Of a stretch of DNA of 42,977 nucleotides, positions 1 through 42,977 are shown in pieces. Positions within the stretch are counted from its first letter, which is position 1. Each line of letters starts with the position of its first letter. The notes under the pieces were generated by a model. The model was not told the origin of the DNA and made no database searches. It was given only the letters and a program-made list of their open reading frames with translations. The position numbers were made by a program, and so were the translations under genes. Source of the stretch: Candidatus Fimimorpha excrementavium (lineage in GTDB: Bacteria > Bacillota > Clostridia > Lachnospirales > Lachnospiraceae); the NCBI GenBank assembly GCA_018710785.1, contig DVJD01000016.1, positions 1 to 42,977 on the forward strand, in the 5' to 3' direction.

Positions 1-38
1 ACCGGCTCAATCGCCACCAACTTTTTAAATTTTTCCAT
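1..38 (-). CDS. Possible N-terminus of a dehydrogenase, cut by window edge
   Basis: Reading leftward from an ATG at 38 gives MEKFKKLVAIEPV and runs off the window. A GAGGAG motif sits about 10 bases upstream, and an in-frame ATG also exists at 59. The KLVAIEP start resembles the N-terminal strand of D-isomer 2-hydroxyacid dehydrogenases common in Lachnospiraceae. Only about 12 residues are visible, so the family call is a guess; the start itself is moderately supported by the ribosome binding site. Confidence 0.3.
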   Translation of the reverse strand, partial: MEKFKKLVAIEP

Positions 39-70
39 CTCCCCAGAACTCCTCTCCATTTTTATATAGG

Positions 71-111
71 TAATTGCCAAACTCCCAAAGCCGCATAAAT
101 CCTCACTTTTT
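71..111. repeat. Dispersed intergenic repeat, copy A
   Basis: This 41-base stretch matches 42852-42892 in the same orientation with 5 mismatches by eye. The shared blocks are TAATTGC, AAACTC and a 22-base block beginning GCCGCATAAATCC. It lies between the methyltransferase and the partial gene at the left edge, and overlaps the methyltransferase stop codon. It encodes nothing recognisable. Confidence 0.6.
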
Positions 112-849
112 AACATCCATACGTTTCTGCGCCGCTGTCAAAAGCATCATCGGCCGCCGCATCTCATCTTTCATCCCCGGAAGATCCATCATCTCCTCCG
201 GCGGCTGCGGCTCTACGATACGGCGGATGCAGAATCCATGATCCAAAAGCGTATTCAGATACGTCGTCAGCGTCCGATGGTATTTTACCACATGTTCCCC
301 CAGAAAGACGGCGTCTCGTTTTCCCTCATAATAATAATTGTCCACCGGAAAATGCAGAATCTCTCCATCTTCTCCATAATACCAATCCTGCGATCCCTGG
401 GCGGTAAACACGGGATGCTCCACGGAAAAGACAAATTCACCGCCGGGCACCAGCCATGCTTCAATCTTCTTTACCATGGCAGGAAAATCGGCCACATAGT
501 GAAACGCCAGTGAACTGATCACCACATCAAAACTTTCCGGTTCCAGCTCCAGGTCTTCCATGGCGCTTCGGCGGTACGCAATGTTCTTTCCCTCGGATTT
601 CTTTTTGGCCGTATCCAGCATTTTTTCGGAAATATCGGTTCCCAATACGTAGGAGGCCTTCTGGTCATGGGCATAGATGCAGTGCCATCCATAACCGCAT
701 CCCAGATCCAGCACCCGTTTTCCGGCAAAATCCGGAAGAAGTTTTTTCAGTTCCGACCATTCTCCCGCTCCCGAAAGCCCCTGAACCGATCGGTTCATCT
801 GACTGTATTTTTCAAAAAAGGCTTCGTCATCATATCGGTTTTCTTTCAT
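103..849 (-). CDS. Class I SAM-dependent methyltransferase
   Basis: A 248-residue cytosolic protein that would transfer a methyl group from S-adenosylmethionine to an unidentified small-molecule substrate. Motif I (VLDLGCGYG) lies at about residues 46-54. An acidic residue after the second strand (LGTDISEKML) fits the adenosine-ribose contact, and SFDVVISSLAFHYV is the usual post-motif strand. I chose the ATG at 849 rather than 954 because GGGAGGAG precedes it at normal spacing and the extra 35 residues look non-protein-like. Upstream the gene is bounded by an IS200 element whose end is only about 110 bases away, so its native promoter may have been altered. The fold is confident; the substrate is unknown. 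Confidence 0.85.
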   Translation of the reverse strand: MKENRYDDEAFFEKYSQMNRSVQGLSGAGEWSELKKLLPDFAGKRVLDLGCGYGWHCIYAHDQKASYVLGTDISEKMLDTAKKKSEGKNIAYRRSAMEDLELEPESFDVVISSLAFHYVADFPAMVKKIEAWLVPGGEFVFSVEHPVFTAQGSQDWYYGEDGEILHFPVDNYYYEGKRDAVFLGEHVVKYHRTLTTYLNTLLDHGFCIRRIVEPQPPEEMMDLPGMKDEMRRPMMLLTAAQKRMDVKK

Positions 850-975
850 ATGTTTCCGATCTCCTCCCTCATTTCTTCCATTATGATCAGCACTCGCCCT
901 TCTCCCGTGTGAGCAATCTTCCACAGACTTCCTTTCGCTCATTGTAATCTCCATTCCCGAGCGCCACAGTCAAGA

Positions 976-1175
976 CCACCGGCTTAGCCGGTGGCTTGCA
1001 CTGCCCCTATAAGGGGCTTTTACCTGCTTGCGCCCGGAAGGCGCACTGACGGTCTGCCAACTGCACCACATCCACAGCTTCCCCTAAAGGGGCCTATTCA
1101 GTGCTTCCTTATTCCGGCTCAGCCCCTTTGGGGGCTTTCTGGTTTGCTTTGACTTCCTACTGCCACTCCAAGTGG
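976..1175 (-). other. Six-hairpin segment at the IS200 3' end
   Basis: Six compact inverted repeats follow each other directly after the tnpA stop: 1163-1175 (CCACT/AGTGG), 1121-1136 (AGCCCC/GGGGCT), 1081-1092 (CCCC/GGGG), 1029-1045 (TGCGCC/GGCGCA), 1003-1017 (GCCCCT/AGGGGC) and 976-994 (CCACCGGC/GCCGGTGG). Loops are 2-5 bases. The outermost, strongest hairpin is probably the right-end transposase site. The other five are more than an IS200 end needs and could be a structured RNA or a terminator cluster. There is no ORF in this stretch. Confidence 0.6.
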
Positions 1176-1176
1176 T

Positions 1177-1650
1177 TTATTTCTTGTTTTTCTTCACCGG
1201 CTCACCCGTAAACGGGTCGATATACTCTACTAATGTCATCTGGTCATATTCTAAATCTTCTTTTATTTGATTCTGTATATACGCTTTTATTGCAGCTGTG
1301 TTTTTTCCTACCGTATCGACATAATACCCTCGGCACCAGAAATGACGATTCCCGTATTTGTATTTTAAATTCGCGTGCTTTTCAAATATCATTAGCGAAC
1401 TTTTTCCTTTCAGATATCCCACTATCTCTGATACTGAATATTTCAGCGGTATTCGCACTAACATGTGGATATGATCCGGCATACACTGTGCTTCGATAAT
1501 TTCAATTCCTTTCCTTCTGCATAACGTTCCCAGAATCTGACCTACATCTGCCCTGATTTCTTTATATATTACCTGCCGACGATATTTCGGTGCGAAAACA
1601 ATATGGTACTTGCATTCCCATTTAGTATGAGCTAAACTATTATTGTCCAT
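1177..1650 (-). CDS. tnpA: IS200-type Y1 transposase TnpA
   Basis: A 157-residue single-domain HUH transposase that cuts and rejoins single-stranded element ends. The metal-binding HUH pair is H60/H62 in PDHIHMLV, and the catalytic tyrosine is most likely Y124 in KAYIQNQ, matching the family's YIRNQ motif. Length (about 150) and the HIVFAPKYRR opening are typical, so the protein looks complete and possibly active. The start at 1650 is preceded by CAGGAGG. No TnpB partner is encoded nearby. Confidence 0.93.
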   Translation of the reverse strand: MDNNSLAHTKWECKYHIVFAPKYRRQVIYKEIRADVGQILGTLCRRKGIEIIEAQCMPDHIHMLVRIPLKYSVSEIVGYLKGKSSLMIFEKHANLKYKYGNRHFWCRGYYVDTVGKNTAAIKAYIQNQIKEDLEYDQMTLVEYIDPFTGEPVKKNKK

Positions 1651-1736
1651 TTTGGACCTCCTGTGCTTTTATATTTGTGGTTTGCAGACCCACTTTTATT
1701 CTAACACAGGAGTACTTTAATCTAAAGAGATTCCCT

Positions 1737-1755
1737 CCCTCCGCATAGCAGGGGG
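1737..1755 (-). other. IS200 left-end hairpin
   Basis: CCCTCCGC and GCAGGGGG flank a 3-base loop and pair with two imperfect positions, about 90 bases upstream of tnpA. An imperfect subterminal hairpin in this position is characteristic of IS200 ends. Confidence 0.5.
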
Positions 1756-1932
1756 TTTATTTTTACTGTGACACAAATAAAGGGAACGGATGACATAGCC
1801 CTCCGCCCCATTATGTGCATCCTGCATCAACACTTCGTCCAGCAGATGACTGTATTTTTTTGTTCTTCCACAGTTACCATGAATTTTTTTCCTGACGAAA
1901 TACCTCATCCAAAGTATCTTCTCACCCCGCAT
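1756..1932 (-). pseudogene. C-terminal gene remnant interrupted by IS200
   Basis: The open frame (ATG at 1932) encodes residues such as KYSHLLDEVLMQDAHNGAEGY, which read like genuine protein, but its last 13 or so codons run into the IS200 left end. It has no convincing ribosome binding site. I read it as part of a gene broken by the insertion. The family is not recognised, and a chance ORF is possible. Confidence 0.35.
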
Positions 1933-2033
1933 ATGGCTAATTCAAATTATGTTCACGGAAAATTCGTATATGTCCGCAATTTTATTTTTATGATACCATA
2001 ATCGATATCAGGAATCAATACTATTTTGTCTCT

Positions 2034-2282
2034 TCATGTATTTGTGTCATGTGAGGAATGGATCGGTCTGGGACGAATCTTTTCCACGACTCCTTTGCCC
2101 AGAATCGCCGTCAAAAGCGTGACATATTCTTTCAGGGAAAGCCTTCCGTCCGGTGTAATCAGTTCAAAATCGGTACCATATACATTGACAAATAATCCGG
2201 TTTCCTTCAGTCCGTTTCTCAGATAAAAGTGTTTTCTTCTCTTCCGTTCTGCAGCGTTTGGCGCATCGGGATCTTCCTTCAC
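2034..2282 (-). pseudogene. 5'-truncated GNAT acetyltransferase remnant
   Basis: The 82 codons match the second half of a GNAT N-acetyltransferase. DPDAPNAAERKRRKHFYLRNG corresponds to the family's central EDP...RRxxFYxRNG segment, and FELITPDGRLSLKEY to its C-terminal strand. The first ~90 residues, including the acetyl-CoA-binding loop, are absent. The reading frame begins 15 bases after the stop of the next GNAT gene, with a fortuitous methionine and no good ribosome binding site. It is most likely a deletion remnant and non-functional. Confidence 0.6.
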
Positions 2283-2296
2283 GATTTCCCGTTTTC

Positions 2297-2845
2297 CTAC
2301 AGAACCTTTCCCATCAAAATCGCATCATACCGGCTGCCGTTTTTCAGGCGAAATGCATTGGGGATACGTCCCCATTCTTCAAAACCGGCCTTTCTGTACA
2401 GGGCCCTCGCGCTTTTGTTGTCGGAGAACACATCCAGCTCCAGCTGATCATAGCCCATCCCCCTGGCTTCTTCCGTTATGGCATCCAAAAGAATCCATCC
2501 GATTCCCCTTCCCCAGTATTTTTTCTTTACAGATACACCGAAAACAGCCCGGTGTCTTACTTTCTTACACGTACCCACACAGGAGATTCCGGCATTTCCC
2601 ACCAGTTCCTCTCCGATAAATGCGGCAATCAACAAATCGGTCTCACTGTTCAGGGATTCCTCCAGATACTGCTCCTCTTCTTCCCGGGTTCTCATGATCT
2701 CGTCCGGATAGCGAAGCATATGATGGGTTTCTTCCGACGTAATCCGCATATGCTCTAAAATCTGGCCTGCATCCTTTTTCTGAGGACTGCAGATTCTGCA
2801 AACTGTTCCATCTTTTAAAGTAACTGTTTTTTCCTGATAGTTCAT
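2297..2845 (-). CDS. GNAT family N-acetyltransferase
   Basis: A 182-residue complete GNAT protein. The acetyl-CoA pyrophosphate loop is VSVKKKYWGRGIGWILLD (Q/RxxGxG/A type, about residues 108-125), followed by LELDVFSDNKSARALYRKAGFEEWGR, the typical motif B. It resembles RimL/RimJ-like or small-molecule acetyltransferases; the substrate cannot be told. Initiation at 2845 has only a weak GGGG-type site 10 bases upstream. The gene is bounded by a truncated GNAT remnant downstream and by the CDF transporter gene upstream. Confidence 0.85.
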   Translation of the reverse strand: MNYQEKTVTLKDGTVCRICSPQKKDAGQILEHMRITSEETHHMLRYPDEIMRTREEEEQYLEESLNSETDLLIAAFIGEELVGNAGISCVGTCKKVRHRAVFGVSVKKKYWGRGIGWILLDAITEEARGMGYDQLELDVFSDNKSARALYRKAGFEEWGRIPNAFRLKNGSRYDAILMGKVL

Positions 2846-2918
2846 TTTCTTACCCCGCTGCTGAAAAAAATTTTAGAAACTATATTCATGATATCATAAA
2901 ACAAGAGAAAATGCACTC

Positions 2919-3845
2919 TTAGATTGGATTGACATGCACCATACAATGTTTCACCAGAGGAAATTCACCCTCGATTTTATCATGGACATTCTGGGCGATC
3001 TGATGGGCTTCCCAAAGAGAGAGCCTGCCATCCGCAGCAATCTCAATATCCACATATACCCTGGCTCCAAACAGTCTTGTATGAATCATATCGATCTGTT
3101 TCACGCCGTCCAGTTCTCCTATTACTCGTCTCATCCGTATTACCGTCTCATCATCGCAGGACCGGTCCACCATTTTGTCTACAGCATCCTTAAAAATATC
3201 ATAGGATGCTTTTACTATAAAGAAACTGATCACCAGACCTGCGGCCGGATCCAAAATCGGAACCCCCATCCGCGCTCCCAAAATGCCGATAAATGCTCCG
3301 ATGGAAGACAGCGAATCCGATCTGTGATGCCATGCATCCGCCATCAAAACGCCGGAATGAATCCTTCTTGCTGCTGCCCTTGTATACCAGTACATCCATT
3401 CTTTGACCAAAATGGACACAACTGCTGCGATCAGCGCAATCCTCTGTGGGATCTCCTTATCAGCCTGTGTATCCGACATTATTTTTTCCACGCTGCCGAT
3501 ACCGATTCCGGTTCCGATGACGGTCAAAAAGGCTGCCAGGAGAATGGCTGCCACGCATTCCATCCTCTCATGGCCATATGGATGATGCGGGTCGGATTTT
3601 TTTTCGGACAGTTTCACCCCAGCGATCACAACCAGGGTACTGAGTACGTCGGATGCGGAATGAACCGCATCGGAAAGCATGGCTCCGGAATGGCCGATGA
3701 TGCCTGCCAGTAATTTGAGCAGAGACAAACCCAGATTAACTCCGATGCTCACAGAAGAAACCCGCATCGCCGTTTTCCCGTCCGTCTCTTTCCTTTTTTG
3801 TCTCTCCCCTGCCTGCGTTCTCTTTCCAGCCTTCCAATGTTTCAT
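2919..3845 (-). CDS. Cation diffusion facilitator (CDF) metal exporter
   Basis: A 308-residue membrane exporter of divalent metals (Zn2+, Mn2+, Co2+, Fe2+ or Ni2+; specificity not readable). It has six predicted membrane segments and a C-terminal cytoplasmic domain (from about residue 220) typical of CDF dimerisation. The transport-site motifs are SDAVHSASD at about 58-66 and ADAWHHRSD at about 168-177. The ATG at 3845 follows AAAGGAGGCAAA. The start codon overlaps the stop of a 27-codon upstream frame (ATGA), suggesting coupled translation and possible leader control. Confidence 0.92.
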   Translation of the reverse strand: MKHWKAGKRTQAGERQKRKETDGKTAMRVSSVSIGVNLGLSLLKLLAGIIGHSGAMLSDAVHSASDVLSTLVVIAGVKLSEKKSDPHHPYGHERMECVAAILLAAFLTVIGTGIGIGSVEKIMSDTQADKEIPQRIALIAAVVSILVKEWMYWYTRAAARRIHSGVLMADAWHHRSDSLSSIGAFIGILGARMGVPILDPAAGLVISFFIVKASYDIFKDAVDKMVDRSCDDETVIRMRRVIGELDGVKQIDMIHTRLFGARVYVDIEIAADGRLSLWEAHQIAQNVHDKIEGEFPLVKHCMVHVNPI

Positions 3846-3925
3846 TTTGCCTCCTTTCCCTGCACAGTATTTTGCTTTGGTAAAGGCGCCTTCCGGCTGA
3901 GCAGGCGCTGCCTCCTTTCATACAT
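3842..3925 (-). CDS. Possible 27-residue leader peptide of the CDF gene
   Basis: An ATG at 3925 opens a 27-codon frame rich in Arg, Lys and Gln (begins MYERRQRLLSRK) whose TGA overlaps the CDF start as ATGA. The transcript here can also form a GCGCC/GGCGC stem. The frame lacks a clear ribosome binding site of its own. It may be a translational coupler or leader peptide, or simply chance. Confidence 0.3.
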   Translation of the reverse strand: MYERRQRLLSRKAPLPKQNTVQGKEAK

Positions 3926-4000
3926 GGCTTGACTGGCAACTGCTTTTTGTTATGGTATGCGATGGCTTTCAAATTTGACAATGCTATCCGTTTCTTGCTT

Positions 4001-4471
4001 TTACTGATGTTCTTTTCCTGTCACTTCCTCTGCCCTTAACTTTAAAATGACGACGGAATCCAGCATTTTCTGAGAAAACGCCCATTCGTTTTTTTCCGTA
4101 TAATGTTCCATGATACAATTTAATGCCCGCTTCTTTTCCTCCTCTTCTTTCACAAAGGACAACGTTCCCTTTCCCATAACACTCTGATAAAAATAGGAAT
4201 GGCCGCAGGCAGTCTCATGGGGCTTTAATGTATGGCTGGTATCCATCTCAAACCCGGCATGCGGATACGCCCGGATCAGATCCAGTTTTTTCCCTTCCTT
4301 CGTGCTGTGGAAATAAAAGATCCAGTCCTTTCCATCCCTCTGAAATCCAAAATTCATCGGAACAACGTACGGATGGCTTCCATCCCACAGTCCCAGATGA
4401 CAGCAGTCACAGGATTCTATGATTCGTTCCAGTGCTGCCTCATCCGTGATTTCTCTATCGTTTCTTCTCAT
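4001..4471 (-). CDS. Pyridoxamine 5'-phosphate oxidase family (NimA-like) flavoprotein
   Basis: A 156-residue split-barrel FMN-binding protein. The N-terminal CCHLGLWDGSHPYVVPMNFGF and IYFH/IFYFHST-type segment are typical of the family often annotated as 5-nitroimidazole resistance NimA-like proteins. In that family they are flavin-dependent reductases; the physiological substrate here is unknown, and resistance is not implied. An in-frame stop lies just upstream, fixing the start at or after 4471. The ribosome binding site is poor, whereas a 12-codon frame starting at 4493 has a good one and overlaps this start. Confidence 0.85.
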   Translation of the reverse strand: MRRNDREITDEAALERIIESCDCCHLGLWDGSHPYVVPMNFGFQRDGKDWIFYFHSTKEGKKLDLIRAYPHAGFEMDTSHTLKPHETACGHSYFYQSVMGKGTLSFVKEEEEKKRALNCIMEHYTEKNEWAFSQKMLDSVVILKLRAEEVTGKEHQ

Positions 4472-4493
4472 CGCTTCTCACTGCATTCCCCAT
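4455..4493 (-). other. Overlapping 12-codon mini-ORF
   Basis: The frame ATG 4493 to TAG 4455 (MGNAVRSDEKKR) has AAGGAG nine bases upstream and overlaps the start of the PNPOx-like gene in another frame. The main gene lacks a comparable site, so the mini-ORF could bring ribosomes to it. Confidence 0.25.
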
Positions 4494-4514
4494 TGCAGGG
4501 AACTCCTTCCTATC

Positions 4515-5081
4515 CTAATATTCCCATCTTCTCGGTTCCGATTCCAGTACCGTACCATCCTTATCCAATACTTGATATCCTCTGCTGAAGTAGTTGGGAT
4601 TAATCCCTTCGTCCGTCTCCACGACGCCCCGGATTCCCTGGTACTCGATTTCCGTCATCGCATGATCTTCTCCATATACGACAGAATCCACTGCGTCATC
4701 CGTGATGACGCCGATCAAATAGAACTTCAGGGGCGCGTAGCTGACGGATTCCATTTCCACTTTTTCCCTTCTGCTGCCTGCGGTCATACCGCCCACCATA
4801 TGTTCGGTCTCATAAAAAATCATGTTCTTCTTGATGACAGCACTGCAAATCTGTCCCTGGGGATTGCCATATACAACCAATACTTTTCCCTCTTCCAAAT
4901 CCTCCTGATAGATGATCTGTTCACACTGCAGCATCTCGTTTCCCGCCGCCCCCTTTTCGATGGCCTGCTCCACCGTATAGGACTGACGGCACAGGAAGAT
5001 ACCAATGCAGACAGCCGCCAGGCTTATGACAATCAGCCGTTTTAAAATCCGTTTTCTTTTTTCCTTTCCTTCCAATCTCAT
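4515..5081 (-). CDS. Membrane-anchored protein of unknown function
   Basis: About 188 residues. A very basic N-terminus (EGKEKRKRILKRL) is followed by one hydrophobic segment (about residues 15-32), then an extracytoplasmic domain with no family I recognise. A single anchor with the basic side inside places the domain outside the cell. ATGs at 5087 and 5081 are in frame behind GAGGGGGG; I prefer 5081 for spacing. It sits between the PNPOx-like gene and the Nudix-GNAT gene, with its start only about 50 bases from that gene's stop, so co-transcription with the genes upstream is likely. Confidence 0.7.
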   Translation of the reverse strand: MRLEGKEKRKRILKRLIVISLAAVCIGIFLCRQSYTVEQAIEKGAAGNEMLQCEQIIYQEDLEEGKVLVVYGNPQGQICSAVIKKNMIFYETEHMVGGMTAGSRREKVEMESVSYAPLKFYLIGVITDDAVDSVVYGEDHAMTEIEYQGIRGVVETDEGINPNYFSRGYQVLDKDGTVLESEPRRWEY

Positions 5082-5134
5082 GTCCATCCCCCCTCGCCAA
5101 TACCAGGCGGATACCGATGTTTCGTATTGTCTCT

Positions 5135-6145
5135 TCAACAATACTTTATTTCTTTATACAGATAGAGAACCAGATCATCATTGTTGACACAGGAGGCATA
5201 TGGCTTCAACTTTTCGTTCCGATACCATACGCCGGAGCCGTCCGGCAGATACCCGCGCCTGCTATACATTCTCTGTGCCTGCCCATATCCTGCGTGCAGA
5301 CCCACACCAAGGGTCACCACATCGCCATACTTTTTCGCCTGTTTTTCTGCGCTTTCCATCAGCATCCATCCGATCCCATTTTTTTGAAACGCCTCGAAAA
5401 CATTAAAATCTTTCAGTTCCGGATACGTTCCGGCAAATGGCCCATGCTTTGCCCGCGGCACCAGGGTAATATATCCGGCCATTTTTCCGTCCACTTCCGC
5501 CACAAACACTTCCCGTTTCCCCTCCTTTTGCTCCTGAAAGTAGGTCTCGTATACGTTGGGATTGGGATTCCATCCCTGGCTTAAAAAGGTTTGAACGATG
5601 GTTTCACAGTCTTCCTTCCTCATGGGGCGCACCCCGATTCTGGCTTCCAAAAGTGTTTCTTTCACACAGCTAAGCGCCGTATACTCCCTCAAATAGAATT
5701 CATAGATTCTGCGGCAAGTCTGTTTATACCGTTCATACTCGGAAAATATTTGTTTCGCCTGTTCATACGGAACCCATTTGGACACCAGATGCCGATCCGC
5801 CTCTTCTTTCGTCAAATGCGTTTCTGCTTGATTCACCACACGACAAATGAAATAGGTGTTGACAAACTGGATTCCGTAATGATATTCATTCACCTCCACT
5901 GCCTTTGACAGAATCTCCACCTGGTATCCGGTTTCTTCCCTCACCTCCCGAATACAGCCCTCTTCCAGAGATTCCCCATCCTCCACACCGCCTCCGGGGA
6001 TGTCATACATTTCTTCCTGCTCTGCATAATTCAAGAGAATATGGGGACACCCATCTCTCCTATCTATGACAATCCCCCGCGCTCCCTGCCGGATCTGTTT
6101 GATATTCTGTTTTCCTTCTTCTCTGTAGATCGTTCGAATTACCAT
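5135..6145 (-). CDS. Nudix hydrolase-GNAT acetyltransferase fusion
   Basis: A 336-residue two-domain protein. The N-terminal half carries a complete Nudix box at about residues 52-74 (G52, E58, R66-E67, E70-E71, G73), expected to hydrolyse a nucleoside-diphosphate-linked substrate with Mg2+. The C-terminal half (from about 175, IGVRPMRKEDC) is a GNAT fold with FQKNGIGWMLMESAE as the acetyl-CoA loop. No frameshift marks the joint, so this is a genuine fusion. The start at 6145 follows GAGGAGGGA. The next gene upstream ends 13 bases away and is also a GNAT fusion, suggesting a common operon. Confidence 0.88.
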   Translation of the reverse strand: MVIRTIYREEGKQNIKQIRQGARGIVIDRRDGCPHILLNYAEQEEMYDIPGGGVEDGESLEEGCIREVREETGYQVEILSKAVEVNEYHYGIQFVNTYFICRVVNQAETHLTKEEADRHLVSKWVPYEQAKQIFSEYERYKQTCRRIYEFYLREYTALSCVKETLLEARIGVRPMRKEDCETIVQTFLSQGWNPNPNVYETYFQEQKEGKREVFVAEVDGKMAGYITLVPRAKHGPFAGTYPELKDFNVFEAFQKNGIGWMLMESAEKQAKKYGDVVTLGVGLHAGYGQAQRMYSRRGYLPDGSGVWYRNEKLKPYASCVNNDDLVLYLYKEIKYC

Positions 6146-6158
6146 ACGGATTCCCTCC

Positions 6159-7199
6159 TCACTGCCCTGCTCCGCCGCTATCCGGCATTTTCCACAAAAT
6201 ATGGGAATTCATTTGAAATCCATACTTTTCATACAGATGTATGGCCGGATTCCCTTCCAGCACCTTTACTTCCACTCCGGTGATTCCCTTTCTTTGAAAT
6301 ACCTGCATGGCCCAGTCCATGAGCATCCGTCCATATCCTCTCTTTCGGTATGCACTGCACACCACCAGATAAGCCAGTGTCCCTGTTTTTTGAACAGGCA
6401 TTCCCGTGGGAGCCGATCTTTTTTCGTGAAAATCAATTTTACAAAAGCCGACAACTGTTCCTTTCTCTTCCACAACTGCAATCTGAGAAGTACCTTCTTT
6501 CAGCGCCCGCTCCATTTTTTCTAAGCTCTGCTCAAACGGTTCCCGCGGATACCACCCTGAAAAATGGATGGATACCTGATTGTGATAATCCGCCAGTTCA
6601 CGCAGACATGGCAGCAGACCTTCTGTCTCCGAAGCACATAAGAGCCGCAGTCCGTCTTTCTTTTTTTCCCCACCGCACAGCACCTGTTCCAAAGAAATAT
6701 CATACGTATCTTCAATCATGTGATAATTGACTCCACATTTGCGGCAATACTCCAAATTCCGCCGGTTCTCTTCCGCATATTCTTCTGCTGTTTGAGAAAA
6801 ATCCGACGGCATTCTGTTCTCCACAACATTCTCAAAGGCAAGAATATCCGAAAAATGCTTTTCAATATATTTTCTGGAAAAAATGATGCAAAAATCCCTG
6901 ATTTCTCTCCGATATTCTTCCTCAAAATCGTCTCTCCATGAAAATGGAATATAGCATCCCTCTACGATCAGGTTCTGATGATTTTCAATGTTGGTTTTGA
7001 TCATTTCCCTGACAATGGGCCACAGTTCTGCCGTCAAAGCTTCATCACTGCTCTCCGGTGTCAGAGCGCTGTTATGACTTCGGATCAGCCCCATCTTCAA
7101 ATGGTCGATGGACAGATAGGGAAAATGATACCGCTCCAGCAAACGCTGCGCCAAAAGGGTTTTTCCCGTGTGGGTCGTTCCCATAATCAGCAAAATCAT
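6159..7199 (-). CDS. P-loop kinase-like-GNAT acetyltransferase fusion
   Basis: A 346-residue protein. The N-terminal domain has a Walker A loop GTTHTGKT at residues 7-14 and the general look of AAA_33/zeta-toxin-like small-molecule kinases (SIDHLKMGL, IVEGCYIPFSW). The C-terminal part (about 195-346) is a GNAT domain with CSAYRKRGYGRMLMDWA as the acetyl-CoA loop and NPAIHLYEKYGF as motif B. A natural reading is an enzyme that phosphorylates and acetylates one substrate, or two activities under common control; neither substrate is known. Its start overlaps the preceding stop as ATGA, so the two are translationally coupled. Confidence 0.85.
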   Translation of the reverse strand: MILLIMGTTHTGKTLLAQRLLERYHFPYLSIDHLKMGLIRSHNSALTPESSDEALTAELWPIVREMIKTNIENHQNLIVEGCYIPFSWRDDFEEEYRREIRDFCIIFSRKYIEKHFSDILAFENVVENRMPSDFSQTAEEYAEENRRNLEYCRKCGVNYHMIEDTYDISLEQVLCGGEKKKDGLRLLCASETEGLLPCLRELADYHNQVSIHFSGWYPREPFEQSLEKMERALKEGTSQIAVVEEKGTVVGFCKIDFHEKRSAPTGMPVQKTGTLAYLVVCSAYRKRGYGRMLMDWAMQVFQRKGITGVEVKVLEGNPAIHLYEKYGFQMNSHILWKMPDSGGAGQ

Positions 7200-7444
7200 A
7201 ATTCTTCCCTCCTCGCTTTTATCCCGTTCATTTGTTTCACAAAAGAGATGGGCTTTGCCGTCATCTCAATCCATGCCGGACGAAATCCCCATTGAGCACA
7301 TGCAGGTTCCAGATAATTTCTGGCCCGCGAAGATACCTTCGACGGAACCACCACATGTTCTTCCCGCAAACAATCGTCCGGTCGGCAGGATTCATCTCTG
7401 GCTGACTGTTCCATGGCAATCCGCAAGATTTCCTGATTCGTCAT
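7196..7444 (-). pseudogene. GNAT-type protein with in-frame internal deletion
   Basis: The first ~45 residues (MTNQEILRIAMEQSARD...) match the N-terminus of a GNAT-containing family in which this helix is followed by a full acetyltransferase. The last ~35 (QWGFRPAWIEMTAKP) match a GNAT C-terminus (…GFRPAWIEM). The acetyl-CoA-binding middle is missing, yet the frame remains open, giving an 82-residue product. The start at 7444 follows GGGGGAAAG. The stop overlaps the kinase-GNAT start, so even if inactive it may still be translated for coupling. Confidence 0.6.
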
Positions 7445-7483
7445 TTCTCTTTCCCCCTGTTTTACCATTTCGACAAAGAAGTC

Positions 7484-8929
7484 CTATTCTGCCGCAGCAT
7501 GGGGCAGACTGGCTGCACCTTCTTTTCCCACATACAGCTGCGTTCCGTCGGAATATCCTTCCGGGCATCCTGCCAATTCCTTTATCAGATACTTCCGCAA
7601 TTGGGCAATGCGATTTTCATATTGTTTTTCCCCCATCGCATTGTGCGTCTCATACGGATCCGTATCCAGGCGGAAATACTGCTCTTCCCCAGTCTTTGGA
7701 AACCAGATGTATTTATCTGCCTTTGTCACAATAAATTGGTTGGAATGTTTTTCATAATCCGACAGATGTTCTCCATGGAGATAGTCTCTGTGTGTCCCGC
7801 CCAGCATATCCAAGCCGTCCAGGCCTTCTGCCGGATCATGGGCCAGATGGAGAAGCGTCGGCATAATATCCCTCAGCTCCACGATATCGTCACGCACCTC
7901 TTTCCGCCCGCCGATCAGATGTCTCGGTCCGGACAGAATCATGGGAATCCGCACACTTCCCTGATACGGCACATTTTTCCGGTTCAGACAGTGATCCGAC
8001 AGCATCTCCCCATGATCGGAAGTGAACACAATCACCGTATTATCCATCAGATTCTGGGCTTCCAATGCCTGAAGCAGGCGTCCGATCTGATGATCGATGT
8101 GGGTGATGCAGGCGTAGTAACCAATCTGCTGTTCCCGTATCATATCTGTATCCGACGGGCCGCTGTGGGAATCATAGATATGGCCGTTTTCCTCCAGATA
8201 CTCCCGGTCATCCCAGTCCCCGTAAAAAGGAGGACGCAGCTCTTTCTTTCGGTACATATCAAAATAAATCTGGGGCGCATCATAGGGCGCATGGGGACGC
8301 ACAAAGCTTGTCATCAGGAAGAACGGTTTCCTTCGATCCCTTCTGCGCAGAAAATCAATGCTTTCCGTCACCACCCAATTGGTCGGATGGGACATTTCAT
8401 CATAAATCCACGGCCTTGTCACCCAGCTGTTGCACTGAAGACCCGTATCAATCATATCAGCCCGGATTCCCTTTTCATTTTTCAGCCAGTAATAATAATC
8501 ATCGGCATACTGCTGATTTTCATAAAACGGAATCTCCACATTCTGATAGGCCTGGAGAGTTCCGTCGTGGAGCACCACGTTATGAAATCCCATCAGGCTT
8601 CGAAGGGGATGCACATGCATCTTGCCCACGCACTGGGTATAGTAACCCTGTTTTGCCAGTTCTCCCGGAAGGGTACGCTTGTAATTCCAGTCCACGCCGT
8701 CCTCATATCCCACGCGTCCCGTATGGCGCTGGGAAAGACCGGTAAATAATTCTGCCCTGGCCGGAATGCAGCTTGGGCAGGCCGAATACGCATTGGGATA
8801 ATAAATTCCCCTCTGGACCAGCGTATCCAGATACGGTGTTTTCACATCCGGATGCCCCGCCGCCCCCATGCAGTCACCGCGCATCTCATCGGTCATAATC
8901 AGTACAATATTTAGTTTTTGCTGTTCCAT
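7484..8929 (-). CDS. Sulfatase (formylglycine type)
   Basis: A 481-residue alkaline-phosphatase-superfamily sulfatase that removes sulfate esters, plausibly from host or dietary glycans. The formylglycine motif CxPxR is C54-I-P-A-R58 in ACPSCIPARAELFTGL, and metal-site aspartates are seen in IMTDEMRGD and TSDHGEML. No signal peptide is visible, so it is probably cytoplasmic and needs the anaerobic maturase for activation; no maturase gene is in the window. The start at 8929 follows GGGGAGG. Length and motif order look complete. Confidence 0.92.
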   Translation of the reverse strand: MEQQKLNIVLIMTDEMRGDCMGAAGHPDVKTPYLDTLVQRGIYYPNAYSACPSCIPARAELFTGLSQRHTGRVGYEDGVDWNYKRTLPGELAKQGYYTQCVGKMHVHPLRSLMGFHNVVLHDGTLQAYQNVEIPFYENQQYADDYYYWLKNEKGIRADMIDTGLQCNSWVTRPWIYDEMSHPTNWVVTESIDFLRRRDRRKPFFLMTSFVRPHAPYDAPQIYFDMYRKKELRPPFYGDWDDREYLEENGHIYDSHSGPSDTDMIREQQIGYYACITHIDHQIGRLLQALEAQNLMDNTVIVFTSDHGEMLSDHCLNRKNVPYQGSVRIPMILSGPRHLIGGRKEVRDDIVELRDIMPTLLHLAHDPAEGLDGLDMLGGTHRDYLHGEHLSDYEKHSNQFIVTKADKYIWFPKTGEEQYFRLDTDPYETHNAMGEKQYENRIAQLRKYLIKELAGCPEGYSDGTQLYVGKEGAASLPHAAAE

Positions 8930-8992
8930 TTGATGAAACCTCCCCGATTTTTCTTTTACATCATGATTTCTTGAACCCCATCATGATTCCTT

Positions 8993-9398
8993 TCATTTCC
9001 ACAATTCATCGTAATAATCCAGGGTATAAACGGATTCCCACTTGGTCCCTGTCAGCATATCGCTGAAATTCGCATTGGAAATATCAAAACTGCTGATATC
9101 CAGCTCATTTAATGCGCTGCAGTTTTCAAACATCCTGCTCATATCTGTTACACTTGAGGTATCAAAATTTCACACATCCCCGAAACAGCTGACTGCTGTC
9201 TGCATTGGCCTTCACGCCTCCCTCACCGGCAATGTACAAAACGCAGCCATTTTCTTTTTCTTCTGTCCACGCCATGACACTTCCGTTTTTCACTTCCGAC
9301 ACATCCCAGCTGTCTGTCGGCATCTGCTCTAGCGTATCCAAAAAGGTAACGCTGATGATTTTCTCTCTTGCCAGCGCCGTCCCAAGCATACCAGCCAT
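8993..9398 (-). pseudogene. BspA-type leucine-rich surface protein fragment
   Basis: The sequence reads ISVTFLDTLEQMP...SWDVS, then VLYIAGEGGVKANADSSQLF, then DTSSVTDMSRMFENC and ALNELDISSFDIS. This is the order found in BspA-family (DUF285) repeat proteins of gut Firmicutes. The frame shifts at about 9168, where TTTT replaces an expected TTT, and the frame then runs to a TGA at 8993. The signal peptide, most repeats and any cell-wall anchor are missing. The single-base shift could be a sequencing error, but the truncation could not. Confidence 0.65.
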
Positions 9399-9588
9399 AG
9401 CCAGATTCCCCGTTTCCCCCTCCTCCTAAATGGAACAGGATTCCCATGCGCCGCACTCTATCTACTTTTCATTATAACATTTTTCCAAATTTTTTCTACT
9501 GTTTTCCATTGGATTCACACAATAAACACAGGAGTATATCAATTATGAGCCGAATAAACTTCTTCACAAATCATTCACATTTTTTCTC

Positions 9589-9594
9589 TATAAT
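9589..9594 (+). promoter_or_regulatory. Candidate -10 box of the Asp-box protein operon
   Basis: TATAAT lies 39 bases before the start codon at 9634 in an A/T-rich tract. A TTCACA at 9563-9568 is 20 bases upstream, a longer spacer than ideal. Confidence 0.35.
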
Positions 9595-9633
9595 TTTTTT
9601 ATCATTTTGATATCCAATGGGAGGAATCCATCC

Positions 9634-10875
9634 ATGAAACGTTTTCTATTCGGCGCGGCCGGCCTGCTCATCGCCATTTTCCTTTTTGCCAAATCGGAAG
9701 AGCTGATTTTTTCCCGGTATGAACCGCCTGCGATCGTCGGCTACAGCGTCGACTCAAACGATCTGACTAAAGCCAGCCGGACCTGGTTTTCCTATTATAC
9801 AGAGGCTCTGAAAGGGGTGACCGTCCCCTATGATTACCGCATCCAGGATGCCCGGCTGGACAGCGTAGAGACACTGGAAGACGGATACATCCAGCTGAAC
9901 TATACGGTTTATCCTGCCAGCCGCAATGAAACGATCATACAAAATCTGGAACTGATCAGCACCGGACAGCGCTATGCCTTCCAGAGGCAGGCGGTTCTCC
10001 GATGGGAGTCCGACGGGGACCAAATGGTGATCCGGGAATGCCTGCGTCCCGTCCAATACCAGATTCAGTCGCCGGAATTTAAAGAGGAGCAAACTGCGCC
10101 GCAGACCCAGCATTATGCCATGTCCGACGAACCCATGACGTATTACATTTCCGGCGAAACCCTGTATGTCACCTATGACGCAGGCGCTTCCTTTGCGGAA
10201 GTACCCGACGGATACGAAACGGTCTGCCGGGACGCCAACGGACGCTATCAGGAGCTGCTTTCCAGAAACAGCTATGTCATTACCGAGACGTTTACCGGTT
10301 TTCTGTCCTACTCCGGCGATGGCGTTTCTCTCCTTTACAGCATCGATGCGGGGAATACCTGGCAGGAATCGCCCATCTCTCCTTCCGGTTTTAAGGCCAA
10401 CAGCTTTCTTTCCCAAACCGACAGCGGATATTATGCGACCTTTGCCGTGGACCGCTCCCTGGGCCATGACTATTATGCCACCTATTATTCCTCCGACTGC
10501 CGCACCTGGACCCAGCTGTCCCTGCCGGATACCATAACCTCCGGCCTGTCCGCTTCCTTCTGGGCAGAAAACGGATTCGGCTATTATGCCGACGGCTCTG
10601 ACGGCTATTATCTCACCAAGGACGGCGGAACGTCCTTCCAGCGGATGGAATATCCCCAGGATGCCGACGTGACAAAAACATTGGGTTATAATCCGTTTGA
10701 TACCCCGGAAGAATGGTATCAGGAGGACGGCATTTTGTATATGGTCGTCGGCCAGGGCGATGACGGAGATTATACGCGGGACGGCAGGCAGATCAAAGCC
10801 CTGTATGAATCGTTGGACGGAGAGGCCTTTACCTTTGTAAGAGAGATGGAAGATACGGCAGAACTGGCCGGTTAG
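9634..10875 (+). CDS. Exported or anchored protein with Asp-box (BNR) repeats
   Basis: About 413 residues. It begins with MKRFLFGAAGLLIAIFLFA, an uncleaved anchor or signal peptide, so the rest is extracytoplasmic. Repeats of the Asp-box type (SxDxGxTW) are visible: YVTYDAGASF, YSIDAGNTW, YLTKDGGTSF and a degenerate LYESLDGEAF. These mark the beta-propeller fold of sialidases and related sensors, but catalytic sialidase arginines could not be assigned, so enzymatic function is not claimed. The ATG at 9634 is chosen over 9607 because GGGAGGA precedes it. A small membrane protein gene follows 15 bases later. Confidence 0.75.
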   Translation: MKRFLFGAAGLLIAIFLFAKSEELIFSRYEPPAIVGYSVDSNDLTKASRTWFSYYTEALKGVTVPYDYRIQDARLDSVETLEDGYIQLNYTVYPASRNETIIQNLELISTGQRYAFQRQAVLRWESDGDQMVIRECLRPVQYQIQSPEFKEEQTAPQTQHYAMSDEPMTYYISGETLYVTYDAGASFAEVPDGYETVCRDANGRYQELLSRNSYVITETFTGFLSYSGDGVSLLYSIDAGNTWQESPISPSGFKANSFLSQTDSGYYATFAVDRSLGHDYYATYYSSDCRTWTQLSLPDTITSGLSASFWAENGFGYYADGSDGYYLTKDGGTSFQRMEYPQDADVTKTLGYNPFDTPEEWYQEDGILYMVVGQGDDGDYTRDGRQIKALYESLDGEAFTFVREMEDTAELAG

Positions 10876-10890
10876 GAGGCGCGCGCAACT

Positions 10891-11310
10891 ATGAAAAAAA
10901 CGTTTTGGCTGATACTCAGCACCCTTTCTGCTCTGAGTGCAGGATATTTTTTATATGACGGACAGGATCTCTTATTTACCTACCATGACAGGCGACAGGG
11001 AGTTTTGCTTCTCGCCGCAGGATGTCTCATCGTCCTGTTTTATGCCTACTGCATCTGTCACGCGTTTCCCGGAAGACGGGCATCCGAACGGCTGTCTGTT
11101 CCTCCCAGCGCCCTTTCCACTGTCCTGTGCGGTGTTTTTCCCGGATTTGCCGCCGCGGGTTTCGCCGTCTGGTACCACCGGTATGAAGCGTTATGGTACA
11201 TCGCGGCTTCCGCCGGCGCAGCTTTTCTTCTGACTGCGTTTCTGTTCTTCGTACTGCGGCTGCTGTATCAAAGGCATCGTTTCGCGAAAGAGAATCCGCC
11301 ATCTTCCTAA
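10891..11310 (+). CDS. Small four-helix membrane protein
   Basis: 139 residues with hydrophobic segments at about 5-22, 35-55, 75-95 and 100-125, and a basic C-terminal tail. No family is recognised. It starts after GGAGGCGC, 15 bases from the Asp-box protein, with which it forms a two-gene operon ending at the terminator at 11322-11387. A role as membrane partner of that protein is inference from context only. Confidence 0.7.
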   Translation: MKKTFWLILSTLSALSAGYFLYDGQDLLFTYHDRRQGVLLLAAGCLIVLFYAYCICHAFPGRRASERLSVPPSALSTVLCGVFPGFAAAGFAVWYHRYEALWYIAASAGAAFLLTAFLFFVLRLLYQRHRFAKENPPSS

Positions 11311-11321
11311 AATAAAGCAAG

Positions 11322-11387
11322 AAAAAAAACTGGATTGCTTCCCATCTTATCATTGCCGAAAAAGGCATGGGAACAGTCCAGTTTTTT
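11322..11387. terminator. Bidirectional rho-independent terminator
   Basis: CTGGA/TCCAG and TTCCCAT/ATGGGAA pair into a long stem, with an A-run on the left and TTTTTT on the right. It therefore serves the plus-strand pair and also the minus-strand remnants beyond it. Confidence 0.75.
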
Positions 11388-11404
11388 GTCCGAAGAACAG
11401 TGGG

Positions 11405-12178
11405 CTAAATTTCTTCCGTGAATTCCGGCAGATCTTCTCCGCGGACATAATTGCTCAGAGGCAGCGGCGGTTTTTCCATATCATCGCCTATGTAAAAGCC
11501 CGTATGCGGCGGAGAATTGTATGCCGTATTCTGAAAGGCTACCGAAAGTCTGTACACATGGTCATGCATCAGCGTATAGAACTTATGCTCTGTGAGACAG
11601 GTTGACGTATAGATTCTAAGTTCTGTACTGCTGTCATTGGTATATAGGAGTTCCTCTCTCCAGTCGCCTAAAATATCCGCCAGCAGGCAGGGAGTCCCCT
11701 TGGTACCGGGTATTGCTGTTGCCCCGTCAGGTTCAAAAATCGTTTTTAACTCGTTTTTCTGCCAATCCCATTTCAATATCTTCGGCCTGCCGTTCTGCCA
11801 GATATCTTTGTCCGGATTATAATCAAGAAGCTCCCGAAGGAGATCTCCGTCCCACCACATAATCTCCGTCCGTGTCCCCCACACCAAGATTGTGATTCCC
11901 CTGTGCTGTATACTCTATGTTTTGGTTTTTGTCCGCGCGGAATACCCATTTCTGCTTCAATTTTTATCTACAAGATCATAGGCGGCCAGTACGGTCGGAC
12001 ATCCGTGGTCATAGTATCCGCGGCACATAACCGCACTTGGATTGACGCCGTCAAGATAGGCTACGCATGCAAGAAATCTGTCTACCCTGTTTCCCCAGGA
12101 ATCGCCCCAGTCACGCACATTTCCGCGGGGCGGTTCATACGGTACCGTATCGAGCAGCACGCCGGTCTCTCCGTCAAA
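11405..12178 (-). pseudogene. Rhamnogalacturonan endolyase (PL11) remnant
   Basis: Three pieces of a PL11 lyase are recognisable. FDGETGVLLDTVPY through FLACVAYLDGVNPSAVMCRGYY and TVLAAYDLVDKN is the first. KQKWVFRADKNQNIEYTAQGNHNLGVGDTDGD is a second in a shifted frame (A-run at about 11964). WWDGDLLRELLD through ILGDWREELLY and FYTLMHDHVYRLSVAFQNTAYN to the end is the third. The N-terminal part is missing, and between GDTDGD and WWDGDL some hundreds of residues are gone, with GGAGAT shared at the junction (11862-11867). The intact enzyme would cleave rhamnogalacturonan I; this copy cannot work. Confidence 0.75.
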
Positions 12179-14269
12179 CGCGGATAATTAAAGTACATAC
12201 CAAAATGGCCCCTTTTCCGATCTTAATCTCAAACAAGGCTGCCTGTTTCCGTATGAATTTGTATGTACTGACTATCTCTACAATAGGCCTGAATGCAAGC
12301 TCCAGATCATTGAACTGCACAGCCCCTCCGTCATGAAACATTTCGGCAAACTGCCAGTCGCAAAAACCGTCCTGCGGAAAATCTCTCATAATCGGATGAT
12401 CGTAAATCACAGTGGCATTGTTTCCTCCCGTTCTTCCCCCGGGGGTGATCTGAAAACTGATCGGAACTCCCGGAAACGGACCTGCTCCCATCAGTATCAT
12501 CCGGCCGCCATTTTTCATATACGACACATCCTCCTCCGTCAGCCGATCCGCAATCCTGACTGCATTCGTCCTGGGAGTTTCACATCTATGAAACACCCAA
12601 TAATCCCATTCGTTGGAAATATGATAGATACCGCCTGTAAGCGTCACCACAAGCCGCACATGTTCTCCGTACCCGCTCACCGTATCCAGCCCAACGTCCG
12701 CCTCGGCAAGCTCACAAAGGTTTCCGTTCTTTACATCAGATACCTCTGCGCTTCCGCTGCCCCGGACGGTGTTATTATCATCCATCAAGAGCCATGTTAA
12801 TCTTTTTTCATACCTTTTTTCCAGATCCAGATTCAGATACGTGTCAAAGATTCCTGCCTCATGGATCAGACACGGACGCTGGTACATGGATAATCGATTA
12901 TTGATAGCATTCACATCCGGATAAAGAGAATGATAGCTGAATACCCACACTCCGGCCGCGAATACATCGCTGTACGTTCTCATGCGCGCAAGCTTTCTTT
13001 CATTGTGTTCATAGGGTTCCTTGGTATACCCGGGATCCGTTTCATCCAGCCTGCATTCCACATGAAGCAATGCCTCCATGGGATCATACAGGCAGTCCGG
13101 TGCAAGCGTATGGCATGCCTCTCCCATCCGTTCCAGCTGATCCTCCATTTGATCGTCAATGGGGACTTCATTGCCGCAGCAATAAAGGATCACGGAAGGA
13201 TGTCTGCGGCAGAGTTTTATCATATTGATAAAATCCCCATCCTCAAATCCATTCTGTGTTTCCGCCTGAATGTACATCCCCAATCTGTCTGCAGCCTCCA
13301 TACATTCTTCCGGAGGTATCGCTGTATGAAACCGCATCCAGTTAAAGCCTGCCCGTTTTATCTCCTTAAGCGTCCGCATATAATAGGAGAAATCATTGGG
13401 CACCGTACAGCTTTCAGGGAAATACGCGTGTTCTGTCGTCCCCCTCAGGAATACAGGCTTATTGTTTATCATAATCTGCGTCCCTTCCCGTCTCGCATAC
13501 CTCATACCAAACATTTGATTCACACGGTCCAGTTCCTGCTCCCCACAAACCAAACGCAATCGGATTTCGTATAAATTGGGCGTTTTCTCAGACCATGGCT
13601 CGATACCAAAGGTTTCTGTCTCAAAGCATAAATGGTCCTGGTCTGCTGCCAAACTGCCGGAGGCGATCTGCATGTGCTCCGACTGAACCAGGCTCCAATG
13701 AAGAATTAATTTCTTATTTAATTTTTTATGCAAAGAGATATTCCAGATCAGCCTGCCAAGCGATTCATCCGGTCTCACGTAACATTCGTCTATCCTTGCG
13801 CCGTCAGAAACCACCAGGGACACCGAACGGTTGATGCCCGCGCTTTTTCCTTTCTGCCGCAGCTGTAATAGGTTCCGGCATACTGCCCATTTATCCAGAT
13901 CCATACATCAAGCATTGCGCCGCCGATATGCAACGTGACGCACTTCTCATTCCAATCGGAATCTGCTTTGAAACGTTTCTTATACCATCCTGTCCCCAGC
14001 ATATACGGCAGAGAGGCATCCGGCGGTTTTAATCCGCCCAGAGGAAACTCTTCTATCCTGCGCGCTCCAGGATAAAACCTGACATCCCGCGACCAGAATT
14101 TGGCAAATTTAAGCCTGTCTTTACAATCGTCCCAGTATGCGGGGACCGGCAGCTGTACTTCATACCTGTCTTCATCCGGAAAGCTGACCTGCTGCGGATC
14201 AGGCAGTTCCATGGTATACGCAAAACTCCAATCCCCGTCAAGCGATATGATTTTTTTTGACTTGTCCAT
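12174..14269 (-). pseudogene. Glycoside hydrolase family 2-type gene, disrupted
   Basis: The 5' piece (ATG 14269) encodes the sugar-binding domain start ISLDGDWSFAY up to GGAMLDVWIWINGQYAGTY. The frame then breaks at about 13850, where roughly 40-50 expected residues are lost, and resumes with KSAGINRSVSLVV. The TIM barrel follows, with the acid/base region YCCGNEVP and the probable nucleophile region CLIHEAGIF. At the 3' end the sequence passes without a gap into the PL11 remnant at about 12178, so a second deletion removed the GH2 terminus and the PL11 start. The family is clear; the substrate is probably a pectic galactoside, by context. Confidence 0.75.
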
Positions 14270-14416
14270 GATCTCACTCCAATGGTTTTCTATTTTTGCA
14301 TTATATATATCAGATTCCGCAATATAACGTCAATAAATGCCCACTCTCTTCATACTGACGTACCTGTTAATCAGAATACTGTTCCAACTCTGCTGCAAAA
14401 ATAGTCCGATTCCAAA

Positions 14417-15259
14417 TTAATCGTCCCGCTGAGGCTTTGACTCATATCGTTTTATTTTTTGTCGGATTCTGTACTCATTTGGACTCATCCCCATTTCTTT
14501 TTTAAACACTCGCGTAAAATGAGACAGATCGGAAAAACCCATTTTCTGTGCTATCAGGCTAAGGGGTTTGTCCGAGGTCGCAAGGAACTCACAGGCATGC
14601 CGTATGCGCAATTTTCTCAAATATTCCATCACCGTCATCTCATAATGCTCTTTGAATGCACTGCACAGATAGCTTTTGCTGATAAAACAAGCGGACACAA
14701 TTTCCTCCATGGAACGGATTTCTCTATAATGCGCATTCATATATGCAATGACATCTTCAAGGGCCGTGATTTCTTTTTTATCATCTTTTTGCTTCACGGG
14801 GATTCCTCCCGCTGTTATGGAACTCTCATTCAGCATATCCAATAAAAGAGCCAGCTGAACCGGATAATCTCCTCCGCATTTCTTTTGTGCCAGCATTTTA
14901 TCATATATGGCCGCAAAGAGTTTCACCTCATCCTTTGAGAGGCACAGCACCTCCGCAGCAAAACACCTCGTTAACCGCTTTATCATGTCTTTTGTAAAAA
15001 AGAGTTCCAGAAACTTTCTTGAAAACGAAATTTCATATCCCGCACAAATTTGTTCGCTTACATACTTATGTTCAATATTAGGCGGCATTAAAAAAAGATA
15101 CCCCGGGTTCAATGGATACCGCCGCCTGCCCACACATACATCTGCCTCCCCTTCTGTCAAAAGAAACAACTCATATGTATTATGTTTATGATTTAACAGC
15201 AATCCGTCCATCCGCTTAAAATTTGCCTGAAAATCTTTAAATACAAGTTGAGAATACAT
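14417..15259 (-). CDS. AraC family transcriptional regulator
   Basis: 280 residues. An N-terminal cupin-like sensing domain (NHKHNTYELFLLTEGEADVCV, PGYLFLMPPNIEHKY) is followed by two C-terminal helix-turn-helix units (about 175-275; FISKSYLCSAFKEHYEMTVMEYLRKLRI and KMGFSDLSHFTRVFKKEMGMSPNEYR). It is intact and probably activated the adjacent GH2/PL11 genes in response to a pectic sugar. Those targets are now broken, so it may be an orphan or act elsewhere. A good promoter lies just upstream at 15292-15321. Confidence 0.9.
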   Translation of the reverse strand: MYSQLVFKDFQANFKRMDGLLLNHKHNTYELFLLTEGEADVCVGRRRYPLNPGYLFLMPPNIEHKYVSEQICAGYEISFSRKFLELFFTKDMIKRLTRCFAAEVLCLSKDEVKLFAAIYDKMLAQKKCGGDYPVQLALLLDMLNESSITAGGIPVKQKDDKKEITALEDVIAYMNAHYREIRSMEEIVSACFISKSYLCSAFKEHYEMTVMEYLRKLRIRHACEFLATSDKPLSLIAQKMGFSDLSHFTRVFKKEMGMSPNEYRIRQKIKRYESKPQRDD

Positions 15260-15291
15260 CTTCCTATCACCCCGGCTGTGTTTTCTTTTTT

Positions 15292-15321
15292 ATTATAGCA
15301 AAAACGGCGGCTTATTCACAA
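15292..15321 (-). promoter_or_regulatory. Promoter of the AraC gene
   Basis: On the minus strand TTGTGA, an 18-base spacer and TATAAT precede the start at 15259; the -10 is preceded by TGC. Confidence 0.6.
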
Positions 15322-15371
15322 TTGATTCTTTCATGGCCCCACTGCAAACATATGGTTTGGGACAATTCTCC

Positions 15372-15400
15372 TTTATTTTTTACGAAACCACTGCTATTAT
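15372..15400 (+). promoter_or_regulatory. Promoter of the 15.5-kb membrane protein gene
   Basis: TTTATT, 17 bases, TATTAT with an upstream TGC (extended -10). The sequence from TTTATTTTTT to TATTATAAAAGAAGT is nearly repeated at 20861-20897 ahead of the M42 gene. Confidence 0.5.
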
Positions 15401-15477
15401 AAAAGAAGTCCAAGGTCGCTCCATCCGCACAAACGGAGCTGCACCGAAACGAATGATGATCTCAGGAGGATGTGTCC

Positions 15478-16107
15478 ATGAAAATCTGGTTTCCGCCGCA
15501 GACAGATCAAAAAAGCCGCTATGCGTTTCACGCATTGGCCGGTATCGCCATGATCCTGCTGCTGGCGCTTTTCTTGATTCTTTTGACTGCTTATATGACT
15601 CTTTTCAGTGAAGCGTATCAAGCGGCCGTTTCCCTTATTTTCTGCATGTTATCCGTTTTTCTTATCCTATTTTTTTCCCTGAAACTGGGACAGCGGCTGG
15701 AGCGAAGCCACAGAGTGCCTGACACAGCGACAGAAATCGTAACGATAGATGCATTAAAAGAATACAGGGATTACTATTCCCTGGTCTGTCAGACACGGAT
15801 CCAAGGCAGACAGCCCGAAACGCATACCTATCTGCTTATGAAGGGCTATGAAGATGAATCGTCTCTTTTCCTTTTGCTGGAACGAAAACGGGTATGGGAA
15901 CATACAGCCAGGCTGAAAAAGAACCGAAATCCGTTTGGTATTCTGATCAGTCTGCTGGTTTTGATCGCTTTCGCTCTGCTGTGTCTGGGAAGTCATCCGT
16001 ATTTTGGAACGCTTCCCCGGGAAATTTATTTTCCCAGTCTGTTTTTCGCCATGATTTCTTTATCCGTCATGGTCTATTTCATCATTCGCCAGCGCAGGGG
16101 AGAATAA
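15478..16107 (+). CDS. Four-helix membrane protein of unknown function
   Basis: 209 residues with membrane segments at about 18-42, 46-68, 146-166 and 178-200. A cytoplasmic-looking middle (about 70-140, with LKEYRDYYSLVCQTR and SSLFLLLERKRVWEH) recalls proteins with YcxB-like C-terminal domains, but the match is too weak to name. The ATG at 15478 follows AGGAGGA at 8-base spacing; a GTG at 15472 is an alternative. It is monocistronic, followed by a hairpin at its stop codon and then by the riboswitch promoter. Confidence 0.75.
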   Translation: MKIWFPPQTDQKSRYAFHALAGIAMILLLALFLILLTAYMTLFSEAYQAAVSLIFCMLSVFLILFFSLKLGQRLERSHRVPDTATEIVTIDALKEYRDYYSLVCQTRIQGRQPETHTYLLMKGYEDESSLFLLLERKRVWEHTARLKKNRNPFGILISLLVLIAFALLCLGSHPYFGTLPREIYFPSLFFAMISLSVMVYFIIRQRRGE

Positions 16108-16123
16108 CTGCAGTTTCTCCCCT
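16096..16123 (+). terminator. Hairpin at the end of the membrane protein gene
   Basis: AGGGGAGAA and TTCTCCCCT form a perfect 9-bp stem enclosing the stop codon. The following sequence is only moderately T-rich, so termination efficiency is uncertain. Confidence 0.4.
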
Positions 16124-16137
16124 CATTTCATTTGATC

Positions 16138-16166
16138 TTGTTTTTTCTATTCTTTCCTGATATAAT
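16138..16166 (+). promoter_or_regulatory. Promoter of the cobalamin-controlled operon
   Basis: TTGTTT, 17 bases, TATAAT with TGA just before it; about 30 bases upstream of the riboswitch. Confidence 0.55.
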
Positions 16167-16189
16167 AAAATTTGGGAAATATCCCATCG

Positions 16190-16385
16190 AAGTCAATAAG
16201 GAATCAGCAAGTGAACAGGAATCCATTGATATGCATTCCTGTGAGAGGGAATCAGGTGAAAATCCTGAGCGGTCCGGCCACTGTAAGCAGAAAGCAGCCT
16301 TTCATATCCATTGCAGCCCTATGTGTGAGAAGGGAAAGGAAGCGTTTGATCTGTGAGTCAGGAAACCTGCTTGTTTGATAAGATG
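16190..16385 (+). promoter_or_regulatory. Cobalamin riboswitch
   Basis: The conserved B12-box core is clear. AGGGAATCAGGTGAAAATCC at 16246-16265 is followed by GAGCGGTCCGGCCACTGTAA, and GAGTCAGGAAACCTGC closes the aptamer at 16355-16370. These are the GGTGAAAxTCC, GCGGxCCxGCCACTGT and GAGTCAGGAxACCTGC signatures of the class. It binds adenosyl- or methylcobalamin and represses the downstream importer when B12 is plentiful. The terminator hairpin at 16418 suggests control by transcription termination. Confidence 0.93.
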
Positions 16386-16417
16386 TGCTTCCGTGTAAAG
16401 CATATGCATCTACTGTC

Positions 16418-16447
16418 AATATCGGTTTTGGGCAGCCGGTATTTTTT
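16418..16447 (+). terminator. Riboswitch expression-platform terminator
   Basis: AATATCGG and CCGGTATT pair into an 8-bp stem, followed by a run of six to seven T. It lies about 35 bases after the aptamer and about 100 bases before the importer start, as expected for B12-dependent attenuation. Confidence 0.8.
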
Positions 16448-16552
16448 CTGTGCAGAAAAATCCTGAGGATTCCTTTTTTCGTACTTCAAAAATACCATGG
16501 ATGATTTCAGAATGCGTGAAACATCTGAAAAAACGAAAAAGGAGAAAAAGAC

Positions 16553-17599
16553 ATGAAACAAAACATCACAAAACGAATGGCGCTCGTCATTGCCGCTGCA
16601 GCGGCAATCTCACTGGCAGGATGTGCGTCCGCTGAACCTTCCGTTCAGACCACAGCCGCAGCTTCTTCTGACGCGGAAGTATCGACCCCTTCTGAATCGG
16701 TCTCTTCGGCAGAAAATGATTCGGTCTTCCCCTTCACCCTCGTGACCCAGGATGAGGAAGAAGTCACATTCACCCATGTCCCGGAGCGTATTCTCAGTAC
16801 GAACCCCAACACCGGTGAACAGCTCATGGCGCTGGGCCTGGGCGATAAGATCATCGCCACCTGTTACAATAACGCAAAACTTCCGCAGCAGTGGGCCGCC
16901 GAATATGAATCCAAGCCCGTCATCGCAGAAAAATATCCGTCTCTGGAGACGGTACTGGATCTGAATCCGGACTTCATCTATGGAAGAAGTTCTGCCTTTG
17001 GCGATCGTGACAGCAGTATCGCCACCCATACCAAACTTCAGGAGAATGGAATCATGTCCCTGGCATCCATCGAAGGCTATAAGACCGGATGTGATGTGGA
17101 AGATGTCTATCAGGATTTCTATAATCTGGGAAAAATTTTCCAGGTGGAGGACCGGGCCAACGAGATCGTAGACGGTATGAAGGAAAAAATCGCTTCCGTG
17201 GAGGAAAAGGTAAGCGGCCTTGAAGAAGTCAGCGTCTTCAATTTTGATTCGGAACGGGACGGCGGCGCTTACACCCCCGGAAATAATTTCACTTCCAAAC
17301 TGATCCGCCATGCAGGGGGCGTCAATATCTTTGAAGATCTGGAAAAAACATGGAATACCGTGAGCTGGGAAGCTGTCGTAGAAGCCAATCCCGATATCAT
17401 CGTCATCAATGACTACGGCGATACAACTGCCCAGGAAAAAATCGACTATCTGAAAACGAACGAAGCCCTGGCAGGCGTAAGCGCCGTCCAAAATGAAAAT
17501 TTCCTGGTAATCACTCTCCCGGAAGTTTTCGCCAGCACCAGAGTCGCCGATACCATTGAAAAATTTGCAGAGGCCTTCCATCCGGAAGCGTTTGAATAA
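16553..17599 (+). CDS. btuF: ABC transporter substrate-binding lipoprotein (cobalamin type)
   Basis: 348 residues. A lipoprotein signal ends at LAGC (Cys24 lipidated), followed by an Ser/Ala-rich linker and a class III binding-protein fold of the BtuF/FecB/FhuD group (PERILSTNPNTGEQLMALGLGDKI, LNPDFIYGR, NPDIIVINDYG). It captures the substrate outside the membrane for the permease encoded next. The fold alone cannot separate cobalamin from iron-siderophore uptake; the riboswitch upstream favours cobalamin or a corrinoid precursor. The start follows AAGGAGAAAAAGAC. Confidence 0.85.
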   Translation: MKQNITKRMALVIAAAAAISLAGCASAEPSVQTTAAASSDAEVSTPSESVSSAENDSVFPFTLVTQDEEEVTFTHVPERILSTNPNTGEQLMALGLGDKIIATCYNNAKLPQQWAAEYESKPVIAEKYPSLETVLDLNPDFIYGRSSAFGDRDSSIATHTKLQENGIMSLASIEGYKTGCDVEDVYQDFYNLGKIFQVEDRANEIVDGMKEKIASVEEKVSGLEEVSVFNFDSERDGGAYTPGNNFTSKLIRHAGGVNIFEDLEKTWNTVSWEAVVEANPDIIVINDYGDTTAQEKIDYLKTNEALAGVSAVQNENFLVITLPEVFASTRVADTIEKFAEAFHPEAFE

Positions 17600-17604
17600 T
17601 TGCT

Positions 17605-18666
17605 ATGAAAACAGTGTTTCGTCTGATACGTGAACATACGTTTCTCTCCTGTATGATTCTGGCGGGACTCCTGCTTCTCTCAGTCATAGCAGCCATCGGC
17701 ATCGGCCCGGTGGAAATCCCGTTTGCCACCGTCTGGAGAGTCATGTTCTATCATTTGTTCGGAGCGGGGGATATCTCAGATATCCCCGCCAACACCCAAA
17801 ATATTGTATGGCATCTGCGGGCTCCCAGAGTCCTTCTGGGGGGGATGATCGGTATTTCCCTCACTCTCTCCGGCATCGCCATGCAGTCATTTACCAAAAA
17901 CCCTCTGGCCAGCCCCTATGTTCTTGGAATTTCCTCCGGAGCCTCCTTCGGGGCCGTACTAGCCATAACCACAGGATTTCTTTCCTTCCTTGGTTCTTAT
18001 GCTCTGGAACTGGGTGCGTTTATCGGTTCCATGGCATCTATTCTGATCGTATACGGTATGGCAAAGAGCGGCAATGATATCGCTCCCATTAAACTGGTTT
18101 TGGTGGGAATGGCGGTCTCGGCGCTGTTTACCGCTTTTTCCAATTTTCTCGTATACAAAGCGCCTGCCGAAAGCCAGGTAAAAGAAGTCACCTTCTGGAT
18201 GCTGGGAAGCATCGCCAGCGCGGAGTGGAGTGATCTGCTGCCCATCGCTTTGGTTCTTATTCCCGGCATCCCATTGATGTATGCCATGTCCCATTCCCTC
18301 AATGCTCTTTTGATGGGGGACAGCAGTGCTGTGACACTGGGCGTCAATGTCAATCTGGTTCGGAAAATCACCGTTTTTTTATCTGCTCTGATGACGGGAG
18401 TGGCCGTATCCGCCTCCGGGTGCATTGGATTCGTCGGTCTGGTGATTCCGCACATCGTACGCGCCGCGGTGGGAGCCGATCATAAAAAAGTCATCCCGAT
18501 TGCTTCTTTTGCAGGCGCCATCTTTCTCATATGGGTGGATGTGGGAGCCCGCATGTTTGACATTCCCAGTGAAATCCCCATCGGCATCATCACTTCCATG
18601 TTGGGCGCCCCCATTTTTCTGTGGATGATAAAAGTCAGAAAATATTCCTTCGGCAGCCAATCATAA
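17605..18666 (+). CDS. btuC: FecCD/BtuC-type ABC transporter permease
   Basis: 353 residues with the roughly ten membrane helices of the FecCD family. Typical landmarks are RAPRVLLGGMIGISLTLSG, LASPYVLGISSGASFGAVLAI and SASGCIGFVGLVIPHIVRAAVGADHK, the last being the loop that docks the ATPase. It is five bases from the binding-protein stop with no strong ribosome binding site, so it is likely coupled. Together with its neighbours it forms a complete importer. Confidence 0.9.
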   Translation: MKTVFRLIREHTFLSCMILAGLLLLSVIAAIGIGPVEIPFATVWRVMFYHLFGAGDISDIPANTQNIVWHLRAPRVLLGGMIGISLTLSGIAMQSFTKNPLASPYVLGISSGASFGAVLAITTGFLSFLGSYALELGAFIGSMASILIVYGMAKSGNDIAPIKLVLVGMAVSALFTAFSNFLVYKAPAESQVKEVTFWMLGSIASAEWSDLLPIALVLIPGIPLMYAMSHSLNALLMGDSSAVTLGVNVNLVRKITVFLSALMTGVAVSASGCIGFVGLVIPHIVRAAVGADHKKVIPIASFAGAIFLIWVDVGARMFDIPSEIPIGIITSMLGAPIFLWMIKVRKYSFGSQS

Positions 18667-18723
18667 ATGGCCAAACACGGAAATGGAATGAAAAAATGGA
18701 ACGCTTGCAGAAATGGAGGACGT

Positions 18724-19473
18724 ATGCTGGAAGTAAAAAATGTCAGTTATAAAATAGGCAAAAAACAGATCATAAATGACGTTTCCCTGCTGGTAAAGGA
18801 TCATGAATTTGTTGGGATCATCGGCCCAAACGGCAGCGGAAAATCCACACTTTTAAAAACCATCTATAAAATGCTCCCTCCTTCTTCGGGAGACATTCTG
18901 TTCAATGGGCAGTCCCTTCTGAACATGAAAAATAAAACCATGGCCCGGTCCCTCGCCGTGGTGGCCCAGGAAAACGGCGCAAATTTTGATTTTCTGGTGG
19001 AAGAGGTCATTCAGATGGGCCGTTATCCGCAGAAAAAAATGCTGGAAAATGCCAATGACACCGATAAAGCAATCGTGCTCCATTCCCTTCGCATGGTGGG
19101 AATGGAGCACGTTCTGGGACGCAGTTTCCTCAGCCTGTCCGGCGGAGAAAAGCAGCGGATTTTCATCGCCCGGGCCCTGGCGCAGCAGACCGATATGATT
19201 CTATTGGACGAACCGACCAATCACCTTGATATCGGTTCCCAAATGAAGACACTGCAGTTATTAAAGCAGTCAAAAAAAACCATACTGACCGCTTTGCACG
19301 ATCTTGGTTTGGCCGCCCGCTTCTGTGACAGAATCTATGTGATGTATCAAGGTCGCATTTATGCCCAGGGAACCCCCAGAGAGGTTATCACCCCCGAGCT
19401 GGTGCGGACCCTCTATCATCTGGATGCAGAAATCTTTGACCGGGGGGGAAATCTCTGCATCGATTATCTATAA
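18724..19473 (+). CDS. btuD: ABC transporter ATP-binding protein (BtuD/FecE type)
   Basis: 249 residues. Walker A GPNGSGKST at 34-42, signature LSGGEKQR, Walker B MILLDEP and the switch histidine in LTALHDLGLA are all intact. It powers uptake through the adjacent permease. The ATG at 18724 is chosen because GGAGGACGT precedes it; the 19 extra residues from 18667 are unlike the family. It is the last gene of the operon. No clear terminator separates it from the convergent pdxS-pdxT gene 15 bases away. Confidence 0.92.
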   Translation: MLEVKNVSYKIGKKQIINDVSLLVKDHEFVGIIGPNGSGKSTLLKTIYKMLPPSSGDILFNGQSLLNMKNKTMARSLAVVAQENGANFDFLVEEVIQMGRYPQKKMLENANDTDKAIVLHSLRMVGMEHVLGRSFLSLSGGEKQRIFIARALAQQTDMILLDEPTNHLDIGSQMKTLQLLKQSKKTILTALHDLGLAARFCDRIYVMYQGRIYAQGTPREVITPELVRTLYHLDAEIFDRGGNLCIDYL

Positions 19474-19488
19474 GGTCAGCCGCGCCAT

Positions 19489-20673
19489 CTAAGCGCTCTC
19501 TGCGATGCCGCGCAGCCAATACTCATATACCCGATTATCCTCTGTCAATTCCGGATGGAATGCCATCGCCAGCTGATTTTGATATCTCACTGCCGTGATT
19601 CGGCCGCCTGTCTCTGCCAAAATCTCCACTTGCCCGGCAGCGGATTCCACATAGGGCGCCCGGATAAACACCATTGGAATGGTTCCGATTCCTTTCATAT
19701 TGCCATCTGTCTCAAAGCTGCCCAGCTGCCTTCCATAGGCATTTCTGCGCACGCATATGGGCATAGTGGTAAAATGGGGCGTTTCCCCGTCGGTCAGCTT
19801 CTCTGCCAGAAGAATCATTCCCGCACAGGTGGCCAGAACCGGAAGACCTCCCTCAATTTTTTCTTTCAGAGGAAAAAACAAATCCAGTTCCCGCAGCAAT
19901 TTTCCCATGGCGGTACTCTCCCCTCCGGGGAGTACCAGGCCGTCCATGGACTGCGTTTTCAGATCTTCTCGCTTTCTTATCTCAAAGGTTTCCGCACCCA
20001 GCTGCATCATAAGAGCCGCATCCGCCGGAGTGGCGATTCCCCCGGCAGCAAAATTCACCACTGGAAGCCGTCCGTTATCATGGACATTCTTCACCAGTTC
20101 AAAAGGAACCTGAAACTCCTTGGCAGCCTCGTACAGCTCATCTTCCCGCATGGCACAAATGGACGCAATCTGCCGGTTCATCATCCGCATATGGCGAACT
20201 GCCTGTACCACATCCCCGGTTCCCGGCTCTCCCTTTGTGCGGATCATGGACGCCCCTTCCTGGATTCTTCGAAGGGCCTCCCCCAGATCTCGCGCTCCGC
20301 ATACAAAGGGCACCCGAAACGTTCTCTTATCAATATGATAAACATCATCCGCCGGAGACAGTACCTCACTCTCGTCGATGTAGTCAATCTCGATGGCCTC
20401 CAAAATCTGTGCCTCCACAAAATGGCCGATTCGGCATTTTGCCATGACAGGTATGGACACTGCATTCTGGATTTCCTGAATCATTTTGGGATCACTCATC
20501 CTGGAAACCCCGCCGACCGCACGGATATCCGCAGGGATACGCTCCAGCGCCATCACGGCACATGCCCCTGTTTCCTGGGCGATCTGCGCCTGCTGCGGCG
20601 TCGTCACGTCCATGATGACACCGCCCTTTAACATCTGCGCCAATTCTTTATTTAATTCATAACGATTGTCCAT
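19489..20673 (-). CDS. PdxS-PdxT chimera (PLP synthase), internally deleted
   Basis: A 394-residue frame. Residues 1-226 are PdxS: D22, K79 (VMAKC) and K147 ([10 protein letters not shown]) are the substrate aspartate and Schiff-base lysines. Residues from about 227 are Pdx[10 protein letters not shown], nucleophile C283 in ATCAGM, and H373-E375 in FHPEL. At [15 protein letters not shown] the PdxS sequence stops just where GSGIF and the last barrel strands should follow. The PdxT sequence joins where its first ~23 residues (LQG motif) are missing. Separate proteins would total about 480. LGA occurs at that point in both families, suggesting recombination at short homology. All named catalytic residues remain, but the PdxS phosphate site is lost. 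The start at 20673 follows GGAGGAAGAGAAA. Confidence 0.85.
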
Positions 20674-20860
20674 TTTCTCTTCCTCCAATCCAATACAGTC
20701 ACAATTGTCCGAGCACTGCTCCCCCTTATGCAGCGCCTTATCTTTTCTGAAACGTTTCATGGTAATTATCCTATGCGCAAACTGTCATGAAATAAATATC
20801 CAATTTTCACTTTTTTAAAGGGCCAGTTCTGACAAAATAAGTATTTCGGAAACTCTTATC

Positions 20861-20889
20861 TTTATTTTTTGCTCTTCCATTGCTATTAT
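20861..20889 (+). promoter_or_regulatory. Promoter of the M42 aminopeptidase gene
   Basis: TTTATT, 17 bases, TATTAT with TGC before the -10. It shares long blocks with the promoter at 15372-15400. Confidence 0.5.
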
Positions 20890-20901
20890 AAAAGAAGTTC
20901 T

Positions 20902-20944
20902 CAAAGTCATATCAGGTATGCCTGCATACCTGCACATGACTTTG
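20902..20944 (+). promoter_or_regulatory. Nested inverted repeat in the M42 gene leader
   Basis: Outer arms CAAAGTCAT/ATGACTTTG (9 bp) enclose inner arms CAGGTATG/CATACCTG (8 bp) with a 4-base loop. It lies about 12 bases downstream of the -10 box and ends 7 bases before the GGAAAGGAG ribosome binding site, so as RNA or operator DNA it is placed to affect expression. It has no T-run. Confidence 0.6.
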
Positions 20945-20966
20945 AATTTGGAAAGGAGAGACAATC

Positions 20967-22049
20967 ATGAGTGACAAAAAAGAACAATTGGAATTAATTG
21001 CCGCACTGTCCAATGCCTGCGGCGCATCCGGCTTTGAGGATGATGTACTGGCAACTGCAAAGGCATCCTATCCCGACGCGGACAGCGTGGAGGAAGACAG
21101 CATCCGGAATCTGTATTTCAACCGCATCATCCCTCCCCACGAGAAGCCGGTTTTGATGCTGGATGCCCACAGTGACGAGGTGGGATTCATGATCCATTCC
21201 ATTCATCCCAATGGGACCCTGCGTTTTATCCTGCTGGGCGGAATCGCACTGAATACCCTGGCCTCTTCCAAAGTCCTCGTCCGCACGGCTCTGGGCACCT
21301 ATATACCGGGAATCATCGCCGCCAAACCGCCCCATTTTATGAGCGAGGAAGAAAAAAAATCCGGCCTCACCTCCATCGATTCTTATATCATCGATGTGGG
21401 AGCCGAATCCTATGAAGACGCCGTCACCAACTATCATATCCGCATCGGCGAACCCGCCGTGCCGGATGTTTCCTTCGAATATGATCCGGTACATGACCGG
21501 ATGTTTGGAAAAGCCTTTGACTGCCGGGTGGGATGTGCGGCGCTGCTGGAGACCATGAAACGGCTGAAAAAGGAACCCCTTTCCATCCATGTCACCGGTG
21601 TGCTTTCCTCCCAGGAGGAGGTGGGGGAACGGGGTGCCAGCGTGGCTGTCCACACCGTACAGCCGCAGATCGCCATCTGTTTCGAAGGGTGTCCGGCTGA
21701 CGATACCTTTACCGAACCCTATGCCATCCAGACCGCTCTGGGCAAAGGCCCCATGCTCCGGTTCATCGACCGGCAGATGATCACCAATCCCCGCTTCCTG
21801 CGTTTCGCCATCGACCTGGCAGCAGAAAAACAGATCCCGCTGCAGCTGTCTGTCCGCGAAGGGGGCGCCACCAACGGCGCGGTCATCCACCGGGGCCCCG
21901 GCAGCATCCCGGTCATCGTCATAGGCATCCCGGTCCGCTATATCCACTCGCAAAACGGCATCTCTTCGTATCAGGACTTTGCCCATGCAGTGGATTTGGC
22001 CGTAGAACTGGCCAAAACCCTGACCCCGGATCTCATCGCCGGATTTTAA
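20967..22049 (+). CDS. M42 family aminopeptidase
   Basis: 360 residues, the usual length. Members form dodecameric cytosolic shells and remove N-terminal residues from peptides using two metals. Ligand-type residues are H68 in DAHSDEVG, D185 in FDCRVG, E217-E218 in SSQEEVGERGA and the late His in YIHS. Specificity (glutamyl, leucyl or deblocking) cannot be assigned. GGAAAGGAG precedes the ATG. Expression may be controlled through the hairpin leader. Its last bases overlap the stop codon of the convergent GNAT gene. Confidence 0.92.
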   Translation: MSDKKEQLELIAALSNACGASGFEDDVLATAKASYPDADSVEEDSIRNLYFNRIIPPHEKPVLMLDAHSDEVGFMIHSIHPNGTLRFILLGGIALNTLASSKVLVRTALGTYIPGIIAAKPPHFMSEEEKKSGLTSIDSYIIDVGAESYEDAVTNYHIRIGEPAVPDVSFEYDPVHDRMFGKAFDCRVGCAALLETMKRLKKEPLSIHVTGVLSSQEEVGERGASVAVHTVQPQIAICFEGCPADDTFTEPYAIQTALGKGPMLRFIDRQMITNPRFLRFAIDLAAEKQIPLQLSVREGGATNGAVIHRGPGSIPVIVIGIPVRYIHSQNGISSYQDFAHAVDLAVELAKTLTPDLIAGF

Positions 22050-22600
22050 CTGCACGGCTTTTCCGACGCCAGAGGATACTCCAGCTGGCGGTCATACGGT
22101 TCCTTAGTCACATGTTCTTCGGAATATTCTTCTGCGTCTTTACACCCCATGGCCTGATAAAATGCCTGGGTTTCCACTGCGGAGTGGGAGGAAATGTACA
22201 ATTTCTCCCCTCCGTTTTTCTTTGCCCATTCTGCGGCGGCCAAAAACAGCTGTCTTCCGATACCGTTTCCTCTCCTGTCCTCCGACACATGGAGGCTGGT
22301 CAGATCCCGGTACTGTCCCCGACTGCCCATGGGAACGGCTTCCACAGAAACAAACCCTTTCAAAATCCCCTGCGCAAATGCCCCCATCACCATCCCTCCG
22401 CATTGGATGGTATGTTTCAGACATCGAATCAATTCCTCATACTCTTCTTCGCTCCACTGATCCACAAACGGCGCGTCCCGGATGACCCAGCCGCTGCCCT
22501 CTCGCCGCCAGCATTTTGTAACATTCTGGCGGCGGTTGAATCCTGCAAAAAGAGCACGGTCGATTTCATTTTTTTCAAGTATCCTATATCGTATCTCCAT
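22046..22600 (-). CDS. GNAT family N-acetyltransferase
   Basis: 184 residues. The acetyl-CoA loop is VSEDRRGNGIGRQLFLAAAEWA, and KLYISSHSAVETQAFYQAMG is motif B. Tandem ATGs at 22603 and 22600 follow AAGGGGAG; the second has better spacing. The substrate is unknown. The gene overlaps the convergent M42 stop by four bases and is 36 bases downstream of the cysteine desulfidase gene, probably in the same transcript. Confidence 0.88.
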   Translation of the reverse strand: MEIRYRILEKNEIDRALFAGFNRRQNVTKCWRREGSGWVIRDAPFVDQWSEEEYEELIRCLKHTIQCGGMVMGAFAQGILKGFVSVEAVPMGSRGQYRDLTSLHVSEDRRGNGIGRQLFLAAAEWAKKNGGEKLYISSHSAVETQAFYQAMGCKDAEEYSEEHVTKEPYDRQLEYPLASEKPCS

Positions 22601-22639
22601 CATTTTCTCCCCTTCCCGCTTCGCAGTCCGCCTCCATGG

Positions 22640-23905
22640 CTAATGGATCATCAATTCCAAAATCTCCGTGTCCGTCTGGCGCATGCCTTCCCGTCCCATG
22701 GTGCTGACTGTCTCGATGGTCTTCTCCACATCCTCTTTTACCAGTCCTTCTCCGGCTCCGAAAGTGTTGTCATCCATGGCCATATAATGTCCCATGATGG
22801 CTGCATCCACCGCCGACGCAATCTTGGCCGCGCAGGAAGATTTCGCTCCGTCACAGACCATACCGGAGACATTTCCTATGGTATTCGTAATGGTCTTTTC
22901 GATGACGGACAGCGGCGCGCCGTGCAGATACGTGATGGCAGCTCCGCTGCCGCAGGCAGCGCTGACGGCGCCGCAGTAGGCCGACAGTTTCCCGATGCCG
23001 GATTTCAGGTGGATGGCCACCAGATTGCTGAGAACCAAGGCCCGGTACAGCATTTCCTTCGGCACCTTCAGATATCTGGCATAGACGATGACCGGAAGGG
23101 ATACGGTCATTCCCTGATTGCCGCTTCCGGAATTGATGATCACCGGCTTCATGCAGCCGCCCATGCGGGCATCCGACCCCGCTGCCGGGTAGGCCTTTGC
23201 CATCATCTTCACATCTTTTCCGTAATTCTTCAGTATGGTTTTCCCCACATTGGCGCCATACGAATGGGCCAGACCTTCATCGGCTATCTCCGTATTATAC
23301 TGGATCTGCCGGTCCAGCACCTCTTTGACGTCTTCTATGCTGACTTCATTGGCAAATTCATAGATCTCCTGAAGCGTCAGAGACAGCGTCGGCTCATTCT
23401 GTTTTTGGGCCGGTTCGGACTCTTTTTTCAAAAGCACTTTGCCGTTTTTCTGGATTCTCACAATATTGGTGTGCTGGTCCCGAATCTCCACCTCCGCCAA
23501 TTCTTTTCCCGCTTTGGCTTCTATGATGATTTGGAGATTGGCGCCTCCCGGCAGCAAAGACACGTCGCAGATTTTCTGCTCCAGCAGTTCTTTTGTGCGC
23601 ACCACATCCGCCTCAGTTACGTGTTCCAGCACTTCCAGCCTGGCATCCGCGTCCCCTGCGACCGCCCCCAGCACGGCACTGGTCTCAATGCCGCGCATGT
23701 CGCCGGTGGAGGGCACGATGACGCCCTTTACATTTTTGATGATATTTCCGGAACATCTGGCCGTGATATGCTCCGGCATGGTTCCCAAAACTTCCCTGGC
23801 TTTTGCCGAGGCATAGGCGATGGCGATGGGCTCCGTGCATCCGAGAGCCGGTACCAACTCCTGATTCAGTATTTGAATAATCTGCTGATATTGCTTCTGT
23901 TCCAT
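22640..23905 (-). CDS. UPF0597 / L-cysteine desulfidase family (CyuA-like)
   Basis: 421 residues. Members are oxygen-sensitive [4Fe-4S] enzymes that break L-cysteine into pyruvate, ammonia and sulfide; some relatives are annotated as serine dehydratase alpha-like. Cysteines C23 (GCTEP), C312 (YCGAV), C352 (VCDGAK) and C359 (SSCAAK) are spaced 40 and 7 residues apart at the C-terminal trio. That is the spacing known for the archaeal enzyme's cluster ligands, which supports an active cluster. The start at 23905 follows GTGAGGATGAG. No cysteine transporter is adjacent. Confidence 0.88.
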   Translation of the reverse strand: MEQKQYQQIIQILNQELVPALGCTEPIAIAYASAKAREVLGTMPEHITARCSGNIIKNVKGVIVPSTGDMRGIETSAVLGAVAGDADARLEVLEHVTEADVVRTKELLEQKICDVSLLPGGANLQIIIEAKAGKELAEVEIRDQHTNIVRIQKNGKVLLKKESEPAQKQNEPTLSLTLQEIYEFANEVSIEDVKEVLDRQIQYNTEIADEGLAHSYGANVGKTILKNYGKDVKMMAKAYPAAGSDARMGGCMKPVIINSGSGNQGMTVSLPVIVYARYLKVPKEMLYRALVLSNLVAIHLKSGIGKLSAYCGAVSAACGSGAAITYLHGAPLSVIEKTITNTIGNVSGMVCDGAKSSCAAKIASAVDAAIMGHYMAMDDNTFGAGEGLVKEDVEKTIETVSTMGREGMRQTDTEILELMIH

Positions 23906-23993
23906 AAATTCTCATCCTCACTTGGTTCTTTTCCCTATTTCTTATCACTGGCATTCTGAGTTCCCATCTTACTCAAAACGCTGCAGCGGCTTT

Positions 23994-24983
23994 TCATGCT
24001 TCAAGAATGTTTTCGATTTCTTTTAATTCTTCTTCGGAAAGCGTCTTATTCTGGAGAGCCGCCACATTGTCCGTAATCTGAGACGCTCTGCTGGCGCCCA
24101 GAATCACAGAAGTCAGCCGACCGGTCTGCAGCGCCCATACCAGCGCCATCTGGGACAGCTTTTGTCCCCGATTTTCTGCGATCCCATTCAGCTTCGCCAC
24201 CTTCTCTTCCAGTTCCGGCGTGATGGCGTCCCTGCCCAAAAAAGCGCTGTGGCCGGCGGCTCTGGAATCGGCCGGTATTCCGTGGAGATATTTATCGGTC
24301 AAAAGCCCCTGGGCCAAAGGACAGTAGGCGATGGCTCCGATTCCTTCTTCCTCCAGAACCGGAAGCAGCTCTCTGCTCTTCTGATTCAGCATGGAATAAT
24401 TGTGCTGATGGATCAGGCAGTGAATGCCCATGGCATTCAGGCAGTCGCTGGCTTCCTTCAACTGCTTTGCATTGTAATTGGACAGGCCGATGTACAGCGC
24501 TTTTCCCTGTCTTACGATACCGGCCAGCGCATCCATGGTCTCTTCCACCGGCGTCTGCGTATCCGGTCTGTGATGATAGAAAATATCCACATAATCCAGG
24601 CCCATCCGCTTTAGGCTCTGATCCAGGGAGCTGACCAGATACTTTTTGCTTCCTCCGTCTCCGTAAGGGCCGTCCCACATACCGTATCCGGCCTTTGTGG
24701 AGATGACAAGTTCATCCCGGTATCCCTCCAGTTCGGTGTGAAGAATCTTTCCAAACATTTCTTCCGCAGATCCGGCCGGCGGACCATAATTGTTGGCCAG
24801 GTCAAAGTGGGTGATTCCCGTATCAAAACTGGTCAGAATGATGTCCTTCGCATTTTCATAATTGCTTCCGTAGCCAAAGTTATGCCACAGTCCCACGGAC
24901 ATGGCCGGAAGCTTCAGTCCGCTTCTTCCGCAGAAACGGTATTCCATCTTTTCATATCGATCCTGTTTCGCAATGTATGTCAT
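23994..24983 (-). CDS. Aldo/keto reductase (YghZ/Gpr-like)
   Basis: 329 residues, an NADPH-dependent TIM-barrel reductase. The catalytic Tyr is in HFDLANNYGPPAGSAE, Lys in ISTKAGYGMW and His in DIFYHHRPD; these segments resemble L-glyceraldehyde-3-phosphate reductase and YajO/YghZ relatives, which detoxify aldehydes. The true substrate is not determinable. The start at 24983 follows GAAGAGGATGG. It is 24 bases downstream of the UroD-like gene on the same strand, so it may belong to the same operon. Confidence 0.9.
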   Translation of the reverse strand: MTYIAKQDRYEKMEYRFCGRSGLKLPAMSVGLWHNFGYGSNYENAKDIILTSFDTGITHFDLANNYGPPAGSAEEMFGKILHTELEGYRDELVISTKAGYGMWDGPYGDGGSKKYLVSSLDQSLKRMGLDYVDIFYHHRPDTQTPVEETMDALAGIVRQGKALYIGLSNYNAKQLKEASDCLNAMGIHCLIHQHNYSMLNQKSRELLPVLEEEGIGAIAYCPLAQGLLTDKYLHGIPADSRAAGHSAFLGRDAITPELEEKVAKLNGIAENRGQKLSQMALVWALQTGRLTSVILGASRASQITDNVAALQNKTLSEEELKEIENILEA

Positions 24984-25007
24984 ATTCGTTCCATCCTCTT
25001 CCTTGTT

Positions 25008-25970
25008 CTACTTCGCCATTTTCTTGACTTCTTCCACCACCCAGGTGAAATGGTCCTTATTGATATCCCTGGGAAGCGTGCAGTCAGCCCCGATCATGAA
25101 GCCGGTTGTCCCCGTCTCTTCCACCAGATTTCTTGTAAATTCCTGGATGGCTTCCTTAGGTCCCTGGTACAAAACGCCCTGGGGACGATTATCAAATCCG
25201 CCCAGAACACACTTTCCGCCGAAGAATTCCTTTCCTTCCTTCATGGACATACCTTCCACAAATACTGCCCAGTTAATCACCTTGGCCGGATAATCCTGCC
25301 ATACTTCGATACGGTTCTTATCACCAGCCCAGCCGCAGCAGTGCAGGATATTATTCTCACTGACTTTATTTACGGCTTCCAAAACCTTCCTGTCACTTGG
25401 TGTCACCAGTCTTCTGTACTCTTCCGCCGTAAAGCGGTATTCCTCCGCATTCTGAACACAGTAATAGATACCGTCGCATCCGGCTTCCTGAATCAGACGG
25501 GTGGACAACGTAATGGCATCCTCTGCGATGACATCAAAGGCATGCATCACTGCTTCCGGATTCTCTCTCAGATGGCTCATCAGCAATTCCTCCGAAGTTC
25601 CGAATCTCATATAAGACATGGGACAGAACACGTTATAAAACGTACAGCATTCCCCGTTCAGCTTCTGAACGATCTCCTTCGCTCTCTGCACCTGTTCCTC
25701 AATAAACGGATGATCGCTGCCCAGAGGCTTCATCTGATACCAATCCTCCGGCTTCTTAATCTCCGGAATAATCGGATTCGGATAATCAAAATATCCGTCA
25801 CACATAATCTTTAAAAAGTCAGTATCACACTGATGCATAAACGCAATGTGCGCATCCACACACTCCTTCTTCAGATCCATATCCTCCGGAAAATGAAACC
25901 AAAACCCCACCGGCACACGATCCACCGGCTGATTATTCATGGCATTCAACACACGTTCTCTCTTATTCAT
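25008..25970 (-). CDS. UroD-superfamily protein with HxC...C zinc motif (copy 1)
   Basis: 320 residues, the usual URO-D barrel size. Instead of haem-pathway decarboxylase residues it shows H210-C-C212 (NILHCCGW) and C297 (MIGADCTLP). This is the H-x-C...C zinc arrangement of MtaA/MtbA-type corrinoid:thiol methyltransferases, so a methyl-transfer role is more likely than uroporphyrinogen decarboxylation. No corrinoid protein or reductive activase is nearby. It shares long blocks with the second copy at 27821. The ATG at 25970 is preferred over 25976 for spacing from GTGAGGA. An M20 dipeptidase gene precedes it across the structured element at 26091-26296. Confidence 0.85.
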   Translation of the reverse strand: MNKRERVLNAMNNQPVDRVPVGFWFHFPEDMDLKKECVDAHIAFMHQCDTDFLKIMCDGYFDYPNPIIPEIKKPEDWYQMKPLGSDHPFIEEQVQRAKEIVQKLNGECCTFYNVFCPMSYMRFGTSEELLMSHLRENPEAVMHAFDVIAEDAITLSTRLIQEAGCDGIYYCVQNAEEYRFTAEEYRRLVTPSDRKVLEAVNKVSENNILHCCGWAGDKNRIEVWQDYPAKVINWAVFVEGMSMKEGKEFFGGKCVLGGFDNRPQGVLYQGPKEAIQEFTRNLVEETGTTGFMIGADCTLPRDINKDHFTWVVEEVKKMAK

Positions 25971-26016
25971 GATCATTCCTCACTTTCTGTCTCTATTTTT
26001 ATTCTATTTTTCACCT

Positions 26017-26048
26017 GATTCTTCCAGGCCTACATCCGCCGAAGAATC
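26017..26048. repeat. Palindromic repeat unit, copy 1
   Basis: GATTCTTC and GAAGAATC are 8-bp arms around a GC-rich centre. The 32-base unit recurs at 26145-26176 with about four differences, inside the larger inverted-repeat element. Confidence 0.65.
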
Positions 26049-26090
26049 CCCCTCCCTCCCCACATATCATCTGGGATTTTTCCATCCCCA

Positions 26091-26296
26091 GGCCCCAGGG
26101 AACGAACCCTTCCCTCCTGCGGGTTTTGAAAAACGCCGGTACTTGATTCTTCCAGGCCTGCGGCCGCCGAAGAATCTTAGTACCCGCTGCGTTTTTCAAC
26201 ATGAACAGCCGGAAAAGTATCGCAAGAAGTATCTAGGTTGGTTCATGTTTTAAGCGAAAGCGGCCCGCAAGAGGGAAGGGTTCGTTCCCTGGGGCC
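26091..26296. repeat. Multi-hairpin inverted-repeat element (MITE-like or structured RNA)
   Basis: Outer arms of 35 bases (26091-26125 and 26262-26296) are complementary at all but about three positions. Inside are two independent hairpins. One is 26126-26199 (TTGAAAAACGC/GCGTTTTTCAA, then GGTAC/GTACC, then GATTCTTC/GAAGAATC). The other is 26199-26248 (ACATGAAC/GTTCATGT). The result is a three-way junction. No ORF and no T-run are seen. It lies between two minus-strand genes and could be a non-autonomous element, an RNA-processing signal or a non-coding RNA. Confidence 0.7.
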
Positions 26297-26320
26297 GTCC
26301 GGGTAATCAAAAATCCCCGA

Positions 26321-27760
26321 CTACAATTCAATTTCATTCAACGCCGCAATCCCCATCCCATAAATCTTCAGTGCCTGCAAAAGCGACGCGATGCAGAGTC
26401 CCTCATCCGGCTGATGGGCATCTCCATGCTGAGGCGCAAACAGCGTACAGTTGATCTGTTCCTCCGTCTTTGGAAGTCCTCCGACCCCATAGGCAAAGGC
26501 CTTGGGCAGCTTTCTCGCGTACGTGCCGCCTCCCATGACGAACGGCTTGGCATCCGTATGCATGATTTCATTGTAAAGGTCGGTCAGAAGATCCACGGCC
26601 GGATGATTCCGGTCAAAATAACTGGGTCCGCTTCCGCCCACCACGGAAAACGTGCACCCATTCTGCCCGCAGAATTCCTCTATTTCGGAAAGGATATGTT
26701 CTTCGGTCTCCGTGACGGAATAGCGGATATTAAAATGCAGCGTCAGATAGCCATCGTTTACGGATACCATGGTCCCGGCGCTGGTCAGCCGTCCGGAAAT
26801 CTCATCCGAATAAGCGATTCCAAAGGCCTCTCCATAGTAATCCCCATTCGCCTTAACAAATGCTTTCAGCCTCTTTTCATCCTCTTCCTTCCAGATATGA
26901 TGCTCTTCCATCAGCAGAAGCAGCTTTTGAATGGCATTGACACTTCCCTCCGGAAAGGCGCTGTGCTTGGAGGTTCCGTGGACAGTGACCGTCACGCTGC
27001 CATCCCCATGTTCCGCGATTTCCACATCATTTTCCTTTGGCTTCAGATTCTGAAGCGCCCGTCCGGCAGTCCCGCCGCGCACAGTGACAGAAGCCAGTTC
27101 CGGGATGATATTGCTGGCGGTTCCTCCCTGGACGGATATAATCTCCCCGCTCAGAGGCGTATCCGCTGTCAGATTTCCCTCCAGGATGCCCTTTTCCCCA
27201 TAGCAGACGGGGAACCCGCTGTCGGCGATCATGGAAAGGGCCGGAGTCTCATAATGGGCGGTATAATACTCCAGGTCTGACATCCCCCGCTCCTCATCGC
27301 ATCCCACAAACAGGCAGAGGCGGTGCTTCAGGGGAATCTCCAGTTCCTTCAGGCAGCGCATCACATACAGCATCCCTATGGCAGGCCCCTTGTTATCCTG
27401 GGAACCGCGGCCAATGATAAATCCATCTTTCACCACCGGATCAAAGGGAGCATAGTCCCAATTGTTTCCCACCGGCACCACATCCAAATGATTCCAGAAT
27501 CCGATGGTATGTTCCATTGGCCCGTCCTCCAGCCAGAGGGCTCCCACATAGTTTTCATAATTGCGGGTTTTAAATCCGTATTCCTCTCCCAGCCTCAGCA
27601 TCTCTGCCAGCGCATCCCTGCAGCCTTTTCCAAATGGTTTGATCTCGCTGTCCGGATCTGACACACTGGGAATTTTCACCAGCCGACAAATATCCCGGAT
27701 TAGCTCCTCCCTGTGCGCCTCCATCCAGCCATCGATTTTTTCATACAATTCTCTGTCCAT
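26321..27760 (-). CDS. M20 family dipeptidase (Sapep/PepV type)
   Basis: 479 residues, full length. It hydrolyses dipeptides in the cytosol with two Mn2+ or Zn2+ ions. Ligand and catalytic residues are H91-x-D93 (NHLDVVPVG), D122 (GRGSQDNKGP), E156-E157 (GCDEERGM), D180 (IADSGFP) and the late His in APQHGDAHQPDE. The insertion between catalytic and lid domains is typical of PepV-like enzymes. The start at 27760 follows CGGAGGAGCG. A paralogue at 28896-30147 shares order and wording but has lost its metal region. Each paralogue is downstream of a UroD-like or AraC gene in an alternating array. Confidence 0.92.
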   Translation of the reverse strand: MDRELYEKIDGWMEAHREELIRDICRLVKIPSVSDPDSEIKPFGKGCRDALAEMLRLGEEYGFKTRNYENYVGALWLEDGPMEHTIGFWNHLDVVPVGNNWDYAPFDPVVKDGFIIGRGSQDNKGPAIGMLYVMRCLKELEIPLKHRLCLFVGCDEERGMSDLEYYTAHYETPALSMIADSGFPVCYGEKGILEGNLTADTPLSGEIISVQGGTASNIIPELASVTVRGGTAGRALQNLKPKENDVEIAEHGDGSVTVTVHGTSKHSAFPEGSVNAIQKLLLLMEEHHIWKEEDEKRLKAFVKANGDYYGEAFGIAYSDEISGRLTSAGTMVSVNDGYLTLHFNIRYSVTETEEHILSEIEEFCGQNGCTFSVVGGSGPSYFDRNHPAVDLLTDLYNEIMHTDAKPFVMGGGTYARKLPKAFAYGVGGLPKTEEQINCTLFAPQHGDAHQPDEGLCIASLLQALKIYGMGIAALNEIEL

Positions 27761-27820
27761 ACGCTCCTCCGTCTCTTTCAGCTCCCAAACCGGCAGCTGT
27801 CTTCCATCCCTGTCTCTTCT

Positions 27821-28786
27821 TCACCTTGAGCAGGCCTTCGCGGTATCCAGAATCCACCGAAACCGTTCCGGTGAAAAATCCGTCAAAAATGAACAATCCG
27901 CTCCCAAAATCAGCGTGTCCGTACTGCCGAACGTCCGCCGGTACATTTCTATGATCCTCCTGGTTTCTTCCTCCACCTGCGCCTGGCTTCCGCAGTATAA
28001 AAGCCCGTTTTTCCTGTTGTCAAAGCCTCCCATGACCGGGCGCATGCCGAAATACTTCCGCCCTTCCTCCAAGCTCAGCTCCTCCACATAGATGGCCCAG
28101 TTTACCGCGCAGCCGGGGTAATCCTTCCACACTTCCAGATGATTTTTCACCTGATTCCAGCCGCAGAAATGCAGGATATTGTACGGACTGGCCTGGTTGG
28201 CTGCATCCAGAAGAATCCGGTCCGACTCCTGTATCCAGTTCCCATACTCTTCCACGGAAAACAGGTTGCTTTCCGCTCCCTGAAAGGCCAGAAAATTTCC
28301 CATGCAGCCTGCTTTTTTCACCATCTGCTCCGCCATCCAGCCGATGTCCTCCGCCATACGGCACAGCACATCCCGGACAGCCGACGCATCTTCTCTGATA
28401 TAAGAAAGCAGCCGTTCTTCCCCGATCCGCCGCAGCAGCGTAAACGGTGAAAAAATATTCGCATACACCGCCGCATCGCCGCCCAGTGCGTCGCTGACCC
28501 GGCAGACCCGGTCCAGATACGCCGACACATAGGCATTGGATTCCCTTCCCGGACGATAATCTTTCAGTTCCCAAAGCCCTCGTGGAGACAGGGTGCAGGG
28601 AGCCGTCAGTCCGTCATGCATGACCTTCAAAAAATCCACATCGGTTTTCCGGTAAAAATCCACATGGAACCGGGTACAGGCCTCCCCTTCCAACTCATGG
28701 GGCTTTAAATGGAAGAAAAAACTGGCCGGTACCCAGTCATGGGGCTGTCCCGTAAGCGCACAGCGCAGATTTTCTTTTTTGTCCAT
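27821..28786 (-). CDS. UroD-superfamily protein with HxC...C zinc motif (copy 2)
   Basis: 321 residues, clearly paralogous to the copy at 25008: FDNRKNGLLYCG against FDNRPQGVLYQG, and GADCSF against GADCTL. H206-F-C208 (ILHFCGW) and C298 supply the same zinc-type ligands, pointing to methyl transfer from or to a thiol or corrinoid. The ATG at 28786 is chosen over 28858 because AAAAGGAGA precedes it and homology begins there. A TATAAT (minus strand, 28826-28831) suggests its own promoter. The next gene upstream is the broken M20 paralogue. Confidence 0.85.
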   Translation of the reverse strand: MDKKENLRCALTGQPHDWVPASFFFHLKPHELEGEACTRFHVDFYRKTDVDFLKVMHDGLTAPCTLSPRGLWELKDYRPGRESNAYVSAYLDRVCRVSDALGGDAAVYANIFSPFTLLRRIGEERLLSYIREDASAVRDVLCRMAEDIGWMAEQMVKKAGCMGNFLAFQGAESNLFSVEEYGNWIQESDRILLDAANQASPYNILHFCGWNQVKNHLEVWKDYPGCAVNWAIYVEELSLEEGRKYFGMRPVMGGFDNRKNGLLYCGSQAQVEEETRRIIEMYRRTFGSTDTLILGADCSFLTDFSPERFRWILDTAKACSR

Positions 28787-28895
28787 TGTACCAATGTCTC
28801 CTTTTTCTTTCTGACTTCTGATTCCATTATAGAGAACTCCTCTTCGCTCCTCTTCCATAAAACTCGGAAATTATGTGCAAAAATGACCATTTCTA

Positions 28896-30147
28896 TCAAA
28901 AAGCATTTTCCGGATCCTGACTGCAGTATTTCATAATCCCCAAAATATAGATAATCAGTGCCCTGCGGATCCGCTCCACGGAAATAGCCTCATCCGGCTG
29001 ATGATAATCGCCATGTCCCGGTAAAAATAAAGTGTTCGGCCGCGGTCCCTCCGGCATCCCGGTTCCACAGGCAAATGCATTGGGCAGCTTTCTGGCATAC
29101 GTCCCTCCGCTCATAACAAACGGCCGCTCTTTCACTCCCATGTAGTCATTATACACATCCGTCATCACCCGTGCCAACGGGTCATCGGGATTAAAATAAT
29201 TGGCTTTATCATAACGGGTGACCTGCAGTTCCATACCGCATTGTGCACAGGCTTTTTCTGCGGTTTTTGTAAAATCCATCTCATTTTTTGTGATCGGATA
29301 CTTGGAGATAAACGAACATTCCAGATTCCGCCCGCATAGTTTTGCCGCTGTGACTGACAGCACCAACGGACCAGACAGCTCATCTTCGCAGGAGACACAA
29401 AGCGCACTACCGCTGCAGTCATTGCTCAGTTCCCTTGCAAGGCAAAAGATGGCTTCATCATGAGAAGATAAAAGTCCGCACGCGTGGATCTCCTTTAAAA
29501 GAATTCCCAGCGCACTGACACCATTTTGCGGCTGGGCGGCACTGCATGCCGTACCGCGGGCAATCAGGCAGAGACTCTCGCCATCGTTTTCCACACAGAT
29601 CTCTGCTGAAAGTTCCCGGCACCGCAGCTCTTTCTCTTCGGAAAACCGCAGCCGCAGAAATGCCAGATCCGGTATACGATACGGCTGGTCCGAAGTATAA
29701 AATTCCAGCACTTCATCTGACAGCGATTCCATGGAACGAATCGTTCCATTCCATGATCCCCGTTCGCCTAAGCAGACAGGAAATCCGCTGTCCGGAACAA
29801 GAGAGACCGCCGGACAGGGGTAATGGCTGATACGGTTCGTACTGCCACCCATCTCCTTCCTCCACCACATCCAAATGGGCCCAGATGCCGATATCTTTTT
29901 CCTCATCATTCAGTGAAATACACCCCACATATCCATCATAGTTCCGTACCGAAAATCCTGCCTCTCTTCCCATAGAAAGCATCTCTGTGAGGACATCCCG
30001 GCATCCCTTTCCATATGGCTTCACCTCCGGCTGTTCCAATTCTGCTACGCTTTTTATGTTCACAATACGGATCAGATCCCTAATCGCTTCCTCCATATGC
30101 GCATCCACCCAGCATTCCACATCCTGTTTCGTCCATCTTTTCACCAT
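28896..30147 (-). pseudogene. M20 dipeptidase paralogue with internal deletion
   Basis: The 5' part (ATG 30147) matches the neighbouring dipeptidase up to WAHLDVVEEGDGWQYEPY. The 3' part resumes in another frame at HYPCPAVSLVPDSGFPVC and continues to the C-terminus, including FVMSGGTYARKLPNAFACG and HGDYHQPDEA. About 60 residues containing GRGSQDNKG and DEE are missing at about 29825, together with the frame. The metal centre cannot form, so this is a pseudogene. Apart from this joint the sequence is well preserved, so the loss is probably recent. Confidence 0.8.
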
Positions 30148-30239
30148 ACGCCTATCACTGCCTTTCCTGATTTCTGCCTATTAGTATAGCATCCGTTCTC
30201 TTCTCCTTCCAATCCGAAATCAGGCAAATCTGTGCGATT

Positions 30240-31229
30240 CTAACCATCTTTGTTCTCTTCTCTCTTTCTGGAGACTATCCCGTCGACGGCTGTTCCTATA
30301 GGAGTGTCAAACAGCAGAGGATTTTGGATCTCATCCAGGGAACGAACGATATTTTCCTCCCGATGTGCCTGATATTCCTGTTTCCACTCTGTCGGCGTCA
30401 TGCCCAAGTATTTTTGAAAAGCCCGATGGAAACTGGAGAGTGTCGGAAATCCGCATTCCTCAGCTATTTTCCTGACTCCGCCGCTGCCCTCCAGCAACCG
30501 GGTGCCTGCCTTGGCCACTCGTACCCGGTTCAGATATTCCAAAGGAGCTGACTGCATCACCTGATGAAACAGGCGGCGGAAATGGGTAGGACTCAGATGG
30601 CAGAGCTTTGCCAAATCCGGAATCTCCACGGATTCCCCATATCGTTCCGAAATATATCGAATCGCCGGAGCCAGCATCCTAATTTGAGAAATCTGCGCCC
30701 CCTTCGCCCTTTCTTTGTTTTTTGGCAGCATCCGCTCCGCTTCCGCCAAAAGTATCATCAGACATCCGCGCACGTATGTTTTATAGAATTCCGGTTTGGC
30801 ATAAAATTCTTCAAAAATCTGTTCTGTAATCCGTCGGATCGTTTCCGCGTGTTTTCCCGCCAAAATCGGCTGGCTAACAGAAAATGCCGCCGACAAATTC
30901 CTGCTGGACTCCTCATCTGTATACTGTCTCAGCCACAGTTTTTCCGGATCAAAAAAAATATACTCCCAGCTGCTGTTCTCTTCCGAAGCACTTTGCATCA
31001 TATGAGGAACATAAGCTGGAAGTATGCAGATATCCCCTTCCTCATAGGAAAAGGTACGGTTCCCTGTATAAAGAGTTCCTCGCCCCTTTCTGCAGCATCC
31101 AATCTCCACACAGTCGTGGAAATGCTGATAAGAAATCGCTTCCTTTGGACTGATCCACCGTTCTCCCAAAAATGTGATCACAGGGAAATTCGGCGGCAGA
31201 TTGTAATGACGGTATTGCAGCGGTATCAT
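30240..31229 (-). CDS. AraC family transcriptional regulator
   Basis: 329 residues. An N-terminal cupin domain (SYQHFHDCVEIGCCRKGRGTLYTGNR, GDICILPAYVPHMM) is followed by paired helix-turn-helix motifs at about 200-300 (LAKLCHLSPTHFRRLFHQVM, CGFPTLSSFHRAFQKYLGMTPTEW) and an unusual 35-residue C-terminal tail. The ATG overlaps the preceding AraC stop by four bases (ATGA), so the two regulators are co-translated. Its likely targets are the M20/UroD genes downstream. Confidence 0.9.
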   Translation of the reverse strand: MIPLQYRHYNLPPNFPVITFLGERWISPKEAISYQHFHDCVEIGCCRKGRGTLYTGNRTFSYEEGDICILPAYVPHMMQSASEENSSWEYIFFDPEKLWLRQYTDEESSRNLSAAFSVSQPILAGKHAETIRRITEQIFEEFYAKPEFYKTYVRGCLMILLAEAERMLPKNKERAKGAQISQIRMLAPAIRYISERYGESVEIPDLAKLCHLSPTHFRRLFHQVMQSAPLEYLNRVRVAKAGTRLLEGSGGVRKIAEECGFPTLSSFHRAFQKYLGMTPTEWKQEYQAHREENIVRSLDEIQNPLLFDTPIGTAVDGIVSRKREENKDG

Positions 31230-32200
31230 AGTTTCCTCCCCGTTTCACAGACTCCCGGCTCGTCCACCCCAGGCTCATACAGAGTATGGTTCAGATCAAT
31301 TTTAGGAATTGCCCTGGTCTCATTTCGCCACTGTCTCGGCGTTTTATGATACATTTCTTTAAAGCATTGATTAAAATTGGAAAGAGACGAAAATCCTGAT
31401 TCCATGGCAACATCCAGGATTTTCTTTTCTGTCCCTGTCAAAAGTTCACAGGCATGCTGCAGGCGCACAAATCGCAGATAAATGACTGGGCTCATTCTCA
31501 TCTGTTTCACAAAAAGGGCATGAAACTGTCCCAGATTCATATCACAGCATACTGCCAGATCGCGGGGGGAAATGGGCTGCTCAAAGGATTTATTGATATG
31601 TAAAATAGCCGGAAAAAGACGTTCCCTTTCGCTGTAATCTTCCTCGGCATTTTCTTCGGCCGCAAAATAGCGGCGAGTCAGGATAACGTAAAGGATCTGC
31701 AAATATCCGTACACAGCCTGACGGCTGCAGTCATCTTTTCTTCTCATTTCGTCCATGATGCTGTCCACCGCCCGGCACAAATCAACATCCTTTTCAGAAA
31801 ATACCTCGCCGGTTCCCATAGCCTGATACCAGCGAAGCTGCGGCGGACACTCCGGGATTCCTGCCCCCGCCAGGATACGGTCCGGCAGAAAATACAAATA
31901 TTCACAGGAAAGCTCTTCTGTGCTGTCCGGATGGGCTTTGGTAATGTGCATGGCATACGGCGGAATGACACAGATATCCCCCGGACCCATTTCCAGTTTC
32001 TTTTCTTCCACATACAGCGTCTGTCTTCCCCGGCGGCAGATGCCGATTTCCACGCAATTGTGAAAATGCATGAAATTCAGTTCCGTCAAAGGTTTCGGGA
32101 AATGAAATTCCCCTGACAAAAGCGTAAACAGCGGAAATTTCTCTGAAAACCGGTATTCCCGATACTCCAGATTCACCTGTTTTCCGTCGATCACATACAT
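31226..32200 (-). CDS. AraC family transcriptional regulator
   Basis: 324 residues, same architecture as its downstream partner: cupin sensor (LNFMHFHNCVEIGICRRGRQTLYV, GDICVIPPYAMHI) and two C-terminal helix-turn-helix units (CDMNLGQFHALFVKQM, SGFSSLSNFNQCFKEMYHKTPRQW). The ATG at 32200 is used rather than 32224 because a G-rich ribosome binding site (nine consecutive G) precedes it. Transcription is from the consensus promoter at 32255-32283. The pair probably arose by duplication and may form heterodimers; that is inference. Confidence 0.9.
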   Translation of the reverse strand: MYVIDGKQVNLEYREYRFSEKFPLFTLLSGEFHFPKPLTELNFMHFHNCVEIGICRRGRQTLYVEEKKLEMGPGDICVIPPYAMHITKAHPDSTEELSCEYLYFLPDRILAGAGIPECPPQLRWYQAMGTGEVFSEKDVDLCRAVDSIMDEMRRKDDCSRQAVYGYLQILYVILTRRYFAAEENAEEDYSERERLFPAILHINKSFEQPISPRDLAVCCDMNLGQFHALFVKQMRMSPVIYLRFVRLQHACELLTGTEKKILDVAMESGFSSLSNFNQCFKEMYHKTPRQWRNETRAIPKIDLNHTLYEPGVDEPGVCETGRKL

Positions 32201-32254
32201 TTTCGCGTTCCCCCCCCCTTTCATGTACAGCCAGTCCGAATTTTTCTATCATCC

Positions 32255-32283
32255 ATTATAATTTTTATGAGAAAAGCTGTCAA
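32255..32283 (-). promoter_or_regulatory. Consensus sigma-70 promoter of the AraC pair
   Basis: TTGACA, exactly 17 bases, TATAAT on the minus strand, about 55 bases before the start at 32200. Every consensus base is matched. Confidence 0.8.
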
Positions 32284-32334
32284 TTGCTATCCGGACAAAG
32301 GCAGGGAAAAACCCGGAATACCTATTCGTTTCTG

Positions 32335-32676
32335 TCAAAAATTACTTCCGTCATATCCCCAGTGCTCCACTTCTTCATATTGGACATAAATCCGATCCCC
32401 CGGAATTTTAAGTTCTTCCTCCACAATATTCGTCACGGCCTCTGTCATGGCATCATAGGCAGAGGCGGAAGCCTTACCAAACAGGCGGATTTCTACAAAA
32501 GCCGCCGGGATATCCCCGTCTCCCTTAAAATGCAGCCTGCACTGATCCTCCACTTCCACCATCAGCCAATTCTCTGTCTTTCCCAACAAGGCAATCGCTT
32601 CCCCAAAACGTTCCTTTAATCGGATTTCCTGTTCTTTTGTAATAACTCCATTGGTTTTTGCATGTAAATATGGCAT
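32335..32676 (-). CDS. MIF/tautomerase superfamily protein
   Basis: 113 residues, the usual length of macrophage migration inhibitory factor homologues. The catalytic N-terminal proline is Pro2 (MPYLHAKTN), exposed after Met removal, and LMVEVEDQCRLHFKGD matches the family's central strand. The family catalyses keto-enol tautomerisation such as that of phenylpyruvate; the natural substrate in bacteria is uncertain. Start follows AAAGGAGAATGT. It is divergent from the YbaK-type gene. Confidence 0.8.
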   Translation of the reverse strand: MPYLHAKTNGVITKEQEIRLKERFGEAIALLGKTENWLMVEVEDQCRLHFKGDGDIPAAFVEIRLFGKASASAYDAMTEAVTNIVEEELKIPGDRIYVQYEEVEHWGYDGSNF

Positions 32677-32689
32677 ACATTCTCCTTTC

Positions 32690-32718
32690 TTGCACTTCTA
32701 TTTTTTTCCTGCTATAAT
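32690..32718 (+). promoter_or_regulatory. Promoter of the YbaK-type gene
   Basis: TTGCAC, 17 bases, TATAAT with an upstream TGC. Confidence 0.7.
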
Positions 32719-32773
32719 AAATCACAGTATTTTTCATACAAATCTATGTATCAATCAGGAAACGAGGTTTATT

Positions 32774-33265
32774 ATGGCTATTGAACTTGTAAAAACATAT
32801 TTTCATACCTTTGGCAGAGATACCGACATCTTAGAGTTTCCAGTCTCCAGCGCCACTGTGGAACTGGCAGCTCAGGCTGTTGGAGTGGAACCGGCCCGTA
32901 TCGCCAAGACACTTTCTTTCTATGCTCCCGCTGAATCGGATGGGGAAGAGCCTTCCGCTCTCTTAATCGTCACGGCAGGAGACCAAAAGATTGATAACAG
33001 CAAATTCAAACACGTTTTCGGAAAAAAGGCCAAAATGCTGGCGGGTGAAGATGTGGAACGTCTGACCGGCCATGCCATCGGAGGCGTATGTCCCTTTGCC
33101 AATCCTTCCCGCACCGCAGTCTATCTGGATCAGTCGCTGAAACGGTTTGCCACCGTGTTTCCTGCTGCTGGAAGCTCCAATTCTGCCCTTGAGCTGACCT
33201 GCGAGGAACTTGAACATTTTTCCCATGCCATCGGATGGATCAATGTCTGCAAGCCCATCGCATAA
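32774..33265 (+). CDS. YbaK/EbsC family aminoacyl-tRNA deacylase
   Basis: 163 residues of the YbaK/ProX editing domain, which hydrolyses mischarged aminoacyl-tRNA (often Cys-tRNA-Pro). Family landmarks are GVEPARIAKTLSF with the conserved lysine, ALLIVTAGDQKID, and TGHAIGGVCPFA (GxxxGGVxP motif). The ATG at 32774 follows GAAACGAGG; the longer frame from 32651 crosses the promoter and is rejected. It ends 12 bases before the convergent kinase gene. Confidence 0.88.
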   Translation: MAIELVKTYFHTFGRDTDILEFPVSSATVELAAQAVGVEPARIAKTLSFYAPAESDGEEPSALLIVTAGDQKIDNSKFKHVFGKKAKMLAGEDVERLTGHAIGGVCPFANPSRTAVYLDQSLKRFATVFPAAGSSNSALELTCEELEHFSHAIGWINVCKPIA

Positions 33266-33277
33266 TCGCTCTCCCAT

Positions 33278-34879
33278 CTAAGCCATTTTCTCCACAGCCA
33301 TGTGCTCGATTGCCAGTCCATTTTTATACTGCCGAATAAACTGGTTAAAGCCTTCCACATCCCTCTCATCCGGTCGGATTTCCTCCGGTTTCTGACCTAT
33401 GAAAACGGTTTCCTCCAGATAATGGGAAAGAGACTCTCCATCTGTTTTGCGCATCAGATAAGAAGCCAAAAGAGCAATGCCCCAGGCGCCGCCCTCTCCC
33501 GCTGTCTCCATTACCTGCACCGGTACATCGATGGCCGCTGCCATGATTCTCTGGCCCACGCCCTTTGTTTTAAACAGACCGCCATGGCCCAGAATCCGCT
33601 CCAACTCCACGTGTTCCTCTTTCAGAAGAATATCCATACCCATTTTCAGTGTTCCAAGAGCCGTATACAGATGAACGCGCATGAAGTTTGCCAAATTGAA
33701 ATGGCTGTCTGGTTTTCTCACAAACAGGGGACGTCCCTCTTCCAATCCCGTAATCGGTTCCCCGGAAAAATAATTGTATGCCAGCAGTCCGCCGCAGTCC
33801 GGCTCCCCTTCCAGCGCCTTTGTATAAAGGGTAGAAAAGATCTGATTTCTGTCCGCAGGGATTCCCATGGCTTCGGAATACTCCTGGAACAGGGATATCC
33901 AGGCATTCAGATCCGAGGTACAGTTATTGCAGTGCACCATTCCCACCAGACTGCCGTCCGGGGTGGTCACCATATCGATTTCTTCATGGACATGTTTCAA
34001 TTCTTTCTCCAGCACCACCATGGCAAATACCGACGTTCCGGCCGAGACATTTCCCGTGCGGACTGCCACACTGTTGGTCGCCGCCATCCCGGTTCCGGCA
34101 TCTCCCTCCGGCGGACACACCGGCACCCCGGCTTTCAGCAATCCGCTGGGATCCAGAAGTCTGGCCCCTTCTTCCGTCAATACACCGGCATCCTCACCGG
34201 CCAGAAGAACCGTCGGCAGGATCTCTTCCAGCTTCCACGGATAGCCCCTGTCGGCGATCAACTCATCAAACTGGTCGATCATCCGTTCATTATAATTTTT
34301 CTTCTCCACATCAATGGGGAACATACCGGAAGCATCCCCCACTCCCAAAACCTTCTTTCCCGTCATCTTCCAATGGACGTATCCGGCCAGGGTCGTAATA
34401 AACGCCACGTTCTTCACATGTTCTTCCCCATTTAAAATAGCTTGATACAGATGGGCGATGCTCCATCTCTGGGGAATGTTGTACTGGAATAACAGCGTCA
34501 GCTCCTTGGCTGCCTGCCCCGTCATGGTATTTCTCCAGGTCCGGAACGGAACCAGCAGCTCTCCCTCCCGGTCAAACGCCATATAACCGTGCATCATGGC
34601 GCTGAACCCGATTCCGCCCAGTTTTTTCAGCGGCACACCATATTTGTTCTGCACATCCTCCGCCAGGTCCCGGTAGCTTTCCTGCAATCCCTTCCACACA
34701 TCATCCAGATGATACGTCCAGATATTCTCCTCCAGCCGGTTCTCCCACTCAAAACTCCCGGATGCCACCGGCTCATTGGCCTCATCAATCAAAATCGCCT
34801 TAATGCGCGTAGAGCCCAGCTCAATGCCAAGCACCGTCTTTCCGCTTTCAATCTGTTCTCTGATGGTTACTGTATCCAT
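33278..34879 (-). CDS. FGGY-family carbohydrate kinase
   Basis: 533 residues. The N-terminal ATPase motif is [17 protein letters not shown], and the second phosphate-binding region is [20 protein letters not shown]. The late [19 protein letters not shown] and [12 protein letters not shown] match the second FGGY signature. It phosphorylates a sugar or keto-sugar such as xylulose or ribulose; the exact one is not assignable. The ATG at 34879 follows AGGAAGGAGAG. It is 178 bases downstream of the PTS gene and has its own promoter with an overlapping inverted repeat, so it can be regulated separately. Confidence 0.88.
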
Positions 34880-34961
34880 ACCTCTCTCCTTCCTAAGTTC
34901 CATACTACTGACAATTGCGAGACACCGATCTCCTCATGTCCCGCAGCTGCCTACTACCTCC

Positions 34962-35004
34962 ATTATAGCGAAGAACAGAGGCATTTTCAATTCCTCTGTT
35001 CTTC
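34962..35004 (-). promoter_or_regulatory. Kinase promoter with a 12-bp inverted-repeat operator
   Basis: On the minus strand TTGAAA (34985-34990) and TATAAT (34962-34967) are 17 bases apart. Perfect 12-bp arms GAAGAACAGAGG (34970-34981) and CCTCTGTTCTTC (34993-35004) flank the -35 box, which sits in the 11-base gap. That is the geometry of a repressor operator. The same stem could also act as a terminator for PTS readthrough, but no T-run follows. Confidence 0.65.
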
Positions 35005-35057
35005 AAAAACGTATCCTATGGCGATCACTTTTTTCGCCGTTTACGCTGCGCACACCG

Positions 35058-37289
35058 CTATTTCACATCCAAAATCAGCTCGCCGACCTGTGTCTCTCCG
35101 GATTTCACCGGCTGAATGGTTTTATAATCATCGGTGTTCGTTACGATCACCGGAGTCACCAGGCGATACCCTTCCTTTCGGATTCCTTCCATATCGAATT
35201 CTGCCAGCAGCTCGCCTTTTCGAATGGCCGCATCCTGGGATGTATGGATGGTATAGTGGGCGCCGTTTAATTTCACCGTATCCAGACCGATGTGGATCAA
35301 AATCTCCACCCCTTCTGCGGAAGTCAGGCCCAACGCATGCTTGGTATCAAAAACCATATTGACCGTTCCGTCAAACGGCGCATAGACCTTTCCCTCTTCC
35401 GGCTCAATGGCGATTCCTTCTCCCAGCATTCCCTCGGAAAACACGCCGTCATTCACATCCGCCAGCGAAATGACCGTTCCGCGGATCGGAGCATAAACCT
35501 TCTTCGCGTTTTCCGCCGCCGAATCGTCAGAATTCACTGCCGACTTCTCAGCTGTTTTTTCCACATATCCGGCTTCCCGGCCGTCATGTCCCGCTTCTGA
35601 GCTGTCGTATCCAGCCTCTGGGCCGTCATAGCCAGCCTCTGGGCCGTCATAGCCAGCCTCTGGGCTGGCTAGGAAATCTTCCAGGTTGGACTTGATCACG
35701 GTCACCTGCGGGCCGTAAATCACCTGGACGCCCTGTCCTTTCTTCACCACGCCTCTGGCTCCTGTCTGTTTCAATATGGCATCTGAGACCTTGGATGAAT
35801 CCTTCACCGTGATGCGCAGTCTTGTGGCACAGCAGTCCACATCACTGATATTGTCCTTTCCGCCCAGTCCCTTGGTGATGGCGGCGCTCACCGGATCCGA
35901 TCCTCTGGCTGCCTGCGCAGAATTCCCGGCGCCTCCGGCCTTTCTGGCATTGACATCCGCCTTGGTATACAGCTTCGTCTCCTCATCGTCGTCTTCTCTT
36001 CCCGGAGTCTTGAAGTTGAATTTCTGAATCAGGAAACGGAAGATCACGTAATATAGAATAAAGTATACGATTCCCACCGGTATGACAAGCATCCAGCTCG
36101 TCTTTTCATTGCCCTGCAGGATGCCGAATAAGAAGAAGTCCAGCAAGCCGCCTGAGAACGTCAGTCCCACTGCAATATTCAGCATATGGGCAATCATATA
36201 AGCCGAACCGGCCAAAACCACCTGAACGACAAACAGCGCCGGAGCCACAAACAGGAAGGAAAATTCCAGCGGTTCCGTGATCCCCGTCAGCATACAGGCC
36301 AGCGATGCGGAAAGCAGCAGGCCGCCGACAGCCTTTTTCTTTTCCGGTTTCGCGCAATGGTACATGGCCAGGGCCGCTCCCGGCAGGCCAAAGATCATGA
36401 AAATAAACTCACCGGAAAAATACCGGGTGGCATCCGCGCTGAAATGCGCCACATTGGCAGAATCCGCCAGCTGGGCAAAGAAAATATTCTGGCCTCCCTG
36501 CACCATCTGTCCGGCCACTTCCATGGTACCGCCCACAGCCGTCTGCCAAAACGGCATGTAAAACACATGATGGAGCCCAAACGGAATCAGCGCCCGCTTA
36601 ATCAGACCGAAAATCAGCGTTCCCACATATCCCGTTCCTGTCACCAATCCGCCCAGCGCATAGATGCCGCTCTGGATGGTGGGCCACACAAAATACAGCA
36701 GAATCCCGACAACCATATACACCAGCGTAGATATGATCGGCACAAACCGGGAGCCGCCGAAAAAGGACAGGGCATTGGGAAGCTGAATCTTATGGAACCG
36801 GTTGTGCAGTGACGCCACCCCCAGTCCCACGATGATACCACCAAACACGCCCATCTGAAGGGTCTGGATTCCGCATGACGAAGCAATCGTTCCCTCCAGC
36901 ACGCTGTCGGCGATGGTTCCGTCATCCAGGATTCTTCCATTGACGATCAGCATGCCGTTGATGGCCACATTCATGACGAAATAGGCGATCAGAGCGGAAA
37001 GGGCGGATACCTCCTTCTCCTTTTTTGCCATGCCGATGGCCACCCCCACCGCGAAAATAATGGGCAGGTTGTCAAAGATGGCGCTCCCCACTTTATTCAT
37101 GATGATCAGAAGACCATGGAGAAAGGTTCCCTCGCCCAAAATACCTTGCAGACCGTACGTTGCAATCGTCGTCTCATTGGTAAACGAACTTCCAATGCCC
37201 AGCAAAAGCCCCGCCACCGGCAGGATGGCAATGGGGAGCATGAAACTTCGGCCGACTCTCTGCAGTACACCAAAAATTTTGTCTTTCAT
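35058..37289 (-). CDS. PTS sugar transporter EIICBA, glucose superfamily
   Basis: 743 residues, all three domains fused. EIIC spans about 1-425, with GITEPLEFSF at 336-345 as the substrate-site motif. EIIB is about 465-540, with phospho-Cys487 in DCCATRLR. EIIA is about 598-743, with phospho-His666 in EILIHIGLD and H651 nearby. It imports and phosphorylates a hexose or hexosaminide; specificity cannot be read, though the GH88 gene next door hints at a uronic-acid-containing glycan product. The B-A linker holds five 7-residue repeats. Start follows AAAAGGAGGGAAC. Confidence 0.93.
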   Translation of the reverse strand: MKDKIFGVLQRVGRSFMLPIAILPVAGLLLGIGSSFTNETTIATYGLQGILGEGTFLHGLLIIMNKVGSAIFDNLPIIFAVGVAIGMAKKEKEVSALSALIAYFVMNVAINGMLIVNGRILDDGTIADSVLEGTIASSCGIQTLQMGVFGGIIVGLGVASLHNRFHKIQLPNALSFFGGSRFVPIISTLVYMVVGILLYFVWPTIQSGIYALGGLVTGTGYVGTLIFGLIKRALIPFGLHHVFYMPFWQTAVGGTMEVAGQMVQGGQNIFFAQLADSANVAHFSADATRYFSGEFIFMIFGLPGAALAMYHCAKPEKKKAVGGLLLSASLACMLTGITEPLEFSFLFVAPALFVVQVVLAGSAYMIAHMLNIAVGLTFSGGLLDFFLFGILQGNEKTSWMLVIPVGIVYFILYYVIFRFLIQKFNFKTPGREDDDEETKLYTKADVNARKAGGAGNSAQAARGSDPVSAAITKGLGGKDNISDVDCCATRLRITVKDSSKVSDAILKQTGARGVVKKGQGVQVIYGPQVTVIKSNLEDFLASPEAGYDGPEAGYDGPEAGYDSSEAGHDGREAGYVEKTAEKSAVNSDDSAAENAKKVYAPIRGTVISLADVNDGVFSEGMLGEGIAIEPEEGKVYAPFDGTVNMVFDTKHALGLTSAEGVEILIHIGLDTVKLNGAHYTIHTSQDAAIRKGELLAEFDMEGIRKEGYRLVTPVIVTNTDDYKTIQPVKSGETQVGELILDVK
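35559..35663 (-). repeat. 21-bp tandem repeat in the PTS B-A linker
   Basis: Five 7-codon units (PEAGYDG twice, PEAGYDS, SEAGHDG, REAGYVE) at residues 543-577. The first three are nearly identical at DNA level, indicating recent expansion. Confidence 0.8.
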
Positions 37290-37316
37290 ATGTTCCCTCC
37301 TTTTGGTTTGTTTTAC

Positions 37317-37408
37317 CGTTTATTATGAAATCATAAACGTCTGGTTATTACTTCTATCATTCCCTTCTTCTCCCATTGTTTATCACACCTTATTTACCCA
37401 AGATAAAC
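37317..37408 (-). promoter_or_regulatory. PTS leader with paired GTTTAT/ATAAAC inverted repeats
   Basis: CGTTTAT and ATAAACG at 37317-37339, and GTTTATC and GATAAAC at 37378-37408, share the same half-site. They lie upstream of the PTS start, the first about 30 bases away, and could be operators or an RNA antiterminator site. A weak TTATAA box lies farther upstream at about 37435. Confidence 0.45.
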
Positions 37409-37510
37409 CTCTTCCTTCTATTCCTTTATTTAATTTATAACATATATTTCTCTTCTTGTCTTCTTAAATTCGCTCAAATTCGCTGCACATGCATGGCAGC
37501 CGCCGCTTTC

Positions 37511-37587
37511 CATGCTTACCGCATGCTTACCGCATGCTTATCGCATACTTACCGCATACTTATCGCATACTTACCGCATACTTATCA
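37511..37587. repeat. 11-bp tandem repeat array, seven units
   Basis: Units of the form CATRCTTAYCG repeat seven times without gaps (37511, 37522, 37533, 37544, 37555, 37566, 37577). The first three carry CATGC and the last four CATAC, with C and T alternating at the ninth base. It is noncoding and lies between the GH88 terminator and the PTS promoter region. Confidence 0.85.
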
Positions 37588-37589
37588 CG

Positions 37590-37638
37590 AAAAAAGGCCG
37601 TCCCAGAAGAACATTGCCGTTCCGGGAGGCCCTTTTTC
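37590..37638. terminator. Terminator of the GH88 gene (bidirectional)
   Basis: AAAAAGGCC...TCCC pairs with GGGA...GGCCTTTTT across a short loop, with A- and T-runs on the two sides. It starts about 20 bases past the GH88 stop. Confidence 0.75.
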
Positions 37639-37658
37639 GTTGTTCACCCGCTATTGAA

Positions 37659-38768
37659 TTAAAAAATACCTTTCTTCCCTTTTGCTTTCAGCAGACCTTC
37701 CGTGAAGAAGAAATCTCCATAAATAATCGGCACATTGATATGCCTTTTTTTCAGGCAGTTCACAGTCCCGCCCAGGAGCATTGCCTGACTGTGTTCGGAT
37801 GTGTCCCAATAATGATCGTATAACCCCTTTAAAATCGCCTTGCCCTGGTCCTGATAGAATTTTTTCTCCGTCTCATCCTCCAATACACTGCTCAATTCCA
37901 TCAAGCCGCTGGCCGTACATGCCGCGGCGGAAGAATCCTTCACCCACTGAAGCTCCGGTTTGGAGCGAAAATCCCAGTATGGCACTTGATCGGAGGGAAG
38001 ATGGGAGAGAAAATAGTTTGCCATGTTTTTGGCAGCATCCAAACACTCTTTCTTCCCTGTCTCCCTATATGCCACTGCAAGACCGTAAATCGCCCACGCC
38101 TGCCCTCTGGACCATGCCGAATCTTCATTCATGGCCTGTCCGCTTATCACTCCGATCTTTTTCCCCGTATACGGATCAAAGCTGACGATATGAGGCACTG
38201 TAAAATCTTCCCGAATAAAATGGTTTAAAACCGTATCTGTATGCGCACAGGCAATATGATAAAACCGCGGATCATCGGTTTCCCGGGATGCCCAGAAAAG
38301 CAGCGGAAGATTCATCATACAGTCAATCAGCGCCCACCCTTTGGAATGGGGATTCACTTCATCCGTCCATGCCCGTATAAACCTTCCCGCCTGGTTAAAC
38401 CGTCCTGCCAGATGACTAGCCGCTTTTAATCCCCTTATTCTGGCCTGTTCGCTTCCTGTCAGCCGGTAGTCCATGACCGCTGACGGCAGCCACATAAAGC
38501 CGACATCATGGTGAAGATGGACAAATCCATCCAAAATCTCATCCAAGTCCTCTTCCAGCTTTACTGCCAGATCCCTGGCCGCTGTATTGCCGCTTTCCCG
38601 GTACAGCAGCCACAAAAGCCCCGGCCAAAACCCGGCTGTCCAGAACGTTTTATCTTCCTGATTGTATCTTCCCTCATATGCCACCTGGGGAAAATATTCA
38701 CCTATTTCCGTAATATTGCGTTCAATTTTATTCAGGCACTTTTCCAGTGCTTCCTCCATCCAATCCAT
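37659..38768 (-). CDS. Unsaturated glucuronyl hydrolase (GH88)
   Basis: 369 residues, normal for GH88. The enzyme removes the 4,5-unsaturated uronic acid left on the non-reducing end after polysaccharide lyases act on glycosaminoglycans or similar glycans. Landmarks include FWTAGFWPGLLWLLY, the conserved aspartate regions in HDVGFMWLPSAV and MNEDSAWSRGQAWAIYGLA, and SSAAACTASGLMEL. It has no signal peptide and is cytosolic, matching PTS import of the substrate. The ATG at 38768 follows AAAGGAGACG. A sulfatase remnant is upstream on the same strand. Confidence 0.9.
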   Translation of the reverse strand: MDWMEEALEKCLNKIERNITEIGEYFPQVAYEGRYNQEDKTFWTAGFWPGLLWLLYRESGNTAARDLAVKLEEDLDEILDGFVHLHHDVGFMWLPSAVMDYRLTGSEQARIRGLKAASHLAGRFNQAGRFIRAWTDEVNPHSKGWALIDCMMNLPLLFWASRETDDPRFYHIACAHTDTVLNHFIREDFTVPHIVSFDPYTGKKIGVISGQAMNEDSAWSRGQAWAIYGLAVAYRETGKKECLDAAKNMANYFLSHLPSDQVPYWDFRSKPELQWVKDSSAAACTASGLMELSSVLEDETEKKFYQDQGKAILKGLYDHYWDTSEHSQAMLLGGTVNCLKKRHINVPIIYGDFFFTEGLLKAKGKKGIF

Positions 38769-38889
38769 GTGAACGTCTCCTTTCTCTTTCTGCGCCACAC
38801 ATTCCTTTCCTGTCCCATACGCCAGTCTCTTCAACCCGATGTTTCGAACCGTCTGAACGTTCTGAAAATGGAGCCGATGATGTCACGCA

Positions 38890-39624
38890 CTACTCACCGC
38901 TGCCGGTGTGCGTCTTTTCATATACTTCATCCCATTTTTTCTCCAAATAGATATCCCTCAGATATCGGAAACACTCCATGGCTGTCTGATAGTCTCCCTC
39001 CTCTGCCCAGTTTTTGGTCTCTTCCGGATTTTTTTTCAGGTCAAACAGAACTTCTATCCGGTCTTCTCCATACCACTGGTATTTCAGATGGCCTTCCTTC
39101 ACCATGATGTTATCCACAAATTGGGAATATGTAATGTCCGGCCCATCCTCTTCTTTCCCTCTCATGATGGGCACAAGGCTTCTTCCATCCAGGCCCTCTG
39201 GTTCCGGTATGCCGCACAGCTCACACAGTGTGGGGAACAGATCAATCAGATTCACATTCTTTTTGCTTCTGGATGGGGCAAATGCCTTGGGGCAGCGGAT
39301 CATAAGAGGCACGCGGGCGCTTCCCTCAAAGAATTTCTGTTTTTCCCATACTGCGTGTTCTCCCAGCATCTCTCCGTGATCCGTGGTATAGATGATGATC
39401 CAGTCGTCCATATTTTGTCCCGCGTCTTCCAGACACTGAACCACCTCACGGAATTGTTCATCGATCGTCTCCACATTGGCATAGTACGCTGCCATGGCCC
39501 GTATGACGTCCCTCCTCGTCACATCCGTTCCGATCTCCACCGGCCCGCAGTTGGGACAGTTTCCCAAAAACGAATGGGGAAACGGTTTATTGTTTTCATA
39601 GGGACCTTCCTTTTTCTTCCGAAT
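38890..39624 (-). pseudogene. 5'-truncated sulfatase remnant
   Basis: About 245 codons of a sulfatase C-terminal half. VIRAMAAYYANVETIDEQF, IIYTTDHGEMLGEHAVWEKQKFFEGSARVPLMIRCP and LIDLFPTLCELCGIPEPEGLDGRSL are all typical. The N-terminal half with the CxPxR formylglycine site is absent, and an in-frame TGA stops the readable frame at about 39625. It cannot be active. An intact copy probably desulfated glycan fragments for the adjacent GH88 enzyme. Confidence 0.75.
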
Positions 39625-39673
39625 TCACTGGTTTCATCATACCATAAAACCTCGAAAATCAAAAGGGTACTTC

Positions 39674-39702
39674 TATACATTCCGGTTCCATCGTGCTACA
39701 AT
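39674..39702 (+). promoter_or_regulatory. Candidate promoter of the DegV gene
   Basis: TATACA, 17 bases, TACAAT, about 80 bases before the start codon. Moderate match. Confidence 0.45.
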
Positions 39703-39783
39703 ACTAAATAACAATAGGAAAGGAGCCCGGCTGCCTTTTCACGTCCCTCTCAAACGCATGGGCACCGGGAAAGGTACATGATT

Positions 39784-40635
39784 ATGAATCCCATTATTTT
39801 AAGTGCGGACAGCACCTGCGACCTGGATCTGGAACTGAAAGAGCGCTATCACGTTCAGTATTTTCCTTTCCACATCCTCCTGGACGGAAAGGAATACCAG
39901 GATAATGTGGACATCACGCCCAATCAGATCTACAACGTCTACTATGAGAAAAAACTGCTTCCCAAAACGGCCGCCATCAACGTGGACGAATACCGGAACC
40001 ACTTTCTTCCATGGGTGGAAAAGGGATACGATGTCATCCACATCAACCTGGGAAGCTCCCTCTCCAGCGCCCATCAAAACTGCCGCCTGGCTGCGGAAGA
40101 ACTGGGCCATGTTCATGTGATTGACAGCGGCAATCTCTCCACCGGCACCGGCCTTTTGGTAGTCGCCGCCGGAAAGATGATTGAACAGGGACTGCCTGCG
40201 AACGAAATCGCTGCCCGCCTTCGGGAACGCACCAGCCGCTGCCATGCCAGTTTTATTTTGGATACTCTGACATTTATGCATGCCGGGGGCCGCTGTTCTT
40301 CCGTGGCCGCTCTGGGCGCTAATCTGCTGAAATTAAAGCCCTGCATCGAGGTGGATAACCGGGACGGCAGCATGCATGTGGGAAAAAAATACCGCGGCAG
40401 CCTGGAAAGTGTCCTCGTAAAATATACAAAGGACCAGCTGTCACGGTATTCCGATATCAACACAGATCTTCTGTTTATCACCCATTCCGGCATCGATGAC
40501 CACTATATCCGCCTGGTTCAGGACACGGTGCGGCAGGTCATGGATTTTAAGGAAACTCATGTCACCACAGCCAGCTGCACCATCTCCTGCCACTGTGGCC
40601 CCAATACCCTGGGAATCTTATTTGAAACCCGCTGA
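39784..40635 (+). CDS. DegV family fatty-acid-binding protein
   Basis: 283 residues. DegV/FakB proteins bind a fatty acid and present it to the FakA kinase for phospholipid use. Typical elements are ILSADSTCDLDLEL at the N-terminus, the GSSLSSAHQNC loop, DSGNLSTGTGLLV, and the C-terminal CHCGPNTLGILF. The ATG at 39784 has GGGAAAGG at better spacing than 39778. No fakA is in the window. Its stop is 9 bases from the convergent pyrophosphatase stop. Confidence 0.9.
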   Translation: MNPIILSADSTCDLDLELKERYHVQYFPFHILLDGKEYQDNVDITPNQIYNVYYEKKLLPKTAAINVDEYRNHFLPWVEKGYDVIHINLGSSLSSAHQNCRLAAEELGHVHVIDSGNLSTGTGLLVVAAGKMIEQGLPANEIAARLRERTSRCHASFILDTLTFMHAGGRCSSVAALGANLLKLKPCIEVDNRDGSMHVGKKYRGSLESVLVKYTKDQLSRYSDINTDLLFITHSGIDDHYIRLVQDTVRQVMDFKETHVTTASCTISCHCGPNTLGILFETR

Positions 40636-40644
40636 TGCTGCCAA

Positions 40645-42741
40645 TTACAGCAGATGCACCGCCATCACCAGCCCGGCGAATACGATGGAAATCATGGACG
40701 TCAGTTTAATCAAAATGTTGATGGACGGACCGGAGGTATCTTTAAAGGGATCGCCCACCGTATCGCCGATGACGGCTGCCTTGTGGGCATCGGATCCCTT
40801 GCCGCCCAGCTTTCCGCTTTCAATATATTTCTTGGCATTGTCCCAGGCTCCGCCGGAGTTGGCCATCATGACAGCCAGCACGAAACCGGTGATGGTATTT
40901 CCGGCCAAAAGGCCCGCCACACCGTCCACACCCAGGATCAGTCCCGTCACAATGGGCGTAATCACGGCAATCAGAGCCGGGGCCAGCATCAATTTCTGCG
41001 CCGAACGGGTACACATATCCACACAGGAAGCGTAATCCGGCTTGTTTCTGCCCTCCAGCAGCCCCGGCATCGTCTGAAACTGTCTGCGGACTTCCACGAC
41101 GATGGACTGGGCCGCCTTTCCCACTGCGCTCATGGTCAGAGCAGCAAACAAAAACGGAAGCATGCCTCCCACAAACAACCCGATCAGAACCGTGGGATTC
41201 GTAATCGTCAGATTCAGCGCATAATCCGGATCAATGGTATGCACCTTATCGATGTAAGAAGCAATCAATGCCAAAGCGGTCAGTGCCGCGGACCCTATGG
41301 CAAAGCCTTTTCCGGTGGCTGCGGTCGTATTTCCCAGGGAATCCAGCGCATCCGTACGTGTGCGGACTTCTTCCGGCATATGGGTCATCTCCGCGATGCC
41401 GCCTGCATTGTCTGCGATCGGCCCATAGGCATCCGTGGCCAAGGTAATTCCCAATGTGGACAGCATGCCCACGGCAGAGACACCGATGCCGTACAGTCCC
41501 ATGTTGAAATCCGTCCCTCCTCCGGAAGCAAAATAGCTGATCAAAATGGAAATCCCCACGATGAGAACCGGCGCCACCGTGGAGAGCATTCCCAGGGATA
41601 AGCCGGAGATAATCACCGTAGCGGCTCCCGTCTTGCTGGATTCGGACAATTTCTTCGTCGGTGCGTAGGTGTCCGAAGTAAAATACTCGGTGATCGCTCC
41701 GATCAGCATACCGGCCACCAGCCCGGACAGCACCGCCGCAAAGATGCCCATATGATCCGGCAAAAAGAAGCGGATGAGGAAGAATGCTATCACGGCGATC
41801 AGAACGGCACTGATGTAGGTACCGCAGCGAAGCGCCCGGAGAAGATTCTTCTGGGAAGCCCCTTCCTTTGTCTTTACAAAGAACGTCCCCGCGATGGAAG
41901 CCAGAATCCCAAACGCAGCCAACAGCATGGGCACGCTGACGCCCTTCATGCCAAAACCGGCAGCCACGGCCAGGGCCGCCGTCGATACGACAGAACCCAC
42001 ATAGGACTCGTATAAGTCAGCTCCCATACCTGCCACATCTCCCACATTGTCTCCCACATTATCGGCGATGACGGCCGGATTTCTCGGATCATCTTCCGGA
42101 ATGCCCGCTTCCACTTTGCCCACCAGATCGGCGCCCACATCGGCGGCCTTGGTAAAAATGCCACCGCCCACACGGGCAAACAGCGCCATGCTGGAAGCTC
42201 CCATGCCGAAGGTCAGCATATTGGAGGTAATATTCTGGATCAGCAGTTCCTCCGTCTCCACAGGATCGATCACTGTATAAAAGAAATGAAGAATCAGATA
42301 CCACGCAGACAAATCAAACAGTCCCAGTCCGACCACCGTAAATCCCATGACCGAACCTGCGGAAAATGCGATTTGCAGTCCCTTATTCAGGCTCTTTGAC
42401 GCCCCGAATGCGGTTCGGCAATTGGCCATGGTGGCTGTCTTCATACCGATGAAGCCGGACAGACCGGAAAAAAATCCCCCGGTCACAAATGCAAATGGAG
42501 TAAAAAAGCTTAGATACCCTCCAAATGCCATGATCAGCAATACGACAAAGACGATGGCAAAAAACAGAATCACGCCCAGATACTGCCGTTTCAGATAGGC
42601 ATTGGCCCCTTTCTGCACGGCCCCGGATATCTCAGCCATCTCCTGGCTGCCTTCCGGTTCCCGCTTCACCCGCAGGTACATCATGGCGGAAAATACCAGC
42701 GCAATCACTGCCCCCGCTGCCACAAAATAAATCGATCCCAT
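40645..42741 (-). CDS. hppA: Membrane-bound cation-pumping pyrophosphatase, K+-dependent
   Basis: 698 residues with about 16 membrane helices. It couples hydrolysis of pyrophosphate to export of Na+ or H+. The catalytic loop DVGADLVGKVEAG is at 201-213, followed by EDDPRNPAVIADNVGDNVGDVAG. GNTTAATGKG at 470-479 has Ala rather than the Lys of K+-independent enzymes. E245 in ADLYESYVGS sits at the position used by Na+-pumping enzymes, so a Na+ pump is favoured but not proven. Start follows AAGGGGGAC. It is monocistronic and convergent with degV. Confidence 0.95.
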   Translation of the reverse strand: MGSIYFVAAGAVIALVFSAMMYLRVKREPEGSQEMAEISGAVQKGANAYLKRQYLGVILFFAIVFVVLLIMAFGGYLSFFTPFAFVTGGFFSGLSGFIGMKTATMANCRTAFGASKSLNKGLQIAFSAGSVMGFTVVGLGLFDLSAWYLILHFFYTVIDPVETEELLIQNITSNMLTFGMGASSMALFARVGGGIFTKAADVGADLVGKVEAGIPEDDPRNPAVIADNVGDNVGDVAGMGADLYESYVGSVVSTAALAVAAGFGMKGVSVPMLLAAFGILASIAGTFFVKTKEGASQKNLLRALRCGTYISAVLIAVIAFFLIRFFLPDHMGIFAAVLSGLVAGMLIGAITEYFTSDTYAPTKKLSESSKTGAATVIISGLSLGMLSTVAPVLIVGISILISYFASGGGTDFNMGLYGIGVSAVGMLSTLGITLATDAYGPIADNAGGIAEMTHMPEEVRTRTDALDSLGNTTAATGKGFAIGSAALTALALIASYIDKVHTIDPDYALNLTITNPTVLIGLFVGGMLPFLFAALTMSAVGKAAQSIVVEVRRQFQTMPGLLEGRNKPDYASCVDMCTRSAQKLMLAPALIAVITPIVTGLILGVDGVAGLLAGNTITGFVLAVMMANSGGAWDNAKKYIESGKLGGKGSDAHKAAVIGDTVGDPFKDTSGPSINILIKLTSMISIVFAGLVMAVHLL

Positions 42742-42851
42742 AAAAGTCCCCCTTTCTTATGAGAGTCTTTGCACGGCGTTTTACTGTCATCCCCCTATCT
42801 CCTCCGCATCCTGATTTCCTTCCTCTCCTTTCTTCCCCTATTTCCGATAGA

Positions 42852-42892
42852 TAATTGCGAAACTCTATAGGCCGCATAAATCCTCACTTTTT
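42852..42892. repeat. Dispersed intergenic repeat, copy B
   Basis: Matches 71-111 at 36 of 41 positions by eye, same orientation, about 110 bases upstream of the pyrophosphatase start. The rest of 42742-42977 holds no gene I can support; a candidate -10 or -35 could not be fixed. Confidence 0.6.
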
Positions 42893-42977
42893 GAGCCTTA
42901 CCATCTTCATTGCTCCTCACCAATGCTTTTGTTTGCGGAAACCATTCACAGGCCGGAGAGAGCGAACCTTTTTCCTG

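Follow-up and report, generated by a model that had tools for sequence, protein, structure and literature searches.

The 42,977-nucleotide stretch of Candidatus Fimimorpha excrementavium DNA analysed here (the window) corresponds to contig 105 of a 3.10 Mb assembly that comprises 127 contigs and is 98.33% complete. On its minus strand, positions 19489-20673 hold a single open frame, which begins with the ATG at 20673 and encodes 394 amino acids followed by a stop codon, with no internal stop. The first part of this frame (19990-20673, minus strand; residues 1-228, from the ATG to MQLGAE) is a PdxS without the last barrel strand (GVFVGSGIF) and all that lies beyond it, and the second (19489-19989, minus strand; residues 229-394 and the stop codon) is a PdxT without its first ~25 residues, that is, without strand 1 and its LQG motif. 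Both parts meet at 19978-20001 of the same strand, where the LGAE codons CTG GGT GCG GAA (19990-20001) run into the PdxT codons for TFEI (19978-19989), and where we place the proposed direct-repeat deletion. An in-frame extension of 29 codons (20674-20760, minus strand) starts at a further ATG at 20760 and would lengthen the product to 423 amino acids, yet it is probably untranslated, since GGAGGAAGAGAAA precedes the ATG at 20673. The neighbouring positions 16553-19473 hold a FecCD-type ABC importer operon (binding protein, permease, ATPase), for which the best NCBIfam matches, all below their cut-offs, are putative F420-0, corrinoid, heme and siderophore transporters.

Profile searches recognised both halves of the frame. 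Pfam SOR_SNZ (PdxS) matched residues 6-210 (E 5.8e-108) and SNO (PdxT) residues 225-390 (E 2.6e-43). Among the NCBIfam models, PRK04180 (PdxS) covers residues 4-229, while NF003215 (PdxS) scored 416.2 bits, above its cut-off of 395, and TIGR00343 (PdxS) 407.7 bits, below its cut-off of 438.45, with both matches ending at residue 229. For the PdxT half, TIGR03800 spans residues 220-387 with 187.9 bits against a cut-off of 105.55, and PRK13526, another PdxT model, remained below its cut-off. The frame and the Pfam and NCBIfam matches to both families thus confirm the original prediction of an in-frame PdxS-PdxT chimera of 394 residues.

The extent of the loss was measured in 108 loci carrying both genes (107 distinct, L016 being identical to L117), which remained from 116 loci after leaving out the chimera itself (L001), three duplicates (L002, L006 and L007), a damaged locus of genome G106 (L122) and three loci with one gene only (L004, L005 and L057). 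These loci were picked for resembling the query, a choice that inflates conservation, and intactness is not confirmed for each of them; for instance, the end of pdxT in L043 changes after FHPELTDD. A median of 62 PdxS residues is missing after codon 228 (108 of 108 loci) and a median of 25 PdxT residues before codon 229 (the 105 of 108 loci with a placeable PdxT start), in agreement with the predicted loss of about 90 residues around the joint. PdxS residue 228 is hence joined onto PdxT from about residue 26, and in the loci with both genes the median distance between the codons matching the two sides of the join is 265 bp.

Alignment A5 (26 rows) also bore out which motifs had been predicted to disappear and which to stay. 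GSGIF of PdxS and the strand-1 LQG/VQG of PdxT are missing from the chimera. Residues G235 and S236 of PdxS have a role in phosphate binding; all 22 of 22 full-length PdxS share G233, S234 and R288 (A3 numbering) without exception, and the chimera has lost all three. Still present are K79 and K147, the equivalents of B. subtilis K81 and K149, and the equivalents of the PdxT triad, C283, H373 and E375, all of them invariant in the alignment; these five residues we take to be the catalytic ones. Passages of PMC3024981 and PMC2266796 back part of these assignments (PdxS lysines and PdxT triad). As for the missing portion, the available text of PMC3024981 describes the C-terminal region of Pdx1 as essential for catalysis, with R288 needed for cooperativity and an R288A exchange lowering kcat/KM for the chromophoric intermediate 9-fold, and a part of PMC8313854 implicates the C-terminus and its preceding helix in assembly.

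The relatives do not share this arrangement. Whether they carry separate or identically fused genes was a check put forward with the original prediction, and it returned separate pdxS and pdxT in all 107 distinct two-gene loci and a fused pair in none. Among the seven other genomes of the genus, three (G001, G002 and G004) have both genes separately; the 99% complete G003 has neither, and nor have G005-G007, which are 67-89% complete. In G001, two contigs (C152 and C62; the ends of L004 and L005) stop at the pdxS stop and pdxT start, with ~18 bases in common. Within the family, 138 of 299 genomes (own genome included) were matched at E 0.001, many of them weakly and probably through other amidotransferases. 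Among the matches listed, 65 family genomes including our own have PdxS matched from close to its start as far as residue 229. A query of 67 residues across the join, searched in 392 genomes of the order (own included), matched 100 of them, with E 6.1e-40 in the own genome and 1.7e-15, through the PdxS part alone, in the best of the other 99; a different join, such as that of G295 described below, would escape this query. One of the matches listed, in G582, nominally covers query residues 5-67 (E 8.8e-11); as it sits within a PdxT frame of 204 codons and PdxS is matched separately close by, it was taken as a normal pair.

Full-length natural fusions were considered as well, as 15 genomes display ‘open frames’ of 479-530 amino acids, but a stop codon separates pdxS from pdxT in 15 of 15, and no full-length PdxS-PdxT fusion was found among the genomes examined. 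Such apparent frames can mimic fusions where two genes in the same frame are both matched and the frame is counted across the stop between them. Likewise, no natural fused PLP synthase appeared in titles and the openings of abstracts, a coverage in which subscription journals are mostly not represented, and the words ‘fusion’ and ‘fused’ are absent from the main text of PMC9997740. In three genomes (G040, G091 and G094; loci L163, L165 and L164) PdxS is nearly full-length and PdxT gave no match within the ~2-3 kb fetched on each side; these PdxS proteins, of which those of G091 and G094 are more diverged, possibly work alone. A search of the fetched pdxST loci of relatives, many of which have short flanks, for eight neighbours of the chimera (the FecCD-type ABC system, an M42 peptidase, GNAT, SDH_alpha and two more) found none of them next to pdxST and yielded weak cross-matches between ABC ATPases only.

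The sequences around the join point to the way in which it arose. At this position the aligned relatives read LGAE in PdxS and mostly L/I-G-A/V in PdxT, which agrees with the earlier observation that LGA occurs at the matching point of both parents. An exact repeat at the two matching sites is longest, at 13 bp, in L013 and L126, reaches at least 10 bp in 6 of the 108 loci and has a median of 5 bp, these being lengths in relatives and not in the parent of this strain. Furthermore, of 207 ten-base words common to pdxS and pdxT over the 108 gene pairs, 164 have the same codon register in both genes, where overlapping words of one longer match are counted separately. The 13-bp repeats and the shared register support the proposed origin by short-homology recombination. 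Since most shared words agree in register, joining the two genes at one of them will usually preserve the frame, which is no sign of selection. As a caution for similar cases, more than one in three short-repeat joins of pdxS and pdxT are expected to be in frame, and such a frame is no proof of selection.

Other damaged pdxST loci occur in the family. The genomes fetched were those that looked odd, and the lesions seen in six of them (G106, G090, G101, G093, G104 and G295) are examples rather than a rate. One of these comes from another genus: in G295 (L166, G295:C3:253000-258000; 2165-2380, minus strand), PdxS residues 5-39 are joined in frame to PdxT residues 154-188 over 70 codons, with no ATG start seen upstream in frame. 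This remnant is plainly dead. It resembles the chimera in its in-frame PdxS-PdxT join and differs in running from PdxS ~39 to PdxT ~154, and it represents a second natural case of an in-frame deletion product of the two genes. In G106 (L142, G106:C6:138000-144500), at ~3360-3420, PdxS 1-286 runs into PdxT 40-186 across a shared word of at most ~8 bp (judged by eye), a deletion that removes the last codons of pdxS, with that of the conserved C-terminal Arg among them, and the first ~39 of pdxT. In G090 (L144, G090:C33:2500-6000), at 1504-1948, PdxS 3-38 is followed by PdxT 71-188 in another frame. Both are like the chimera in that a deletion joined pdxS to pdxT, and unlike it in that the frame changes at the join. 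The remaining three, in contrast to the in-frame join, are truncations or frameshifts: G101 retains PdxS 138-290 and PdxT, in G093 the PdxT pieces are split between two frames and PdxS is missing, and G104 shows a frame break within PdxT. The locus of a further genome, G255, is cut by a contig end.

We regard it as probable that a single deletion of ~265 bp between short LGAE-encoding repeats created the chimera, that the event is recent and caused loss of function, and that the product is most likely no PLP synthase. In the proposed course of events, the lineage would have started from a normal adjacent pdxS-pdxT pair, each gene with a short direct repeat encoding LGAE or something near it. 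One deletion between the repeats, in the lineage of this genome, would have taken the intergenic region with it, and the frame would have been kept automatically, whatever the length of the deletion, as the shared codon register suggests. The product would most likely be unable to make PLP, leaving the cell to live on salvaged B6 through a pyridoxamine kinase, and the recent date of the event would explain a coding sequence without clear decay so far.

A different explanation, which we judge unlikely though the most serious of the rivals, is an artefact of assembly or library, in which the genes are intact and the contig was misjoined, or a rare chimeric read or minority variant entered the consensus. 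The draft state of the assembly, in 127 contigs, lends itself to such an error, and the contig break in G001 demonstrates that breaks do happen at this joint. However, searches of the rest of the assembly did not turn up the deleted parts. The genome holds a single match, the chimeric one, and one PF01680 match. Used as query, the C-terminal 76 residues of PdxS from a relative retrieved no PdxS end elsewhere and aligned through their first 15 residues, those running up to the join (E 0.142). A relative's full-length PdxT similarly retrieved no PdxT start elsewhere: it matched the chimera from query residue 17 and, weakly, a place on contig 101 (E 0.169). Moreover, the longest repeat in the 108 relatives, 13 bp, would be shorter than the usual assembly words, and independent genomes carry other pdxS-pdxT joins, out of frame in G106 and G090 and in frame in G295. 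A foreign contig was also considered and rejected: the window GC of 0.496 lies within the 0.452-0.510 of 18 sampled stretches of the genome, so that the contig does not look foreign, which likewise speaks against an artefact. A search of viral_contigs for the 30 bases of the junction gave no exact match, which says little. In sum, essential parts are gone from the chimera, full-length counterparts exist in relatives and none was found elsewhere in the genome, which together are the marks of a deletion pseudogene.

Predicted structures bear on whether the chimera could function. AlphaFold2 models were built on shallow alignments, of 26 rows for the chimera and 22 for a full-length relative as control, and both are of modest confidence. 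Mean pLDDT and pTM were 73.0 and 0.57 for the chimera and 76.8 and 0.78 for the control. Residues 210-228 of the chimera fall below a pLDDT of 50, and its model lacks the eighth barrel strand, the control strand E229-232 having no counterpart. In Foldseek comparisons with solved PdxS structures (best 50 rows each), the PdxS half of the chimera showed an rmsd of 4.7-8.3 Å, mostly ~5, and a TMt of 0.56-0.63, as against 1.8-2.7 Å and 0.86-0.94 for the full-length control. As modelled, the PdxS half is a distorted barrel. With the barrel open, part of the phosphate site and the C-terminal arginine tail gone, and strand 1 of PdxT gone as well, the product most likely does not synthesise PLP.

A working or re-purposed fusion, which would fold and retain part of its lyase, glutaminase or binding activity, possibly in oligomeric form, appears very improbable to us. 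It would be in keeping with the open frame and the retention of all catalytic residues, with constraint ratios within the range of other loci, and with a PdxT half that, from residue 231, was modelled with block means of pLDDT of 73-96, save 55 for residues 311-320. Yet the PdxS half has lost the last barrel strand, the phosphate loop and the C-terminal tail and is distorted in the model, the join was seen in one genome only, and frame retention is expected at such joins and is found even in the dead remnant of G295. The kept catalytic residues are no argument for activity either, because their survival is expected after a recent deletion, and recent origin alone explains the conservation. Specifically, we give very little credence to a single-chain chimera that folds with residual or altered activity in a strain past needing PLP synthesis, be it sugar-phosphate chemistry that depends on ammonium or glutamine, PLP binding or the like. 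The original prediction had left the choice between a changed activity and a dead gene, and of these the dead gene is by far the better supported, by the lost barrel strand, phosphate loop and C-terminal tail and by the distorted model, to the disadvantage of a changed activity.

The divergence of the locus was placed on a fixed tree of 109 loci, where loci with a third-position branch of at most 0.2 were dropped from the ratio ranks. The ratio of the position 1+2 to the position 3 terminal branch of the chimera ranks 24 of 103 for the PdxS part and 14 of 104 for the PdxT part, high and within the range of the others. The pattern fits a recent loss after ordinary divergence, and neither proves nor excludes function. 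The branch ratios do not support a long-standing pseudogene, even if the PdxS part has changed somewhat more than is usual. An older relic under relaxed constraint, its deletion long fixed across a clade, is scarcely credible to us: three changes of the PdxS part (E27Q, A35T and A53V) at columns conserved to at least 97%, besides the join (mean of the others 0.55), its mean identity, the 4th lowest of 110, one such change in the PdxT part (mean of the others 0.16) and position 1+2 branches that are the 16th (PdxS) and 10th (PdxT) longest of 109 point towards it, but there is no frameshift or stop, the branch ratios are not extreme, the genus-mates having the genes have them separate, and conservation is overstated in a set chosen for similarity to the query. 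The identity of the PdxT part is average (rank 56 of 110).

The vitamin B6 supply of the strain is compatible with the recent deletion that we favour. Its genome encodes a pyridoxamine kinase (NF005491, 247.7 bits, above the cut-off of 231) and also a ThiD-type kinase, and a search for PdxJ gave no match. With a pyridoxamine kinase found and PdxJ not found, salvage of B6 is likely. The accessible part of PMC6593275 reports, in a survey of human gut genomes, 862 with PdxS(T) and 711 with PdxJ, besides 541 in which PdxK-type salvage is the only route and 114 that have neither, and a passage of PMC7478625 divides Roseburia species into B6 synthesizers and salvagers. For a lineage of this kind, losing pdxST is nothing unusual. 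If real, the locus captures cleanly how a gut-type Lachnospiraceae lineage loses vitamin B6 synthesis. It further illustrates that an in-frame deletion product can pass curated cut-offs for both proteins, namely NF003215 for PdxS (TIGR00343 is not passed) and TIGR03800 for PdxT. Since PMC9997740, in a passage, took the presence of pdxS and pdxT as its criterion for an active pathway, genomes with such chimeras could be miscounted as B6 prototrophs.

Compared with known PLP synthases, both halves of the chimera are clear homologues of PdxS/Pdx1/SNZ (PF01680) and PdxT/Pdx2/SNO (PF01174), and they follow each other in the same order, pdxS and then pdxT, as in the relatives. There, however, the enzyme consists of two proteins in the 108 loci measured, whereas the chimera is one protein that is ~62 PdxS and ~25 PdxT residues short at the joint. 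PdxS is able to use ammonium without PdxT, as described in passages of PMC2266796 (for PfPdx1 alone) and PMC3024981, and suppressors of a B. subtilis pdxT deletion, cited in the available text of PMC9997740, likewise have a PdxS that works on ammonium without PdxT. In these systems the loss of PdxT function alone is thus tolerable, whereas in the chimera PdxS itself is truncated. Because the cut lies inside the barrel, the ammonium escape that serves PfPdx1 and the B. subtilis suppressors would be closed to it.
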